A DNA stretch of 64,000 nt from Bacteroidales bacterium. GTDB lineage: Bacteria > Bacteroidota > Bacteroidia > Bacteroidales > P3. Positions 1 to 64,000 of this stretch are shown in pieces. Positions within the stretch are counted from its first letter, which is position 1. The number at the start of each line of letters is the position of its first letter. A model generated the notes under the pieces. It had not been told where the DNA came from, did not search any database, and saw only the letters and a program-made list of their open reading frames with translations. The stretch is taken from assembly GCA_017940465.1 (NCBI GenBank), contig JAGAYN010000031.1, forward strand, positions 102,582-166,581, read 5' to 3'. The position numbers were made by a program, and so were the translations under genes.

Positions 1-134
1 CGCGTGTCACCGACCACCGCATCGGTTGGAGCATGCACAACCTGCCCGACTTCATGGACGGCAATATCGAGGACTGTATCGAAGCCCTCCAGTTGGCAGA
101 GAATGCAGAGAAACTGAAAGCCTCCGTCGGCTGA
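1..134 (+). CDS. prfA: peptide chain release factor 1, C-terminal end only
   Basis: The frame starting at base 3 encodes a 43-residue tail beginning RVTDHRIGWSMHNL and ending in a stop at 132-134. RVTDHR followed by a short acidic region and ENAEKL is the usual C-terminus of bacterial RF1, which terminates translation at UAA/UAG on the ribosome. The GGQ catalytic loop and the rest lie left of the window. The gene converges on sppA, with 40 bases between the two stops. RF2 has a similar tail, so RF1 rather than RF2 is a family-level judgement. Confidence 0.8.
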   Translation, partial: RVTDHRIGWSMHNLPDFMDGNIEDCIEALQLAENAEKLKASVG

Positions 135-174
135 TGCCCGAATACGGAGGCTTCAGGGGTTTCTCGGCAGTGGT

Positions 175-1989
175 TCAGTCGCCGATGACGACGTAGGGCA
201 GGCGGGCTTGCAGACCGTTGCTGCCCGTGATGCACTGGATGTCCTGGTCGAGTTGCGACAGGGGCTTCCAATCCCTTGAGGCAACCCTCCACTTGACGGC
301 CATGCGCATCTTGGAGAACAGGGTGATGTCGTCGGCCGGTTCGTCGCCGAACAGTTCGCTCAACTGGGTCCATGGGTCTTTCTCCTTGGGGAATTCCTTG
401 ATGCTGTATGTCTCGATGCCTGCCTTCTGTGCAGCGATGTCGAGTGCCAGTCCGATGCCGCCCAGGGTGTCCACCAGTCCGATGCCTATCGCGTCGGCTC
501 CGGTCCACACACGGCCACGGGCGATACGGTGTACCGCCTCGGTGGTCATGCCGCGGCCTTCGGCTACACGGTTCAGGAACACCTTGTAGAAATCCTCTAC
601 ATTGCGTTCCATCATGGCCTTGGCGGTGGGGGAGAGCGGGCGGAAGAGAGTGAGGCCGCTGGCGTTGCGGTTGGTGCTGACGGTGTCGGTGGCGAGGCCG
701 AGTTTCTGCCGCATGAGTTTGCTGATATTCGGTATAGTACCGAAGACGCCGATGGAGCCAGTGATGGTGGTGGGCTGTGCCACGATGGCATCGGCCAGGC
801 ACGACATCTCATAGCCGGCCGAGGCCGCAAGGTCGCCCATGCTCACGACGACGGGCTTCTTTTCCCGCGCCTGGCGGACGGCATGGGTCATGCTTTCGCT
901 TGCGGTGGCGGAGCCTCCGGGGGAGTTCACGCGCAGCACGATGGCTTTCACGTTCTTGTCGTCGGAAGCCTGGCGGAGGGCCTTGACGATGTCGTCGCCA
1001 TAGACGCCGGTGGCTATGCCGCGTGCCCTGCCGTCCATCACATTGCCTTCGGCATAGATGACGGCTATCTTGTCTTTGGAGGTGGAGGGTGTGGATTTCA
1101 CCTTGGCCACATACTTGTCCAACGGCAGCAGTTGCTTGCCGCCGTGGGTTTGTTTAAGCATGTGGCGCACATCGGATTCAAAGCAGAGTGTGTCCACGAG
1201 GTGCGAGGAAAGCGCGTCGCTGGCCAGGTAGCCGATCAGGTTGTCGGCCACGGTGGCGAGTTGGCGGCTGGTGACGCCGCGGTCGGTGGCGATGGCCTCG
1301 GTGGCGGTGCTCCAGATGCTGGCGATATAGGCCCTCAGTTGTTCGCGGTTGGCTTCGCTCATGTGGTTCATGGTGTAGACTTCGCCGGCACTCTTGTAGG
1401 TGCAGCTTTCGGGCCGGATGAGCTGCATCTCTACGCCCAGTTTGTCGAACAGGTCTTTGTAGTACATCACTTCGGCGCCGATTCCCCGGAAGTCCACCAT
1501 GCCGGCAGGGTGCAGGCACACACGGTCGGCGGCGGAGCAGAGGTAGTAGCCCTCCTGGGAATAGGAGGTGGCGTAGCTGACGACGGGCTTGCCGCTGCTG
1601 CGGAAGCGGCTGATGGCATCGCGCAGTTCGGTCATGGAACCCCAGGAGAGGGTGCTGGTTCCCGGGTCGGAGATGAGGAGGCCGGCAATTTTGTCGTCGT
1701 CGATGGCGGCGAGGATGGCCCGTTCGGCGTCGATAAGGCCGGTGGACTTGCTTTCGCCAAGGCTCGCCATCAGTCCTCCGGGGGTGCGGTCGCCGCTGAT
1801 GCGGCCCAGGTCGACAGACAGAATGGAGCCTTTCATGACTGCGGTGGCGCTGCTGTTGCCACTGCTTCCGATGGCGGCTACCATGGCAATCATTATGATG
1901 AACATAATCAGTCCGCCCAGAATAGATACAATCACCACGCCGAGGGCAGAGGCCAGCATGGTCATACCGAAGCTTAATGGTTTTTTCAT
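175..1989 (-). CDS. sppA: signal peptide peptidase SppA, long (67K-type) form
   Basis: 604 residues, the length of the long SppA form with two S49 domains. A membrane segment lies at about residues 13-40 and the protein probably faces the periplasm. SppA digests signal peptides cleaved from exported proteins with a Ser/Lys dyad. The likely Lys is K199 (CTYKSAGE) and the likely nucleophile is S390 in DLAASAGYEM, with the conserved NSPGGS loop near 355 and TGSIGV after it. It lies 6 bases downstream of tex on the same strand, so the two are probably co-transcribed. Confidence 0.93.
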   Translation of the reverse strand: MKKPLSFGMTMLASALGVVIVSILGGLIMFIIMIAMVAAIGSSGNSSATAVMKGSILSVDLGRISGDRTPGGLMASLGESKSTGLIDAERAILAAIDDDKIAGLLISDPGTSTLSWGSMTELRDAISRFRSSGKPVVSYATSYSQEGYYLCSAADRVCLHPAGMVDFRGIGAEVMYYKDLFDKLGVEMQLIRPESCTYKSAGEVYTMNHMSEANREQLRAYIASIWSTATEAIATDRGVTSRQLATVADNLIGYLASDALSSHLVDTLCFESDVRHMLKQTHGGKQLLPLDKYVAKVKSTPSTSKDKIAVIYAEGNVMDGRARGIATGVYGDDIVKALRQASDDKNVKAIVLRVNSPGGSATASESMTHAVRQAREKKPVVVSMGDLAASAGYEMSCLADAIVAQPTTITGSIGVFGTIPNISKLMRQKLGLATDTVSTNRNASGLTLFRPLSPTAKAMMERNVEDFYKVFLNRVAEGRGMTTEAVHRIARGRVWTGADAIGIGLVDTLGGIGLALDIAAQKAGIETYSIKEFPKEKDPWTQLSELFGDEPADDITLFSKMRMAVKWRVASRDWKPLSQLDQDIQCITGSNGLQARLPYVVIGD

Positions 1990-1995
1990 AGTGCT

Positions 1996-4089
1996 TTATT
2001 CTATATTTTTCAAGGTAAGGCTTATGCGGCGACGGCGGAGGTCCACTTCGAGGACTTTCACCTTGAGGTGCTGGTGCAGGTGGACTACCTCGCCGGGGTC
2101 GTTCACGCGGCGGTTGGCCATCTGGCTGACGTGGATGAGACCGTCTTGGTGCACGCCTATGTCCACAAAGGCGCCGAAGGCGGTGATGTTGGTCACGATG
2201 CCGGGCAGCACCATTCCCTCCTTCACGTCCTCCAGCCGCGTTACATTCTTGTCGAATTCAAACACCTCGAACTTGGCCCTGGGGTCGAGTCCGGGTTTCT
2301 CCAGTTCCTTCATGATGTCCTGCAGGGTGGGCAGGCCGCAGTCGTCAGAAGTGAAGTCCTGCAGGTGGATTTTCGACCGCAGTTCTTTGTCCTTCATCAC
2401 GGTCTCCACGTCAGCTCCCACACTCGTGGCCATCCGTTCCACCAGGGCGTAGCGCTCGGGATGCACGGCGCTGCGGTCGAGAGGGTTTGTGGATTCGCGC
2501 ACGCGCAGGAAGCCGGCGCATTGCTCGAAGGCTTTCTCGCCCAGCCCTTTCACCTTTTTCAGGCTCTGCCGGTCGGCAAAGGCGCCGTTCTGGTTGCGGT
2601 GGGCCACTATCTTGTTTGCCAGCGCCGGCCCTATGCCGCTGACGTAGGAAAGCAGCTCGCGGCTGGCGGTGTTGAGTTCCACGCCCACGCTGTTCACGCA
2701 GGACACCACGGTGTCGGCCAGGCTTTCGGAGAGCATCTTCTGGTCCACATCGTGCTGGTATTGGCCTACGCCGATGCTTTTGGGGTCGATTTTCACCAGT
2801 TCGCTCAAGGGGTCCATCAGGCGGCGGCCGATGCTGACGGCGCCGCGCACAGTGACATCGTAGTCGGGGAACTCGCGGCGGGCTACCTCGCTGGCGCTGT
2901 AGACCGAGGCGCCGGCTTCGCTCACGCTGACGGCGATGACTTTGTTCTTGAAGCGGCACCGTTGCACCACCTCCTCGGTCTCGCGACCGGCGGTGCCGTT
3001 GCCGATGGCGATGGCCTCGATGTGGAATGCCTCTACCAGGGCTTCCAGTTTGTCCACCGCCGCGCGTTCTTCGCGGACCGAGGTGAAGGGGTAGATGGTC
3101 TCGTTGTGGAGCAGTTGGCCTTGCGCGTCGAGGCACACCACCTTGCAGCCTGTGCGGAATCCGGGGTCGATGGCGAGGGTGCGCTTCTGTCCCATGGGGG
3201 CGGCCAGGAGCAGCTGGCGAAGGTTTTCGGCGAAGACGCGGATGGCCTCCTTGTCGGCCTTCTCTTTCAGTTGGTTGCGGAATTCGGTCTCTATCGAGGG
3301 CCCTATGAGGCGTTTGTAGCCGTCGGCGATGGATAACTGTATCTGTCTGGCGCAGTTGTCGTTCTTCACCCTGACGGCATCTGTCAGCACGCCGACAGCC
3401 TCCTCGTCGCTTTCCGGCCTCACGTGCACTTTGAGCACACCGGCCTCTTCGCCGCGGAAGAGGGCGAGGATGCGGTGCGAGGGGGCACGGTGGATGGGCT
3501 CCTTCCAGTCGATCCATGATTCGAACTTGCCCACCCGTTCGTCGTCCGGGTCCACGCCGCGGGCCAGTGCCGAGGAGAGCATGGCCTTGCGCCTGAACAC
3601 GTTGCGGACACGGTTGCGGCTGGCGGCATCCTCGTTGATGCGTTCGGCGATGATGTCGCGGGCGCCCTGCAGGGCTTCCTCGTCCCATTGTTGCCACTGG
3701 CCGCGCTGGATGGCGTCGGCCACGGGTTCGTAGCCTTTCTCGATGGCGATGGTGGCGCGGGTGCGCCGCTTGGGGCGGTAGGGGAGGTAGAGGTCCTCCA
3801 GGTCGGTCATGCTTTCCGCCGCCTCTATCTTCGCCTTCAGTTCGGGGGAGAGTTTCCCCTGTTCCTCAATGCTTTGCAACACCGCTTCGCGACGCTTGTC
3901 CAGTTCCTTGAGGCGGAGCAGGAGGTCGCGGATGGCGGCTATCTGCACCTCGTTGAGGCTGCCGGTAGCCTCCTTGCGGTAGCGTGCGATGAAGGGAACG
4001 GTGGCTCCCTGCTCAAGAAGTTCTATTGTTTTTTCTACCTGTCGCTGGCTGATTTCCAGCCGGTTGGATATGATTGCGGCATAATTCAT
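1996..4089 (-). CDS. tex: Tex family RNA-binding transcription accessory protein
   Basis: 697 residues with full Tex architecture: N-terminal helical domain starting MNYAAIISNRLEISQRQVEKT, a YqgF-like RNase H fold (TLAIDPGFRTGCKVV), helix-hairpin-helix region (LLSYVSGIGPALANKIV), and a C-terminal S1 RNA-binding domain from about residue 615 (GIVTNITAFGAFVDIGVHQDG). Tex binds nucleic acids and is linked to transcription and ribosome-associated functions. It heads an operon with sppA. The promoter box sits only four bases from the ATG, so the mRNA may be leaderless. Confidence 0.93.
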   Translation of the reverse strand: MNYAAIISNRLEISQRQVEKTIELLEQGATVPFIARYRKEATGSLNEVQIAAIRDLLLRLKELDKRREAVLQSIEEQGKLSPELKAKIEAAESMTDLEDLYLPYRPKRRTRATIAIEKGYEPVADAIQRGQWQQWDEEALQGARDIIAERINEDAASRNRVRNVFRRKAMLSSALARGVDPDDERVGKFESWIDWKEPIHRAPSHRILALFRGEEAGVLKVHVRPESDEEAVGVLTDAVRVKNDNCARQIQLSIADGYKRLIGPSIETEFRNQLKEKADKEAIRVFAENLRQLLLAAPMGQKRTLAIDPGFRTGCKVVCLDAQGQLLHNETIYPFTSVREERAAVDKLEALVEAFHIEAIAIGNGTAGRETEEVVQRCRFKNKVIAVSVSEAGASVYSASEVARREFPDYDVTVRGAVSIGRRLMDPLSELVKIDPKSIGVGQYQHDVDQKMLSESLADTVVSCVNSVGVELNTASRELLSYVSGIGPALANKIVAHRNQNGAFADRQSLKKVKGLGEKAFEQCAGFLRVRESTNPLDRSAVHPERYALVERMATSVGADVETVMKDKELRSKIHLQDFTSDDCGLPTLQDIMKELEKPGLDPRAKFEVFEFDKNVTRLEDVKEGMVLPGIVTNITAFGAFVDIGVHQDGLIHVSQMANRRVNDPGEVVHLHQHLKVKVLEVDLRRRRISLTLKNIE

Positions 4090-4093
4090 GATG

Positions 4094-4101
4094 CAAAGTT
4101 A
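4094..4101 (-). promoter_or_regulatory. Bacteroidota -7 box for tex-sppA
   Basis: The minus strand reads TAACTTTG, matching TAnnTTTG. Only four bases separate the box from the tex start codon, so transcription would begin at or next to the ATG. Confidence 0.6.
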
Positions 4102-4132
4102 CAAAAAAATTCTGTATGTGAAAAAAAATGTG

Positions 4133-4140
4133 TAATTTTG
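4133..4140 (+). promoter_or_regulatory. Bacteroidota -7 box for the T9SS cargo gene
   Basis: TAATTTTG, 28 bases before the start codon at 4169. A weak TCTG lies about 18 bases upstream in the -33 position. Confidence 0.6.
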
Positions 4141-4168
4141 CCCCCACAACCAATTAAAAAAACACAAG

Positions 4169-6091
4169 ATGAAAAAAACACTATTACTTCTGGCAGCAGC
4201 ATTGGTATGCAGCGCCATGACCGCCCAAACCTTCTTCCAGGAGGATTTCAGCGGCGTATCCGTCAACAACCAGACCGGAATCGGAGCCGTGCCATCGACG
4301 TGGGTGACCTACGGCGACGGGATGGCCAATTACCAAAACTACGTGCAGAACTACGGTTTCACGAGCGACAGCTGGTTCGTGTACGGCACGTCGAATCCGG
4401 CGGCCCTGTCGATTTCGTATAAGGCACAGGCTGCACCGAGCGACCGCTGGCTGGTGACACCTGCCATCACGATGCCTTCCGCGGCAGCCCCGGCAGGCAG
4501 CACCTACGCCCTTACCTTCTGGGCAGGCGGAAATGACGACCAGAATCCCGAGGAACTGGATGTGCGCATCTCCACCACCGGCACTGCCAAGGCCGACTTC
4601 ACCACGCTCGGTTCGTTCTCTATCGGTTCTTCCAACGCGGGCGCTTTCATGGTGCCGCTGTCGAACTATGCCGGGCAGACCATCCACATCGCCTTTGTCA
4701 ACAAGGGCGACGGCTGGTTCCTGTTCCTCGACAACATCAAGGTGGAGGTCCTCTCCAACAACAACCTTGAGGTACCCACCATCGTGGCCCCGCTTTTTTC
4801 GGAATCCAGCGTGGAGGTGGCCGTCGTAAACACTGGTGCAGAGCCGCTGACCGGTTTTGAGTATTCCTACACTATCAACGGTACCACCGTCTCCAACCAG
4901 AGTGTCAGCGGTATCTCGTTGAACTACAGCGACTACTATGTGGTAAACGTCCCCCTCGGCACCTACGGCCCTGCCTCCATCGAGTTCACCGCCAGCAATC
5001 CCAGCGGTCAAGCCCCCTCCGTCTCTTCCACCTCCAGGGGAAGCACCAATGTCGTCGACCCCAACGCCACCACCACCCGCACCACCCTGCTGGAGCATTT
5101 CACCACAGCACTGTGTGTCTTTTGCCCTGCCGGACACGAGCGCCTTGGCAATTCCATGCCCGGCTTTGAGGAGAAGATAGCCTGGGTGTCTCACCATTCC
5201 GGCTACGGCACCGATGGCCTCACAATCAACGCCTCGCGCAGCCTTGAGGTGCTCTTCGGCAACGGCGGCCCCTTTGCTCCGGCCATGTGCCTCGACCGCA
5301 ACCAGGCCTTTGTGAAAGGCGGCTACGACGGCGTGGTGGGCAACGTGTCAAACGAGAACGATATCCGCCAGCTCTTCACCGCCGCCTCCAACACTCCCGC
5401 CGTGGCCACCATCAACATGAGCGACCTCGGATTCGACCCCCAGACCAACACCCTCACCGTCACCGTCAGCGGCCAGTTCCTCGGCAACTATGAGTTCGAC
5501 CGTCTCGGCCTCAACCTCTACCTGGTTCAGGACGGCATCGTCATGGCACAGAAGGACCAACAGGCCACCTTGGAGAACTACGTGCACAACCACGCCCTGC
5601 GCGCCAACATCACCACCGACGTGGCCGGCGACACCACCGCCTTTACCTCCAACACCGTCCATGCGGGCGACACCTACAGCAAGACCTACACCTACACCCT
5701 CCCCAGCTCCAACTATGCCATCCTCCCCGAGAACTGCCGCCTGGTGGCCTTCATCAACAACTTCGGCTACTCCTACAGCCGCCTCAACGTGCTCAACGCC
5801 TGCCAGAGCGGCCCCCTCACCGGGAGCGTCTCCATCCGCACCGCCGACGAGGCCAGCATCAACGTCCGCACCTATCCCAACCCTGCCACCGAAATGGCCT
5901 ACATCTCCGCCGAGAGCGTCATCCGCAGCATCCGTGTGGTCAATGCCCTGGGACAGACCGTGTTGAACCAGGAGAACGTCAATGCCGACATCGTGGAGCT
6001 CCGCGCCTCCGAGATGGAGCCCGGCATGTACATCGTCACCATCCAGACCGACAACGGCACCGCCAGCCAGCGCCTCAACGTCGTCCGCTAA
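4169..6091 (+). CDS. secreted Omp28-like protein with T9SS sorting domain
   Basis: 640 residues. Signal peptide MKKTLLLLAAALVCSAMTAQ. Residues about 21-195 resemble a choice-of-anchor/cleaved-adhesin jelly roll (WLVTPAITMP, WFLFLDNIKVEVL). The middle resembles Omp28-related proteins, with a thioredoxin-like TLLEHFTTALCVFCPAGHE carrying a CxxC. The end is a type A T9SS sorting domain (YPNPATEMAYIS to GMYIVTIQTDNG). It is therefore expected to cross the outer membrane by T9SS and be surface attached or released. Its ligand is unknown. It stands alone between its own promoter and a terminator. Confidence 0.82.
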   Translation: MKKTLLLLAAALVCSAMTAQTFFQEDFSGVSVNNQTGIGAVPSTWVTYGDGMANYQNYVQNYGFTSDSWFVYGTSNPAALSISYKAQAAPSDRWLVTPAITMPSAAAPAGSTYALTFWAGGNDDQNPEELDVRISTTGTAKADFTTLGSFSIGSSNAGAFMVPLSNYAGQTIHIAFVNKGDGWFLFLDNIKVEVLSNNNLEVPTIVAPLFSESSVEVAVVNTGAEPLTGFEYSYTINGTTVSNQSVSGISLNYSDYYVVNVPLGTYGPASIEFTASNPSGQAPSVSSTSRGSTNVVDPNATTTRTTLLEHFTTALCVFCPAGHERLGNSMPGFEEKIAWVSHHSGYGTDGLTINASRSLEVLFGNGGPFAPAMCLDRNQAFVKGGYDGVVGNVSNENDIRQLFTAASNTPAVATINMSDLGFDPQTNTLTVTVSGQFLGNYEFDRLGLNLYLVQDGIVMAQKDQQATLENYVHNHALRANITTDVAGDTTAFTSNTVHAGDTYSKTYTYTLPSSNYAILPENCRLVAFINNFGYSYSRLNVLNACQSGPLTGSVSIRTADEASINVRTYPNPATEMAYISAESVIRSIRVVNALGQTVLNQENVNADIVELRASEMEPGMYIVTIQTDNGTASQRLNVVR

Positions 6092-6119
6092 CGACCGAGG
6101 CCGATGGCCTACCCCATCC

Positions 6120-6154
6120 AGAGGAGGATCCCCGCCAGGGACCCTCCTCTTTTT
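6120..6154 (+). terminator. rho-independent terminator after the T9SS cargo gene
   Basis: AGAGGAGG (6120-6127) pairs with CCTCCTCT (6143-6150), followed by TTTTT. Confidence 0.75.
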
Positions 6155-6216
6155 GTACCCCTCGCTACCCACCCTCCACCCACCTCCCTGCCACCTCCCT
6201 GCCACACACCAGGGAG

Positions 6217-6310
6217 GGAAGAAGAGAGGAAGAAGAGGGTGCCTCCAACAGGCTGTGAAACAGCCTGTTGTAAAACTGCCGTTTGGGCCCGTTTTCGGCA
6301 TTTTGAACGA
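6217..6310 (+). repeat. interspersed intergenic repeat, copy A
   Basis: Shares an ordered series of blocks with the minus strand of 32020-32124: GGAAGAAGAG, AAGAAGAGG, CCTC, a GCTGT half-hairpin, CCTGTTG, then TGTTTTCGG or CGTTTTCGG and a T-rich end. Copies differ at many positions. Confidence 0.45.
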
Positions 6311-6416
6311 AAAATTTCCGCCCCGGAACGCCCCCTTTCCGGGCGATATTTTTTTTGCTCCGGAGGCAATAAAGGGGGCGAAGGGTCGTTATAGCACAAA
6401 TGAAATATATAAAAAG

Positions 6417-7013
6417 ATGAAAAAGACACTTGCACTCCTCCTCCTGGCCTTGAGCTGCACGGCAGCTTTCTCGCAGCAGGTGGCCTCGCGCGCCAAGGCC
6501 ATGCGCATGCTCGCCTTCAGCCGGCCAGAGTATATGATAAAAGATATCAAGGTCTATACCGACACGATGACGGTCTACTCCATGTCCGACCAGGTTATCT
6601 ACCCCTTCGGCGTGTGGGAGTCGATGGAGCACTACATCACGGAGAACCAGCTCCATTGGTATCGCGAAAGCGGCTATAAGAAGTACTTCGACTCGATGGA
6701 GGTCTCCATCAACCGCATGAGCAGGCTGGACGACAGCTACCTGGACCTCTTCTATTCCATCTGGACCCGCAAGGTGGAGGTGCTGGCCGGGCGGGTGAAC
6801 GACCCGGAGGTGGTGCTGGCGAACGGGCTCCATGTGGGGGTGTCGAAGGACGAGGTGTTCCACGTGTTCTTCAAGAAATACCCCAAGTCCTACACCGCCG
6901 ACGTGGCGGTGCTGAAGGTGGTCTCCGCCGCTGGCGAGGTGGCCGAGATATATACCTTCAAAGGGCAGAAACTGAGGCATATCAAGGTAGAGACTGCCTA
7001 TAAATACTATTAG
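6417..7013 (+). CDS. secreted protein of unknown function
   Basis: 198 residues. I start it at the ATG opening MKKTLALLLLALSCTAAFSQQ, a clear signal peptide, although an open frame extends further upstream without good starts. The mature part is mixed and charged, without recognised domains (IKDIKVYTDTMTVYSMSDQ, DPEVVLANGLHVGVSKDEVF). Its TAG stop overlaps the GTG start of nadD by one base, so the two genes are co-transcribed and possibly translationally coupled. Confidence 0.7.
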   Translation: MKKTLALLLLALSCTAAFSQQVASRAKAMRMLAFSRPEYMIKDIKVYTDTMTVYSMSDQVIYPFGVWESMEHYITENQLHWYRESGYKKYFDSMEVSINRMSRLDDSYLDLFYSIWTRKVEVLAGRVNDPEVVLANGLHVGVSKDEVFHVFFKKYPKSYTADVAVLKVVSAAGEVAEIYTFKGQKLRHIKVETAYKYY

Positions 7014-7591
7014 TGAAAAGCACCGCCCTCTTCTTCGGTTCGTTCAACCCCATCCATGTGGGGCACCTCATCATTGCCAACACCATACTCCGGCAGGAGG
7101 GCATCGATGAGGTGTGGCTTGTGGTGAGTCCGCAGAATCCGTTGAAGGAGCGTTCCTCGCTGCTGCCCAACCACCACCGGCTGCAGATGGTGCGCCGCGC
7201 CATCGATGACAACTACCGTCTCCGCGCATGCGACATAGAGATGCACCTGCCTGTGCCGAGTTACACCGTGGTGACCCTCGCGGCCCTGGAGGAGAAGTAT
7301 CCCGACCGGCAGTTCTGCCTCGTCATGGGGTCCGACAACCTCGATACGCTCCACCGCTGGCGCAATTACCAGCACCTCCTCGACCACTACCGCATCCTGG
7401 TCTATCCCCGCCCGGGCAGCGAGCAGAGCCCCCTGCGCTCGCATCCGGCTGTGACAATGGTGGATGTGCCGATGATAGACATCTCCTCCACCTACATACG
7501 CACCCTCATACAGGCTGGCCAGGATGTGCGCTACCTCCTCACAGAGCCTGTCTACAAGTATCTCACCGAGATGCACTTTTACGAACATTGA
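7013..7591 (+). CDS. nadD: nicotinate-nucleotide adenylyltransferase
   Basis: 192 residues, normal for NadD, which makes nicotinate adenine dinucleotide from NaMN and ATP in NAD synthesis. The nucleotidyltransferase motif FGSFNPIHVGHL is at residues 7-18, and ISSTYIR near residue 160 is the second conserved motif. The start is GTG, overlapping the preceding stop in TAGTG. The next gene begins 14 bases after the stop. Confidence 0.95.
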   Translation: MKSTALFFGSFNPIHVGHLIIANTILRQEGIDEVWLVVSPQNPLKERSSLLPNHHRLQMVRRAIDDNYRLRACDIEMHLPVPSYTVVTLAALEEKYPDRQFCLVMGSDNLDTLHRWRNYQHLLDHYRILVYPRPGSEQSPLRSHPAVTMVDVPMIDISSTYIRTLIQAGQDVRYLLTEPVYKYLTEMHFYEH

Positions 7592-7605
7592 AACCGCAAA
7601 GCCCT

Positions 7606-10600
7606 ATGAATACAAGACCCCTCGCACTGCTGTGTGCCCTGCTGATCGGCCTGACATCCGTGGCCCAGAAACCCAAGACGGTGGAGTTCTCCGCCGCCGG
7701 ACTGCCGGACGAGTTGCTCGAATACATGAACAAGTCCACCTCCGACAGCGACCGGCAAAAGGAAAACACCAAGACGCTGAAGGCATTCAAGCCTGTCTAT
7801 GGCTCGTTGGACGGCGCCATGCAGCAGCGCATAGCGGAGCTGTATACCTATGGTGTCAAGGCCAAGCTCAAGGGCAATCCCGACATGTGCAACCTCACCA
7901 GGGCGCTGACTGCCTATGCCTCCACCCCCGGCAACGGGGCCAATTTCGACGCTTTCGTCAAGGGATTGGAGCAGATGAAGCAGAAGTCGGCCAAAGCCAA
8001 GGGAGTGAATGAGTATGTGGACTTCTGCCAAGGGCTGCTCGACGAGCGGGTGCTCTACAAGAGCAACTCCTGCGAGTGGCGCTTCGCCAAGGGCACACCG
8101 TTCAACTTGGAGGTGAAGGGTGGCGCGGTGCTGGTGCGGTTCGACGTGCCGGCCGACCTCAATTACTTCTCCAACAAGGACCACAATGTCATCCGTTCCA
8201 CTACGGGAGTCTACGACTACAAGGAGAACCGCTGGAAAGGAAAGGGGGGGCGTGTGGACTGGGCACGTACCGGCTTGCCGGCTGCCGATTGCTATGCCGA
8301 CCTGGCATCGTACGAGTTGGAAACCAAGTTCCCCAAGTTCAAGGCCGATTCCGTGATGTTTGTCAATGTGCGCTACTTCGACAACCCCATCCCGGGCCGT
8401 CTGGAGGAGGCCCTGTCCAACGTCATGGCGCCTGAGAAATACAACTATCCACGCTTCCGTTCCTACCAGCGCGACTTCGTCATCAAGGACATCATGCCCG
8501 AGGTGGACTACAGCGGCAGCTTTATGATGAACGGTTCCAAGTTCATCACCGCCAGCAGCAAGCATCCCGCCCGCCTGATTTTCAACCAGGGGGGCAAGCC
8601 CCGCCTGGCCGTTACCTCGCTCAAGTTCACCGTCACTCCGGAACGTATGCATGCCGAGAACGCCACGGTGGCCCTCTTTGTCGGCAAGGAGGACTCTATT
8701 GCCAACACGGGTATAACCGTGCGTTATGTTCCGGCAGACAAGCAGGTGGTGCTGGTGAACGATTCCAAGCGTAACTTCTACAGCCCCTATATCGACACTT
8801 ATCACCAGCTGGATATCTACAGCGAGTCGCTGGTGTGGAGGGTGGATCGCGACGAGGTGCTCTTCTCCAACCTGGGGGCGGCGGGCGCGGTGAGCAGCAA
8901 CACCTTCGAGTCGAGCAGCTACTACACCTTCTCCAAGTATCGCCAAATCAAGGGTATCGACCAGGAAAGCCCTGTGGCAAGGGTGTATGACTACTCGCGC
9001 TCCGTGGGGTCCGAGTTCGGAGTGCAGGGGTTTTCCAACCACCTGGGGCTTGACATGAGCCAGACGCTGCTGATGATACACACCCTTTCGCGTCACGGTC
9101 TGGTCTCGTTCAACGAGATTACGGGCAGGGTGTACGTGAAGGAGAAGCTGATTGACTACCACAAAGCCTTCTCGCGCAGCAAGGATTTCGACTATGATGC
9201 GCTCACACTGGAGTCCACGGCGGCAGGTACCAACGCCCGGTTGAGTATCGAGGACGGTCTGCTGCACGTCCGGGGGGTGAGTCAATTCGTGGTCTCCGAC
9301 AGCCAGTCGGTGGTGGTGTATCCTGATTCGCTGACGGGCAACATGGTCACCGTGGGGCAGAATCGCACCCTGCATTTCAGCGGGCGCATCAATGTGGGCA
9401 AGTTCATCCTTACGGTCAAGGATGCCGACTTCTCGTACGAGGACTTCAGTTTCAACATGCCTACCATAGAGCGTATGGAGTTCTATGTGCCTGATTTCAA
9501 GGATAACAAGTATGAGCAGTTGGTCCGCACACCGCTGAACAACCTGGTGGGTACGCTGGCAGTGGACAAGCCGGATAACCACAACGGGCTGACCAAGAAC
9601 AAGGAGTATCCCATCTTCAAGAGTACGGAGAACAGCTTTGTCTACTACGACCGGCCTGAAATCCAGGGTCGTCAGTACGACCGCGAGCGGTTCTACTACA
9701 CGCTGCATCCGTTCACGATAAACAGTATGCTGGACTTTGTCACGGACAGCCTCCAGTTCAACGGTGTACTCACCTCGGCCGGCATCTTTCCGGACATCAA
9801 GGAGCCGCTCCGTGTGCAGAAAGACTACTATCTGGGCTTCCGCACAGCCACGCCGGCAGGCGGCTACCCTGCCTATGGCGGCAAGGGAACCTACAGCAAC
9901 AAAATCAGTCTCGACCACAACGGATTGCGCGGAGCGGGTGCGGTGGGCTACTTGGTGTCCCATTCCACCTCCAAGGACTACCTCTTCCTGCCGGATTCGA
10001 TGGTGGCTGTGACCGACACTTTCAGCGTCAAGGAGGAGCAGGGCTTCCCCGACATCCGCAACGGCCGTGCGTCCATGCACTGGCTTCCCTACCAGGATTC
10101 GATGGCTGTGGCCACGCTGGACAAGGGGCGTCCGTTCTCCATGTACCGTGGCGATGCCTCGCTGCGTGGCCGTGTGGCCCTGATGCCACAGGGGGCGTCG
10201 GCGGCCGGCACTGCCGTGGTGCGCGAGGGCACCTTCGAGTCGAAGCATTTCGCCCTCGCTTCGCGCGAGATGAGTGCCAACGTGAGCAACTTCACCTTGC
10301 GCAGCACGAAGTTCAACACCGTGGCCTTCACGGCTACCGACATCGCCTCCAATGTCAACTACGACACCCGCCGCGCCGACCTGCAGTCGAAGCAAGGGCC
10401 TGTGCGCACCGAGCTGCAGCTGGTCCAGTACGAGGCCTGGGCCGACCGCTTCTCGTGGGAGATGGACCGCAAGGAACTGGATCTCCTGAACTCCACGCGC
10501 GAGACCTCCGAGGGGATGGAGAGCATGGACATACGGATGCGCCTGCAGAAGGCGTCCGACATGCCGGGGGTACGCTTTGTCAGCACCGACCCCGCGCAGC

Positions 10601-12126
10601 AGAGGCTCTCCTACCACTCCCTCCGCAGTATCTATAAATATGATTTGGGCGACCTTTCCAGCCAGGGGGTCTACCTCATCAACGTGGCCGACGCCGCCAT
10701 TGCCCCGGCCGCCGACAGCGTGCATATCAACAAGGGAGGCGGCATGCGGGTGCTGAACAATGCCTCGCTGGTGTGCGACCGCGAACATGCCTACCACTAT
10801 ATCTTCAATGCCGACCTCATTGTCAACGCCTCCAACAGCTACACCGGCAAGGGCTACATCGACTATCAGGACGACCTCAAGAAGAAGCAGCGCATCTTCC
10901 TGTCCGACATCGGGGTGCGCAACGGGGTGACGGTGGCACAAGGCTCCATCAGCGACAGCGCATCTTTCTCCCTCAGTTCGGCCTTCGGCTTTGCCGGCAA
11001 GGCGCGGGTGGAGGGCAACCGGCAGTGGATCTTCTTCGAGGGCGGTGTGCGCCTCATACAGCCGTGCATCCCGGAAAATCAGCTGGCCCTGCTGGCCTAT
11101 GCCGACTATACCGACCCCGAGCACATCCATGTCACCGTGCCTGAACAGCCTACCGACTGGAAGGGCAACCGCATCACCGCCTCTATCCTCATGGACAAGA
11201 CCACCCTCCAGCCCCATGCCGCCTTCCTCACCAACGAGAAGGTGGCCGACAACGAGCTCCTTTCCGCCCACGGGGTGCTCACCCACCTGGGCGACAGCAA
11301 GCAGTACATGATAGGCTCCGAGGAGAAGGTGGCCGACCCTGACGCGGTGGTGGGGCCCTACCTCTCGCTCTCGACAAGCGACTGCGTGGTGGAAGGCGAG
11401 GGCATCATCAATTTCCCCATGCGGCGCACACAGGCCGGCTTCTACGCCTACGGCACCGCCTCGGTGGGCATGCGCGACTCCCAGGAGGACTACCTCACCA
11501 CCGTCTTCGGCATCAACTTCCCCATCGACGCCAGCCTGGTCGCCTCGCTCTACAGCAACCTCAAGGAGGACCTCCGCCTCTCTTCCATAGGTTCCACCAC
11601 CAACGCCGAGATGCGCCACGCCCTGATGCACCACCTGGGGGCCGACAAGGGGGCCGCCGCCTACGCCCTCTACAGCTCCACGGGCGAACTGGAGAAGGTG
11701 CCCGACGCGATGAAGGGCAACCTGCTGTTCGACAATGTGAGGTGGCAGTACCTGCCCGGCTGGGGACTCTACTATGACGGCAAGGTGGGCCTGGTGGCCG
11801 CCGGCGACAAGGCGCTGGGTGTGCAGGTGAACCTCAAGGCGCAGATTTTCAAGCGCGGCAACTCGCAGCAGATGATTTTCTTCGTGCAGGCCGCACGCGA
11901 CCACTGGTACTTCTTCAAATATGACCTGGGCACCAGCGAGCTCACCATCTACACCTCCAATGGCACTTGGGCCGACCAGGTCAAGGCCCTGCCGCTCGAC
12001 CAGCGCAAGGTGGAGAAGGAGGGGCTGCCCATGTTCCGCTACTTTGTGGGCAACAATTCGTCCGAGGTGCAGACGTGGCTCACGCGCTTCTCGAAGAGTG
12101 TCTACTCCGAAGAGGACGATTTTTAA
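7606..12126 (+). CDS. very large secreted protein of unknown function
   Basis: 1,506 residues. The start chosen is the ATG opening MNTRPLALLCALLIGLTSVAQ, a signal peptide. The frame runs upstream through nadD but that part is a shadow. No known motif or T9SS tail is visible. The sequence is rich in beta-type segments (for example RLIFNQGGKPRLAVTSLKF, LHVRGVSQFVVSDSQSVVVY) and has an N-terminal helical part. It looks like a periplasmic or outer-membrane-associated protein rather than an enzyme. It follows nadD by 14 bases and ends at a strong terminator. Confidence 0.72.
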   Translation: MNTRPLALLCALLIGLTSVAQKPKTVEFSAAGLPDELLEYMNKSTSDSDRQKENTKTLKAFKPVYGSLDGAMQQRIAELYTYGVKAKLKGNPDMCNLTRALTAYASTPGNGANFDAFVKGLEQMKQKSAKAKGVNEYVDFCQGLLDERVLYKSNSCEWRFAKGTPFNLEVKGGAVLVRFDVPADLNYFSNKDHNVIRSTTGVYDYKENRWKGKGGRVDWARTGLPAADCYADLASYELETKFPKFKADSVMFVNVRYFDNPIPGRLEEALSNVMAPEKYNYPRFRSYQRDFVIKDIMPEVDYSGSFMMNGSKFITASSKHPARLIFNQGGKPRLAVTSLKFTVTPERMHAENATVALFVGKEDSIANTGITVRYVPADKQVVLVNDSKRNFYSPYIDTYHQLDIYSESLVWRVDRDEVLFSNLGAAGAVSSNTFESSSYYTFSKYRQIKGIDQESPVARVYDYSRSVGSEFGVQGFSNHLGLDMSQTLLMIHTLSRHGLVSFNEITGRVYVKEKLIDYHKAFSRSKDFDYDALTLESTAAGTNARLSIEDGLLHVRGVSQFVVSDSQSVVVYPDSLTGNMVTVGQNRTLHFSGRINVGKFILTVKDADFSYEDFSFNMPTIERMEFYVPDFKDNKYEQLVRTPLNNLVGTLAVDKPDNHNGLTKNKEYPIFKSTENSFVYYDRPEIQGRQYDRERFYYTLHPFTINSMLDFVTDSLQFNGVLTSAGIFPDIKEPLRVQKDYYLGFRTATPAGGYPAYGGKGTYSNKISLDHNGLRGAGAVGYLVSHSTSKDYLFLPDSMVAVTDTFSVKEEQGFPDIRNGRASMHWLPYQDSMAVATLDKGRPFSMYRGDASLRGRVALMPQGASAAGTAVVREGTFESKHFALASREMSANVSNFTLRSTKFNTVAFTATDIASNVNYDTRRADLQSKQGPVRTELQLVQYEAWADRFSWEMDRKELDLLNSTRETSEGMESMDIRMRLQKASDMPGVRFVSTDPAQQRLSYHSLRSIYKYDLGDLSSQGVYLINVADAAIAPAADSVHINKGGGMRVLNNASLVCDREHAYHYIFNADLIVNASNSYTGKGYIDYQDDLKKKQRIFLSDIGVRNGVTVAQGSISDSASFSLSSAFGFAGKARVEGNRQWIFFEGGVRLIQPCIPENQLALLAYADYTDPEHIHVTVPEQPTDWKGNRITASILMDKTTLQPHAAFLTNEKVADNELLSAHGVLTHLGDSKQYMIGSEEKVADPDAVVGPYLSLSTSDCVVEGEGIINFPMRRTQAGFYAYGTASVGMRDSQEDYLTTVFGINFPIDASLVASLYSNLKEDLRLSSIGSTTNAEMRHALMHHLGADKGAAAYALYSSTGELEKVPDAMKGNLLFDNVRWQYLPGWGLYYDGKVGLVAAGDKALGVQVNLKAQIFKRGNSQQMIFFVQAARDHWYFFKYDLGTSELTIYTSNGTWADQVKALPLDQRKVEKEGLPMFRYFVGNNSSEVQTWLTRFSKSVYSEEDDF

Positions 12127-12135
12127 TGAAATCCG

Positions 12136-12176
12136 AGTGACGGCGGGGCCTCGAAGAGGCCCCGCCGTCACTTTTC
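12136..12176 (+). terminator. strong rho-independent terminator
   Basis: GTGACGGCGGGGCCTC (12137-12152), loop GAA, GAGGCCCCGCCGTCAC (12156-12171), extended by one A-T pair and followed by TTTTC. Confidence 0.85.
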
Positions 12177-12242
12177 TGTGAAAATAATCGACCTTGAAAA
12201 CCAGTCAGATAAGGTCAAAAACGTTCACTTTTGAAAAAAATA

Positions 12243-12274
12243 TTTGGCCAGTCGGAAAATTGTTTGTACTTTTG
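12243..12274 (+). promoter_or_regulatory. promoter of the tRNA-Leu pair
   Basis: TTTG at 12243-12246, 20 bases, then TACTTTTG at 12267-12274, the canonical Bacteroidota spacing. Transcription would begin near 12281, about 38 bases before the first tRNA. Confidence 0.75.
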
Positions 12275-12318
12275 CACCCGCTTTTAAAAGATAAAAGGTT
12301 GCTTTGGAAGCATCGAAT

Positions 12319-12402
12319 GCCCAGGTGGTGGAATTGGTAGACACGCTACTTTGAGGGGGTAGTGCCGATTTAGGCGTGCAAGTTCAAGTCTTGTCCTGGG
12401 CA
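12319..12402 (+). tRNA. tRNA-Leu, anticodon GAG
   Basis: GCCCAGG pairs with CCTGGGC in the acceptor stem. D-loop (GGAATTGGTAGAC), anticodon stem CTACT/GGTAG with loop TTGAGGG, long variable arm and GTTCAAGTC are all in place. The CCA end is not encoded: ACCC follows the acceptor stem. Confidence 0.93.
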
Positions 12403-12430
12403 CCCTGAAACGAGCTTGAGAAAGCAAAAT

Positions 12431-12515
12431 GCCCGGATGGCGGAATTGGTAGACGCGCACGTTTCAGGTGCGTGTATCGAAAGATGTGCAGGTTCAAGTC
12501 CTGTTCCGGGCACCA
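12431..12515 (+). tRNA. tRNA-Leu, anticodon CAG
   Basis: Acceptor GCCCGGA/TCCGGGC, anticodon stem CACGT/GCGTG with loop TTCAGGT, long variable arm and GTTCAAGTC. Here the CCA end is encoded (ACCA at 12512-12515), unlike the tRNA-Leu 28 bases upstream. Confidence 0.94.
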
Positions 12516-12555
12516 GAAAGGGAGACCTTGATTCAAGGTCTCCCTTTCTCTTTTG
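12515..12555 (+). terminator. terminator of the tRNA-Leu operon
   Basis: AGAAAGGGAGACCTTG (12515-12530), loop ATT, CAAGGTCTCCCTTTCT (12534-12549), then CTTTT: a perfect 16-bp stem that starts on the last base of the encoded CCA. Confidence 0.88.
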
Positions 12556-12565
12556 CTTTCTCCCA

Positions 12566-12646
12566 CGCCGGGTTTCCGACCGGAGTTTCGACACTCCCGG
12601 CCGCTGGTACAGTTGCCTGGGTTTCCGCGTCGTTATGGTTCTGTAG
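12566..12646 (+). pseudogene. orphan DGR variable-region end
   Basis: Read in frame, this stretch ends RRVSDRSFDTPGRWYSCLG then GFRVVMVL and a stop. It aligns without gaps, codon by codon, with the last 27 codons of the SUMF1 lipoprotein gene (14427-14507: CRASFRDYYYP..., GFRVVLVL). Invariant positions (R, S, R, P, GFRVV) agree. Most of the rest differ at codons that a DGR would derive from AAC/AAT. No upstream part of a target gene remains, and the tRNA terminator lies immediately before it. Its last 14 bases are also the 3' end of aroE on the other strand. Confidence 0.6.
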
Positions 12647-13403
12647 CCTGGCAGGAGGCGGCGTGGTTCCAGAGGGCCCAGCTGAGGCGGGCCTGGCGGT
12701 GGAGCATGGCGAGGCCGTCGTGAGTGCGGGCGCCGAGGGCGGCGGCCTGCCGCAGGAGCAGGGTGGGGGAGGGGTTGTAGATGAGGTCGTAGACCAGGAG
12801 GCTTTGCGGGACGCGGAGCGCAAGGGGGAGCCGCGCGAGGTCGAGGGGCGAGCGGCCCGCGTCGGGGTGCATGCCGACGGGGGTGGCGTTCACCAGCAGG
12901 GTGGCCTCGGCGAGGGGGAGCCGTGCGAGGTCGGGGTAGGCTATCTGCCTGTCGCCCTTCGGATTGCGGCTGACGAAGAGGGGGTCCGTGCCCATCTGCT
13001 TCGCGGCCCAGGTCACGGCCTGTGCGGCGCCGCCGGTGCCGAGGATGAGGACGTGGCGGGGGGCGAAGGAGGAGAGCTGCAGCGTGTGGAGGAAGGCCGG
13101 GGCGTCGGTGTTGTGGCCGATGAGGCGGCCGTGGCTGACGACGACGCAGTTGACGGCCCCAATGGCCTCGGCCTCCGGCGCGAGGCCGTCGAGCAGCGGC
13201 AGGATGGCCTGCTTGTAGGGGATGGTGACGTTGAAACCCGCAATATGCTCGCGCTCAACCCACTGCCGCAGTCCGTCGAGGTGCTCCATCTCGTAGAGCC
13301 CGTAGGCATGGTCGTCCAGCCCGAGGCGCGAGAAGAGCGCCTCGAACCACTGCTGCGACCACGAGTGTCCCAGCCGCCTGCCTATCAAGCCGTAACGCTG
13401 CAT
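12633..13403 (-). CDS. aroE: shikimate dehydrogenase
   Basis: 256 residues. Reduces 3-dehydroshikimate to shikimate with NADPH in aromatic amino acid synthesis. The substrate-binding SWSQQ is near residue 14, NVTIPYKQAIL near 59 with the catalytic Lys, and the cofactor loop LGTGGAAQAV near 122. The final residues (ATEP) and stop are encoded by bases that belong to the orphan variable-region remnant on the opposite strand, so the C-terminus may have been altered by that rearrangement. The promoter box sits eight bases upstream of the ATG. Confidence 0.94.
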   Translation of the reverse strand: MQRYGLIGRRLGHSWSQQWFEALFSRLGLDDHAYGLYEMEHLDGLRQWVEREHIAGFNVTIPYKQAILPLLDGLAPEAEAIGAVNCVVVSHGRLIGHNTDAPAFLHTLQLSSFAPRHVLILGTGGAAQAVTWAAKQMGTDPLFVSRNPKGDRQIAYPDLARLPLAEATLLVNATPVGMHPDAGRSPLDLARLPLALRVPQSLLVYDLIYNPSPTLLLRQAAALGARTHDGLAMLHRQARLSWALWNHAASCQATEP

Positions 13404-13411
13404 TGCGGGTG

Positions 13412-13419
13412 CAAAGATA
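13412..13419 (-). promoter_or_regulatory. -7 box for aroE
   Basis: The minus strand reads TATCTTTG eight bases before the ATG, predicting a leader of only a few bases or none. Confidence 0.6.
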
Positions 13420-13461
13420 CGGTTTTTTTCTGACTTGGGGGTAGGATTCGGAAAAATGTCG

Positions 13462-13469
13462 TATCTTTG
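13462..13469 (+). promoter_or_regulatory. candidate -7 box upstream of the SUMF1 lipoprotein
   Basis: TATCTTTG followed by GC. It would give a leader of about 205 bases containing the C14 tract. No good TTTG is at the -33 position. Confidence 0.45.
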
Positions 13470-13514
13470 CAGGTCGAAATATGATTAGGCATGGACATAA
13501 CTTGCTGATTTTCA

Positions 13515-13528
13515 CCCCCCCCCCCCCC
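13515..13528. repeat. homopolymer tract of 14 C
   Basis: An uninterrupted run of 14 C lies between the candidate promoter at 13462 and the SUMF1 lipoprotein gene at 13683. A short frame from the ATG at 13481 crosses it and stops soon after (18 codons). One extra C would extend it to the start of the lipoprotein gene. Confidence 0.8.
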
Positions 13529-13682
13529 AGGCGCTGAAGAGGGTAGGGGAGAGGGGTTTGCTTTCTTTGTTTTCCCGTCGGGGCCTCCGCTCCGCCGCCG
13601 TGGCGGCAGGGTGGGGGCAGGTCGGCATTTGCCAGGAATACAAGTTCAATTCATTTTTTTATAAATTAAATTACAACAAACT

Positions 13683-14507
13683 ATGAAGAAATGCTTCAAA
13701 CTGATGGCCCTGTTGGCCATGGGCGCCGCGCTGGCGATGACTGCCTGCGGCAAGGACGACGACAAGGGCAAGGACGACAACCCCACGGGACCTGCGGGAG
13801 TGGTGAAAGAGACCTTCACCGCCGGGGGCGTGAGTTTCGACATGGTGCTGGTGAAGGCCGGCACGTTCACCATGGGAGCCCTGGAGGGCGACGAGGAGGC
13901 TGACGGCGACGAGACTCGTCACACAGTGACCCTCACGCGCGACTACTACATCGGCGCGACGGAGGTTACGCAGGAGCTGTATGCGGCTGTGATGGGCAGC
14001 AATCCCAGCGGTTTCACTGAGGGAGAGAACCTGCCTGTGGAGACGGTGTCGCACAACGATGCGGTGGCGTTTTGCGGTAAGCTGAGCGAGATGACGGGCA
14101 AGACCTTTGCGCTGCCGACCGAGGCGCAGTGGGAGTATGCCGCCCGGGGCGGCCACAAGGCTCCCGCCACGGCGACGCTCTATGCCGGCGGCGACGACAT
14201 AGAGGCGGTGGCCTGGTACGGCGGGAACAGCGACAGCAAGACCCACGCCGTGGGCACGAAGGCACCGAATGCGCTGGGATTGTACGACATGTCGGGGAAC
14301 GTGTGGGAATGGTGTGCCGACTGGTATGGCGACTATTCAGCCGATGCAGTCACAGACCCTGCGGGTCCCTCTACGGGCTCTAACCGCGTGCTCCGCGGTG
14401 GCAGCTGGTTCAACAGCGCGCGGATCTGCCGGGCTTCCTTTCGGGACTACTACTACCCCATCAACAGGAGCTACATCTTAGGCTTCCGCGTCGTCTTGGT
14501 TCTGTAG
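13683..14507 (+). CDS. SUMF1/FGE-fold lipoprotein, probable DGR target
   Basis: 274 residues. Lipoprotein signal with lipobox AMTAC (Cys near 22), then a charged linker and a formylglycine-generating-enzyme/SUMF1 domain (FDMVLVKAGTFTMGALEGD, EVTQELYAAVMGSNPSGF, LPTEAQWEYAARGG, YDMSGNVWEWCADWYGDY). This C-type-lectin fold is the usual display scaffold of diversity-generating retroelements. The C-terminus has the classic variable-region form: RGGSW, then scattered F/S/I/D/Y residues among fixed AR.CR, R, P and R, then GFRVVLVL. It is probably a surface-exposed binding protein rather than an active FGE. DGR remnants follow directly. Confidence 0.82.
   Translation: MKKCFKLMALLAMGAALAMTACGKDDDKGKDDNPTGPAGVVKETFTAGGVSFDMVLVKAGTFTMGALEGDEEADGDETRHTVTLTRDYYIGATEVTQELYAAVMGSNPSGFTEGENLPVETVSHNDAVAFCGKLSEMTGKTFALPTEAQWEYAARGGHKAPATATLYAGGDDIEAVAWYGGNSDSKTHAVGTKAPNALGLYDMSGNVWEWCADWYGDYSADAVTDPAGPSTGSNRVLRGGSWFNSARICRASFRDYYYPINRSYILGFRVVLVL
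14395..14507 (+). other. DGR variable region (VR) of the SUMF1 gene
   Basis: In the last ~35 codons the variable positions are TTC, AGC, ATC, TTT, GAC, TAC, TAC, TAC, ATC, AAC, AGC, TAC, ATC. Nearly all are reachable from AAC/AAT by changing only A, the signature of adenine-directed mutagenic homing. The fixed 3' end is GFRVVLVL-stop. The template is not in this window. Confidence 0.65.
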
Positions 14508-14574
14508 TTTACCATCAATGCTAAGCTCAAGCCAGAAAAGAGAGAAAGCAGGAAACGGACTCGGCAAGCCGGCT

Positions 14575-14602
14575 GGGGCGGCTTAATGAAAAAAGCCGCC
14601 CC
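14575..14602. other. GC-rich hairpin downstream of the VR
   Basis: GGGGCGGCTT, loop AATGAAAA, AAGCCGCCCC: a perfect 10-bp stem 68 bases after the stop codon. No T-run follows, so it is not a typical terminator. DGRs often carry a hairpin/cruciform after the VR that promotes homing. The position here is further away than in the phage model, so this role is inference. Confidence 0.5.
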
Positions 14603-14635
14603 GAGCAGGCTGGCCGCGCAAAGGGAAGGGAAAAT

Positions 14636-14815
14636 ATGCAACTTCAGGTATTTACCGTCGCCGCCTTGGGCGGCGACGCACAGATGGAGGAGGTGAACGC
14701 CTTTCTGCGAGGCCACCGGGTGGCCTCGGTAGACCGCTATGTGGTGCACCAGGCAGGCATTGCGTACTGGACATTCTCGCCAACCACTACCTTTCGCAGT
14801 TCGACCACTGGGTGA
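14636..14815 (+). pseudogene. truncated HRDC-type DGR accessory gene
   Basis: A 59-codon frame beginning MQLQVFTVAALGGDAQMEE and reading through a plausible fold to GIAYWTF, then out-of-frame sequence and a stop. The LQVFTVxALGG start and VNAFLRGHRV segment resemble the N-terminus of HRDC-domain accessory proteins encoded between target gene and reverse transcriptase in Bacteroidota DGRs. Everything after about residue 47 is lost, joined to an RT fragment in another frame. Family recognition is from memory; a profile search would settle it. Confidence 0.5.
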
Positions 14816-14832
14816 AGGAGCTGCTGCAGGTG
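14773..14832 (+). pseudogene. internal fragment of a DGR-type reverse transcriptase
   Basis: Read in the +1 frame relative to the preceding remnant: ILANHYLSQFDHWVKELLQV. The L.N.YLS.FDHW.KE pattern is the palm-domain segment that lies shortly before YxDD in DGR and group II-like reverse transcriptases. The catalytic YxDD, the rest of the enzyme and the template RNA are absent. The downstream sequence to 15120 shows no more RT, only short ATACCTA repeats (14960-14990). Confidence 0.5.
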
Positions 14833-15120
14833 TCCGTGGGCTCACGCCCACGGCTATTCAAGGTGTCGCCCTGCGGGCTGGGGGGGTGAGGCCTGTCGGG
14901 GCTGGGGGGTGAGTCCGGGCAGTGGGTCATAAGCGGTCATATCGGTTCTCAGTCGAAGTAAATACCTAGGGGATACCTACCGGATACCTATAGGGTCCCC
15001 GCCGCGGGGCGGAGGGATTTTGGATTCTGAAAGTCGGGTTTTGGATTATGGAATGGGAGTCCGTTGGTGGGTTGGTCGGGATTTTTTTTGAAAAAAAGTC
15101 TGTATATCGGCAAAAGTTTG

Positions 15121-15128
15121 TATCTTTG
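15121..15128 (+). promoter_or_regulatory. -7 box for the EF-G2-like gene
   Basis: TATCTTTG, 95 bases before the start codon. The intervening leader has a GC-rich segment (15140-15175) that may fold. No clear -33 TTTG. Confidence 0.55.
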
Positions 15129-15222
15129 CCCTCCGGTACACTGGTGCCGCTGCAGGGGTGCGGCGGCGGTAGTGTATTCACAGTCATAGAATTAGGAAAA
15201 TAATTAATATAATAGTAGAACA

Positions 15223-17355
15223 ATGAAAATCTATCAGACCCAGGACATCCGCAACATCGCCCTCGTGGGCGGCGCCAAGAGCGGAAAGACCTCCATGGCC
15301 GAGGCAATGGCATTCTGTGGCGGCCTCATCAACCGCCGCGGCACCGTGGACGGCAAAAACACCATCAGCGACTATCGCGACATAGAGCTGGACCGCAAGT
15401 ATTCGGTCGAGACCTCGCTCATGTACACCGAGTTCGGTGGCAAGAAGGTGAATATACTCGACGTGCCCGGCTTCGCCGACTATCAGGGCGAGCTGGTGAG
15501 CGCGATGAGTGTGGTGGAAGCCGCTGTGGTGGTGGTCAATGCACAGAGTGGCGTCGAGGTGGGCACCGAGATTGCCAACCGCTACGCCTCCAAGATCGGC
15601 ACCCCCATCATCTATGCCGTCAACCACCTGGATGCCGAGAAGGCCAACTTCGACGACTGTGTGAACCAGCTGCGCGACTTCTTCGGCCCGAAGTGCTCCG
15701 TCCTCCAGTTCCCGACCAATGCCGGCTTGGGCTTCAACCAGGTCATTGACATTGTGGCCAACAAGATGCTCACCTTCGCCGACGGCAAGACTACCGAGGC
15801 CGATATCCCCGCCGAGTATGCCGACCGCGCCGAGGAGATGCGCATGGCCCTTGTGGAGGAAGCCGCCGCGGCCGACGATGCCCTGATGGAGAAATACTTC
15901 GAGAACGGCGACCTCACCCCCGAGGAGCTCAGCAAGGCCCTCCGCCTCGCCATCGACAAGCGCGACCTCTTCCCCATCCTCTGCACCAGCGCCAAGGAGA
16001 ACTTCGGCGTGAACCGCCTGCTGGAGTTCATCAACGCCAACGTGCCCGCCCCCTGCGACGTGGCCTCCCCGAAGAAGACCAAAGCCGGCAAGGAACTCAA
16101 GAACAACGCCTCCAATCCCACCGTGGCCTTCGCTTTCAAGAGCGCCAAGGACAAGAACCTCGGCGAGTTGACCTACCTCCGTATCTTCGACGGTGAGTTG
16201 GCCGAGGCTCAGGATGTGGTCAATGCCTGCAACCAGAGCAAGGAGCGTGTCAGCCAGGTGCTCGTCTGCAGCGGCAAGAACCGCCAGAAGGTGGAGAAGG
16301 CCAGCGCCGGCGATATCGTCTGCACCATCAAGCTCAAGGATGTGAAAATCAACCACACCCTCACTACTGCCAAGAACACTGACGATGCCGTCAGCGAGAT
16401 AGAGTTCCCCGTGCCGATCTACACTGTCGCCGTCAAGGCTGCCAATAGCAACGACGACGAGAAGGTGGGCGCCGCACTGAAGGACCTCGCCACCTACGAC
16501 CGCTCCCTCACGCTGGAGAACAGCCGCGAGCTGCGTCAGGTCATCCTCGGCTGCCAGGGTGAGTTGCACCTCAACACCGTCAAGTGGTACTTCGAGAACC
16601 AGTACAAGCTGGAGGTGAACTTTACCGCCCCGAACATCCCCTATCGCGAGACCATCACCAAGAGCGCCGAAGCCATGTACCGCCATAAGAAACAGTCTGG
16701 CGGCTCCGGCCAGTTCGGCGAGGTGCACATGCTCATTGAGCCTTACTTCGACGGCATGCCCAATCAGACCAAGTACCCCATCCGCGACACCCAGGAGTAC
16801 CCCCTGGAGTGGGGCGGCAAGCTGGTCTTCAACAACTGCATCGTCGGCGGCTCAATCGACGCCCGCTTTATGCCCGCCATCCTCAAGGGCATCATGGAGA
16901 AGATGGAGCAGGGGCCGCTTACCGGTAGCTATGCCCGCGACATTGTGGTCAATATCTACGACGGTAAGATGCACCCCGTGGACTCCAACGAGACGGCCTT
17001 CAAGATTGCCGGCCGCACCGCCTTCCGCGAAGCCTTCAAGCAGGCTGCCCCGAAGATCAAGGAGCCCATCTACGACGTGGCCGTCACCGTGCCCACCGAG
17101 AGCCAGGGAGGCGTCATGACCGACCTGCAGGGCCGCCGCGCCATCGTCATGGGCATGGACGCCGAGGGCAAGTACACCACGCTGAAGGCCAAGGCCCCCC
17201 TGGCCGAGATGAACCGCTACTGCACCGCCCTGAGCTCGCTCACCAGCGGCCGCGGCACCTTCACCATGAGCTTCAGCAGCTACGAGCTCGTCCCCGCCGA
17301 CGTGCAGACGGCCCTCCTCAAAGCCTACGAGGAAGCCGCCAGCGAGGAAGAGTAA
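15223..17355 (+). CDS. EF-G-like translation factor with altered G motifs (EF-G2 type)
   Basis: 710 residues, co-linear with elongation factor G. The P-loop is intact (GGAKSGKTS, 16-24), but switch I lacks the ERGITI consensus (LDRKYSVETS), the G3 motif is DVPGFADY instead of DTPGHVDF, so the catalytic His is Phe, and G4 is NHLD instead of NKxD. Domain IV is recognisable (GGSIDARFMPAILKGI) and the C-terminus is EF-G-like. Bacteroides thetaiotaomicron has a second EF-G (EF-G2) reported to translocate without GTP hydrolysis under starvation; this gene fits that class. A canonical fusA is expected elsewhere. Confidence 0.82.
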   Translation: MKIYQTQDIRNIALVGGAKSGKTSMAEAMAFCGGLINRRGTVDGKNTISDYRDIELDRKYSVETSLMYTEFGGKKVNILDVPGFADYQGELVSAMSVVEAAVVVVNAQSGVEVGTEIANRYASKIGTPIIYAVNHLDAEKANFDDCVNQLRDFFGPKCSVLQFPTNAGLGFNQVIDIVANKMLTFADGKTTEADIPAEYADRAEEMRMALVEEAAAADDALMEKYFENGDLTPEELSKALRLAIDKRDLFPILCTSAKENFGVNRLLEFINANVPAPCDVASPKKTKAGKELKNNASNPTVAFAFKSAKDKNLGELTYLRIFDGELAEAQDVVNACNQSKERVSQVLVCSGKNRQKVEKASAGDIVCTIKLKDVKINHTLTTAKNTDDAVSEIEFPVPIYTVAVKAANSNDDEKVGAALKDLATYDRSLTLENSRELRQVILGCQGELHLNTVKWYFENQYKLEVNFTAPNIPYRETITKSAEAMYRHKKQSGGSGQFGEVHMLIEPYFDGMPNQTKYPIRDTQEYPLEWGGKLVFNNCIVGGSIDARFMPAILKGIMEKMEQGPLTGSYARDIVVNIYDGKMHPVDSNETAFKIAGRTAFREAFKQAAPKIKEPIYDVAVTVPTESQGGVMTDLQGRRAIVMGMDAEGKYTTLKAKAPLAEMNRYCTALSSLTSGRGTFTMSFSSYELVPADVQTALLKAYEEAASEEE

Positions 17356-17424
17356 TTTCTTATTCCGCGTGGCGCCGGTTGTCCCCCATGGGCAGCAACC
17401 TCACAGCCCCACAGCAACATCATC

Positions 17425-17457
17425 AAAGGGTGTCCCCAGGGGATGCCCTTTTTCTTT
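17425..17457 (+). terminator. terminator downstream of the EF-G2-like gene
   Basis: AAAGGGTGTCCCC pairs with GGGGATGCCCTTT (two G-T pairs), followed by TTTCTTTT. Confidence 0.7.
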
Positions 17458-17893
17458 TACGTCATTTTCTCAATAAGGAATCATTGTTTCTTTATAACGC
17501 CATTTCCCCTTTTTTATAACGCCATTCTTTTCTTGTATGCTGAAATATCATTGCAGCCGTTTCGTCCGGTAGCGGGCATTTATGTCCGCCATCCCCATCC
17601 CGCCCATTCACCCCATTCACCCCATTAGCCCCATACCACCCTATATAATTTATTTATAAATTATATATACCATTCATTCCCAATCCCTTTCCTCGTCAAT
17701 CATCCCTGTTCCATCCCTATACCAACCCCGTACCATCTCTATACCAACTCTATGGATCCTTCGGTGTGCCTCCAATGATCCTCCGGGGTTCCGTCGAGGT
17801 ACATTCGGCGGTGCTCCGTCGCTCCACCTATACTCCCTCGACACAATATTATCCCACTTCTGACGTTATTCCTGTACAACAAAGGTAATCATC
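17458..17893. other. repeat-rich intergenic region before the DUF6266 gene
   Basis: No gene seen. It holds a 14-bp direct repeat TTTATAACGCCATT (17491-17504, 17513-17526), C/A-rich tandem units around CCCATTCACC (about 17590-17625), and three variants of CCCTATACCAAC / CTCTATACCAAC (about 17705-17755). A comparable run of short units lies upstream of the other DUF6266-like gene (61329-61380), with the same CTAT-CAAC core when read in the gene's direction. Confidence 0.5.
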
Positions 17894-18553
17894 ATGGCAA
17901 GGAAGTACGGCGACTCCGAGAGCGGAAAACTCGGCAACAAGATATACTACACCTGGCATGGGCGGCAATGCGAAAGGGCTATGCCCACCCATGTGGCCAA
18001 TCCCCAAACCGAAGCGCAGCAGTCGCACCGCAGCAACTTTGCCCAGATTTCCAAGCTCTCGTCCTATCTCAAGGACGCCCACCTCATCGGCCTCCACTGG
18101 CACGCTGTCCGCGAGCATAACAGCACCTACGCCCTCTTCCGCAAGCTCAACAAAGACTGCTTCACCCCCGACGGCGACATCGACTATCCCCGCGTCATAA
18201 TCAGCAAAGGCTCCGTACCCGAGGTCATCATCACTTCCGCCAGCATTGCCGAAGGTGTCCTCACCGTTACCTACGATAGCCGTCCTTACGGTGGCACTCC
18301 TACCGACGAGTTCTACCTCTTCGTTTATTTTCCCACCCTCTGTATCGGCCGCCTCGCCACCCCCGTCCCCCGCTCTGCCGGCAAGGTCACCGCCGTCCTC
18401 CCCGCCGAATGGCTAAAAGCAACTCCCGATGACAACAACGAAGAGACTGACACAATAGCACATTTTCGAATTAACACATTCCATTTATACGCTTTTCTCC
18501 GTGGCCCCAAAGGTCGCACCTCTGACACCATCTATCATTCAATAACACTCTGA
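17894..18553 (+). CDS. DUF6266 family protein
   Basis: 219 residues, start MARKYGDSESGKLGNKIYY. The N-terminal SGKLGN.IYYTW.GRQ followed by NPQTEAQQSHRSNFAQISK matches the pattern of DUF6266, a Bacteroidota family of unknown function. No signal peptide. The middle and C-terminal parts are beta-rich (EVIITSASIAEGVLTVTYD). A paralogue fused to a helix-turn-helix is at 60398-61252. It is on the same strand as the Hsp70 island but has its own upstream repeats and is GC-rich, so it is probably not part of that island. Confidence 0.72.
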   Translation: MARKYGDSESGKLGNKIYYTWHGRQCERAMPTHVANPQTEAQQSHRSNFAQISKLSSYLKDAHLIGLHWHAVREHNSTYALFRKLNKDCFTPDGDIDYPRVIISKGSVPEVIITSASIAEGVLTVTYDSRPYGGTPTDEFYLFVYFPTLCIGRLATPVPRSAGKVTAVLPAEWLKATPDDNNEETDTIAHFRINTFHLYAFLRGPKGRTSDTIYHSITL

Positions 18554-18726
18554 CACAAAGCGATAGCATTTCAGGAGATTTCCCATCCTTCGTCCATTTA
18601 TTGGGCATTCTATGCCCGCCACCTCCTCTCCTTTGTTCCGTGTCTAGACGGTTGTGTCTACTCCAAGTGGGATGTCCAGCATAAGGTGCTTTATCCTCGC
18701 AAAAAAATATGTCCGCGAAAATATTT

Positions 18727-18757
18727 TTTGCCTTATTGAAAATAATGTGTATTTTTG
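18727..18757 (+). promoter_or_regulatory. promoter of the Hsp70/AAA+/TerB island
   Basis: TTTG at 18727-18730, 19 bases, TATTTTTG at 18750-18757: a textbook Bacteroidota promoter in AT-rich DNA. Transcription would start near 18764, leaving an untranslated leader of about 245 bases that is full of inverted repeats. Confidence 0.75.
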
Positions 18758-18834
18758 CAAATGGAAATAATAGTATAAAAGATATGTAAAATAACAAAAA
18801 AATAAAGACATAGACATACAAATAGCGATTCGTG

Positions 18835-19014
18835 CTATTCTTGACTACCAAATTACCACTATAACCCAGCTCAGGGTGTCACAATCAAGAATAGGTCAAC
18901 GAAACGCCGTTCATCGGCGTGGAATGACTTGTTGGATTGTGACGGGCGTGGTAACCCTGGTAGTCAGACAAGGATTACGTTCCACGCTATTTTTATACAT
19001 TCCACGCCGATGAA
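18835..19014 (+). promoter_or_regulatory. structured leader of the island with the start codon inside a hairpin arm
   Basis: Perfect inverted repeats: CTATTCTTGA (18835-18844) with TCAAGAATAG (18885-18894); TGACTACCA (18842-18850) with TGGTAGTCA (18958-18966); GTCACAATC (18878-18886) with GATTGTGAC (18935-18943); TTCATCGGCGTGGAATG (18910-18926) with CATTCCACGCCGATGAA (18998-19014). The last 17-bp arm contains the ATG at 19010. The pairs overlap, so at least two mutually exclusive folds are possible, as in a riboregulator or attenuator. Alternatively this is a DNA site or the scar of an insertion. Confidence 0.6.
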
Positions 19015-20584
19015 ACTGATAGAACATAACCCATTCCGAATGCTTGGCATACCAGTGAATGCCAGCGCCAGAGACCTTGCCGCCAACAAGGGCAAAATGA
19101 AATTGTTGGACATCGGCAAAGAGGTTGTATTTCCGTTGGACTTGCCCGGTCTTTTGCCTCCCGCCAACCGCAACAAAGAATTTGTTGCGACTGCCGAGCG
19201 CGACATCAATCTGCCACAGGACAAAATCAAGCACGCTCTGTTCTGGTTTGCACAGCCATCTGACCCATTAGGCAAACATGCCTACAATGACCACCTGCTG
19301 CAAGGCAACATCGCGAAGGCCGAAGAACTGTTTGGTAAAAGAACCTCGTGGGAATCGCAGCTATGCCTCTCTGTGCTGGAGTTGCAACAAGGAAAACTAT
19401 GTGATGCCTTGCTCGACTTATATTCCATTGCCAATGATTATTGTGACGAACTATGTCATGCTGTAGCGGGACAAACATTCACGATGGCCAGTGTCGAATT
19501 AGTGCAGTTGTACCTAAGGACACTGGCTACCGAAATAGATGCATCGACACTATATCAGGAATGGAACAGTGACAGCAGGGTACTGCCTGGCGGTTCCGAA
19601 ATCATAGAGTTTGAGTTGCGTGATATGGCAACGGATGCACCCATCAAAATCATAGAAAAGGAGATTGCCGCAGCAAAGGTAGTTGACAATAGCAACGCAG
19701 AGGCGCAGCTGGAGACAGGAAAGCGACTTTCCAACAATACCCATAAGGCCCGTATCCAACTGCAAAAACTGATTGGAGACAACGACCCTCGCTACAGTCG
19801 CTTGGTTGATAAGCTTGCCAACCAGATACTTCAATGCTCTATCAACTATTTCAATAAGATAGACGGAGAGAACAGAACTATTATTGAAAATGCTTTGAAA
19901 CTTGGTGAGTATGCTCTCAAAATTGCTGTGGGTAAGATGGCCCGCGACCATATCCAGCACAATGTTGACATTCTGCGCAAAAAGAAAGAGAACCTACCAC
20001 CAGCCGAAGTGGAACGGGAATACTTTGCTATTATGGCTGCACTTTCCACCTTTGTCGAACAACCCGACCTTATTAAACATTCGGTCACTCTGCTCAATAC
20101 CACAAAGCCTCATTTGCAAAGTATGAAGGTAAAGCTGGGGGCGACCAATACGACATACATAAAACTGTCGTCTCTAGTGGTGAATAATGCATTACACAAT
20201 CTGATTGAAGAGGTCAATAACTCTCAAAAGACAGACCTCTTTCTCGTTCAGCCAAACATAAACGAGGTAAAACGCGCCGTTGGTGCGGCGTGGAATGCCA
20301 CCCTCTTGATGGACACCTTTGACATGGAACCCACTCTTCGTCAGCGGTACAATACACAGAAGGATACTCTTAAAGGTTTATGCGAGCAATTAGGGATAAA
20401 AACTGGAGAGGTTAGCAAAGGCTGTGTCTTTGGAATGATTCCCGTATTGATAGGAGGTATAATCGGTCTTATTATCGGAGCTAATAACGACGATGCAGGC
20501 GTGGGTTTTCTTGTTGGATGCGGAATAGGTGTCTGGTTGGGAGGATATTCACTATATGATAACTTTAAAAACAAATATTTTTAA
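19010..20584 (+). CDS. J-domain-like protein with C-terminal membrane segments (island gene 1)
   Basis: 524 residues from the ATG opening MKLIEHNPFRMLGIPVNAS; the frame also runs upstream through the leader repeats, which I exclude. The NPFRxLGIPVNAS.RDL beginning resembles the first helices of J-domains, but I do not see the HPD motif needed to stimulate Hsp70, so this is a J-like or degenerate J module. A long helical middle follows, then two hydrophobic segments near the C-terminus (GMIPVLIGGIIGLIIGA and VGFLVGCGIGVWLGGY). It begins an operon whose third gene is an Hsp70, two bases before the next gene. Confidence 0.65.
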   Translation: MKLIEHNPFRMLGIPVNASARDLAANKGKMKLLDIGKEVVFPLDLPGLLPPANRNKEFVATAERDINLPQDKIKHALFWFAQPSDPLGKHAYNDHLLQGNIAKAEELFGKRTSWESQLCLSVLELQQGKLCDALLDLYSIANDYCDELCHAVAGQTFTMASVELVQLYLRTLATEIDASTLYQEWNSDSRVLPGGSEIIEFELRDMATDAPIKIIEKEIAAAKVVDNSNAEAQLETGKRLSNNTHKARIQLQKLIGDNDPRYSRLVDKLANQILQCSINYFNKIDGENRTIIENALKLGEYALKIAVGKMARDHIQHNVDILRKKKENLPPAEVEREYFAIMAALSTFVEQPDLIKHSVTLLNTTKPHLQSMKVKLGATNTTYIKLSSLVVNNALHNLIEEVNNSQKTDLFLVQPNINEVKRAVGAAWNATLLMDTFDMEPTLRQRYNTQKDTLKGLCEQLGIKTGEVSKGCVFGMIPVLIGGIIGLIIGANNDDAGVGFLVGCGIGVWLGGYSLYDNFKNKYF

Positions 20585-20586
20585 TT

Positions 20587-21468
20587 ATGGAACAATTAAA
20601 ATATGCTTTTATTATGTTTGCCATGATGTGTTCACCTGTTCTGTATGCACAATCATACGATAGCATAATATCAGATATTGAACAAAAAAATGCAGAACTT
20701 CAAGAACAACTCACCAAGTTGGAGCAAAGAACCCAGGAACTTACCATTCAGGTGGCAGGCAATAGCGAAAGGGTAGCTTTGCTTGGAGAGGCAGTTGATC
20801 AAAAGGTCGGTGGTCTGCACGAGCAGATGGATTCCATCGATGAACGCTATGGACTGCGAATGTCAGACGCTGAAACCGCAGTACAGGAAACAGGGATAAG
20901 ACAGCAAAAGTCTGTTGTATGGGGAACTATCATTGCAGTTGTTATTTGTCTTCTGCTGGCAATGACATTCCTCATCCTCCGCAAGCGTATTTCCAAGAAG
21001 GGTGACGACATTGAGTTGCTTCGTGCTCGAGCCGACGACCTCAACCGGCAAATGGTGGAGCGGATGGATAAAGAAATCGGGGAACTTCAAAAAATATCCG
21101 AAGGATTGAATAATTCACAAACCACCCAAACCACAAGAGACCCTGACCACAGCCTTGTCAAGGCACTTGCCGATCGTATTACATTTATGGAGATGACACT
21201 CTATCGTATGGATAGCAGTATAAAGGGTCATAGGCATTTGACCAAGAGCATTAAGCAGATGAAAGACAATCTTCTTGCCAATGGATATGAACTGGTTGAT
21301 ATGCTTGGTAAAGACTACGTTGAGGGGATGAAGGTCACCGCATCATTTGTAGTGGATGATACCCTTGAAGACGGCAAACAGATTATCACAGGCATTCAAA
21401 AGCCGCAAATCAACTACAAAGGCAAAATGATTCAAGCAGCGCAAATAACCGTAAGTCAAAACATTTAA
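20587..21468 (+). CDS. membrane-anchored coiled-coil protein with GrpE-like tail (island gene 2)
   Basis: 293 residues. Signal peptide-like start (MEQLKYAFIMFAMMCSPVLYAQ), an extracytoplasmic coiled coil (about 28-110), a membrane helix (about 117-137: VVWGTIIAVVICLLLAMTFL), then a cytoplasmic coiled coil and a C-terminal compact part ending ITGIQKPQINYKGKMIQAAQ plus ITVSQ. A helical rod followed by a small beta domain ending G..IQ.AQI.V recalls GrpE, the nucleotide exchange factor of Hsp70. The next gene being an Hsp70 supports this, but the resemblance is weak and needs a profile or structure test. Confidence 0.55.
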   Translation: MEQLKYAFIMFAMMCSPVLYAQSYDSIISDIEQKNAELQEQLTKLEQRTQELTIQVAGNSERVALLGEAVDQKVGGLHEQMDSIDERYGLRMSDAETAVQETGIRQQKSVVWGTIIAVVICLLLAMTFLILRKRISKKGDDIELLRARADDLNRQMVERMDKEIGELQKISEGLNNSQTTQTTRDPDHSLVKALADRITFMEMTLYRMDSSIKGHRHLTKSIKQMKDNLLANGYELVDMLGKDYVEGMKVTASFVVDDTLEDGKQIITGIQKPQINYKGKMIQAAQITVSQNI

Positions 21469-21479
21469 TACACAAATAT

Positions 21480-24002
21480 ATGGCTAAGCTAAAAATGAAA
21501 TATGGAATTGACCTTGGCACCACCAATTCCGCAATCTGTAAGATGGAAAACGGGGAACCCATCATCAAGAAAACAGACACCTTAAAGGACACACTTCCAT
21601 CTTGTATTTCTTTCACAAGGAAGAAACTGTCACGTGTTGGCGATTCTGCGTACAACGATTTGCGTCAAGACCGTTCAAGAGCCACTAAGGCATGGTCGAG
21701 TGGCAACAGCAATGTCTTCATTGAGTTCAAGCGTACTATGGGACTTGATACACAGTATTCGAGCAGCTATATGGAGCGTAGTTACAGTAGCGAAGAATTG
21801 TCCGCTGAAGTTCTGAAGACGTTGAAATCATTTATTGGAGATGATACTGTCGATGCCTGTGTTATTACAATTCCGGCCAAGTTCAAGGCACCCGAAATTG
21901 CAGCCACTATGCGTGCGGCAAAACTTGCCGGAATAGAGCAATGCTCTCTGTTACAGGAACCCATTGCCGCTTCGATGGCGTACGGATTGACCACTGACAA
22001 CAAGAACGGTTACTGGTTGGTATTTGACTTCGGCGGTGGAACATTCGATGCTGCTCTTCTTCAAGTAGAAGATGGCATTATGCAGGTCAAAGACACTGAA
22101 GGTGACAACTACCTTGGTGGCAAGAACCTTGATTATGCCATTGTTGATGAAATCATCATTCCTTATCTGAGGGAGAATTACTCCATCGATGGCATTATGG
22201 CTGATTCGGCAAAACGGGAAATTCTGCGGGATGCGGTGAAATACTATGCCGAGCAAGCCAAGAACCAGCTATCGTTCAAACCTTCTGTCGATATTATGTC
22301 GCACTTGGACGAGTTCGGAGAAGATGACGAAGGCGAGCCGTTGGAGTTGGATATGGTCATTACAGCCGAACAAATGCAGCAGGTGCTGTCTCCCATATTC
22401 CAAAAGGCCGTGGACATTGTCAAGGGTTTGTTGAAACGCAACAACCTGAAAGGTACAGACCTCAGTTCTCTAATTCTTGTGGGTGGACCTACCTACTCAC
22501 CAGTTTTGAGGCAGATGCTGAAGGATCAAGTAACACCCAACGTCGATACCAGTATTGACCCGATGACAGCTGTTGCCCGTGGTGCAGCCCTTTATGCCAC
22601 AACACTGGAATACGATGCTGATATGAAAGCATCCGCAGAAGAGCAGCAAGTCGCCATCGAATTAGGCTACGAGTCGACGTCCGTTCTGTCAAGCGAATAT
22701 GTGATTGTAAAACTGTTGCCTAATGAGAGCAAAGGGATAAACGGGAAGAGTCTGATGTTTGAGGTGACAAGTGGTGACGGTTCGTGGTCAAGTGGAAAAC
22801 TTGCTTTGACTGCCACAGGCGATGCCGTCGAGTGTGTATTGAAAGAGGGGCGCGCCAATGCTTTTGCTATTGCCGTCTATGATGAAACCGGCAACAAACT
22901 GCCTTGCTTCCCCAACGAGTTGACTATTATTCAAGGAAGTCAGGTAGGTAGCGCAACCTTGCCATATAATATTGGTATCGAAGCTAAAGACGAAGTGATG
23001 GATCATAATGTCTTCGTTCCGTTGAAGGGTTTAGAGAAAAACCAGTCGTTGCCAGCAGTAGGTGTAAGGAACGGCCTGAGGGTTCTGAACCAGTTGAATC
23101 CAGGCAATCCTAATGACTGGTTGGTAATCCCAATCTATCAAGGAGAACACAATGCAGAGGGCAGTAGAGCCATCTATAACGAACATGTTTTCGATGTTGT
23201 GATTACTGGTGATGATGTGCCGGAGGTTGTTGCAGCAGGCAGTCTGGCAGACATTACATTGAAGGTAAACAACTCGCAAGGCTACCATATTGAAGTTCTT
23301 TTTGTGCAGATAGGTGAGACCGTGGAAAAGGATATAGAGATCGGCACAAAAAGCGTGGTCAGCATGGCAGAATGGAACCGTCTATTCAAAGAGGCAAAAG
23401 GCAAACTCCAAAGTCTTAATTCGAGTAACCATGTCTCTTCTGATGAGACACAAGAGGCAGAAAAAATTATCACTGACCTTGAAGGACGCAAAGACGGAGA
23501 AGGGGCAAAGGACGACGATCGACAGCACTTGCTGGATGACCTTCGTAGAGCATTCCGAATCTTGGAGTCAGTTGACAAAAAGCACGGACTCGACACTGCA
23601 CAGGAGGAATTGCAAGACCTGTATGACAGACTGGAAAAAGCAAACAATGATTTTGGCAACCAATATGATGATGAAGTCCAGGCTATGCGAACGGAGGTGG
23701 AACGTGCATTACGGTCTCATGACGAAAGAACCGTGCGAGAGGTAATAGAGGAGGTCAATGCATTGTTGTTTGGCAGAGTCGCCATCAATGCAGTGCTTAT
23801 CGGCTTTATCGATCATTACAATAGTCAATTTGGTCGTATCGCGTGGAAGGATAGAACACTTGCTCGTCAATTGTTGAATCAGGGTATGTCTATGGTTGGC
23901 GATGATACCGACTGGGAAGCTTTACGCCAAGTGTGTATCAGAATCCAAAATCTGCTTCCCGACGATGAAAAACAGAATGGCCCCGGCCTTGGTGTACAAT
24001 AA
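21480..24002 (+). CDS. divergent Hsp70-family chaperone, 840 residues (island gene 3)
   Basis: The nucleotide-binding domain is clear: phosphate 1 KYGIDLGTTNSAI (7-19), phosphate 2 LVFDFGGGTFDAAL, and adenosine motif LILVGGPTYSPVLRQML. It is about 200 residues longer than DnaK. The beta substrate domain is poorly conserved and the C-terminal third is a long charged helical region (about 620-825). It ends GPGLGVQ rather than with EEVD or a DnaK tail. This is an accessory Hsp70, not the housekeeping DnaK. In context with J-like and GrpE-like neighbours it should be the motor of a dedicated membrane-linked chaperone machine. Confidence 0.85.
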   Translation: MAKLKMKYGIDLGTTNSAICKMENGEPIIKKTDTLKDTLPSCISFTRKKLSRVGDSAYNDLRQDRSRATKAWSSGNSNVFIEFKRTMGLDTQYSSSYMERSYSSEELSAEVLKTLKSFIGDDTVDACVITIPAKFKAPEIAATMRAAKLAGIEQCSLLQEPIAASMAYGLTTDNKNGYWLVFDFGGGTFDAALLQVEDGIMQVKDTEGDNYLGGKNLDYAIVDEIIIPYLRENYSIDGIMADSAKREILRDAVKYYAEQAKNQLSFKPSVDIMSHLDEFGEDDEGEPLELDMVITAEQMQQVLSPIFQKAVDIVKGLLKRNNLKGTDLSSLILVGGPTYSPVLRQMLKDQVTPNVDTSIDPMTAVARGAALYATTLEYDADMKASAEEQQVAIELGYESTSVLSSEYVIVKLLPNESKGINGKSLMFEVTSGDGSWSSGKLALTATGDAVECVLKEGRANAFAIAVYDETGNKLPCFPNELTIIQGSQVGSATLPYNIGIEAKDEVMDHNVFVPLKGLEKNQSLPAVGVRNGLRVLNQLNPGNPNDWLVIPIYQGEHNAEGSRAIYNEHVFDVVITGDDVPEVVAAGSLADITLKVNNSQGYHIEVLFVQIGETVEKDIEIGTKSVVSMAEWNRLFKEAKGKLQSLNSSNHVSSDETQEAEKIITDLEGRKDGEGAKDDDRQHLLDDLRRAFRILESVDKKHGLDTAQEELQDLYDRLEKANNDFGNQYDDEVQAMRTEVERALRSHDERTVREVIEEVNALLFGRVAINAVLIGFIDHYNSQFGRIAWKDRTLARQLLNQGMSMVGDDTDWEALRQVCIRIQNLLPDDEKQNGPGLGVQ

Positions 24003-24014
24003 AACGATGTTGTC

Positions 24015-24530
24015 ATGAGTAAAATAATAGACTTTCAGATTGAATGCCCCGATTGCGGACGGCAGTATCAAGCAAAGGTATTCCGTACATTGTGGGGCGA
24101 CGGATGTACAGCAGACAACTTTACGTCTCGCCTCAAAGAGGATACCAATATGGTGACCTGTCCCCATTGCGGACATTCGTTCCGTCTGCCACTGGGATTG
24201 ATGTATGTCGATGTAAAGGCGGGATTCGCCGTATGGTACGAGCCTCAACCCGACCCCAATATAGACAACGAAGCAAGGCAGTACGCAGCTCTGTTTGGCG
24301 CCGATAGCTACTACGCGAAAGCCCCTCGCGTGAAAGACTGGAACGAATTCAAGCGCACCATTCGACGTTACTACACAGGAGAGCTAAAGGCAAACCCCAT
24401 CACAAAGTTTGACTTCGGTTCAATAAAACAGCAAGCCAGTAAGCCCGCAACTCCGCAAAAGAAAGGTGGGTGTTTGGGTGTATTGATCTTATTGTTAGTT
24501 CCTTTAGCTATAGGAATCGCATTAATATAA
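24015..24530 (+). CDS. CpXC zinc-ribbon protein with C-terminal membrane tail (island gene 4)
   Basis: 171 residues. Two Cys pairs, CPDCG (11-15) and CPHCG (about 49-53), form a CpXC-type zinc ribbon. The middle is soluble with aromatic and acidic residues, and a hydrophobic segment at the very end (LGVLILLLVPLAIGIALI) would tail-anchor it with the ribbon in the cytoplasm. It could be a substrate or nucleic-acid adaptor. It follows the Hsp70 gene by 12 bases. Confidence 0.65.
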   Translation: MSKIIDFQIECPDCGRQYQAKVFRTLWGDGCTADNFTSRLKEDTNMVTCPHCGHSFRLPLGLMYVDVKAGFAVWYEPQPDPNIDNEARQYAALFGADSYYAKAPRVKDWNEFKRTIRRYYTGELKANPITKFDFGSIKQQASKPATPQKKGGCLGVLILLLVPLAIGIALI

Positions 24531-24556
24531 AGTAACAATCCACAATAAAGTTATAT

Positions 24557-25201
24557 ATGGATAATATTCAGGGGATAACAACCTCCATCCAAGATATTGA
24601 GGCAAAAGAGAAAATGAATGAAGTATATGAGGCAATGGAAACTTTGTCCCATAGGCAACCCGTCACAGGATTTCATCACCGATTTTATGTGCCAGGATGG
24701 ATAGGTTCAATTCAGTGGTTTATAGTCGGCTCCAAAATGGACAAATGGTGCAAGCAGCCATTCTACAAAGATAAGGACTATTACGAATTTGCTGATTGGA
24801 TTGGTGACACGGCACATACATTACATGATTATTTGAACAATCCTGAAACAAAAGGACGTGTAGACTATGAGCAGCATTCAAACGAGATCGTTTCTACTAT
24901 TCATCTATTGATGGTTATTTGGGCAGAATGCTCGCCTGAAGTGGCCTCTTTTACGGATAGAGATTATCGAGATGATGCGACTGGTCAGGAATACAGAGTA
25001 TCTATAGGCTTTTTGTTGAATAAAAGAGTAGAATATGAGATAGGGAAGCCGCGTCTTGTTACTGAAACAACGAACGAAACATCCGCCTGGAAAGATTTTA
25101 AGGAGGAAGCCAAATCTTTTGGATACATGATTGCAGGATGGTTTATCAATATTGTTATTTTCGCCCTAATCGCAGGACTTATTAGCGCAATATTTGATTA
25201 G
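24557..25201 (+). CDS. tail-anchored protein of unknown function (island gene 5)
   Basis: 214 residues. No family recognised. A soluble, aromatic-rich N-terminal domain (WIGSIQWFIVGSKMDKWCKQ, FADWIGDTAHTLHDYL, IVSTIHLLMVIWAECSPEVA) is followed by a C-terminal hydrophobic helix (GYMIAGWFINIVIFALIAG). It is the third cassette protein with a C-terminal membrane segment. It sits 26 bases after the CpXC gene and 2 bases before the kinase-AAA+ gene. Confidence 0.6.
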   Translation: MDNIQGITTSIQDIEAKEKMNEVYEAMETLSHRQPVTGFHHRFYVPGWIGSIQWFIVGSKMDKWCKQPFYKDKDYYEFADWIGDTAHTLHDYLNNPETKGRVDYEQHSNEIVSTIHLLMVIWAECSPEVASFTDRDYRDDATGQEYRVSIGFLLNKRVEYEIGKPRLVTETTNETSAWKDFKEEAKSFGYMIAGWFINIVIFALIAGLISAIFD

Positions 25202-25203
25202 TC

Positions 25204-26889
25204 ATGTTTACGCTTCTGAAACAACAAAAAATAGGCAACTATATCGTTGCGTTTCCCATCAAGCAGGGGGACTATGCCGAAACGTACCGCGTGAAGGATG
25301 CGTCGGGCAAGAACTATTTCCTGAAGCTGATAGACCTTGCAAAGCTGAATGGCAAGCAGTTCGACGAGGACGACAATGTGATTGAGGTGGATATAATGAA
25401 AGGTCTGAACCATCCCAACGTGATGCACCTCGTAGAGCAAGAGGAGGTAACGCTTGGAGGAAGGCAAATGGCTTATTTAGTCAGCGACTTTATCAGCGGA
25501 GAAACCTTGGAACAGAAAGTCAGTCGCGAAGGCAGCAATCCTTACGAGGTGCGCGAATGGGTGTGCAATGTGCTTGCAGGTTTGCAGTATCTACACTCAC
25601 AGGCCGACCCCATCATTCACAATGAACTGACTCCGCAGAATATAATGTTTGATGCGACCACCAAACAAGCGATAATCATAGACTTTGGCCACGCAAGGCA
25701 TAAGAGCAACGGCCGCAGGGCTTTCGACAAGAAAGGCTTGTCGCCCTACTATTTGGCACCTGAGGCGATGAACGGAATCTATTCCCCACAAAGCGATTTG
25801 TTCGCCGTAGGAGTGATGACATACAGATTGTTGTACGGTAGCCTACCGTGGCTAGTGAAAAGTGGTGATGATTTCGAAGACCGGCTACAGAGTGAACGGG
25901 AGAAGCCACCGAAGGTTGTGTCGTTAAGTAGAGTGGCAGCACCTGACGGGATGGTCGAGACTATCGCCAAGGCACTTGCCGTCGATCCGAACAATCGTTT
26001 TCAGTCGGCGGAAGAAATGGCGAAGGCTCTGCGAGGAGAAGTGAAAGTCGTAATCAATAACACAAGCTCCCAAAAGAAAGAACATGACAGTCCCCACAAA
26101 GCTTCAAAGTCTGGCAATGGATTGGCAGATGTGGCAGGGATGAGAGACTTGAAGGCACAACTGCAACGAGATGTGATAGACCTGCTTCGAGAACCTGAGA
26201 AATATAAGCGTTATGGTATTTCTTTGCCCAATGGGATGCTGCTGTATGGCCCTCCAGGTTGCGGAAAGACTTTCTTTGCCAAGAAACTGGCCGAGGAAGT
26301 GGGTTTCAACTTCATCATGCGCACGCCGTCAGACTTGAAGAGCCGGTATGTGAATGCCACACAGGAGAACATTGCCGCCATGTTCAAGGAGGCGGAGGAA
26401 AACGCACCGACGATTATCTTCATCGACGAAATAAACGAACTCCTACCAAAGCGAAACAGCGATGCCCACGAGATGAGCCGCAGTGCTGTAAACGAGATGT
26501 TGGCACAGATGGACCGTACAGGAGAGAGAGGGATCTTTGTCATCGGTGCCACCAATTTGCCAGAGGAGATAGATGAAGCCATGTTGCGCACGGGGCGTCT
26601 GGAAAAGCGAATATATGTTGGTCCACCCGATGAAGAGGCTCGTCGCGAGATGTTTGAAATGTACCTGAAAGGTCGATATACGGACTTCGGCATTGACTAC
26701 GGAAAGCTGGCCGCATTGACCGATGGGTATGTCTCATCAGACATTAGGTTTCTGGTAGATGAAGCGGCACGAATGGCATTGACCCGCAATGAGAAGATAA
26801 CGATGGCATTGCTTGAAGAAAGTATAAAGGCTCATCCATCGTCTATTAAACCCAAAGAGCCTGAGAAAAAACGTATTGGATTCAAATAA
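25204..26889 (+). CDS. Ser/Thr (pseudo)kinase fused to a classical AAA+ ATPase (island gene 6)
   Basis: 561 residues. Residues 10-280 form a protein-kinase fold: candidate ATP lysine K41 (YFLKLID), catalytic loop HNELTPQN (139-146) where HRDxxxxN is expected, metal-binding DFG (160-162), APE-like YLAPEAM. The catalytic Asp is replaced by Glu and the Arg by Asn, so it may be inactive. Residues 305-550 form a Cdc48/FtsH-like AAA module: Walker A GPPGCGKT (349-356), Walker B IIFIDEI (404-410), second region of homology GATNLPEEIDEAMLRTGR. The ATPase could unfold clients delivered by the Hsp70, with the kinase fold as sensor. Confidence 0.82.
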   Translation: MFTLLKQQKIGNYIVAFPIKQGDYAETYRVKDASGKNYFLKLIDLAKLNGKQFDEDDNVIEVDIMKGLNHPNVMHLVEQEEVTLGGRQMAYLVSDFISGETLEQKVSREGSNPYEVREWVCNVLAGLQYLHSQADPIIHNELTPQNIMFDATTKQAIIIDFGHARHKSNGRRAFDKKGLSPYYLAPEAMNGIYSPQSDLFAVGVMTYRLLYGSLPWLVKSGDDFEDRLQSEREKPPKVVSLSRVAAPDGMVETIAKALAVDPNNRFQSAEEMAKALRGEVKVVINNTSSQKKEHDSPHKASKSGNGLADVAGMRDLKAQLQRDVIDLLREPEKYKRYGISLPNGMLLYGPPGCGKTFFAKKLAEEVGFNFIMRTPSDLKSRYVNATQENIAAMFKEAEENAPTIIFIDEINELLPKRNSDAHEMSRSAVNEMLAQMDRTGERGIFVIGATNLPEEIDEAMLRTGRLEKRIYVGPPDEEARREMFEMYLKGRYTDFGIDYGKLAALTDGYVSSDIRFLVDEAARMALTRNEKITMALLEESIKAHPSSIKPKEPEKKRIGFK

Positions 26890-26899
26890 TATTTTCAAA

Positions 26900-27385
26900 A
26901 TGGATAGAATAGAATTATACCTAAAGACAGCGTTTTGCTGCATGGCTTGCGACGGCGAAATTGCTCCTGCAGAAATGGAGAAGATAAAGACGTTGCCTCA
27001 TTTCAAAGAAATTAATTTACAAAAAATGCTCTCGGAGTATCTTTTGCAACTGCAGAAAGAAGGCAACAGATTCCTGAAGAAGTACCTTGACGAGGTGAAA
27101 TCAGCTGTGTTAACAGAAGAGGAAGAGTGTGAGCTGGCAAGTATCGCCATCCAAACCATCGAAGTGGACAAATCGATTGAATACAACGAGGTGGCATTCT
27201 TCAAAAAAATCCGTAAACGTCTAAAGCTGACGAATGAAAAGCTTTTGACAGCAATTCCCGAAAATCCCGATGTTATCGATCAAATCTCCCCCGAAGACTA
27301 TCTCCTCCCAGACATCACGGACGAAGATGACTTATCTCTTTGGACGGACACTTTCTCCAATATCAGTGGTAGCTATTCTGCATAA
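26900..27385 (+). CDS. TerB-like protein (island gene 7)
   Basis: 161 residues from the ATG opening MDRIELYLKTAFCCMACDGEIAPAE; an in-frame ATG at 26876 overlaps the AAA+ gene and looks less likely. CDGEIAP.E near residues 17-25 and the second-half pattern VDKSIEYNEVAFFKKIRKRL match the two metal-binding repeats of TerB domains, found in tellurite-resistance and stress or defence clusters. The acidic C-terminus (EDYLLPDITDEDDLSLW) could be a docking tail. It is the last gene of the cassette and an IS remnant begins about 105 bases later. Confidence 0.65.
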   Translation: MDRIELYLKTAFCCMACDGEIAPAEMEKIKTLPHFKEINLQKMLSEYLLQLQKEGNRFLKKYLDEVKSAVLTEEEECELASIAIQTIEVDKSIEYNEVAFFKKIRKRLKLTNEKLLTAIPENPDVIDQISPEDYLLPDITDEDDLSLWTDTFSNISGSYSA

Positions 27386-27490
27386 GAATAGTAAAACCTA
27401 AGCATTCCTTACTAGAGTACAACTGACGGTAGAACAGCCTGAACTCCTTTTTTAAACTATTGTGTATTATGGTATTGTAAGAAAAACTCC

Positions 27491-28318
27491 CCAGGGCAAA
27501 CGCATCAAATTTCCAGGAGAGAGAAGAGATAATCGATGCTCCAGCCGGCTTTGAGGCGTTTGGTAACGAGGCTCCCCTTGCCTTTGTCGCGCTTGAGGAT
27601 GTTGAGGGAGAATTTCCGCACCAGGGCAAAGTTTTCGGCGGACATTCCGGCACGTTTGCGCTGGCGGTCCTCGCCGAAAGACATGTCGAGGACCCAGTGC
27701 AGGGAGTTCTCCACGGCCCAGTGGTTGCGGATGTGCCGTATGTAGCCGGCCCCGCTGTCGACAATCTTCTCCGCGATGGCCCTCTGCGTCCCCATCGCGT
27801 CGATGGTTATCACGGAGCCCTCGAGGCACAGCATGTCCAGCAGCTCCGGTATGGCCGTTATCTCGTTGCTCTTGTCGCGCGTCTTGCGCTGCCCAAGGCA
27901 GATGCCGCTGCCTCATCAGGCTCGACAGCCATAGCACTCCACGCTCCATGCATGGACGAGGTGGATGGCCGTGTTGTCGCGGTGCCCGTCGCGGCTCCCG
28001 CACACCGTCTTGCCGTCGATGGCGATGGCCTTCTCCGCCACCCCATCGGGTTTAAGTCCGCTCGCCCACTCGAGGAACAGCCGCTCGTGGTGTGCCGTCG
28101 GCTATGCCGACAACTGGCGGAACTTTTACCTATAGACCTAATAACAACCATACACAGGGTATATTACAGGTCGGCAGACAGATATTTACCAACACACGGC
28201 ACCCAAAGTGTTCATAACGTGGCGGTTTCTCTTTTCCGCCGCATACGCCCTGTTGAAAATACCGCCCTCCCTGTTCATACCGTTGGATTTTTCAGACATT
28301 TTGATGCGTTTGCCCTGG
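27491..28318 (-). mobile_element. ISAs1-family element, internally deleted
   Basis: Perfect 19-bp terminal inverted repeats, CCAGGGCAAACGCATCAAA (27491-27509) and its complement (28300-28318), enclose 828 bases, shorter than complete ISAs1 elements at roughly 1.2 kb. It contains the broken transposase on the minus strand. I see no matching target duplication (flanks AAAACTCC and CAGGACGA). With intact ends it could still be mobilised by an active relative. Confidence 0.75.
27505..28110 (-). pseudogene. ISAs1-type transposase remnant
   Basis: Minus-strand pieces in two frames: HHERLFLEWASGLKPDGVAE and IAIDGKTVCGS up to a stop near 27920, then DKSNEITAIPELLDMLC, MGTQRAIAEKIVDSGAG and NHWAVENSLHWVLDMSFGED to LEI-stop inside the left terminal repeat. 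The N-terminus is missing, there is a frameshift near 27920, and the central region between GAGYI and RNHWAVEN is deleted. It cannot make an active enzyme. Confidence 0.75.
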
Positions 28319-28624
28319 CAGGACGAGGAAGAATGATACTCGGAAAGGGGTTGATCCTCAATGGTATCTGTTATGTTACGGGAGACAGACTTTGGAAAGA
28401 AGGGCTGTAAAAGAGGTGTCTTCCACTTGGCGAAATATTTTTCATGACCGTAGACTTGGTGACGTGTTCGCCCGTGGTGGCGGCCGGGATGCTTTGCATT
28501 CTCCAAATAGTCTCCTGGTTGATAAAAAGGGGAGCAAAACCTATAGCATACAAGTCGCTGGCAGATAGTCTGTTGTAATCGGGCAAAAATGACGCTGTTT
28601 GAGATTTTTTGAAGGCTTTTTTGG
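28319..28624. other. intergenic, no supported gene
   Basis: AT-richer DNA between the IS end and the terminator of the DUF2807 gene. Short frames on both strands (for example a minus frame containing INQETIWRMQS) have no recognisable family, start or promoter. Confidence 0.4.
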
Positions 28625-28628
28625 TAAA

Positions 28629-28662
28629 GAAAAAAGCCCCGCGACGGGTGTCGTCGCGGGGC
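28629..28662 (-). terminator. terminator of the mnmA-rsmE-DUF4159-DUF2807 operon
   Basis: On the minus strand GCCCCGCGACG pairs with CGTCGCGGGGC and is followed by a T-rich run (complement of 28629-28635). Confidence 0.85.
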
Positions 28663-28686
28663 ATACGGTAGGAGGTTGCGAGGGGG

Positions 28687-29466
28687 CTATTTGCGGCGGA
28701 GGCGCGAGAGGACATCGGTGGGGCAGTCGATGTCGCGCGGGGTGCCGCTGTAGGTGAGGGTGCTGGCGCCGGTGATATTGACGCGCAGGCTTTCGGTGCA
28801 CTGCACCAGGGCATTGCTGGCATCGGTCAAGGCGCCTTTCACCTTTCTGGCCACCAGGTTCTTGGCATCCAGTTTGGATGCCTGGCTCATATCGAGGTCG
28901 AGGTGGATGTAGGCACTGCCGGTGATGAGCGCCGTGGAGGCCCCTTTGGATTCGTATTCCACCATGCCCGATTCCACACGTCCATGGAAGTAGGATGCCC
29001 CTGCAAGTTCGATGTCGGCCTTCTTGGCAGCGGTGATGTTGCCCTCGAAGGTGGAGGCGTCGTCGATGTCTAGCTTCACAATGTCGCCGTTGAGCCCCAT
29101 GGGGGTGCGGAACGACGAGGCGCCGGAGAGCTCCACCTCGGTCAGTTGGGGGTTGTAGGGCAGCACGATGCGGGGGCGCTGCTTCATGCTGTTGCGCCCT
29201 TTCAAACGAATGCTGAGTTTGCCGTTCTCCACCTCGAACTCAATGTTATTGTGCAGATGTGCCGGCAGGGTGGCTACAGGCTGCTTCACGGTGTCGCTCA
29301 CGATGACCTCGAATGCCGAACTGACCTCCAGCCTGGTGTAGGTGCCGCCGAGGGTCAGCACCTTGGTGTCGGGGTTGGTGGCGCTTTTCTTCTTGCGCTG
29401 GGCGTTGGCATCAATCCCTGCCAGCATCAGCAGGCAGGCCATAAGGGCGGTGACGGTTGTCTTCAT
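28687..29466 (-). CDS. secreted DUF2807 (GIN domain) protein
   Basis: 259 residues from the ATG opening MKTTVTALMACLLMLAGIDANAQ, a signal peptide; an in-frame ATG ten codons earlier overlaps the preceding gene. The rest is a right-handed beta-helix-like repeat with many SGAS/DAS turns (VELSGASSFRT, LDIDDASTFEG, IELAGASYFHG), typical of the DUF2807 head/GIN domain of putative adhesins or anti-sigma-linked proteins. It starts 13 bases after the DUF4159 stop, as the last gene of the operon. Confidence 0.85.
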   Translation of the reverse strand: MKTTVTALMACLLMLAGIDANAQRKKKSATNPDTKVLTLGGTYTRLEVSSAFEVIVSDTVKQPVATLPAHLHNNIEFEVENGKLSIRLKGRNSMKQRPRIVLPYNPQLTEVELSGASSFRTPMGLNGDIVKLDIDDASTFEGNITAAKKADIELAGASYFHGRVESGMVEYESKGASTALITGSAYIHLDLDMSQASKLDAKNLVARKVKGALTDASNALVQCTESLRVNITGASTLTYSGTPRDIDCPTDVLSRLRRK

Positions 29467-29479
29467 ATTCTTCAAGTGT

Positions 29480-30127
29480 TTAATTGTTAAATGCATATCT
29501 TACTATATCGGACCCCATTCGGAGGGCTTTCTGTCGCGTCTGGGGGCTGTCGTTGTGCACATCGGGATCCTCCCAGCCGTCGCCCAGGTCGCATTCCCAG
29601 GTGAAGAAGCACACCAGCCGCCCCTCCCACACCAGACCGTAGCCCTTGGGGGGCTTGTTGTCGTGTTCGTGTATCTTGGGCAATCCGTTGGGGAAGTCGT
29701 ACTTTTGGTGATAGATAGGGTGGGAGAAGGGCAGTTCCACAAACTCCAGCTCCGGGAACACCTTCTTCATCTGCGGCACGACGAACTCACGTAGGCCGTA
29801 GTTGTCGTCTATGTGCAGGAAGCCGCCACCGATGAGATAGGTGCGCAGGTTCTGTGCCTCGCGGTCGGAAAAGACCACGTTGCCGTGGCCCGTCATGTGC
29901 ACAACGGGGTGGTTGAACAACTCTGCGCTGCCCACATCCACCGTGGCGTATTGCGGGTTGAGCCCCATCTGCTGGTCCTGGTTGCAGAAAGCGATAAGGT
30001 TGGTCAGCGAAGTCGGGTTGGCATACCAGTCGCCACCGCCGCCGTATTTGAGCAGCGCCAGTTGGGGCTGGGCCGTAGCCACCAGCCAATGTGTCAGGAT
30101 TGTCAGTATGAACAGTATGCGTTTCAT
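29480..30127 (-). CDS. secreted DUF4159 domain protein
   Basis: 215 residues, signal peptide [20 protein letters not shown]. Contains the DUF4159 pattern (ALLKYGGGGDWYANPTSL, HMTGHGNVVFSD, LIGGGFLHIDDNYG), a class I glutamine amidotransferase-like fold of unknown role in Bacteroidota and other Gram-negatives. Its ATG overlaps the rsmE stop (ATGA), so it is translationally coupled to rsmE. Confidence 0.88.
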   Translation of the reverse strand: MKRILFILTILTHWLVATAQPQLALLKYGGGGDWYANPTSLTNLIAFCNQDQQMGLNPQYATVDVGSAELFNHPVVHMTGHGNVVFSDREAQNLRTYLIGGGFLHIDDNYGLREFVVPQMKKVFPELEFVELPFSHPIYHQKYDFPNGLPKIHEHDNKPPKGYGLVWEGRLVCFFTWECDLGDGWEDPDVHNDSPQTRQKALRMGSDIVRYAFNN

Positions 30128-30840
30128 GCGTTGTCGTTGATGAAATTGAAAGCTGTTACGGCGTATAGCGCCGCCGTCTCGGTACGCAACCGGCTGGGAC
30201 CGAGGCTGACTGGCAGGAAGCCCTGTTGCAGTGCCGAAGCGATCTCCTCGGTGGAGAAGTCGCCTTCGGGACCTATCAGCAGGGTCGCGTCCCGGCCGGC
30301 CGTAAGGGCTTTCGCCAGGGGAGTGCGCGGCTGCCCGGCCTCGCAGTGGGCTATGAGGCGGAGCCCTGTGGGGGCTGCTGAGGCCACCCACTCGCGCATC
30401 GGCACAGCCTCGTGGATAGTAGGCAGCACGGTGTGCAGGCTTTGCTTCATGGCGCTGAGGGCTATCTTCTGCAGCCGGTCGGTCTTCAGGAACGACCGCT
30501 CGCTGTGGTCGCACCGCAGCAGGGTGATTTCCCCCACGCCCACCTCCACGGCCTTCTCCACCAGCCACTCCATCCTCGACGGGTTCTTGGTGGGGGCTAC
30601 GGCCAAGTGGATCGAGAACGGTGGGTGGTAATTCGGGCACTCCGAGCGTAGGGCTTCCACCACGCAGGCCTTGTCGTTGGCTTCCAATATGCGGCAGTGG
30701 TGCAATGCGCCGCGACCGTCGGTGACCTCGATGGCATCCCCCTGCCGCAGCCGCAGCACACGCACCGCGTGGCGGCTCTCCTCGGGGTCGAGGGTGCAAA
30801 GTGCATCGGGGGTTATATCAGGGCAATAGAAGAGGTTCAT
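30124..30840 (-). CDS. rsmE: 16S rRNA (uracil-1498-N3)-methyltransferase
   Basis: 238 residues. N-terminal PUA-like part ([21 protein letters not shown]) and C-terminal SPOUT knot with [14 protein letters not shown] and [13 protein letters not shown], the SAM-binding motifs of RsmE. It methylates U1498 in 16S rRNA helix 44. Start and stop overlap mnmA and the DUF4159 gene by ATGA junctions. Confidence 0.95.
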
Positions 30841-31892
30841 ACAATCATTCCGGAGGCTATGACAAGGTGGGAATCAGCGTCGTATATAGTGGCGTACTGG
30901 CCTGCGGCAATGCCCTGTATGCGGTCGGCACTCTCGATGAGGGCGCTCCCGTCGGCATGCACTTCGAGGCGGCCGGGGTGGAACTCGGGGGTATGGCGGA
31001 TTTTGAAGGTGACGCTGTCGCCACCGGGGTTCACCCCGCTCAGCCACCGGAAGCCGCCGAGGGGGATGTGGCGGCCGTACTGCGCCTCGGGGTCATAGCC
31101 TTGCGACACATACAGCACGTTCTCCTCAATGTCTTTCCGCACTACAAACCAGGGCCCTCCGCCGAGGTAGAGCCCCTTGCGCTGGCCGATGGTGTGGAAC
31201 CAGTAGCCGCGGTGCTTGCCCAGCACACGGCCCGTCTCCAGCTCCACGATGTCCCCCTCTCGCTCCCCCAGATACCTCTTGATGAAGTCGTTATAGTTGA
31301 TCTTGCCGAGGAAGCAGATGCCCTGCGAGTCCTTGCGCGTAGCCGAGGGCAGGCTGGCCTGGGCGGCGATGGCGCGCACGTCGCTCTTCATCAGGTGCCC
31401 GATGGGGAACATCAGGCGTTCTATCTGCCTGTATTCCAGTTGCGAGAGGAAATCCGTCTGGTCTTTCACAGGGTCCTTGGCGGTGGCCAGGAAGGTGATG
31501 CCGTCCAGCGTGTCGGTGGTGGCATAGTGGCCGGTGGCGATGCGGTCGTAGGCGTGGCCGCGGATGTCGTCGAACGCCCCGAACTTAATCAGCCGGTTGC
31601 ACATCACATCGGGGTTGGGCGTCAGGCCACGGCGCACGGAATCAATCGTATAGCTCACCACACGGTCCCAATACTCGCGGTGCAGGTCCACCTCCTCGAA
31701 GCGGCATCCATAGCGGCGGGCCAGCCATTGCGTCAGTTCGATATCCTCCTCCGCAGGGCAACTGATATACCCCTCCTCGTCCTCCATGCCGATGCGGATG
31801 TAGAAAATGTCGGGCGTGATGCCCTGCTCCTTCAGCAGGTGCACCACCACCGAGCTGTCCACTCCTCCCGATACCAATGCGGCGACGTTCAT
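30837..31892 (-). CDS. mnmA: tRNA-specific 2-thiouridylase
   Basis: 351 residues from the ATG opening [20 protein letters not shown]; the frame continues upstream but the PP-loop should be N-terminal. MnmA adenylates and thiolates U34 of Lys, Glu and Gln tRNAs. PP-loop SGGVDSS at 8-14, first catalytic Cys in [12 protein letters not shown], second in [11 protein letters not shown]. First gene of the operon mnmA-rsmE-DUF4159-DUF2807. About 335 bases without a gene lie upstream, holding repeat copy B and the terminator of the lipoprotein gene. Confidence 0.95.
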
Positions 31893-32019
31893 CCCTTTTT
31901 TACAATTTACAACCCTATATAACGGCCTCCACGGTGTATTATTGCCTCCGCGCAGCGTTTTTGGTGCAATATGCTGGTTATCACAATGGTACATCCATAT
32001 AACCCTCCCCGCAAAAATC

Positions 32020-32124
32020 CCGTCAAAAAATGCAACAAAACCCCGAAAACAGCCGATTTTTGCCCGTTTGCAACAGGTTGATAAACAGCATGTAAGAGGT
32101 ATCCTCTTCTTCCCCTCTTCTTCC
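32020..32124 (-). repeat. interspersed intergenic repeat, copy B
   Basis: The reverse complement aligns with 6217-6310 over the purine-rich GGAAGAAGAG block, CCTC, GCTGT, CCTGTTG and a TGTTTTCGG segment. Both copies lie within about 250 bases upstream of a gene in the same orientation. Confidence 0.45.
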
Positions 32125-32162
32125 TCACTAGGACATTGAAAAGCATCGGGCCGGAATATGGG

Positions 32163-32207
32163 AAAAAAGAACCGCGTAGGAGCGGCAAGATGTCGCCCCT
32201 ACGCGGT
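32163..32207 (-). terminator. terminator of the lipoprotein gene
   Basis: On the minus strand ACCGCGTAGG pairs with CCTACGCGGT (arms 32171-32180 and 32198-32207), extended inward by GCG/CGC and followed by TCTTTTTT. Confidence 0.8.
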
Positions 32208-32227
32208 CATAAGTGCGGAGAGGATGC

Positions 32228-33238
32228 CTATTCCTCGATAGGTTCGTATACGGGCTGGAGTGTCACGTCGCCGGTGGCAGTGAATATGCGCGGATTGTCT
32301 GTGTTGCCGTCTCCCCAGTGCAGGAATCGCTGGGTGCTGTTGCTGTAGGCGTAGAGAATCACCTCGTCGCCCAGAATGTATATGCCATCGCCAAAAACGT
32401 TACCTTCGACATTGATGCGGCACAACGGGGCATCCATGCCGCTGCCGTCGCTGTAGCGGAAATAGTAGCGGTACTTGCCTTCGTAGGAGTCGTCCCATTC
32501 CTGTGTCCACGAGGTGGTATAATCGCCGTCGTACGTGTGGCTGTAGGTATAGTCTCTCCCCGTATACCCATAGGAATAGCTCTCGCATGAGCCGGTAACA
32601 CTGTTTTTGGAGAGCATTTCCATAGGAAGATAAGTAAATTCATGGAACACCAACTCTATAGGAACTTGCCGCATGGGATTTATCTTGCTGTCGCAGGTGT
32701 AGGTATAGGTATCGGTGTGAGTCCCGCTAGTATAGCGCTCCTCGACCAGGTTCCCGTTCTCCCAGGTGTAGTAAGTGGTGCCGCCATCGGAACGGGTCTT
32801 TCTGACAATCTCTCCAGAAGCGTTGTACTCGTATGTGTAGCTGGATGTATAGCCATCTCTGTAGGTGCTGATGGACCCTGTCACCATGTCGCCTGTATAG
32901 AGAAGGGTGGTAGTCGTGCTTCCTCCACGAATCTCTTTCGCCTTCCCATTCTCGTAGATGATTTCAATACTGCCAAAGTATTGGTTCTCATCGTCGTATA
33001 CCTCTAGCTCTTTAACTTTCCCATTCTCCCAAATGAATTTGTATCGACTGAAGTCTCGGGCACCTTCGTAATGATCCTTACGTTTCTCATAGAAATGCTG
33101 CTCCCACCACTCGAGTCGCTTCTCGCCGTCGGAGGCGGGGTCTGTGGGGGTGGTGGACGTTGAGTCTTCTTTGCCGCAGGCGGCGAAAAGAATCATGGCG
33201 CCGAGCGCCAGTGTCATCAGTTTGTGTGGTTTGGTCAT
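32228..33238 (-). CDS. lipoprotein of unknown function with YD-like repeats
   Basis: 336 residues. Lipobox LFAAC (Cys about 21) after a signal peptide, then a low-complexity linker (STSTTPTDPASDG). The body is rich in YxYE and GKxKE turns (WENGKVKELEVYDDE, YENGKAKEIRGG, YTWENGNLVEER), like the RHS/YD-type or toxin_SS1-like surface lipoproteins of Bacteroidetes. The C-terminal RFLHWGDGNTDNPRIFTATG plus DVTLQPVYE resembles a partial InlB B-repeat. It is a single-gene unit with a long leader. Confidence 0.7.
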   Translation of the reverse strand: MTKPHKLMTLALGAMILFAACGKEDSTSTTPTDPASDGEKRLEWWEQHFYEKRKDHYEGARDFSRYKFIWENGKVKELEVYDDENQYFGSIEIIYENGKAKEIRGGSTTTTLLYTGDMVTGSISTYRDGYTSSYTYEYNASGEIVRKTRSDGGTTYYTWENGNLVEERYTSGTHTDTYTYTCDSKINPMRQVPIELVFHEFTYLPMEMLSKNSVTGSCESYSYGYTGRDYTYSHTYDGDYTTSWTQEWDDSYEGKYRYYFRYSDGSGMDAPLCRINVEGNVFGDGIYILGDEVILYAYSNSTQRFLHWGDGNTDNPRIFTATGDVTLQPVYEPIEE

Positions 33239-33370
33239 CTTGTTTCCCTGCTACGTGTCGGGCGCAACTGTTAGTTCTGTCCGCAGGCCCTGCCGACTTG
33301 TCGATTCTTACAACGAAGAAAGTGGAGCCATCCATTTGTGACCCTATTTTCCAAGTGAGGGCTGGACTCC

Positions 33371-33475
33371 CTATGATATAAATAAAGGTTTAATGAGTCG
33401 CTCCACAAGGATGTATACAATATATGTATAAACAACCAATAGGAGCATCTGTCTACCCTTTATTCCTAATATCAT
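33371..33475 (-). CDS. possible 34-residue membrane peptide
   Basis: A short frame on the same transcript as the lipoprotein gene: MILGIKGRQMLLLVVYTYIV then YILVERLIKPLFIS. It has a single hydrophobic helix flanked by basic residues and lies 81 bases after the predicted promoter. The only support is the position, the start, and the membrane-peptide composition. It could equally be untranslated leader. The rest of 33239-33657 shows no gene. Confidence 0.3.
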   Translation of the reverse strand: MILGIKGRQMLLLVVYTYIVYILVERLIKPLFIS

Positions 33476-33562
33476 GTGTGTGAAGTGTCCAGTTTCACTT
33501 GGTAGGAATAAGGCGAAAAATGCAACTTTCCCGGCAAACCAAACTCTTGCGGTTTGCGACTG

Positions 33563-33593
33563 CAAAAGTACAAACTTTTTCCCACACGGCAAA
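33563..33593 (-). promoter_or_regulatory. promoter of the lipoprotein gene
   Basis: On the minus strand TTTG (33593-33590), 19 bases, TACTTTTG (33570-33563). The lipoprotein ATG is about 320 bases downstream, an unusually long leader that could hold the 34-residue frame. Confidence 0.65.
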
Positions 33594-33657
33594 GAAAAAG
33601 TTTGCCATGGGGGCGGATATAGCTGTGGAACAGGGGAATGGGGCGGGCGGGGAGGGT

Positions 33658-34929
33658 CTAACGGACAAGGTGGCGGCGGTAGACGCGGGCGGCCCACCAG
33701 GCGGCGGCGGCGAAGAGGAGGAGCAGGAGGAGGGCGGAGAGGAGAAGCTGCCAAGTGGCGATGCCGAAGGGCAGGCGCAGCATGACACCCACCGGAGCCG
33801 AGAAGGGGACGAGGGAGAGCCACGCCGCCAGTCCGCCGGCGGGAGCCTGCAACGCCAAGGGCGTGAGCATCATCGCGGCCAGCAGCGGCGACATCACCAG
33901 CAGCACCCATTGCAGGGCATCGGCATCACCGTCGAGCCGTGCCGCCAGCGCGGCCAGCAGGGCTCCGTAGAGCAGGTAGCCCAGCAGGAAGAACAGCAGG
34001 AACACGCCCGCCACCAGCGGAAGGCGTATGGCGGTGAGGCCCTGCACCGTCTCGTCGACCAGCGTGACGGTGGTGTTGTACTGCGCCGTGGCGTCGCTGC
34101 CCTTGCTGGCCAGGGTGCGGGCCTGCTGCTGCTCGCGGGCCTGGGCGAACAGCTCGGGTGCCGAAGCCTGTATGCCGCGCACGGCCAGGGTGGTGAGCAA
34201 CGCCCAGAGGGTCAGCTGCAGGACTGCCGTCAGCGCCACGCCGCCCACCTTGCCCACCATCAGCTGCGTGGGCCGCACCGTGGCGGCCATCACCTCGGCC
34301 ACCCGCGTGCTCTTCTCCTCCTGCACGGCGCGCATCACCTGCACCCCGAACACAATCAGCGCCAGCACCATCAGCACCGCCAGCACGGTGGCCACGGCGC
34401 TTTTCACGGCGGCGAAGCTCTCGCGTCCGGTGGCGGCGTCGCGCGTGCGTAACTTTATATAGGTGCTCTCCACGGAGTGGTAGACCGAGGGCTCCACCTG
34501 ATAGACATCCTCCAGTATGGCGTTGCGCAGGAGGGTCTGCATCTGGCTGTCGATGAGGCTTTGCAGCTTCAGCGGCGGCCGGCTGCTGCGGTGGTAGAGG
34601 AAGGCGTCGCGGGGGATGGTGGTCTCGCGCATGGGTACGAAAAGGATGGCGGCCACGCTGCGGTCGCTCTCCATCTGGCGGCGGGCATAGTCGAGGCTGG
34701 GCATGGCGCGGAAGTCGACCCCGTCGGCCGGACGCAGGGAGTGCTCGAAGAGCCCTGTCTCGTCGACCACCAGCACCGTGGCCTCCTCCTCGGCGCGGCT
34801 GGCGGCCACCACGGGCAGCGCATACAGCGCCGCAAGCAACAGCGGCACCATCAGCGTCACCACCCAGAAGGCCGGACGGCGCAGCCGCAGCGCCACTTCC
34901 CGATGCAGAATCAACAGTGTCTTGCTCAT
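33658..34929 (-). CDS. ABC-2 type transporter permease
   Basis: 423 residues from the ATG opening MSKTLLILHREVALRLRRPA, chosen because it overlaps the ATPase stop (ATGA). Topology is of the NatB/ABC-2 type: one N-terminal membrane helix, a large extracytoplasmic domain (about 45-200), then five or six helices (VLAVLMVLALIVFGVQVM, LTLWALLTTLAV, LVAGVFLLFFLLGYLLYGAL, LLSALLLLLLFAAAAW). It partners the ATPase encoded just upstream. Substrate unknown. Confidence 0.85.
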   Translation of the reverse strand: MSKTLLILHREVALRLRRPAFWVVTLMVPLLLAALYALPVVAASRAEEEATVLVVDETGLFEHSLRPADGVDFRAMPSLDYARRQMESDRSVAAILFVPMRETTIPRDAFLYHRSSRPPLKLQSLIDSQMQTLLRNAILEDVYQVEPSVYHSVESTYIKLRTRDAATGRESFAAVKSAVATVLAVLMVLALIVFGVQVMRAVQEEKSTRVAEVMAATVRPTQLMVGKVGGVALTAVLQLTLWALLTTLAVRGIQASAPELFAQAREQQQARTLASKGSDATAQYNTTVTLVDETVQGLTAIRLPLVAGVFLLFFLLGYLLYGALLAALAARLDGDADALQWVLLVMSPLLAAMMLTPLALQAPAGGLAAWLSLVPFSAPVGVMLRLPFGIATWQLLLSALLLLLLFAAAAWWAARVYRRHLVR

Positions 34930-35537
34930 AGCTGTAAGGTCTTGTCGCACAGGTCCGCGGCGGCCTGCAGGTTGTGGGTGGATATGATGAAGGCGGTGCC
35001 GGAGGCCTTCAGCCGCAGCACCTCGCCGCGCAGCAGGTCGGCATTGGCTTGGTCAAGTCCGGAGAAGGGCTCGTCCAGTATCACCAGCCGCGGCCGGTGC
35101 ACCAGGGTGGCAATCAGCTGCACCTTCTGCTGCATCCCTTTGCTCAGTCGGTTCACCGGCAGGCGGTACCAGTCCGCCGCCCCCAGCCGATTGAACCACT
35201 CCCGCGCCGCCGCCTCGGCCGCGCTTCTGGAGAGCCCCTTGAGGCGGGCCATGTAGCACACCTGCTCGCCGGCCCGCATGCGGCGGTAGAGGCCGCGCTC
35301 CTCGGGCAGGTAGCCTATCTGTGCGAGGTCGGCCTGCTGCAGCGGATGCCCCTCGAAGAGCACCTCTCCGGCATCGGGTTGGAGGATGCCCGTCACGATG
35401 CGGAGCAGCGTCGTCTTGCCGGCCCCGTTGGCGCCCAGCAGCGCCAGGGCCTGCCCCGGGTCGAGGCTGAAGCCTGTGTCGTGCAGCACCTGATGGCTGC
35501 CGAAAGCCTTGCTGATGTGGTTTACTTGGAGGACCAT
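34926..35537 (-). CDS. ABC transporter ATPase, short
   Basis: 203 residues. Walker A GANGAGKT (35-42), signature LSKGMQQK (131-138, LSGGQ class), Walker B LVILDEP (151-157), H-loop STHN. The ABC core is complete, but the roughly 100-residue C-terminal extension often present in NatA-type ATPases is absent. The overlap with the permease start suggests this is the natural end. The start overlaps the BatA-like gene by 16 bases. It energises the ABC-2 permease. Confidence 0.9.
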   Translation of the reverse strand: MVLQVNHISKAFGSHQVLHDTGFSLDPGQALALLGANGAGKTTLLRIVTGILQPDAGEVLFEGHPLQQADLAQIGYLPEERGLYRRMRAGEQVCYMARLKGLSRSAAEAAAREWFNRLGAADWYRLPVNRLSKGMQQKVQLIATLVHRPRLVILDEPFSGLDQANADLLRGEVLRLKASGTAFIISTHNLQAAADLCDKTLQL

Positions 35538-37534
35538 GGGAGTTTGATGAACAATGTCTCGGCAGCCAGCGCCAGTAGTGCCAGCAGCAGGCACCACCGC
35601 CAGAGGGGGCGGCCACCGGTGCGGTCGCGCAGCTCCTGGTCGAGGGGTTTGGAGGTGTGGCGGATGACGCTGTAGCCGGACAGGTGCTCGACGGCCCCGG
35701 CCACCTCGTCGGGGGCGTAGAAGTCCAGTTCCGACTCCATGCGGTTGTAGTTGAAAGCCAGGTGCTCGTCGGCCAGCCGGTAGTGCCCGTCGGCGGCCAC
35801 CTCGCCATGGGGCACCATGACGCTGCGCGAGCCGAGGCTCCTGATTTCGGGTATGGTGGGGCTCTGCCCGTCGCGTTCCAGTGCCGGGGGCTGCCGGTCG
35901 AGGGCGTAGCGGCCCTGCAGGGCGATGGGTTCGGCGGAGCCGAGGGTGTGTGCCACGGCCGGCTGCGGGCGGCTGTAGAGGGCCATGTTGTAGAGGGTGG
36001 GGACGAAGAGCGCCTGCGAGGGCAGGTCGGTCCAGTCGGCGGTGAGCGGCGTGGCGAAGAGGTAGAGGTGGCCGAGGCCGCAGGGGGTGCAGGAGAGCAG
36101 GGGGCTGCCGTCGGCCAGGGTGATGATGGGCTGGCTGACGGCCTGCGCCGTGGCCAGGCGGTAGCGGCCCTGGACAGAGGGCAACTCCATCTCGCTGTCG
36201 GTGGCGCTGAAGACGTTGCGGTAGAGTGCGGCGTGGAAGTCCACGACCGACGCCTTGAGCGGCTGCGCCACCCATGGGCCGAGGGTGGGTGCGTGGAGCA
36301 TGGCGAGGAGGGTGTTGAGGGGCTCCACGGCGGCATCGGGCGGCGGTATGACGGCCAGGGTGCCGCCCTCCTCCACCCACTGGGCCAGGGCCTGTGCCTG
36401 TCCGGAGGGGAGCGAGGCGGGGGCGTCGAGCACGATGAAGTGCAGCCCGGCGAGGTCAGGAGGGAGTGCGGCGGCGGAGTAGACGACGGCGTCGTCGTCC
36501 TCGAAGAGGCGTTTCAGGCTGGCGTTGGGCTGGCGGTCGGCGGCGTCGAGCATCCGCACCGGCTGGCCGGCCAGGAGCGAGAAGTGGTAGCGGTCGTCGT
36601 AGGTGATGGGGTAGTCGGTGATTTCCACCGTGCCGTCGAGCCATCCCGCGCTGTCGATGGTGAACTGCAGGAGGGCTTTCGCCGAGGCCCCGGCGGGGAT
36701 GTCGAGGGTGGCGAGGGCGCGTTCGCGGCCGTTGACCAGCAGTTTGACGGGTATCTTTTCGGCCTGGTGCGCACCGCTGTTGCGGACGGATGCCTCCACG
36801 GCCACGGTCCCCCCGACGAAGTAGGCGGGCGCGTCGAGGCGCAGGGTGTCGATATAGAGGTTGTCGGCCGACGCGCCCTGCAGGGGGATGAGGGTGATGG
36901 CGGCGAGGCTGTCGGCGGGCAGCAGGGCGGGGTTGCCATGGCTGCGCTGGAAGTCGCTGAGGATATAGGCGTGGCGGTTGGGGGCTCCGCTGTGGCGGAG
37001 GAAGTCCTGCTGGCGTGCGGCGGCGGTGGCGAGGGGGATGCTGGCGGGCGAGATCTGGAGCGCGTCGAGGGCCAGGTCCAGTTCCTCGCGGTCGAGCCAC
37101 TGGAACTGGTCGCCCGTGAGGTCGGAGGTGCAGAGTTGGAAGCGTGTGGCGGGGCCGTAGGCGGCGGCTATCTCGCGCGCCTTGCCGCGGGCTTCGTCCA
37201 GCAGGCTGCCGGCGGTGCCTTGGGCGTCCATGCTGAAGGAGTTGTCGATGTAGAGGCTTACGGCGGTGCTCCCCGAGGCCAGTTGCGACCCTTTGGCCGG
37301 CAGCGTGGGGCGGGCGAAGGCGAGCACCAGGGCCGCCACGGCTACCAGACGCGCGGCCAGCACCAGCCAGCGGCGCAGCTCGTTGTGGCGGTGACTCTCG
37401 CTCTGCAGCGCCTCCAGGCGGTCCACGTTGGAGAACATCACCTTGCGGTAGCGGCGGAAGTTGAAGAGGTGCACCGCTATGGGGATGGCCAAGGCGAGCA
37501 GGCCCCAGAGGAAGGCAGGCTGTGCGAAGGTCAT
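35522..37534 (-). CDS. BatA/aerotolerance-type membrane protein with vWA-like domain
   Basis: 670 residues. The N-terminus is the BatA motif: FAQPAFLWGLLALAIPIAVH then LFNFRRYRKVMFSNVDRLEA, two membrane helices around it, then a vWA-like segment (VSLYIDNSFSMDAQGT, MIDAS-like DxSxS) and a large periplasmic part with a glutamine-amidotransferase-like fold, ending in a C-terminal helix (WCLLLALLALAAETLFIKL). Found as stand-alone BatA-like proteins in Bacteroidota; precise function unknown. Its start overlaps the nth stop and its end overlaps the ABC ATPase. Confidence 0.85.
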   Translation of the reverse strand: MTFAQPAFLWGLLALAIPIAVHLFNFRRYRKVMFSNVDRLEALQSESHRHNELRRWLVLAARLVAVAALVLAFARPTLPAKGSQLASGSTAVSLYIDNSFSMDAQGTAGSLLDEARGKAREIAAAYGPATRFQLCTSDLTGDQFQWLDREELDLALDALQISPASIPLATAAARQQDFLRHSGAPNRHAYILSDFQRSHGNPALLPADSLAAITLIPLQGASADNLYIDTLRLDAPAYFVGGTVAVEASVRNSGAHQAEKIPVKLLVNGRERALATLDIPAGASAKALLQFTIDSAGWLDGTVEITDYPITYDDRYHFSLLAGQPVRMLDAADRQPNASLKRLFEDDDAVVYSAAALPPDLAGLHFIVLDAPASLPSGQAQALAQWVEEGGTLAVIPPPDAAVEPLNTLLAMLHAPTLGPWVAQPLKASVVDFHAALYRNVFSATDSEMELPSVQGRYRLATAQAVSQPIITLADGSPLLSCTPCGLGHLYLFATPLTADWTDLPSQALFVPTLYNMALYSRPQPAVAHTLGSAEPIALQGRYALDRQPPALERDGQSPTIPEIRSLGSRSVMVPHGEVAADGHYRLADEHLAFNYNRMESELDFYAPDEVAGAVEHLSGYSVIRHTSKPLDQELRDRTGGRPLWRWCLLLALLALAAETLFIKLPWSSK

Positions 37535-38181
37535 GCGGTGGCTCCTTTCTTGCGGTTGAAGTGCAGGCAGCAGGCGTGGAGGCCGCAGGCGTCGCAGTGC
37601 GGCTTGCGTGCCTGGCAGGTGTAGCGGCCGTGGAGGATGAGCCAGTGGTGGGCTTTGGAGAGGAGTGCGGGCGCGATGTGGCGCACCAGTTCACGCTCGG
37701 TCTGCAGGGGGGTCTTGGCGTTGCGGGTGAGGCCGATGCGGTTGGACACGCGGAAGACGTGGGTGTCCACCGGCATGGCGGGCAGGTCGAAGGCCACGGC
37801 GGAGACCACGTTGGCCGTCTTGCGCCCCACGCCGGGCAGCCGCTGCAGCTCCTCCAGCGTGTGGGGCACCTCGCCCTGGAACTCGTCCACCAGCATCCGC
37901 GACAGGGCCGCCAGGTGCTGGCTCTTGTTGTTGGGGTAGGATACGGAGTGGATGTACCCGAAGAGGTCCTGCGGGCTGGCGGCGGCCATGGCCTGCGGGG
38001 TGGGGTAGGCGTCGAAGAGGGCGGGGGTGACCATGTTCACCCGCTTGTCCGTACACTGCGCCGAAAGCACCACCGCCACCAGCAGCTGGAACACACTGCC
38101 GTAGTGCAGCTCCGTCCCGGCTCCGGGCATGGTGCGCTGGAAGTAGTCCAGCGTCTGGCGGTAGCGCTCTTTCCGGGTCAT
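37531..38181 (-). CDS. nth: endonuclease III
   Basis: 216 residues. A DNA glycosylase/AP lyase for oxidised pyrimidines. Helix-hairpin-helix LQRLPGVGRKTANVV with the catalytic Lys in VLSAQCTDKRVN, catalytic Asp in MPVDTHVFRVSNR, and a 4Fe-4S cluster motif near the end (CQARKPHCDACGLHACC). Start chosen at the ATG overlapping the preceding gene's stop (ATGA). A much longer open frame upstream in this phase is a shadow of the EEP gene. Confidence 0.95.
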   Translation of the reverse strand: MTRKERYRQTLDYFQRTMPGAGTELHYGSVFQLLVAVVLSAQCTDKRVNMVTPALFDAYPTPQAMAAASPQDLFGYIHSVSYPNNKSQHLAALSRMLVDEFQGEVPHTLEELQRLPGVGRKTANVVSAVAFDLPAMPVDTHVFRVSNRIGLTRNAKTPLQTERELVRHIAPALLSKAHHWLILHGRYTCQARKPHCDACGLHACCLHFNRKKGATA

Positions 38182-39245
38182 GGCGTGGCGGGTTCGAGTG
38201 AGACAATGACGGGGTAGTGGTCCGATATCCTGGTGCGGAGGCGGCGATAGGAGAGGGTGCGCAGCCGGTCGTTGCGGAACACCATGTCGATGCGGAACCG
38301 CGGGAAGCTGCCGTGGAAGGTGGTGCCGATGCCGCGCCCCTGGTCGCGGTAGGTGTCGTGCAGGTGGTCGGCGAGGCGTGCGTAGAGCCACGATCCCGGG
38401 ATGTCGTTCATATCCCCCGCCACGATGAGCGGCACCGAGCACTCGGTCACCACCGGCCTCAGTTGCTCCTCCCACTCGGTGGCGTGCTTCAGCACGGTGC
38501 TCTTGGCCTTGTGCAGGGTGGTGCTGGAGAGGCTGTCCACGTGGCCGTGCTTCGCCTGCTCGATGCCCTTGCGGTCGGAGAGGCTGAAGTTGAACGAGTC
38601 CATGTGCACGCAGCACAGGCGTATGGCTTGCTCGCCGGTGAGCAGCTCGACGATGACTTTCTGCGGGTCGATGCGCTTGACGTAGGCGAAGGGCAGGCGC
38701 GAGAAGACGGCCGTCCCCTTGGGCTTGTCGGGGTTGCCGCGCGAGCCGTAGTGGTGGTTGTAGCCCATGAGCAGCAGGCTGTCGGTGGTCTTCACGTTGG
38801 GCGACTCTATATATTCCTGCAGGCAGAGCACGTCGGGCCCCTGCCGGCGCACGAGGTCGAGGAACTCCAGCGCGAAGGTGTCCTTGGCCTGGGAGTCGAA
38901 CTCCGGGCCTGCGAAGTTGTGCACGTTCCACGAGAGGAGGGTGATGCGCGCGGGGTGCTGCTCGAGGGACGGCGGCGTGGACGTGCCGCCCAGCTGGAGG
39001 TAGAGGCCCAGGAAGGTCCACCGCACCGCGATGGCCAGCAGCGACACGAGGAAGGCCCACTTGCGCGCCAGCAGCCAGCCCACGGCAAACGCCGCGTTCA
39101 GCGCCAGCAGCGGCAGGTAGCCGTAGGCCGCCACCGACGGCAGCACGCTCTGCGCCGGCGGCACACTGCCCGCCAGGGTGGTCAACAGCAGGGCCACGGC
39201 GGCCAGGATGTTGAGTGTCAGCAGGATATATCTGATTACCTTCAT
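38178..39245 (-). CDS. endonuclease/exonuclease/phosphatase family membrane protein
   Basis: 355 residues from the ATG opening MKVIRYILLTLNILAAVALL; the promoter lies just upstream, excluding an earlier ATG. Three N-terminal membrane helices (to about 95) precede an EEP domain with ITLLSWNVHNF, DVLCLQEY, HMDSFNF, VAGDMNDIPGSW and SDHYPVIVSLE, the metal and catalytic residues of the family. Similar proteins act on nucleic acids or phospholipids; the substrate here is unknown. First gene of the five-gene operon. Confidence 0.9.
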   Translation of the reverse strand: MKVIRYILLTLNILAAVALLLTTLAGSVPPAQSVLPSVAAYGYLPLLALNAAFAVGWLLARKWAFLVSLLAIAVRWTFLGLYLQLGGTSTPPSLEQHPARITLLSWNVHNFAGPEFDSQAKDTFALEFLDLVRRQGPDVLCLQEYIESPNVKTTDSLLLMGYNHHYGSRGNPDKPKGTAVFSRLPFAYVKRIDPQKVIVELLTGEQAIRLCCVHMDSFNFSLSDRKGIEQAKHGHVDSLSSTTLHKAKSTVLKHATEWEEQLRPVVTECSVPLIVAGDMNDIPGSWLYARLADHLHDTYRDQGRGIGTTFHGSFPRFRIDMVFRNDRLRTLSYRRLRTRISDHYPVIVSLEPATP

Positions 39246-39258
39246 CGCTATCGCAGTG

Positions 39259-39266
39259 CAAAGATA
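39259..39266 (-). promoter_or_regulatory. -7 box for the EEP-nth-BatA-ABC operon
   Basis: TATCTTTG on the minus strand, 13 bases before the ATG, giving a leader of under ten bases. Confidence 0.6.
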
Positions 39267-39323
39267 CGCTTTTTTTCGGATACGCAACGCGCCGGTGCAA
39301 AATATCCTCCCTGCGAGGGGCAG

Positions 39324-39381
39324 GGACCAAGTCCGAGACAACTCCGTGTCAACTCCGAGTCAACTCCGAGTCTGGTCGGGG
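39324..39381. repeat. 58-bp direct repeat, left copy
   Basis: Identical to 48287-48344 except one base (G at 39331, C at 48294). It is built of 11-bp units AACTCCGAGTC / AACTCCGTGTC and ends TCTGGTCGGGG. It lies just upstream of the promoter of the giant T9SS gene. Confidence 0.9.
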
Positions 39382-39409
39382 GATGGAAATCATAAATAAT
39401 GTTAAAATA

Positions 39410-39440
39410 TTTGCACATTAAGAAAAATTGTGTAGATTTG
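39410..39440 (+). promoter_or_regulatory. promoter of the giant T9SS gene
   Basis: TTTG (39410-39413), 19 bases, TAGATTTG (39433-39440). The leader is about 178 bases. The remainder of 39246-39624 holds the direct repeat and no gene. Confidence 0.7.
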
Positions 39441-39624
39441 TTCCCGAAACCAGTTGTGTCTAGAGCGCTGCAACTGCCTTTAAACCAAACCATTAAACCC
39501 ATCCCGCCCCGTTTTGGGGCACTTGCAAGATTGAAACGACCCCCACTGTGGTCCCCATTGTCGGCTGCCGATGACGGCGCCATAAGCGAGAAGTATATAG
39601 TAATAACCTAAAATACAATACATT

Positions 39625-42600
39625 ATGAAACAGGTTCTATCCAACGCAATCCGGGTGGCAGTGCTGCTGTCGCTCGTTGTGCTGCCCATGCGTGGCATGG
39701 CGCAGCTGCGCACGGTGGAGGCGGGCAACTGGTCCTCCACCACCTCGTCGTCCTACGGCGGCTTCCACTGCACGCAGCGCTTCTCGTACACGCAGTCGCT
39801 CTACCCCGTGTCGCTCGTGGGCACGCAGGCAGGCTGGGTGCGGGCCATCCAGCTCGACAACCGCTCCACGGCCGCCCTGACGCTCGATTCGGCCAAGATA
39901 TGGCTCGGCCGCAGCACCATGACGGAGCAGCCCACCACGGCCGCCGTCGGCAACTGGGTGCCGCAGGCCGACCTGGAGCTGGTGTGGAGTCGCACGGGCT
40001 ACACCATCCCCGGCGACGCCAGCCCCCTGCTCATCGTGCTGGACGAGCCCTTCCACTACAGCGGCGACAGCACGCTGGTGCTGGTGGTCTCCAAATCGGC
40101 CCCCTCGACCAGCACCAACACCAAGTTCGGCTACACCAGCACCACCCGCAGCGGAAAATACTACGGCGGCACCACCGAGAGCTACTGCCAGTACCCCACG
40201 GCCAGCGGCACGAACAGCCTCTACCGCCAGAACATACGCCTCCTGCTCACCCCCACGGCCACCGAGGAGGTGTGCCTGCCGGTGACGGGCCTGCGGTCGG
40301 CCGGCTCCACCGAGTACTCCATCAGCGCCCGCTGGGACTTCACCCCCGGCACCTCCTACGAGGTGGGCTACGCCGAGCTGGGCTCGGGCGACAACAGCAA
40401 CTCCATCAGCCCCTGGAGCACCACCGTCGTCACCGACAGCACCTACACCTTCGCCTCGGGCCTCGACCCCAACACGCAGTACTGGTTCTACATCCGCAAG
40501 TTCTGCTCCTCCTCCTCCGAGGGTTCGCCCTGGGACTCGGTCCTGCTGCGCACCACCATGATTCCCGTGTCGCTCCCCATCAGCCTCGACTTCGAGGACC
40601 CGGACGACGACTCGCGCCTGGCCTTCGCCAACAGCACCAACGCCTGGCACATCGGCGCCCCCGGCAGCTACGGCAGCGGCTCCCGCGGCCTCTATATCAG
40701 CAACGACAACGGCCTCACCAACGCCTACACCGTCTCCTCGGCCAGTGGCTACTCGTGGGCATGGATGGATGTGGAGATCACGGATGCCGGATCCTACGGC
40801 ATCAGCTTTGACTGGCGCGCCTACGGCGAAAGCACATGGGACTACCTGAGGGTGATGCTCGTGCCCGTCTCCGTGACCTTCGACCCCGCCTACGCCGCCA
40901 ACCCCGCCTCCAACACCTTCCTGGCCGCCAACTCGCCGGCCGGCTGGATCAACCTCTCCACCACCCCCGACGGGCAGAAGAAACTGAACCTCAACGCCTC
41001 GTGGAGCCACTTCTCGGGCGATGTCACCCTCGACGAATCCCAGACCGGCATCTACCACCTGACCATCATCTGGGCCAACGACAACGGCTCCGGCACCCAG
41101 CCCCCTGCGGCGCTGGACAACTTCGAGTTCTTCGCCTCCACCTGCGCTGCCCCGACGGCCTGCACCATCGACACGGCCTCCCTCACCACCACCTCCGCCA
41201 CCCTTGAGGTGGAACACGTCGAAGGCCTCACGGACTTCGTCATCAACTACCGCCCCACGGGCGGCACAGCCTTCGAGACCGCCAGCACCGCCACCGGCAG
41301 CTTCACCCTGACCGAACTCATCCCCGGCACCCAATACGAGTGCTACATCTACACCATCTGCGGCGGCGACACCTCCGCAGCGCTCTACTACACCTTCGTC
41401 TCGCCCTGCGGCACCCTCCAGCTGCCCGTCACCCTCGACGCCGAGCACGCCTGGGCCGGCACCGCTTCGGCACCTGACATACCCTGCTGGGCCTTCGTGA
41501 ACGCAGGCAACACCACCTACAACTGGCGCACCGGCAACACCGCCGCCAACGCCCACAGCGGCAGCTACTACTACTACTACTACGGCACCACCACCCTCGC
41601 CCCCGCCAACGGATGGGACGACTGGATGATGACGCCCGTCATCGACTTCACCGGCAACGAGGAGATGACCCTCTGGGTGCGCACCTCCACTGCCACCACC
41701 ACCGACACCTACCACGGCACCTTCGCCATCTACGCCACGGAGGACGGCTCGGCCCTCTCCACCGACACGGCCGACTACTACCGCCTCACCCTCGGCGGCG
41801 AGGTGACGGACAACCTGATCGACTTCGCCGGCAACACCTGGCAGTTCGTCACCGTACGGCTCCCGCAGGACCTCTCCGGCGAACACCGCCTGGCCTTCGT
41901 GGTGAAGGAACACAGCTACACCTTCTACATAGACGACATCACCATCTACACCCGCTCCTCCTGCCCCACGGTCTACGACGTCCACGCCGCCGGCGCCCTC
42001 ATGGGCTCCGACGAGGCCACCGTCGTGTGGGCCGACAGCGCCTACTCCGGCAACTACACCGCCACCTGCTGGCCCGAAGGGGCCGGCAGCGGCGACACCC
42101 TCACGCTGACCGTCTACGACACCGCGGCGACCTTCTCCGGCCTCACGCCCAACACCGTCTACTACGTCACCGTGCGCTCCCACTGCGCCAGCGACGACGC
42201 CAACGCGAGCTACCCCGTCTCCTTCCGCACCCAGTGCTCGGAGATCCCCACCGCCTCGCTGCCCTTCGTCGAGACCTTCGAGAGCTACTCCAGCGGCGCC
42301 GCCAACCCCATCAGCCCCTGCTGGAACAAAGGCACCAACGCCTCCACCGCCTACCCCTACCCGTCGTCCACTGCGGCCATCAACGGCGGCATAGGTCTCT
42401 ACATGTACGGCATCAACAGCAGCACCGCCGCGCAGTACAGCTGGGCCGCCCTGCCAGCCTTCGAGGCCGATATCAACACGCTGCAGATGAGCTTCAAGAC
42501 CAAGAAACACTCCACCAACTCGAACACCACCTCCTACTACGGCCTGCAGGTTGTGGTGGGCGTGATGGCCGACCCCTCCGACATCAGCACCCTCGACACG

Positions 42601-45600
42601 GTGGCCATCATCGACCGCATGCACGATGAAGCCGGCTCCATCGACTCCCATTACGTCTCCTTCGAGCGCTACGCCGGCACCGGCGGCTACATAGCCATCT
42701 ACACCCCCTCCGTGCCCCGCGGCACCTTCTCCACCCTCTACAACTACGCCTATGTGGACGACGTGGTGGTGGACCTCCTGCCTGCCTGCCGCAAGCCGCT
42801 CGACCTCGCCGTCACGGCCGTAGGCACCGACGAGGTCACCCTCGAATGGACCGGCGCAGAAGGCAACTTCGAGGTGGAATACGACACGGTGATCACCTTC
42901 GCCAACGCCTCCATCTCAACCGTCACGACCTCGGACACCACCGTCACCGTCACCAACCTCCTCCCCAACACCGACTACTGGTTCAGGGTGCGCAGCGACT
43001 GCTCCGGCGCCTACTCTGACTGGACCGGCCCCGTCAAGGCGCGCACCCTGGTGAGCTGCGACAGCGACTTCGAACTCACCACGGACACCCTCGCCCGCGG
43101 CAACACCACCAGCTACAGCTACATCGTCGGCACCTACAGCTCCTACCCCTTCCAGAAGAACTGGCACATCTACACCATTGACGACCTGGCAGGCATGGGC
43201 TTCGTGGACACGATGAACTATATCCACTCGATCTCCTACGAGTCCGGCCTGACCACCCTCCGCACCCCCGTCCCCTTCCGTATCTATATGGCCGAGACCG
43301 ACCTCGACGAGTGGCCCTCCACCGGCACCTCCACCACCGGCGTGTATGACACCATCCCCATCGACTCGATGACCCTCGTCTACAATGGCCAGTACGCCTT
43401 CACCCCCTTCAGCTGGAACGACATCCACCTGGACACCCCCTTCCAGTACAGCGGCAACCACAACCTCGTCGTGGCTGTGGTGCGCGACGAGACATTCGCC
43501 AGCGGCAAATATGTCTACTTCAAGTACGGCGCCGCCCTGGACCGCTACGCCATGGTCTACCAGTACAAGGCGTCGGCCACCGCCAGCGCCACCACCTACC
43601 GCTACAAGTACGGCCCGAACACCATCTTCAACGCCTGCAAGCACGTGCCCGACTGCTCGCGTCCCACCAACGTGACGCTCACGGGGCTGAACGACAACTC
43701 GTTCTCCCTGGAATGGGTCGGCAACGGCGGCATGTATGAGATAGTGGTCACCGGCACCTCGGTGAACCCCGACAGCGTGGATCCCGGCCAGATAGCCTTC
43801 ACCGACCAGGTGGGCGGCAACAGCATCACCGTGGGCCAACTCGACGCGCAGCATACCTACTACTACTACCTCCGCAGCCTTTGCGGAAGCGAAGCCTCCG
43901 ACTGGACCGTCGAGGCCAGCATCACCACCCCCTGCCTCCCGCAGCCGCTGCCCTACAGGGAGAACTTCGACAGCTACACCGCCGGCACCACCGCCGCCGC
44001 GGGTCAGTTCCTCGACCCCTGCTGGAACAAAGGCACCACCAGCACCACCGCCTACCCCTACCTCTACACCTCCAACCGCTACTCGTCCCCCAACGCCATG
44101 TACTTCGCTGGAACCACATCCGCCTACAGCTATGCCGCCCTGCCGCTGATGGCCGACTCGGTACACAACCTGAACCTGGCCTTCATGAACAGGAAGACTT
44201 CCGCCAGCCACGGCCCGTTGCACATCGGCATCATGACCGACCCCAGGGACATCAGCACCTTCCGTCTCTACCGCTATGCCGGCGCCAGCACGGCCAACGT
44301 GTGGGAACGGCTGGAGGTGGACTTCAGCGGCTATACAGGCCCTGAGGGCTGCATCGCCTTCCTCCTGCCCGACAGCGTCACCAGCTACTCCATCGTAGAC
44401 GACATAGAGGTGCTACGCCTCCCCGACTGCCGCCGCCCGCAGAACGTGGTCCTCAGCGACATCACCGCCACCGGCGTCACCGTCACCTGGACTGACCCCG
44501 AGAACACAGGCAACTACGTAGTGTGCTGCACCTCCCTCGAGGACGGCACCGAGTTCCTGGCCGAGGTGTCGAACACCACATACAACTTCACCAACCTGCA
44601 GCCCGGAACCGACTACGACATCAAGGTCCTCTCGGCCTGCTCCTCGGGCGACTCCAGCCTCTGGACCATCCCCGTCCGCCTCACCACCCTCTGCGGCGCC
44701 CGACAGCTGCCCATCTTCATCGACTTCGAGCGCGAAGCCACCGGCAGTGGCACCGCCATCGTGCGCAACCCCTGCTGGAGCATCGTGAACAACGCTACCT
44801 CCGCCACCTACAGGACCTACCCCTACATCTACAGCGCGTCCGCCAACGCCCACAGCGGATCCAACGTCTTGTACTACTACATGTCCACCTCTGCAAGCTA
44901 TGCCAGCGACTTGGCCTTCGTGGGTCCGGAGATTGACACCGTGGCTCACCCCATGAACACCCTGGAGGTAAGCTTCTGGGCCAAGCGCAGCACCAACCGC
45001 TCGAGCGTAATCGTCGGCGGGATGAGCGACAATACGGACATCGCCACCTTCGTGGCAGTGGACACCATTCTCCTGACCACCACCATGACGCAGTACAGCG
45101 TGGGCTTCGACAATTTCGACGCCCCCGGCAGCAAGTACGTGGCCTTCCGCGCTGTGCGCGACACCAATGCCACCCTCTACGTCTACTTGGATGACATCCT
45201 CATCAGCCCCCTGCCGCCCTGTCCGCGGAGCACCGACCTGACCGTGGAGGCCGTCACCGCCACCACGGCCCGCCTCGCATGGAGCGATGCGAACCCCGTC
45301 ACGCAGTGGAAGCTTGAGGTCTCCTGCCCCTCCGCCGGCACGGTGGACACCCTCACCGTCACCGCCAACCCCTACACCCTCACCTCTCTCACCCCCGCCA
45401 CCGGCTACAGCTTCCGCGTGGCCCCCGTCTGTGCCGACGGCACGGAGAGCGACTTCAGCCGTACAAGCCAGCTGTTCGCCACCACGCAGATACCCGCCAC
45501 CGTACCCTACAGCTACGACTTCGAGGACGCTGCCGAGTGGGCCAACTGGCAGACATCCAGCAGCAGCACGGCCAACTGGTACCGCGGCAACGTGGCACGC

Positions 45601-48162
45601 GACAACGCCACCTATGCCATGTACATATCCACCGACGGCGGCACCACCCACTCCTGGAACATGAACCTGCGCACCAACGCCGTGGCCTACCGTGACATCG
45701 ACTTCGGCACCGACACCGCCTCCTACAAGATGGAGTTCGACGCCTACCTCGGCGGCTCCACGGACGGCAACTACGAGGGCATATCGGTCATCGTGGCCGA
45801 CCCCGCAGCGCCCGTCGTCAGCCAGGATGTCAATATCACCTCCCCCTGGGGCAACGTGAACGACGTGGCCGTGATGACCATGAGGCACGACACGCTCTGG
45901 GGTCGCTACGCGGCCTACCTGGACGGCATGAGTGGCGTGAAGCGTATCGCCATCTACCACTTCAACCAGGCCACCGCCGCCAGCCACCCATACGAAGACA
46001 ACCCCTCGGCAGTGGACAACATCACCATCGACCGGCAGCTCTGCGACCGCCCCTACGGGCTGACTGTGGGCACCGTGACCGATAACACGGCGGACATCAC
46101 CTGGAGCGGCGACGCCACGGGAATCTACGTGGTCGACTACCGCCCCGTCGGCACCACGGGCACTGACCTCTTCGACACCGTCACGGGTCTCTCCCACACC
46201 ATCACAGGCCTGCCCGCCACGATGAGCTACAACGTCTGGGTGAAGCGCCTATGCAACGACTCCACCGCCAGCGGATGGTCGGCCAACGAGACCTTCACCA
46301 CCCTCTGCGGAGCCGTCAGTGTGACCGACACACTGCGCGAGGACTTTGAGAGTATAGCCGGCGTTGCCTATAACAGCGCAGGCAGCCTGCCCGACTGCTG
46401 GCAGGGCTACCACACCGGAAGCAACGCCTACACGCCCCACGTGACCAGCGGAAGCACCTACTCCTACAGCATCAACGGCACCAAAGCCGTCACCCTCTCC
46501 GCCAACAACTCCACCTCCGGCACCCCCACCTACGGCAACGCCTACCTGGGCCTGCCCAACATCGCCGAGCCCACCAACACGCTCACGATGGCCTTCTGGT
46601 TCTGCTCGGACAACGCTACCTCCGGCACCCTCTACGTGGGCTACCTCAACGGACAGGACCCCGAGACCGGCTTTGTGGCCCTGAAGACCATACCCGTCAG
46701 CAGCCTCACGGTGCACTCCGGCAACGGTCTGCAGACCGGCCACGGCATCCGCGACACGGTGCGCTTCGACTCGGTGCCTGACGGCAACTACATCATCGGC
46801 TTCAAGTGGGTGTCCCCCAGCACAACCCTCTGCTCGGCTTCGCTGGACGACATCAGCGTCTGGAGCTCCTATGTGCCGCAGACATGCGATGTGCCGACCG
46901 TGGCTGTGAGCGACGTGACCTACCAGTCCGCCACCGTCACCGCCAGCGGCTCCGCGCCCGCCTACCAGCTCTCCTACGGCTACAGCGCCGACGCCCTGAC
47001 CGAGACCCTCACCGCCGACAGCACCGGGGTCTTCCTCCTCACCGGCCTCGACATGGACACCACCTACCACCTCGCCGTCCGGGCCCTGTGTGGCGCCAAC
47101 AGCATCAGCCAGTGGGCGACGGCCAGCTTCGCCACCTCGATGCAGCCCTGCGCCGCCCCCACCGCCGTCACCGCAGGCAGCATAGGCTTCACCTCCGCCA
47201 CCGTCAGTTGGACCGGCAATGCCGACGGCAGCACTTGGCAGATAAGCGTGTCCGGCGCCAACGGGGATTCGCTCTACACCGTCACCGCCAACCCCTACAC
47301 CCTCGCGGGCCTCTCCGCCGACGAGGAGTACACCGTCAAGGTGCGCACACTCTGCAGCGAGACGGTGATGAGCCCCTGGAGCGATGAACACACCTTCTCC
47401 ACCACGCGTTGCGACGCCGTCGCCGGCGTGGCCGTGGGCGATGTGACCGACAACGGCGCCACTGTCAGCTGGGCTGCCTCCGGCAACAGCAACGGCACCT
47501 ACCAGATCGAATACGGCCCCCTCGGCTTCGCGCAGGGCAGCGGCACCCGACGCACCGTCACCGCCACCTCCTACGCCATCGTGGGCCTGATGGACCAGAC
47601 CTCCTACAGCGTCTACGTCCGCTCGATGTGCGCCGACGGAGTCTACAGCGCCTGGAGCGCGGTGCAGACCTTCACCACCCTGGAAAGCGACCCCGAGGTG
47701 ACCTACTACACCGTCACCGTCAACTACGACGCCACCATGGGCACCGTGGACGGCGGCGGCCGCATCGCCGAAGGGACCGTGATCACCCTCACCGCCACCT
47801 CCAACCCGGGCTACCGCTTCGTGGAGTGGGCCGAGGACCATGTGACCGACTCGGTGCGCACGGTGACCGTCACCGGCGACCTCACCTTCACGGCTCTCTT
47901 CGCCTCGACGGTGGGCATCGACGTGGCCGACCTGAGCGCCGTGAACCTCTACCCCAACCCCGCCACCGCCACGGTGACGCTCTCCGGCCTGACCGGACGG
48001 GAGCAGGTGGCCCTGGTGGACCTCAACGGCAGGACCTGCGGCCAGTGGCCGGTGGCCGACAGCCAGCTCACCATCGACTTGACCGGCTACGCCCGGGGCA
48101 CCTACTTCGTGCGCATCACCGGCGACAACGCCACCGCGGTGCGCAAACTGATAGTGCGATAG
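39625..48162 (+). CDS. giant fibronectin-III/adhesin-like T9SS surface protein
   Basis: 2,845 residues. Signal peptide MKQVLSNAIRVAVLLSLVVLP through GMAQ, then about eight alternations of cleaved-adhesin/choice-of-anchor jelly rolls (for example LPFVETFESYSSG with PCWNKGT, and YSYAALP; VDDVVVDLLPACRKP) and fibronectin type III modules (VTLEWTGAEGNFEVEYDT, LLPNTDYWFRVRSDCSG). Near the end there is one InlB/Listeria-Bacteroides repeat (YYTVTVNYDATMGTVDGGGR), then a T9SS type A sorting domain (NLYPNPATATVTLSGLTG to ARGTYFVRI). Expected to be a long extracellular filament-like adhesin or matrix protein. Single-gene unit, flanked by the 58-bp repeats. Confidence 0.9.
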   Translation: MKQVLSNAIRVAVLLSLVVLPMRGMAQLRTVEAGNWSSTTSSSYGGFHCTQRFSYTQSLYPVSLVGTQAGWVRAIQLDNRSTAALTLDSAKIWLGRSTMTEQPTTAAVGNWVPQADLELVWSRTGYTIPGDASPLLIVLDEPFHYSGDSTLVLVVSKSAPSTSTNTKFGYTSTTRSGKYYGGTTESYCQYPTASGTNSLYRQNIRLLLTPTATEEVCLPVTGLRSAGSTEYSISARWDFTPGTSYEVGYAELGSGDNSNSISPWSTTVVTDSTYTFASGLDPNTQYWFYIRKFCSSSSEGSPWDSVLLRTTMIPVSLPISLDFEDPDDDSRLAFANSTNAWHIGAPGSYGSGSRGLYISNDNGLTNAYTVSSASGYSWAWMDVEITDAGSYGISFDWRAYGESTWDYLRVMLVPVSVTFDPAYAANPASNTFLAANSPAGWINLSTTPDGQKKLNLNASWSHFSGDVTLDESQTGIYHLTIIWANDNGSGTQPPAALDNFEFFASTCAAPTACTIDTASLTTTSATLEVEHVEGLTDFVINYRPTGGTAFETASTATGSFTLTELIPGTQYECYIYTICGGDTSAALYYTFVSPCGTLQLPVTLDAEHAWAGTASAPDIPCWAFVNAGNTTYNWRTGNTAANAHSGSYYYYYYGTTTLAPANGWDDWMMTPVIDFTGNEEMTLWVRTSTATTTDTYHGTFAIYATEDGSALSTDTADYYRLTLGGEVTDNLIDFAGNTWQFVTVRLPQDLSGEHRLAFVVKEHSYTFYIDDITIYTRSSCPTVYDVHAAGALMGSDEATVVWADSAYSGNYTATCWPEGAGSGDTLTLTVYDTAATFSGLTPNTVYYVTVRSHCASDDANASYPVSFRTQCSEIPTASLPFVETFESYSSGAANPISPCWNKGTNASTAYPYPSSTAAINGGIGLYMYGINSSTAAQYSWAALPAFEADINTLQMSFKTKKHSTNSNTTSYYGLQVVVGVMADPSDISTLDTVAIIDRMHDEAGSIDSHYVSFERYAGTGGYIAIYTPSVPRGTFSTLYNYAYVDDVVVDLLPACRKPLDLAVTAVGTDEVTLEWTGAEGNFEVEYDTVITFANASISTVTTSDTTVTVTNLLPNTDYWFRVRSDCSGAYSDWTGPVKARTLVSCDSDFELTTDTLARGNTTSYSYIVGTYSSYPFQKNWHIYTIDDLAGMGFVDTMNYIHSISYESGLTTLRTPVPFRIYMAETDLDEWPSTGTSTTGVYDTIPIDSMTLVYNGQYAFTPFSWNDIHLDTPFQYSGNHNLVVAVVRDETFASGKYVYFKYGAALDRYAMVYQYKASATASATTYRYKYGPNTIFNACKHVPDCSRPTNVTLTGLNDNSFSLEWVGNGGMYEIVVTGTSVNPDSVDPGQIAFTDQVGGNSITVGQLDAQHTYYYYLRSLCGSEASDWTVEASITTPCLPQPLPYRENFDSYTAGTTAAAGQFLDPCWNKGTTSTTAYPYLYTSNRYSSPNAMYFAGTTSAYSYAALPLMADSVHNLNLAFMNRKTSASHGPLHIGIMTDPRDISTFRLYRYAGASTANVWERLEVDFSGYTGPEGCIAFLLPDSVTSYSIVDDIEVLRLPDCRRPQNVVLSDITATGVTVTWTDPENTGNYVVCCTSLEDGTEFLAEVSNTTYNFTNLQPGTDYDIKVLSACSSGDSSLWTIPVRLTTLCGARQLPIFIDFEREATGSGTAIVRNPCWSIVNNATSATYRTYPYIYSASANAHSGSNVLYYYMSTSASYASDLAFVGPEIDTVAHPMNTLEVSFWAKRSTNRSSVIVGGMSDNTDIATFVAVDTILLTTTMTQYSVGFDNFDAPGSKYVAFRAVRDTNATLYVYLDDILISPLPPCPRSTDLTVEAVTATTARLAWSDANPVTQWKLEVSCPSAGTVDTLTVTANPYTLTSLTPATGYSFRVAPVCADGTESDFSRTSQLFATTQIPATVPYSYDFEDAAEWANWQTSSSSTANWYRGNVARDNATYAMYISTDGGTTHSWNMNLRTNAVAYRDIDFGTDTASYKMEFDAYLGGSTDGNYEGISVIVADPAAPVVSQDVNITSPWGNVNDVAVMTMRHDTLWGRYAAYLDGMSGVKRIAIYHFNQATAASHPYEDNPSAVDNITIDRQLCDRPYGLTVGTVTDNTADITWSGDATGIYVVDYRPVGTTGTDLFDTVTGLSHTITGLPATMSYNVWVKRLCNDSTASGWSANETFTTLCGAVSVTDTLREDFESIAGVAYNSAGSLPDCWQGYHTGSNAYTPHVTSGSTYSYSINGTKAVTLSANNSTSGTPTYGNAYLGLPNIAEPTNTLTMAFWFCSDNATSGTLYVGYLNGQDPETGFVALKTIPVSSLTVHSGNGLQTGHGIRDTVRFDSVPDGNYIIGFKWVSPSTTLCSASLDDISVWSSYVPQTCDVPTVAVSDVTYQSATVTASGSAPAYQLSYGYSADALTETLTADSTGVFLLTGLDMDTTYHLAVRALCGANSISQWATASFATSMQPCAAPTAVTAGSIGFTSATVSWTGNADGSTWQISVSGANGDSLYTVTANPYTLAGLSADEEYTVKVRTLCSETVMSPWSDEHTFSTTRCDAVAGVAVGDVTDNGATVSWAASGNSNGTYQIEYGPLGFAQGSGTRRTVTATSYAIVGLMDQTSYSVYVRSMCADGVYSAWSAVQTFTTLESDPEVTYYTVTVNYDATMGTVDGGGRIAEGTVITLTATSNPGYRFVEWAEDHVTDSVRTVTVTGDLTFTALFASTVGIDVADLSAVNLYPNPATATVTLSGLTGREQVALVDLNGRTCGQWPVADSQLTIDLTGYARGTYFVRITGDNATAVRKLIVR

Positions 48163-48185
48163 CCCACAGGCCTTTGCCTCTCCCT

Positions 48186-48220
48186 GGCGGCCCCGCAGCC
48201 TTGCTGCGGGGCCGCCTTTG
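48186..48220 (+). terminator. terminator of the giant T9SS gene
   Basis: GGCGGCCCCGCAGC, loop CTT, GCTGCGGGGCCGCC (48203-48216), then TTTG: perfect 14-bp stem with a short T-run. Confidence 0.8.
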
Positions 48221-48286
48221 TAACGCCGGAAGTCCTCCTCCGTGACGGCTCCGGGGACACTCCGGGCATGGCGGAGGGTGGGGGGA

Positions 48287-48344
48287 GGACCAACTCCGAG
48301 ACAACTCCGTGTCAACTCCGAGTCAACTCCGAGTCTGGTCGGGG
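48287..48344. repeat. 58-bp direct repeat, right copy
   Basis: Matches 39324-39381 at 57 of 58 positions, same orientation, 8,963 bases apart. It lies just upstream of the recJ promoter. Confidence 0.9.
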
Positions 48345-48360
48345 ACGTTGAAAAGTTTTT

Positions 48361-48391
48361 TTTGCTGAATGGAAAAAAGGTCGTAATTTTA
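48361..48391 (+). promoter_or_regulatory. promoter of recJ
   Basis: TTTG (48361-48364), 19 bases, TAATTTTA (48384-48391), one mismatch to the -7 consensus, 13 bases before the ATG. Confidence 0.6.
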
Positions 48392-48404
48392 CACCCAGAA
48401 AAAT

Positions 48405-50243
48405 ATGAAAGAAAAACATTGGATAATTAGAAAAGACTATGATTTAGAGACTGTTGAGAAACTTGCGGCATCGCTGGGCGTAGATAAAATCATCGCCACA
48501 CTGCTTGTGGAGCGGGGGGTTACGACCTTTGAAGAGGCAAGACGTTTCTTCAGACCCACCCTCGACCAAATCCACGACCCTTTCCTCATGAAAGGCATGC
48601 GTGAGGCCATCCAGCGCATCAATCGTGCTATAGAGCAGCAGGAACGAATCATGGTGTACGGCGACTACGACGTCGACGGCACGTCGGCCGTCGCCCTGGT
48701 CTTCTCCTATTTCAGGGAGCTGGACCGCAACATCGACTTCTACGTGCCCGACCGCGAACGCGAAGGCTACGGCATCTCGCAGCAGGGCATCGACTACGCC
48801 CGCGAGACGGGAGTGAAACTCATCATCGCCCTCGACTGCGGCATCAAGGCCATGGAACAGGTCGATTACGCCCGCCGCTGGGGCATCGACTTCATCATCG
48901 GCGACCACCACCTGCCGGGCGACGAGGTGCCCGACGCCGTGGCCGTGCTCGACCCCAAGCAGCAGGACTGCCCCTACCCCTACAAGGAACTCTCCGGCTG
49001 CGGCATAGGCTTCAAAATCGTCGAGGCACACCTCGAGCAGCGCCTGGGCGTGCGCCTCTGCGACCTGCCCGAGCAGCTGGACGAAGTGCGTCGCCAGCGC
49101 CAGGAGGACCTCAAGCTCCGCCTGCTGAAGTACCTCGACCTGGTGGCCGTGAGCATCGCCTCCGACATCGTCCCCATCATGGGGGAGAACCGCGTCCTGG
49201 CCTACTTCGGCCTGCGGGTGCTCAACACCAAGCCCCGCGCCGGCATCGAAGCCATACTCAAATACGGCCACGTGGACCGTCGCAAGGCCGACCAGCCCGA
49301 CACCCCCGGCCAGCCCGAGAAGCCCAGAAGCGGATACTTTGAGAAAGAACTCACCATCACCGACCTCGTCTTCCTCGTAGGGCCCCGCATCAACGCCGCC
49401 GGACGCATACGCTCGGCCTTCGACTCCGTGCGCCTCATGCTCACCGAGGACGCCGGCATCGCCCGCCGCCTGGCGGAAGATATCAACAACTACAACCTCG
49501 AACGCAAGGAACTCGACTCCAGCGCCACCGAGGAGGCCCGCCGGCGCATCGAACACGACCCCTTCTATGTGGGCCGCCAGTCGCTCGTGCTCTACGACCC
49601 CAAGTGGCACCGCGGCGTGGTGGGCATCGTGGCCAGCCGCATCGTCGAAGCCTACTACAAGCCCACCATCGTCTTCACCGAGGGCAGCGACGGCCTCGTC
49701 ACAGGCTCCGCACGCTCCACCAACGAGTTCGACGTGCACCTCGCCCTCGAGCAATGCGCCGACCTCCTCGAGCACTTCGGCGGCCACAAATGCGCCGCCG
49801 GCGTATCCCTCCGCAAGGAAAACATGCGCGCCTTCCTGGAACGCTTCGAGCAACTCGTGCGGCAGGACGTGGGCGAACAGGAACGCACGCCCGAAATCGT
49901 CGTGGACGCCGAACTGGGCTTCTCGCAGATCACACCCAAGTTCCTCCGCATCCTCAAGCAGTTCGCCCCCTTCGGGCCCGAAAACAACGTGCCCGTCTTT
50001 GTGTCGCGCGAACTAGTCGATACCGGCAACGCCCGCGTCGTGGGCCTGAAACACCTCAAATTCAACGCCATCCCCATCGCCGAACGCTCGCAGCCCTACC
50101 CCGCCATCGCCTTCCAGTACGGCGATTGCATCACGCGCATGCGCCGCGACCACTTCGACCTCTGCTACAGCCTCGAGGAAAACTACTGGCGCGGCAAAAC
50201 CGAAATCCAACTCAACGTCAAGGACATCAAGTTTATAGAATAG
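48405..50243 (+). CDS. recJ: single-stranded-DNA-specific exonuclease RecJ
   Basis: 612 residues. 5'-3' ssDNA exonuclease of recombination and mismatch repair. Motif I YGDYDVDGTSAVALV, motif II IALDCGIKA, motif III IGDHHLPGDEVPDA, and the DHHA1 domain with GGHKCAAG. The last two residues (IE) and stop seem to be new: the original end, KDIKFNY-stop, is preserved as a 49-bp duplicate plus NY-stop at 52638-52697, after the inserted restriction gene. Confidence 0.95.
   Translation: MKEKHWIIRKDYDLETVEKLAASLGVDKIIATLLVERGVTTFEEARRFFRPTLDQIHDPFLMKGMREAIQRINRAIEQQERIMVYGDYDVDGTSAVALVFSYFRELDRNIDFYVPDREREGYGISQQGIDYARETGVKLIIALDCGIKAMEQVDYARRWGIDFIIGDHHLPGDEVPDAVAVLDPKQQDCPYPYKELSGCGIGFKIVEAHLEQRLGVRLCDLPEQLDEVRRQRQEDLKLRLLKYLDLVAVSIASDIVPIMGENRVLAYFGLRVLNTKPRAGIEAILKYGHVDRRKADQPDTPGQPEKPRSGYFEKELTITDLVFLVGPRINAAGRIRSAFDSVRLMLTEDAGIARRLAEDINNYNLERKELDSSATEEARRRIEHDPFYVGRQSLVLYDPKWHRGVVGIVASRIVEAYYKPTIVFTEGSDGLVTGSARSTNEFDVHLALEQCADLLEHFGGHKCAAGVSLRKENMRAFLERFEQLVRQDVGEQERTPEIVVDAELGFSQITPKFLRILKQFAPFGPENNVPVFVSRELVDTGNARVVGLKHLKFNAIPIAERSQPYPAIAFQYGDCITRMRRDHFDLCYSLEENYWRGKTEIQLNVKDIKFIE
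50185..50233 (+). repeat. 49-bp target duplication, left copy (inside recJ)
   Basis: Identical to 52638-52686, starting ACTGGCGCGG and ending GACATCAAGTT. The two copies bracket the restriction-modification gene. Confidence 0.95.
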
Positions 50244-50252
50244 CATATCGCC

Positions 50253-52616
50253 ATGAAATATAGCCTGAAGCAACCATTGGAGTCCTATACCCGCAGCAGG
50301 ATTGAAGAACGGCTGAGGGAGCTGGGCTATAGCCTGGATGAACGCAACCCTGACGAGTGCAATGTGTACCGAGAGCGTGCAAAGTTCGAGAATCAGGACC
50401 GTGCCCTCAAAGGAAAGAACCCGGATTTCTTGATATACAAAAGGGGTTCGTCCGAGATATTGGCCGTCATCGAGGCCAAGCGTCCGGCGATGCCACTGGA
50501 TAAGGCTGTGGAACAGGCCATAAAACTGTATGCAGAACCGTTGTCGATACCACTGGTCTTTGTATATAACTCCGAGGCTTTCTATGCCTGTAGTATAGAC
50601 AGGAAAGCGGTGAAGATAGACCATATTGAGATCAGTGACTTTGTTGATGAGCAGACACTAATAAGGCTAATCCAGAATGGCTACGACATCGAGACGGTGC
50701 CGATGGGTTTTTCCGTCACAAGGGATGAGTTGCTCAAGACGTTCAAAAAGGCGAACGATTTATTGAGAAAGGCCGGACTGAGAGACGGATATGAACGTTT
50801 TTCTGTGTTCTCGGACCTGATGTTCCTGAAACTCAAGAATGATTTCTCCGAGATAGGGGACGTACTGTCGTCGGAGAAGGCGCTGGATAAGTCGTGTACA
50901 TGGAAGAAACTGATCGAGAAAACCCCCAAGCACATTGGATCTGGTTTCCGGATAGAGGACTCGGAGGTAAAGTCGTATCTTGAAGACACCATAAAAAAGA
51001 AGCTGAAAGACTCTTATGGAGATGTGTTCGAGTCCTCGCTGAATATCAATGAGGAGTCTATATTGATAGAGTTGATAGAACTCATTGATACGATTCCGGC
51101 CTTGAATATAGACAGCGACGTCAAGGGTGATGCTTTTGAGTTCTTCCTGAAGAATGTGACAAACGGCAACAAGGATCTGGGAGAATACTACACCCCACGC
51201 CATATTGTCAAGATGGTGGTCAAGTTGCTGAACCCGGTCTATGGGGAGAAAATATACGATCCATGTTGTGGGACGGGCGGGTTTCTGCTGGAATGTTTCA
51301 GGCATCTCAGGGAGCATTCCAATATAACGGTAGATGCAGACGACAGCCCAGAGGTGGTAAAGGAAAAGGAAGCCAAAAGAAAGAGGATACGCGAGCAAAG
51401 CATATACGGAAGAGAGATAACCTCAACGTCGCGTATCGCCAAGATGAATATGATATTGTTCGGGGATGGACACACCCATATCAAGCAGATGGACTGCTTG
51501 TCTTCTGTCGTCAATGGCGAATATGATGTGGTTGTCTCGAATATCCCCTATTCACAAAAGGTCGAATATGGTGCTCTGTATGACTTCCCAACCACAAATG
51601 GTGACAGCCTTTTTATGCAGCATATCTGGAAGGCAGTCAAGACCGGCGGCCGGATGGCTGTCGTTGTGCCGGAGACATTCTTGTATGCCGCCGACACATA
51701 TGACATAAGGAAGAAGATTGTCAACGAGAGCTCTCATATTGTGGTCATCTCTCTTCCAAGGGGGGTCTTTAATCCCTATACTCCAACTAAGACGAGTATA
51801 ATAGTTGCCTATAAAAAGACGGCAGCACGGAAACCGCTGGCGGATGGTCTGTATTCCTACATAATCAGAAACGATGGTTTTGAACTCGGGGCACGCAGAA
51901 GGCCACTGGCAGGCACGTCTGATTGCAATAAATTCTTGATGGCATACAACTCAACCCCTCAGTTACGGACCATTACTGTGCCAGACAACAATGAGGTCTC
52001 ATACGAACAGGTTTGCGGGCATGATTACGTGCTGCTACCCTTCTCTTACATGGAGCATCTTCCAGAAGGCATAAAGGAGAATGACTTGGTCAGCCTGAAA
52101 GACCATATAGAAGAAAGATGTGAGAGGTTCTCGTATGAAAGTTTTTCAAACAAAGAACGGGAGTGCGCGATATTGTCTGTCACCCAGAACGGAATCTATA
52201 TCGGGGAGGTGTGCACGGCGGAAGAGATGAACTCCCTGAGCCAGACATATAAACGGGTATACCCAGGGGACTTTGCATATAATCCGCACAGAATAAATGT
52301 GGGGAGTATTGGCATTGTTCCCAACCTGGCCCCGTATATGTATGTGTCAAATATCTATCCCGTATTCTATATCAAGGCGGGAAGCAACCTGCCGCCATAC
52401 TACATTCTTCGCTGTCTGAAGAGCAAGGAATACAAAGGAATAATCAATGATTACTGTATCGGCGGCGCACGTGCAGATTTAAAATACAGTCTACTCGGGA
52501 AGATACGGTTGCGTACTCCCGACGACAAAGAAGTGGAAAAAATACAACAGCAAACAAAAGAGATGGATAGAGCCTATAGTAAATATATGGCCTTGCTGAA
52601 TGCACTTCTGTCCTAA
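50253..52616 (+). CDS. single-chain restriction-modification enzyme (nuclease-N6 methylase-TRD)
   Basis: 787 residues. N-terminal HSDR_N-type nuclease domain with PD (57-58) and EAK (74-76), forming a PD-(D/E)xK site. Helical HsdM-like linker. N6-adenine methyltransferase with motif I DPCCGTGGF (336-344) and motif IV NIPY (430-433; usually NPPY/F). C-terminal single target-recognition region from about 600 (YVSNIYPVFYIKAGSNLPPY, HsdS-like). No helicase motor, so it resembles type IIG/IIL enzymes built from type I parts. AT-richer than its neighbours. It was inserted at the recJ stop, with the recJ end duplicated on its far side. Confidence 0.85.
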   Translation: MKYSLKQPLESYTRSRIEERLRELGYSLDERNPDECNVYRERAKFENQDRALKGKNPDFLIYKRGSSEILAVIEAKRPAMPLDKAVEQAIKLYAEPLSIPLVFVYNSEAFYACSIDRKAVKIDHIEISDFVDEQTLIRLIQNGYDIETVPMGFSVTRDELLKTFKKANDLLRKAGLRDGYERFSVFSDLMFLKLKNDFSEIGDVLSSEKALDKSCTWKKLIEKTPKHIGSGFRIEDSEVKSYLEDTIKKKLKDSYGDVFESSLNINEESILIELIELIDTIPALNIDSDVKGDAFEFFLKNVTNGNKDLGEYYTPRHIVKMVVKLLNPVYGEKIYDPCCGTGGFLLECFRHLREHSNITVDADDSPEVVKEKEAKRKRIREQSIYGREITSTSRIAKMNMILFGDGHTHIKQMDCLSSVVNGEYDVVVSNIPYSQKVEYGALYDFPTTNGDSLFMQHIWKAVKTGGRMAVVVPETFLYAADTYDIRKKIVNESSHIVVISLPRGVFNPYTPTKTSIIVAYKKTAARKPLADGLYSYIIRNDGFELGARRRPLAGTSDCNKFLMAYNSTPQLRTITVPDNNEVSYEQVCGHDYVLLPFSYMEHLPEGIKENDLVSLKDHIEERCERFSYESFSNKERECAILSVTQNGIYIGEVCTAEEMNSLSQTYKRVYPGDFAYNPHRINVGSIGIVPNLAPYMYVSNIYPVFYIKAGSNLPPYYILRCLKSKEYKGIINDYCIGGARADLKYSLLGKIRLRTPDDKEVEKIQQQTKEMDRAYSKYMALLNALLS

Positions 52617-52637
52617 AGGTGCATAAGACAGAATCCA

Positions 52638-52686
52638 ACTGGCGCGGCAAAACCGAAATCCAACTCAACGTCAAGGACATCAAGTT
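52638..52686 (+). repeat. 49-bp target duplication, right copy (original recJ end)
   Basis: Identical to 50185-50233 and followed by CAACTATTAA, which would have completed recJ as KFNY-stop 12 bases before the ettA leader. It marks the pre-insertion junction. Confidence 0.92.
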
Positions 52687-52708
52687 CAACTATTAACAAC
52701 AATACGCT

Positions 52709-54379
<1,671 letters not shown>

Positions 54380-54403
54380 GCTGTCACGCAGGGGATTGCA
54401 ACA

Positions 54404-54443
54404 GAAAAGAAAGAGAGCGGCTCCGGGAAGGATGCCGCTCTCT
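54404..54443 (-). terminator. terminator of pepD
   Basis: AGAGAGCGGC (54412-54421) and GCCGCTCTCT (54434-54443). On the minus strand it is followed by TTTCTTTTCTG. The hairpin also lies just after ettA and may serve both genes. Confidence 0.7.
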
Positions 54444-54460
54444 GTGCGTGTGGAGGGGAG

Positions 54461-55918
54461 TTACTTCAGCTGCTTCAGTATCTCGACGGTCTGGTTCCAG
54501 AACATCTCGACGGTCTTGATTTCGATCTTCTCGTCGGGGCTGTGGACGCCGCGCAGGGTGGGGCCGTAGCTGATCATGTCCATCTTGGGGTACTTCTCGC
54601 CGATGAGGCCGCACTCCAGTCCGGCATGGATAGCGCGGACAATCGGTTCCTTGCCGTACATCTTGCGGTACACATCGACGCCTACTTTCAGCACGCGGCT
54701 GTCGGGGTTGGGGGTCCAGCCGGGATAGCCGTCGCTGTGGGCCACGCGGGCGCCGGCCAGGCGGAAGGTGGCCTCGAGCTTGGCCGCGGCAGCCTGCTTG
54801 GCACTCTCCACGCTGCTGCGCTGGCTGGTGGCTATGCGGATAGTGCCCTTGTCCATCTTGATGCTGGCCAGGTTGGTGCTGGTTTCCACGAAGTTGTCTA
54901 TCTCGCGGCTCATGGCCAGCACACCGTGGGCGCAGGCGTAGACGACGTTGACCAGGCGCTCCTGGGACTCTTTGTCGATGACCTGCCGGGGCATGTCGGC
55001 CTCCTTGACGGCGAACGCCATGCCGGGCTCGGTGCTGCGGAACTCGAACTGCATGGCCTTACCCATCTTGGTGGCCATGGTCTTGAAGGCGCGGACGTTG
55101 TCCTCGGGCACCAGGACGAGGGCCTCGGCCTCGCGGGCGATGGCGTTGCGCAGGTTGCCGCCGTCGATGGTGGCCAGGCGCATGCCGTGCTTGTAGGTGC
55201 CCTCCCAGAGGATGCGGTTCAGCAGCTTGTTGGCGTTGGCACGGCCGCGGTTGATGTCGTCGCCGCTGTGGCCGCCGACAAGTCCGGAGACCTTGACGGT
55301 GAAGGCCTTGCAGCCCTTCGGAGCCGCAACAGTTTTGTAGTCCATCTCGGCCACGGTGTCGATGCCGCCGGCGCAGCCGATGCAGTATTCGCCTTCGTCC
55401 TCGTCGTCGAAGTTGAGCAATATCTCGCTCTTGAGCCAGCTGCGGCTGAGGCCGGCAGCGCCGGTGAGACCCGTCTCCTCGTCGACGGTGATGAGGGCTT
55501 CCAGGGCGGGATGCTGGAGCTTGTTGTCCTCGAGGATGGCGAGGATGGTGGCCACGCCGATGCCGTCGTCGGCGCCGAGGGTGGTGCCGTCGGCGGTGAG
55601 CCACTCACCGTCCAGCACAGGCTGGATGGGGTCCTTCATGAAGTCGAACTGCTTGTCCGAGTTCTTCTCGCAGACCATGTCCATGTGCGCCTGCAGGCAC
55701 ACCATGGGGCTCTTCTCGTAGCCCTTGGCGGCGGGCTTGCGGATGAGGACGTTGCCCAGCTTGTCGCTCTTGGTCTCCAGGCCGTGCTCCTTGCCCCAGT
55801 TGACAAGATAGGCGCTGATGCGCTCCTCGTGCTTCGACGGCCGCGGAATCTGCATGATTTCACCGAAATAGAACCAGACGCGCTCTGGCTTCAGCCCTTT
55901 CATGATGTCTTTCTTCAT
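54461..55918 (-). CDS. pepD: aminoacyl-histidine dipeptidase (PepD, M20)
   Basis: 485 residues. Zinc dipeptidase of the M20 family with a bacterial PepD/cytosol non-specific dipeptidase length. Metal and active-site motifs MVCLQAHMDMVCEKN, LGADDGIGVA and LITVDEETGLTGA, then LINFDDEDEG-like and SGLVGGHSGDDINRGRANA. It hydrolyses Xaa-His and other dipeptides in the cytoplasm. Single gene with its own promoter and terminator. Confidence 0.94.
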   Translation of the reverse strand: MKKDIMKGLKPERVWFYFGEIMQIPRPSKHEERISAYLVNWGKEHGLETKSDKLGNVLIRKPAAKGYEKSPMVCLQAHMDMVCEKNSDKQFDFMKDPIQPVLDGEWLTADGTTLGADDGIGVATILAILEDNKLQHPALEALITVDEETGLTGAAGLSRSWLKSEILLNFDDEDEGEYCIGCAGGIDTVAEMDYKTVAAPKGCKAFTVKVSGLVGGHSGDDINRGRANANKLLNRILWEGTYKHGMRLATIDGGNLRNAIAREAEALVLVPEDNVRAFKTMATKMGKAMQFEFRSTEPGMAFAVKEADMPRQVIDKESQERLVNVVYACAHGVLAMSREIDNFVETSTNLASIKMDKGTIRIATSQRSSVESAKQAAAAKLEATFRLAGARVAHSDGYPGWTPNPDSRVLKVGVDVYRKMYGKEPIVRAIHAGLECGLIGEKYPKMDMISYGPTLRGVHSPDEKIEIKTVEMFWNQTVEILKQLK

Positions 55919-55947
55919 AGGTATGTAGTTTTATTGATTTCCGACTG

Positions 55948-55955
55948 CAAAATTA
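55948..55955 (-). promoter_or_regulatory. -7 box for pepD
   Basis: TAATTTTG on the minus strand, 29 bases before the ATG, divergent from the toxin-antitoxin promoter. Confidence 0.6.
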
Positions 55956-55983
55956 CAAATTTTCGGGCAATTGGTAAAATATA

Positions 55984-56015
55984 TTTTGCAGAATGGAATA
56001 AATGTCGTATTTTTG
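55984..56015 (+). promoter_or_regulatory. promoter of the toxin-antitoxin pair
   Basis: TTTTG (55984-55988), 19 bases, TATTTTTG (56008-56015), start codon at 56048. Confidence 0.7.
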
Positions 56016-56047
56016 CAGTCGTGAATTAAACGAAAAAACACCGCAAT

Positions 56048-56293
56048 ATGGAATCAACCGCTATGCCGTCGGCTCAGCCGACAACGATATTCAACCCCAT
56101 ACAGCTGTACCTGCTCAGGCTGTTCTCGAAGATGGAATCCGAACACGAGCTTGAGGAGGTGCAGCAAGTGCTGTCCGACTACTACTTCAGCAAGGTAGAG
56201 AAACGCGCCGCCGAAATCAGTAAGAAGAAAGGCTGGACACAGACGACGCTCGACGCAATGGCCAACGAACATTTCCGCACCCCGTACAAATAG
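56048..56293 (+). CDS. probable antitoxin of a PIN toxin
   Basis: 81 residues; MESTAMPSAQPTTIFNPIQL, then a helical LEEVQQVLSDYYFSKVEKRA and a basic end. It has no DNA-binding fold I can recognise, but small helical proteins upstream of TIGR00305-type PIN genes are usually their antitoxins. Three bases separate it from the PIN gene. Confidence 0.7.
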   Translation: MESTAMPSAQPTTIFNPIQLYLLRLFSKMESEHELEEVQQVLSDYYFSKVEKRAAEISKKKGWTQTTLDAMANEHFRTPYK

Positions 56294-56296
56294 GCC

Positions 56297-56710
56297 ATGA
56301 AGATTGTCCTCGACACCAACTGCCTTATCCCGGTTCTTGTGCCCGGATCGTACGGCTACGACATCTGGCAGGCGTTCCGTCACGGCCGCTACACGCTGTG
56401 TGTGAGTACGGAAATATTGCTCGAATACGAGGAGATACTGATGCGCATGACCGACGACCGCGAGTTTACATCGCTTGTCATCGAGGCGATCTCCAATGCT
56501 CCAAACGTTGAGCGGATTACGCCCGTCTATCGTTTCAACCTCATCACGGCCGACCCCGACGACAATAAGTTCGTCGACTGTGCCATCACGGCCGGAGCAA
56601 CTTACATTGTGAGCAATGACCGCCACTTCGGCGAGCTCCGAAACTATGACTTCCCGAAAGTCGACGTGCGCACGCTCACCGAGTTTTTGAACATTGTGCG
56701 GAGCATGTAA
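56297..56710 (+). CDS. PIN-domain toxin (TIGR00305-like)
   Basis: 137 residues. The PIN fold acidic residues are present: LDTNCLIPVL (D6), the E in LLEYEEI, DNKFVDCAITAGA, and ATYIVSNDRHF. Such toxins are Mg-dependent RNases controlled by the adjacent antitoxin. GC content is near the window norm. It is followed by the promoter and ncRNA region. Confidence 0.85.
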   Translation: MKIVLDTNCLIPVLVPGSYGYDIWQAFRHGRYTLCVSTEILLEYEEILMRMTDDREFTSLVIEAISNAPNVERITPVYRFNLITADPDDNKFVDCAITAGATYIVSNDRHFGELRNYDFPKVDVRTLTEFLNIVRSM

Positions 56711-56754
56711 CAGTGCACAACAACTAGCTTTTTTAGCGGGCTGACGAAAAAAGA

Positions 56755-56786
56755 TTTTGTCAGTCCGATTTATTTTTGTATTTTTG
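56755..56786 (+). promoter_or_regulatory. promoter of the putative 6S-like RNA
   Basis: TTTTG (56755-56759), 19 bases, TATTTTTG (56779-56786). Predicted start near 56793. Confidence 0.72.
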
Positions 56787-56792
56787 CAGCCG

Positions 56793-56980
56793 ATTTCGAA
56801 AGGAAATCGTCGAAGCGTTATGCTTGCTTCTGCATGTAGGAATGTAGGAACCTCCCACGTATCGCAGAGTTTGTGTGACGGTTCGCGCTGTTTAGCGTGG
56901 GCTGAATTCACCCTCTCGATACAAGGTCTTTCCTACAACCTCTACATGAAGATGCGGTGCACAGGCCACGCTTCTTTTAT
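56793..56980 (+). ncRNA. structured RNA, possibly 6S-like
   Basis: A long irregular rod: closing stem GAAGCGT (56812-56818) with ACGCTTC (56968-56974), then CATGTA (56833-56838) with TACATG (56943-56948), then TGTAGGAA (56843-56850) with TTCCTACA (56930-56937), enclosing alternative inner stems (CCCACG/CGTGGG, GTATCG/CGATAC). A short hairpin CGATTTC/GAAATCG sits at the 5' end. Length, rod shape and an own promoter recall 6S RNA or the Bacteroidales-1 class. It may instead be the leader of the next gene. No strong terminator is visible. Confidence 0.5.
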
Positions 56981-57010
56981 GAACATATCAACTAAATTAA
57001 AAATAATATC

Positions 57011-57541
57011 ATGAGAAAAGTAAATGTTCTATTAGCAATTGTTGCAGTTGCTGCAATCAGTTCCAGTTGCGCCTCGACCTTCGAGAAAGTTAATCAGACT
57101 ATGGTTCGGGTACAAGAACCAGAAGTTGGTACCGTTGCGACTCCCATTGTGATGGAATTAGGTGAAATTCCACAACAAAAGATTACGGACACGACAATTA
57201 TTGACGTGGACAGCTATCGTTATCCGAGCAACCAGTCGTACCAAAGAATTACCCAGAACATGCTTATCGGTTTTAGAAAAGAAGCTCTTGAAAACGCAGT
57301 AATCAAACATGACTGTGATGTCATTGTCTATCCCTCATTCAGAATTTTCACTAGTGAGGATGGGAAGACGTGCTATGTAATTGTCTCTGGTTACCCTGCG
57401 AAATACAAAAGACTTCGTCCTGCGACAAAAGACGACCTTTGGATGCTCGAGTTTATGGGTAAGGGCGACAACTTCTTCATGAACAATGTAAGGTACGAGG
57501 AGGATACTGAAACAAAGGGAAGGGGATCATTAGGTCGATAA
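57011..57541 (+). CDS. lipoprotein of unknown function
   Basis: 176 residues. Lipobox SSSC (Cys about 20) after MRKVNVLLAIVAVAAIS. The mature part has no recognised family (TMVRVQEPEVGTVATPIVME, YQRITQNMLIGFRKEALENA, CDVIVYPSFRIF). AT-richer than most neighbours. It lies about 30 bases after the putative 6S-like RNA and could share its transcript. Confidence 0.65.
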   Translation: MRKVNVLLAIVAVAAISSSCASTFEKVNQTMVRVQEPEVGTVATPIVMELGEIPQQKITDTTIIDVDSYRYPSNQSYQRITQNMLIGFRKEALENAVIKHDCDVIVYPSFRIFTSEDGKTCYVIVSGYPAKYKRLRPATKDDLWMLEFMGKGDNFFMNNVRYEEDTETKGRGSLGR

Positions 57542-57581
57542 ATCGTGTAACGCCCTCCGCATATATGCGGGAAGCATTGTA

Positions 57582-57791
57582 AGTGCTGCAAAACGGTCTC
57601 GCATCGATGCGGGATGATGAAACAGTGCTGTAAATGCGTTTTGCAGCGATGCGAGGTCGTTTTTCAGTGCTCGGAATGCGTTTTGCAATGATGCGAAGTC
57701 GTTTTTCAGTCCGGAAATTGCCTCCGCATCGATGCGAAGTCAGTTTTCAGTGCTTCGACACGGTTTTGCAATGATGCGAGGCGATATTGCA
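57582..57791. repeat. five copies of an imperfect 42-bp tandem repeat
   Basis: Copies begin with AGTGCT or AGTCCG at 57582, 57624, 57666, 57708 and 57749 (42, 42, 42, 41 bases). Each ends in a TTTTGCA(A/G)(T/C)GATGCGA-type or GCATCGATGCGA core followed by a GTCGTTTTTC-like tail. There are no unique spacers, so it is not a CRISPR. The rest of 57542-57858 has no gene. Confidence 0.88.
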
Positions 57792-57858
57792 TGAAAACGA
57801 CGGAAGCGTGCCCCAATGCGTGGTGCGCTTCCGCTGTTGTTATGCCCTTATGCAGAGG

Positions 57859-59151
57859 TCAGACGCTTTTGGCGAGGCAGGCGTCGAGGGCGGCGGTGAT
57901 AGCGGCGCGGTCGAGGTGCTGTCCGATGAAGACGAGCTTCTGCATGCGGTCGCCGTAGGTGTCGTCCCAGTCGCGCAGGAGGTCGGGGTTGCGGCGCATG
58001 AAGTCCTGCAGCTTGCGGTCGGGCATGGTAGCGTACCACTGGCCGGTGTCGCGCAGGGAGACCTGGCTGCCGGCCTGCTCGAAGAGGTAGCAGGTGTCGG
58101 GCTCGGAGAGGAACCAGCAGATGCCTTTGGCGCGGATGATGCCTTTGGGCCAATTTCTTGCAACGAATTCGTCGAAGCGGCCGATGTTCATGGGCTCGCG
58201 GCGGTAGTAGACGAAGGTGGAGATGCCGTATTCCTCGGCTTCGCCCTCGTGGTGGTGGTGGTGGTGGTGATGATGGTGCTCGTGGTGGTGGTCGGAGTGG
58301 TCGGAGTGGTCGGAGTGCTCGGAGTGGTCGGAGTGGTCTGAGTGGTCGGAGTGGTCGGAGTGCTCGGAGTGGTCTGAGTGTTCGGAATGGTCGTCATCGT
58401 CGTCATCATCGTCGTCGTGGTGGCCTTCGATTTCATTAATCCAAGTTGCGGAGGTGGCCACGCGGTCGAAGTCGAAGAGGCCGGTGTGGAGGATGCGGTC
58501 GAAGTCGATGTCGCAGTAGTCGCAGTCGATGATTTCGGCCTTGGGCTGTATGGCGTGGATAATCTGGCGGATGCGCTCCAGCTCGTCGGGGCTGACCATG
58601 GAGGCCTTGTTGAGGAGGATGATGTTGCAGAACTCGATCTGCTGGATAACGAGGTTCTCGATGTCGTCCTCGGCCAGGCCGGGCTTGAGGAGGTTGTGGC
58701 CACTGCCGAACTCGTCCTTCATGCGCAGGGCGTCGACGACGGTGACGATGCTGTCCACCACCGGCACGCCGTCCACCACGTACTCCGGCCCCATGGTGGG
58801 GATGGAGCAGATGGTCTGCGCTATGGGCGCGGGCTCGCAGATGCCGCTGGCCTCGATGACGATGTAGTCGAAGCGGCGCTGCGACGTGATGTCGCGCAAC
58901 TGCTCCACGAGATCCATCTTCAGCGTACAGCAGATGCAGCCGTTCTGGAGGGCCACGAGGCTCTCCTCCTTCTGGCCCACGATGCCGCCCTTCTCGATGA
59001 GGTCGGCGTCGATGTTCACCTCGCCGATGTCGTTGACGATGACGGCAAAGCAGATGCCGCGCTTGTTGTTCAGCATGCGGTTGAGGAGGGTCGTCTTGCC
59101 GCTGCCGAGGTAGCCTGTGAGCAGCAGCACGGGGATGGTGTTTGTGTTCAT
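57859..59151 (-). CDS. CobW/ZNG1-type GTPase with a long His/Asp/Ser tract
   Basis: 430 residues. P-loop GYLGSGKTTLLNRML (13-27), the metal-binding NGCICCTLKMD with CxCC, then SKAD/NKxD region (ILLNKASMV), and a C-terminal CobW_C domain (RFDEFVARNWPKGIIRAKG). Between them lies a tract of roughly 60 residues made of Asp runs, HSD/HSE triplets and poly-His, likely a metal-storage or sensing arm. COG0523 proteins deliver Zn or other metals. The tract is encoded by 9-bp tandem repeats and may vary in length. Confidence 0.9.
   Translation of the reverse strand: MNTNTIPVLLLTGYLGSGKTTLLNRMLNNKRGICFAVIVNDIGEVNIDADLIEKGGIVGQKEESLVALQNGCICCTLKMDLVEQLRDITSQRRFDYIVIEASGICEPAPIAQTICSIPTMGPEYVVDGVPVVDSIVTVVDALRMKDEFGSGHNLLKPGLAEDDIENLVIQQIEFCNIILLNKASMVSPDELERIRQIIHAIQPKAEIIDCDYCDIDFDRILHTGLFDFDRVATSATWINEIEGHHDDDDDDDDDHSEHSDHSEHSDHSDHSDHSDHSEHSDHSDHSDHHHEHHHHHHHHHHEGEAEEYGISTFVYYRREPMNIGRFDEFVARNWPKGIIRAKGICWFLSEPDTCYLFEQAGSQVSLRDTGQWYATMPDRKLQDFMRRNPDLLRDWDDTYGDRMQKLVFIGQHLDRAAITAALDACLAKSV
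58248..58430. repeat. 9-bp tandem repeats inside the CobW-type gene
   Basis: On the coding strand, repeated CACTCCGAC/CACTCCGAG units (His-Ser-Asp/Glu) adjoin GAT/GAC and CAC runs. The unit shares the ACTCCGA core with repeats at 39324, 48287 and in purL. Confidence 0.85.
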
Positions 59152-59227
59152 ATTGTCATTTTTGTTGTTGCATTAGTATGGTTTCTCTGCATAAAACGTG
59201 CCAGGACGCGGCATGCGGAGGGCCGAA

Positions 59228-59683
59228 CTATTGCGCTCTCTGCGATTGCCGCTCGATGTCGAGTAGTTGTTTTTTGATGTGAAGGCCGTAGGCGTAGCCG
59301 CCAAGGCTGGTTTTGCCCACCACGCGGTGGCAGGGGACGAGGATGGCCACGGGGTTGCGGCCCACGGCCTGGCCCACCGCCTGCGCCGAGCGGCAGCCTG
59401 TGCGCCGCGCCAGCTCGCCGTAGCTGACGGTGCTTCCGTAGGGGATTTTCAGCAGTTCGTGCCACACCCGCCGTTGGAACCCCGTGCCGCGCAGGTCGAG
59501 GGGCGGAGACGCCGGCGGCTCATGGCCGGAGAAGTAGGTGTCGAGCCAGGCTTTGAGTGCATCGGCGGGGGATTGCGTCTGTGCGTCAGCCGGTGCGTCC
59601 ACAAAGCGCAGGGAGACCAATGCCTCGCCGTCGAAGGTGGCGGCAAGGGGGCCGAGGGGCGAGGGGTAGAGGGCGGGGCTCAC
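59228..59683 (-). CDS. ogt: methylated-DNA-protein-cysteine methyltransferase
   Basis: 151 residues from a GTG start whose GTGA overlaps the upstream gene's stop. The acceptor cysteine is in ILVPCHRVVG, preceded by RRVWHELLKIPYGSTVSYGE, the DNA-binding part. It removes O6-alkyl groups from guanine. A longer open frame upstream lacks family similarity and overlaps the small gene, so I reject it. Confidence 0.92.
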   Translation of the reverse strand: MSPALYPSPLGPLAATFDGEALVSLRFVDAPADAQTQSPADALKAWLDTYFSGHEPPASPPLDLRGTGFQRRVWHELLKIPYGSTVSYGELARRTGCRSAQAVGQAVGRNPVAILVPCHRVVGKTSLGGYAYGLHIKKQLLDIERQSQRAQ

Positions 59684-59910
59684 TTGTACTGGTTGATGTG
59701 GTGGTTTTTTTCGGACAGGGCCACCAGCGCGTTGAACTTCTCCAGGCGGTTGCTGTCCATCTTGCCGGCGTTGACCAACTTGCGGTTGTGTTTCCACCAC
59801 GTGTGGAGTTTGCGCTCTTCGGCGTAGTGCTTCGAGGGGTTGCGGTGGTTGGTCTCGATGAAGCGGAAATACTCCTGGTAGTGCGCTTTCCAAAGTTCGT
59901 CTTGTGTCAT
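59680..59910 (-). CDS. small helicase-associated-domain-like protein
   Basis: 76 residues. ELWKAHYQEYFRFIETNHRN followed by PSKHYAEERKLHTWWKHNRK and a Leu-rich end matches the helicase-associated (HA) repeat that occurs as small stand-alone Bacteroidota proteins. It probably binds DNA; role unknown. Stop overlaps the ogt start. Confidence 0.7.
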   Translation of the reverse strand: MTQDELWKAHYQEYFRFIETNHRNPSKHYAEERKLHTWWKHNRKLVNAGKMDSNRLEKFNALVALSEKNHHINQYK

Positions 59911-59965
59911 GGGTTGATTGCTATTCTTGTTCGGATTTGTTCAAAATCAGTGTTGCACGCCAAGG

Positions 59966-60259
59966 CTATGCCGGGTTCTTCGACAGGCCGCCCATGCGTT
60001 CGAGCACGTCGCGGTTGCGCTCCAGGAGGTCCCAGATGGCATCCTCGCCGAGCACGCCGCGCGCCAGCCCTTCGGGCAGCCGCTCGGCCTCGTCGTCGGC
60101 GCGGTCGGCGTGCCACTCTTCGCTGCCGAGGTATCGGTCCAGCGCCGCGATGTCCTCCTGCACGCGCCCATACGCCTCCAGCGCCTGCTCCATTTGCCCG
60201 ATTGCACACTCCGCCCTGTTGAGCCGTTGCTCCATCTCTGTGATTCGTTCTGCGTCCAT
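59966..60259 (-). CDS. DUF4298-like small protein
   Basis: 97 residues. Coiled N-terminal half (RITEMEQRLNRAECAIGQME, LEAYGRVQEDIAALDRYLGS) followed by EWHADRADDEAERLP and VLGEDAIWDLLERN, the usual layout of DUF4298. Cytoplasmic, function unknown. First gene of a leftward unit with the HA-like gene and ogt. Promoter box 64 bases upstream. Confidence 0.72.
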   Translation of the reverse strand: MDAERITEMEQRLNRAECAIGQMEQALEAYGRVQEDIAALDRYLGSEEWHADRADDEAERLPEGLARGVLGEDAIWDLLERNRDVLERMGGLSKNPA

Positions 60260-60323
60260 AGTGCCTTGATATCAGTTGGTTTATGGGGTTCCCCCGTGCC
60301 CTGCGTCGGGGCTGCGCGGTTTG

Positions 60324-60331
60324 CAAAGGTA
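60324..60331 (-). promoter_or_regulatory. -7 box for DUF4298-HA-ogt
   Basis: TACCTTTG on the minus strand, 64 bases before the DUF4298 ATG. Confidence 0.5.
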
Positions 60332-60397
60332 CGAAGAAAATCCGGATTGGCAAAATATATTGTCCGGGCGGTGCAGGCGTGCGTGGAGGCGGCCGTT

Positions 60398-61252
60398 TCA
60401 GGGCAGGAGCCAGCGGCCGGTTTTGTTGGAGCCTTGGCGCAGGATGAGGCCTTGGGCTTTGAGTCGCTGGAGGCGGCGCTTGACGGTGGCTTCGGAGATG
60501 CCGAGCAGGCGGGCGTAGCCGGCGTAGGGGAGCGTGGGGTCGCGGCGGAGGGCGTGGTAGAGGCGTAGGGTGGTGGTGTCGGCGAGGGTGGTTGTCGGGT
60601 CAGGGGCGGGCGGGTTTATCGGGTCTCGGGGAGGATTTATCGGGTCAGACAGGGTGTTTATCGGGTCAGTGTGGCCGACTGTGGGGGCGGAGGCTGAGAG
60701 GGTCAGGGGGAGGTATACGCTGTCGGAGGTGCGGAGGTTCTTGCCGCGGTGGAAGGCGTAGAGATGGAGGTCGCCGAAGCGTTGCCAGGAGGCGGGGATG
60801 CGGGCCGTGAGGTGGGCGGAGTCGGTGGCGGTGATGGTGACGCAACAGGCGCGGAGGGCGGGGCTGTAGGCGACGAGGATGAGTTCGACGGCAGCGGTGG
60901 CGTCGCGGTCGTCGGGGGCGGAGTGGGGCGGCTGGGGGTGGAGGGCGAGGGTCAGGGTACCGTCGGGGGCGAGGCTGGCGGCGGCGATGTCGGGGCGCGG
61001 CAGGGGGCCTTTGCTGATGACGAGGTGGGGGTAGTCGATGCCGAGGGCGGTGACGCAGGCGCGGTTCAGGTGCTTGAAGACGTCGAAGGTGGTGTGGCGC
61101 CGGCGCTCCGTGCGGCGGCGGAGGCTCTCTTTGTAGAGGCCGATAGCGTGGGCCTCCTTCAGGTCCGAGGAGAGGCGGGCGACGAGGCCGAAGCCTGTGC
61201 GGTGGGCCTGCTGGGCGGGGGTGCGTGGGTTGGCGGGGCTGGCGGTGGGCAT
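60398..61252 (-). CDS. DUF6266-like protein fused to a winged helix-turn-helix
   Basis: 284 residues. The first half (MPTASPANPRTPAQQAHRTG, VARLSSDLKEAHAIGL, DYPHLVISKGPL) aligns with the DUF6266 protein at 17894 from its residue 30 onward, so the SGK.GN..YY N-terminus is missing or starts elsewhere. After a Pro/Asp/Thr repeat linker (DPINTLSDPINPPRDPINPP) comes a winged HTH (TLRLYHALRRDPTLPYAGYA, GISEATVKRRLQRLKAQGLI). Very GC-rich. The fusion suggests a regulator; the linker is made of tandem DPIN units. Confidence 0.6.
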   Translation of the reverse strand: MPTASPANPRTPAQQAHRTGFGLVARLSSDLKEAHAIGLYKESLRRRTERRRHTTFDVFKHLNRACVTALGIDYPHLVISKGPLPRPDIAAASLAPDGTLTLALHPQPPHSAPDDRDATAAVELILVAYSPALRACCVTITATDSAHLTARIPASWQRFGDLHLYAFHRGKNLRTSDSVYLPLTLSASAPTVGHTDPINTLSDPINPPRDPINPPAPDPTTTLADTTTLRLYHALRRDPTLPYAGYARLLGISEATVKRRLQRLKAQGLILRQGSNKTGRWLLP

Positions 61253-61328
61253 GGGGTGTCGGTTTGGGGGTTGGTGGCGGTGTCGGGTCGGTGTTGTTCC
61301 GGGGTTGTCTGGGAGGAGTCTCGGAGGA

Positions 61329-61380
61329 ACGGCGGAGTTGATAGGGCGTTGATAGGGATTTGATAGAGTGTTGATAGAGT
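61329..61380. repeat. short tandem units upstream of the DUF6266-HTH gene
   Basis: Four variants of GTTGATAGGG / TTGATAGAGT in a row. Read in the gene's direction they give CTATCAAC-type units, like those before the gene at 17894. Confidence 0.7.
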
Positions 61381-61416
61381 TAATGTTGGCCGGATGGGTG
61401 GCCTCTGTCCAGTCTG

Positions 61417-61424
61417 CAAAGGTA
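61417..61424 (-). promoter_or_regulatory. -7 box for the DUF6266-HTH gene
   Basis: TACCTTTG on the minus strand, 165 bases before the ATG, with the tandem units in the leader. The rest of 61253-61569 holds the purL terminator and no gene. Confidence 0.5.
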
Positions 61425-61458
61425 CGAATAATATTCCATCCGGCAAGGAAACTGGGAG

Positions 61459-61497
61459 AAAAAAGGCAGGGAGACCTCTGTGGGTCGGTCTCCCTGC
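61459..61497 (-). terminator. terminator of purL
   Basis: On the minus strand GCAGGGAGACC pairs with GGTCTCCCTGC (arms 61466-61476 and 61487-61497), followed by CTTTTTT. Confidence 0.88.
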
Positions 61498-61569
61498 GGG
61501 GGGTGCCGTGGGGTGGCGACAGGCTGTTCCTGGCCGCCCCGGCGGGTCTGGGCGTCCGGCGCCCGTGGC

Positions 61570-64000
61570 TTACTTGAAGTATTGGACGCCGGATTCGAAG
61601 ATCTGCTGGTCGTCGTTGCCGACGATGTTCAGGGCGCTGCCGTGGCTTCTACGCTCCGAGTGGCCCATCTTGCCGAGGACGCGGCCGTCGGGGCTGGTGA
61701 TGCCTTCGATGGCGCAGTAGGAGCCGTTCATGTTGAACTCGTCGTCCATCGTGGGGCGACCGTCGAGGTCGACATACTGCGTCGCGACCTGGCCGTTGGC
61801 AAACAAGCGGTCGAGCCACTGCTGCGGCGCGACGAAGCGACCCTCGCCGTGCGAAATGGGGATGACATAGTCGGCACCCAGCTCGGCACGCTGCAGCCAG
61901 GGGCTGAGGTTGCTGACGACCTTGGTGTAGGCCATCTTGCTCTGGTGGCGGCCGATGGTGTTGAAGGTCAGCGTGGGGGCATCCTCGGCCTGCGGGCGTA
62001 TCTCGCCGAAGGGGACGAGGCCGAGCTTGACCAGCGCCTGGAAGCCGTTGCAGATGCCGAGCATGAGGCCGTCGCGCTTCTGCAGGAGGTCCATGACGGC
62101 CTGGCTGATGCGAGCGTTGCGGAAGACGCTTGTGATGAACTTGGCGCTGCCTTCAGGCTCGTCGCCGGCGCTGAAGCCGCCAGGGATCATAATGATCTGG
62201 CTGCGCTCGATGGCACGGACGTAGGCCTCGACGCTCTCGCGGATCTGGTTGCCGTTCTGGTTGCGGAAGACGATGATCTCCGGGTCGGCACCGGAACGGA
62301 GGAAGGCGCGGGTGGAGTCGTACTCGCAGTTGGTGCCGGGGAAGGCGGGGATGAAGACGTGGGGGCGGGCCGTTTTGTGGCGGCACTGGTAGATGGTGTC
62401 GAACTTCTTCGGAGTTGTCGGAGTAATCGGAGTACTCGGATTGCCTGTCTTGGTGGGGAAGACGCTTTCGAGGCGGGAGGTCCAGGCCTGGAGGGCTTCC
62501 TCGATGGGTATCTTCTCGCCGGCGACCTCGAAGCAGGGGGCGTCGGTGACCTGGCCGATTTCCTGGCAGCGGAAGGGGAGGTCGGCGACGGCAGCGGCGG
62601 TCTCCGCCACGATGTAGCTGTAGTGCTTGGCGGTGAGGTCCTCGCTGGTGTTCAGGCGGACGCCGAGTTTGTTGCCGAAGGCCATCTTGCTGACGGCTTC
62701 GATGAGGCCGCCGAAGCCTACGACGTAGGCGCTGAGGACCTGGCCCTGCTCGATGGCTTTGCGGAGGGCGGCATACTGCGCCATGACATCGGCGTAGTCG
62801 GGCATGCCGTAGTCGGCCTCCTTGGTGTCGAGCAGCACCAGGCGGCTGCCTGCCTTCTTGAGTTCGGGGGTGACGACATGCTGGAGGTCGCTCATGCCGA
62901 CGGCGAAGGAGCAGAGGGTGGGCGGTACGTCGATGTCGTTGAAGGTACCCGACATGGAGTCCTTGCCGCCTATGGAGGGCAGCTTGAGTCCCATCTGGGC
63001 GTTGTAGGCGCCGAGCAGGGCGCTGAAGGGCTCGCCCCAGCGGTAGGGGTCTTTGCCGAGCTTCTTGAAGTATTCCTGGAAGGTGAGGCGCACCTTGCTG
63101 GCGTCGCCACCGGCGGCGGCGATCTTGGCCACGCTGTTCACCACATTCCACACCGCGCCGTGGAAGGGGCTCCACGACATGAGGTAGGGGTCGAGGCCGT
63201 AGGACATGATGCTGACGGTGTCGCACTGGGCCGAGAGCAGGGGTATCTTGCCAATCATGCTCTGCGTGGGCGTGAGCTGGTAGCGTCCGCCGAAGGGCAT
63301 CACCACGCTGCCGGCGCCGATGCTGCTGTCGAACATCTCCACGAGGCCCTTCTGAGAGCAGACGTTGAGGTCGGAGAGGGTCTGGAGCCAGAGTTCTTTC
63401 AGATTATTCGGAGTACTCGGAGTATTCTGATTGTTCGGAGAGGGCATGGCCACACGGACGGTGGTCTCCTGGTGGGCGCCGTTGGTGTCGATGAAGCGGC
63501 GGCTGAGGTTGACGATCTCCTTGCCGCGCCAGCTGATGACCATGCGGGGTTCCTCGGTGACGGTGGCCACCACTGTGGCCTCGAGGTTCTCCTCGTCGGC
63601 GTATTTGAGCATCTGGTCCACGTCCTTGGGGTCGACAACGACGGCCATGCGCTCCTGGCTTTCGCTGATGGCGAGCTCGGTGCCGTCGAGGCCGGCGTAT
63701 TTCTTGGGCACGCGGTCGAGGTTTATTTGAAGGCCGTCGGCCAGCTCGCCGATGGCCACGCTGACACCGCCGGCGCCGAAGTCGTTGCATTTCTTGATGA
63801 GACGCGACACCTCCTCGCGGCGGAAGAGGCGCTGTATCTTGCGCTCGGTGGGGGCGTTGCCCTTCTGCACCTCGGCGCCGCAGGTGGTGAGGCTGGCCGT
63901 GGTGTGGCTCTTGCTCGAGCCCGTGGCGCCGCCGCAACCGTCGCGACCCGTGCGGCCGCCGAGCAGGATGATGACGTCGCCGGGGTCGCTGGTAAGGCGC
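61570..64000 (-). CDS. purL: phosphoribosylformylglycinamidine synthase, 5' end outside the window
   Basis: The last 809 residues of a single-chain PurL; the frame is open to the right edge. It converts FGAR to FGAM in purine synthesis. Visible: ATP-grasp-like halves (GGKDSMSGTFND, GGRTGRDGCGG at the edge), C-terminal glutamine amidotransferase with HVFIPAFPGTNCEYDSTRAF, GICNGFQALVKLG (nucleophile Cys) and PISHGEGRFV (His). Two linkers, NPSTPITPTTPKK (about 62403-62440) and NNQNTPSTPNN (about 63403-63440), are encoded by ACTCCGAnn 9-mers and are absent from typical PurL. Confidence 0.93.
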   Translation of the reverse strand, partial: RLTSDPGDVIILLGGRTGRDGCGGATGSSKSHTTASLTTCGAEVQKGNAPTERKIQRLFRREEVSRLIKKCNDFGAGGVSVAIGELADGLQINLDRVPKKYAGLDGTELAISESQERMAVVVDPKDVDQMLKYADEENLEATVVATVTEEPRMVISWRGKEIVNLSRRFIDTNGAHQETTVRVAMPSPNNQNTPSTPNNLKELWLQTLSDLNVCSQKGLVEMFDSSIGAGSVVMPFGGRYQLTPTQSMIGKIPLLSAQCDTVSIMSYGLDPYLMSWSPFHGAVWNVVNSVAKIAAAGGDASKVRLTFQEYFKKLGKDPYRWGEPFSALLGAYNAQMGLKLPSIGGKDSMSGTFNDIDVPPTLCSFAVGMSDLQHVVTPELKKAGSRLVLLDTKEADYGMPDYADVMAQYAALRKAIEQGQVLSAYVVGFGGLIEAVSKMAFGNKLGVRLNTSEDLTAKHYSYIVAETAAAVADLPFRCQEIGQVTDAPCFEVAGEKIPIEEALQAWTSRLESVFPTKTGNPSTPITPTTPKKFDTIYQCRHKTARPHVFIPAFPGTNCEYDSTRAFLRSGADPEIIVFRNQNGNQIRESVEAYVRAIERSQIIMIPGGFSAGDEPEGSAKFITSVFRNARISQAVMDLLQKRDGLMLGICNGFQALVKLGLVPFGEIRPQAEDAPTLTFNTIGRHQSKMAYTKVVSNLSPWLQRAELGADYVIPISHGEGRFVAPQQWLDRLFANGQVATQYVDLDGRPTMDDEFNMNGSYCAIEGITSPDGRVLGKMGHSERRSHGSALNIVGNDDQQIFESGVQYFK

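Follow-up and report, generated by a model that had tools for sequence, protein, structure and literature searches.

The mitochondrial import motor PAM combines a membrane-tethered Hsp70 with the HPD-less J-like protein Pam16 and a GrpE homologue; it is eukaryotic and is not known to have an AAA+ partner. In bacteria, the chaperone team DnaK-DnaJ-GrpE is a natural point of comparison for an operon of this composition. HSP70, GrpE, and DnaJ also occur together in a predicted conflict operon of the GAP1-N2 systems, which are centred on GTPases (PMC7159879). The CoCoNuTs contain an Hsp70-like domain with ATPase motifs described as degenerate, TerY-P, a kinase, and a zinc ribbon near restriction genes, and are centred on McrB/McrC homologues and RNases (PMC11090510).

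Here, we describe seven genes, A to G, in a 64,000-nucleotide stretch of DNA from a Bacteroidales bacterium (the window). They belong to a set found in some Bacteroidota that encodes a chaperone machine with apparent ties to the inner membrane; in this genome and in some relatives the set is headed by a folded RNA. As in DnaK-DnaJ-GrpE, an Hsp70 with an intact ATPase domain shares one operon with J-like and weakly GrpE-like partners. In contrast, the J-like protein A carries a membrane tail but no HPD, the GrpE-like part forms the C-terminal end of a protein with one transmembrane (TM) segment, the C-terminal half of the Hsp70 is not recognized by Pfam, and AAA+ and TerB-like partners are added. 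By analogy, the tethered Hsp70, the HPD-less J-like partner, and the GrpE-type partner may correspond to those of PAM. The cassette shares an Hsp70 team in one operon with GAP1-N2, and an Hsp70-like domain, a kinase, and a zinc ribbon with the CoCoNuTs. However, the ATPase motifs of its Hsp70 are intact, unlike those of the CoCoNuTs, and the Pfam matches listed for the seven proteins, limited to the best 25 of 57 for D and the best 25 of 38 for F, include neither a GTPase (TRAFAC) nor an McrBC family. The first-pass annotation, which was made by a model from the sequence, knew no named system of this layout. In agreement with this, we found no published name for the gene set in the literature searched and no fitting model set in PADLOC-DB 2.0.0, where only generic kinase and AAA models (F) and weak coiled-coil matches (B) were obtained.

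Locus organization and recurrence

All seven genes lie on one strand between positions 18727 and 27385 of the window (Table 1). Consecutive genes are separated by 2, 11, 12, 26, 2, and 10 nt if A and G start at the ATG codons at 19010 and 26900, in accordance with the co-directional arrangement and gaps of 2-26 nt annotated before. The canonical promoter postulated ahead of the genes is an exact match to a pattern found in 7 copies in the window, compared with 0.08 expected by chance. A strongly hydrophobic segment is predicted by simple hydropathy once each in A, B, C, D, and E, and not in F and G.

Table 1. Features of the cassette and its leader (window positions).
Feature	Position	Strand	Description
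Bacteroidales-type promoter	18727..18757	+	exact match to TTTG-N19-TATTTTTG
Structured leader RNA, ~176 nt	18822..19000	+	between promoter and gene A, ends in U-run just before A
17-nt perfect inverted repeat	18910-18926 + 18998-19014	+	3' arm overlaps start codon of gene A
Gene A, 524 aa	19010..20584	+	HPD-less J-like N-terminus (moderate assignment), glycine-zipper-like C-terminal membrane segment
Gene B, 293 aa	20587..21468	+	signal-peptide-like N-terminus, coiled coil, one TM, weakly GrpE-like C-terminal domain 184-293
Gene C, 840 aa Hsp70	21480..24002	+	intact nucleotide-binding motifs, family-specific C-terminal half
Gene D, CpXC zinc ribbon + C-terminal TM	24015..24530	+	slot gene; Pfam CpXC 5e-11
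Gene E, tail-anchored protein	24557..25201	+	slot gene; no assigned Pfam family
Gene F, degenerate kinase fused to intact classical AAA+	25204..26889	+	C-terminal IGF-type tail
Gene G, TerB-like	26900..27385	+	Pfam TerB weak

The cassette is a recurrent five-gene core (A, B, C, F, and G) with a swappable slot, here filled by D and E. We followed co-occurrence in the top 80 relatives retrieved with B, of which 75 loci were assessable for A and 66 for F and G. A lies ahead of B in 74 of 75 loci, an Hsp70 gene immediately follows B in the great majority of the loci examined, and F and G follow in 58 and 52 of 66 loci, respectively. Eight of the 66 loci retain ABC but lack F, and six of these eight also lack G, indicating that the Hsp70 triad is the nucleus of the cassette. 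Hence, the membrane-linked Hsp70 and AAA+ set proposed earlier is real and recurrent, and of its seven genes five behave as a unit. Carriers belong to the Bacteroidales and the Flavobacteriia and include a Cyclobacteriaceae, a Saprospiria plasmid, and a Melioribacteraceae MAG.

Horizontal transfer had been suggested from base composition and an adjacent IS remnant. The cassette is indeed AT-richer than its surroundings, with a GC content of 0.452 for 18727-27385 versus 0.607 for the rest of the window and 0.545-0.670 in 153 sampled windows of the same size elsewhere. It is also patchy: within the order, 12 of 393 genomes, the present one included, encode long Hsp70 homologues with at least 41% identity, and one of these 12 homologues (L031) has only an A-like neighbour and no B, F, or G by BLAST. 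A same-genus genome gave no Hsp70 match at E<=1e-60; its EF-G contig, where an empty insertion site would be sought, comprises only 5,391 bases. Patchiness and AT-richness together fit accessory DNA. In a tree of 74 Hsp70s with lineage labels taken from the sequence records, however, Flavobacteriia and Bacteroidales are separate, with 2 changes each, so that deep descent looks mostly vertical. The case for mobility is based on patchiness and base composition and not on the tree. The putative IS remnant (27505-27834) matches DDE_Tnp_1 at 4e-4, below the cut-off, and is weakly backed.

Domain architecture of the encoded proteins

The annotation of C as an Hsp70 is borne out by Pfam (HSP70, 2e-66), although the match covers only residues 9-381 of 840 and the 60 listed PDB profile matches likewise stop near 372-396. 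Pfam recognizes no canonical Hsp70 substrate-binding domain in C, which may have a diverged one; simple hydropathy places the hydrophobic segment of the C-terminal part at 759-777. The motif DLGTTNS is kept in 73 of 74 Hsp70s. The same genome also carries another Hsp70 (cut by the contig end), a DnaJ, and a GrpE.

Pfam assigns no family to A or B. After these weak or absent matches, the J and GrpE labels were examined by profile-profile alignment, using profiles built from 30 of 30 fetched loci for J and from 23 of 30, chosen by motif, for GrpE. The N-terminus of A aligns in a J-like manner over 65 columns (hhalign probability 50%, E 1.6e-4), and 0 of 150 shuffles scored as high. DnaJ is absent among the 25 listed of 129 Pfam families matched by 74 A proteins, and we consider the J-like assignment moderately secure. 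A C-terminal TM is predicted in 60 of 86 A proteins, in line with the J-domain-like membrane protein annotated before. HPD is missing from the first 110 residues of all 87 A proteins, which makes a classical stimulation of the Hsp70 by A impossible.

For B, the annotated coiled coil and single TM hold: the TM segment lies at 85-150 in 65 of 71 B proteins, and 55 of 71 have a hydrophobic N-terminus. The GrpE-like tail fares less well. Its hhalign probability against GrpE is 1-2%; the global score of 11.8 exceeds all 150 column shuffles (maximum 11.4), whereas the local score is equalled by 5 of 150. Pfam GrpE matches at E<=1 in 10 of 63 B proteins (best 0.0018), with coiled-coil families matching more of them, and GrpE-like is accordingly a weak label for a domain that may be related.

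The slot genes D and E agree with their earlier description as a CpXC zinc ribbon with a membrane tail and a tail-anchored protein of no known family. By the listed sequence starts, genes like D occur in the slots of L037, L045, and L063 and one like E in L061; the proteins encoded in the slot include TM proteins, lipoprotein-like proteins, and a secreted SH3 type.

The fusion annotated in F combines a Pkinase (1.6e-34) and an AAA (1.6e-38) match in Pfam. Among 61 F proteins, the column of the catalytic HRD aspartate contains E in 35, D in 17, and A, N, or G in 9; the ATP lysine is present in 60 and the DFG aspartate in 55. By its HRD residue, F would not be an active Ser/Thr kinase of the PD-T4-6 type, and the kinase half of the annotation needs to be read as degenerate. 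The AAA+ half is intact: Walker A (GPPGCGK[TS]) is found in 60 of 61 proteins, and Walker B and the arginine finger are kept in the listed motif types with the exception of one MLGSGRLE. These motifs predict a classical AAA+ ATPase, putatively the unfoldase annotated before. The TerB label of G is a weak one, as Pfam TerB scores 12.9 bits (E 0.14) against a curated cut-off of 24.4; a homologue on a plasmid carries the TerB family annotation.

A structured leader RNA

The first-pass annotation had missed the ~176-nt structured RNA that precedes gene A and is newly described here. Its predicted fold has a z-score of -4.1, and 0 of 100 shuffles were as stable. In alignments fitted to a covariance model, 43 of 51 pairs (33 sequences) and 48 of 49 pairs (46 sequences) show changes on both sides, with a covariation of 0.658 versus 0.193 shuffled and at most 0.101 slid, and of 0.739 versus 0.205 and at most 0.087, respectively. 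Positions 18500-27600 gave no Rfam 15 match at E<=1, and the only match in 20 element-bearing loci was a microRNA outside the element (E 0.026, below the gathering score). The leader RNA covaries strongly and has no counterpart in Rfam 15. Identities as an integron attC, a retron, or 6S RNA were dropped for lack of a supporting match. The HMP2_4205 RNA candidate is a palindromic Bacteroidetes element of 132 bp that is predicted to contain a terminator and often lies close to TPR genes (PMC8040213); by this description, it resembles our ~176-nt element and may be the same or a different one.

Of 77 relatives searched, 14 have a match to the leader model in the operon leader, seven strong and seven weak (E 0.003-0.09), and in all 14 distinct loci matched at E<=0.1 the element is on the operon strand. 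Without the model, the seven weak matches fold into two separate hairpins that covariation does not support (term +0.55). The model also matches before other, mostly secreted-protein genes, and the present genome carries a further copy at 82% identity. The repeat covering the start codon did not generalize: among 59 leaders, it reaches 17 nt in the window only (next longest, 9). An alternative pairing of GCGTGGAA with TTCCACGC fits 82.2% of cells, whereas the closing stem fits 94.4% and the main structure 91.5%.

Instead of a cis-acting leader, we may be looking at a stand-alone sRNA that ends in a terminator, or at a mobile palindrome, which we consider possible but rather unlikely. A promoter-like box upstream of the element in 23 of 33 cases, the U-runs at the 3' ends, and seven copies before unrelated genes in one genome would suit such an element; yet the next open frame is on the element's strand in 28 of 33 cases, in 11 of the 14 cassettes with the element 21-98 nt separate its end from gene A, and compensatory changes maintain the base pairing, with G-U on the sense strand, unlike in a decaying palindrome.

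Proposed function and alternatives

We propose, with about an even chance of being right, that the cassette encodes a membrane-tethered Hsp70/AAA+ machine that remodels or extracts inner-membrane proteins and whose expression is set by the leader RNA. A and B would hold the Hsp70 at the cytosolic side of the membrane, the periplasmic coiled coil of B would sense the envelope state, and its GrpE-like head would set the nucleotide cycle. F may thread or disassemble what the Hsp70 passes on, its kinase fold serving for docking or for sensing a ligand. G and the slot proteins may be adaptors or clients. The leader RNA would act as an attenuator keeping the operon low until a signal arrives, possibly one shared with other operons bearing the same leader. 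If right, this would be a bacterial Hsp70/AAA+ machine dedicated to the membrane and governed by a transmembrane regulator, with a logic analogous to that of the mitochondrial import motor, and would offer a testable route from the periplasm into the chaperone cycle. Because the leader RNA is strongly covarying, has no Rfam match, and precedes several genes within one genome, work on a single carrier could expose both regulon and signal. A bolder version, which we regard as doubtful, holds that the membrane-spanning exchange factor relays the envelope state into an Hsp70 cycle coupled to the AAA+ pseudokinase, that the new class of attenuating leader RNA defines an envelope regulon across Bacteroidota, and that giant proteins of some phages contain a copy of the exchange-factor domain with which to capture this Hsp70.

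The gene set could also form an envelope signalling or scaffold complex, with the B tail as adaptor rather than exchange factor and the Hsp70 as structural or switch ATPase rather than chaperone. In three regions, a gene for a B-type protein with the same tail lies ahead of GldL/GldM-like motor genes and the stretch examined contains no Hsp70, so the tail need not be an exchange factor; a domain resembling it is also found inside two phage giant proteins. The weak GrpE statistics and the missing Pfam-recognizable substrate-binding part of C point the same way. Against this stand the conserved order of the J-like gene, B, and the Hsp70 and the retained Hsp70 and AAA+ ATPase motifs, and we judge such a complex very unlikely.

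An anti-phage role, inferred in the first-pass annotation, would have the Hsp70/AAA+ unit sense phage-induced membrane or folding stress and trigger a response, with slot genes as effectors or sensors. The patchy spread, low GC, and swappable slot would suit such a system, one plasmid copy adjoins BREX and SIR2 genes, the domain in the phage giant proteins could be a decoy, and F has kinase- and AAA-type PADLOC matches, though generic ones. But the cassette contains no obvious killing effector, the kinase catalytic residues of F are not conserved, PADLOC holds no model set for it, and 50,697 phage records contain no match to A or the B tail. Searches of viral sequences with C or F alone, which reach close relatives only, were also negative. 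The flanks show no PADLOC excess: 45 models (models, not proteins, are tallied) matched among 133 (of 223) nearest flank proteins versus 47 among 124 (of 192) proteins from 16 control regions on nine contigs of carrier genomes, which are not lineage-matched to all 80 loci. Running counter to this null result are the plasmid copy next to BREX and SIR2 and, among the flank proteins, one pAgo and two SoFic-like proteins. We consider defence unsupported and unlikely but possible, and favour the membrane-tethered machine.

The cassette and its recurrence in other genomes

The first-pass annotation proposed seven genes (A to G) with short junctions behind one promoter, in a block AT-richer than its surroundings, and both observations were borne out: the promoter pattern is one of seven exact matches in the window (0.08 expected), and the GC content is 0.452 in the cassette versus 0.607 in the remaining window. 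Domain searches upheld the labels for the Hsp70 (C), the CpXC protein (D) and the kinase-AAA+ fusion (F); the TerB label of G is weak, and no family was assigned to the J-like protein A, the one-TM coiled coil B or the tail-anchored protein E.

Co-occurrence in other genomes, on which that annotation depended, was found for the core A-B-C-F-G. The Hsp70 is matched at E≤1e-60 in 17 of 393 genomes of the order: 12 matches are near full-length at ≥41% identity (own genome included in both counts), one is broken by a contig end and four show 29–37% identity. One of the 12 genomes (L031) has an A-like gene as its sole cassette-type neighbor. A plasmid protein search with A returned one copy, on pHALHY02 of Haliscomenobacter hydrossis, with the order A-B-C-F-G and adjoining SIR2, WD40 and BREX genes.

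The B tail retrieved 177 relatives from a species-genome collection. Among the best 80, 74 of the 75 loci with enough room have A upstream of B, and F, G or both lie downstream in 58, 52 and 50 of 66, respectively; since the loci were chosen through B, these frequencies hold only given B. Seven loci among the 80 sit on the same contigs as the profile-building genomes (L038, L049, L066, L073, L080, L106, L114), and taxon labels such as Clostridia, Paraglaciecola, Oceanicaulis and Lachnospiraceae are suspected binning errors. Across the phylum, the B-tail profile matches 6 of 395 genomes at E≤1e-12 (own included), and the system is therefore patchy.

The gene content also varies. F is missing from eight of 66 loci, and six of the eight also lack G. 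Between C and F lies a slot occupied by CpXC proteins with a TM segment, E-like tail-anchored proteins, two-TM proteins of 307 residues, a secreted SH3 protein (SH3_3, 6.5e-9) or, in Flavobacteriia, lipoprotein-like coiled coils; classes other than SH3 were assigned by sequence and hydropathy. Two MAGs of one sample series with differing genus labels (L041, L042) share the same slot-type layout and near-identical slot protein starts, reflecting either recent transfer or a binning error. In three loci a TPR/aspartyl-protease gene precedes A (Pfam on L038 and L063), and L086 carries a homologue at another place.

Coordinates of the cassette and related features
Feature	Location	Strand	Remarks
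Promoter pattern	window 18727-18757
Genes A to G	window 19010-27385
Gene F	window 25204-26889
Weaker leader-model match	window 56812-56984	+	E 2.6e-5; shortly after exact promoter 56756-56786 (+)
Weaker leader-model match	window 33341-33511	-	E 3.4e-4; shortly after exact promoter 33563-33593 (-)
Run after 82% leader copy	L229:1949-9521	-	own genome
Plasmid cassette	L020:732-24999		pHALHY02, NC_015512
TPR + retropepsin-like aspartyl protease gene	L063:5113-7635		between leader RNA and A; TonB C-terminal domain
TPR + retropepsin-like aspartyl protease gene	L038:829-2865		between leader RNA and A
TPR + retropepsin-like aspartyl protease gene	L037:5709-7742		between leader RNA and A
GldL/GldM-like set headed by B-type protein	L223:8377-15422
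GldL/GldM-like set headed by B-type protein	L224:8172-15716
GldL/GldM-like set headed by B-type protein	L225:458-5662
Phage giant protein with B-tail-like domain	L117:6401-18742		>4,000 aa
Phage giant protein with B-tail-like domain	L118:6845-20212		>4,000 aa

Protein motifs, genomic surroundings and a proposed machine

All 87 A proteins examined lack HPD within the first 110 residues; hhalign nevertheless matches the A N-terminus to J-domains across 65 columns, with E 1.6e-4 and 50% probability, a score that none of 150 shuffles reached. The B tail aligns end to end with GrpE at weak statistics (probability 1–2%). Of 61 F proteins, 60 still have the ATP lysine of the kinase part and 55 its DFG aspartate, but at the HRD aspartate column 35 have E, 17 have D and 9 have another residue, and the catalytic-loop lysine is replaced by threonine in 13 of 14 listed motif types. 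Judging from these residues, we call it a degenerate kinase, for which weak activity is possible. Walker A is retained in 60 of the 61, and 55 end in an IGF-type tail, which we take to be reminiscent of ClpX-type docking loops.

A defence role would agree with the plasmid neighborhood, but 45 PADLOC models hit among 133 cassette-flank proteins versus 47 among 124 control-region proteins, the tallies counting models rather than proteins. This result argues against defence islands as the usual site of the cassette; the comparison concerns location, not function. The 469 flank proteins fall into 396 clusters, and their Pfam tallies are mixed: among the matches listed, TPR occurs four times, aspartyl protease three times, and NAD synthase, MFS, radical SAM, Fic and phage-integrase SAM domains twice each. 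Our preferred reading of the cassette is an Hsp70/AAA+ remodelling machine tethered to the membrane, whose leader is RNA-controlled. The operon, the hydrophobic segments, the motifs, and the structure and position of the RNA are observed; such a machine would recruit the Hsp70, use an exchange factor, adopt the predicted topology, sense the envelope and hand substrate to F, and attenuation may operate. In the open-access literature, as distinct from subscription papers and preprint servers, we recognized no description of this protein set and found no paper on membrane J-proteins in Bacteroides.

A structured leader RNA

The sequence separating the promoter from A folds with a z-score of –4.1 (0 of 100 shuffles). 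The same genome carries a second copy, 82% identical, downstream of a TAccTTTG box; the AT-rich genes that follow it look secreted, and their Pfam matches (LysM, LPP20, OMP barrel, transglutaminase) all fall under the cut-off. All 51 pairs are intact in both copies, six of them through compensatory changes, and a model built on the two copies matched 33 genomes among 344 in the order (E≤0.001). Twenty-eight of these places and five others make up a 33-row alignment, in which 43 of 51 pairs changed on both sides and 91.5% of cells are paired; the two outermost helices pair weakly, at 68% and 62%. Covariation is 0.658 versus 0.193 shuffled and ≤0.101 slid; fitting to the model favors the structure, but the slid controls are nonetheless far below. 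When open frames are called mechanically, the next one shares the element's strand in 28 of 33 rows; in three it does not, and two rows lack DNA to judge by. A TAnnTTTG box lies no more than 160 nt upstream of 23 of the 33 elements (raw count). Rfam gave no match; one of the palindromic Bacteroidetes candidates near TPR genes, as described in PMC8040213 (2021), may be this element.

The 33-row model was used to search 1.6 Mb, made up of the window plus 90 loci, namely 77 of the 80 species loci (all except L042, L077 and L098) and 13 partly duplicate others from the plasmid and genomes with Hsp70 matches. It gave 20 matches at E≤0.1, three in the window and 17 representing 14 distinct loci. In all 14, the element lies in the operon leader on the operon strand, ending 21–98 nt upstream of A in 11 and upstream of the pre-A protease gene in three; 12 carry a TAnnTTTG box, the nearest 42–91 nt upstream. 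Seven matches are strong (E 4e-24 to 4e-4: L063, L038, L052, L096, L074, L037 and L049, the last a short 96-nt form), four of them independent, as L063, L038 and L049 belonged to the training set. The other seven (E 0.003–0.09) are longer and, folded without the model, form two separate hairpins without covariation support, so that their family membership is uncertain. The remaining 63 of 77 searched loci, some of which stop short of the leader, gave no match, and 420 kb of control DNA gave one (L123).

Across the phylum, the model matches 40 of 375 genomes at E≤0.001, and the own genome has seven such places, so the cassette is not the only setting of the element. Both additional elements in the window precede lipoprotein-like genes without a Pfam family. 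In L237, L239, L241, L242, L244 and L246, leader elements lie ahead of small proteins, six in all, that resemble one another and by eye look like HTH regulators.

The B tail outside the cassette

A B-tail profile headed by a phage sequence matched 15 of 393 genomes. Only three viral contigs with a match were found: two encode giant proteins with 50% and 48% identity to the window's domain over ~70 residues, and the third is weak (32%); INPHARED gave no B-tail domain match. Among five extra regions (L222–L226), L222 encodes a solitary B-type protein and L226 a second set with the order G-A-x-B, broken by a contig end. In L223–L225, a B-type one-TM protein lies immediately upstream of GldL- and GldM-like motor genes (assigned by Pfam for L223, by sequence for L224 and L225), with no Hsp70 within the retrieved stretch. 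The B tail is thus a modular part of envelope proteins with one TM segment, and it is used in two or more gene contexts.
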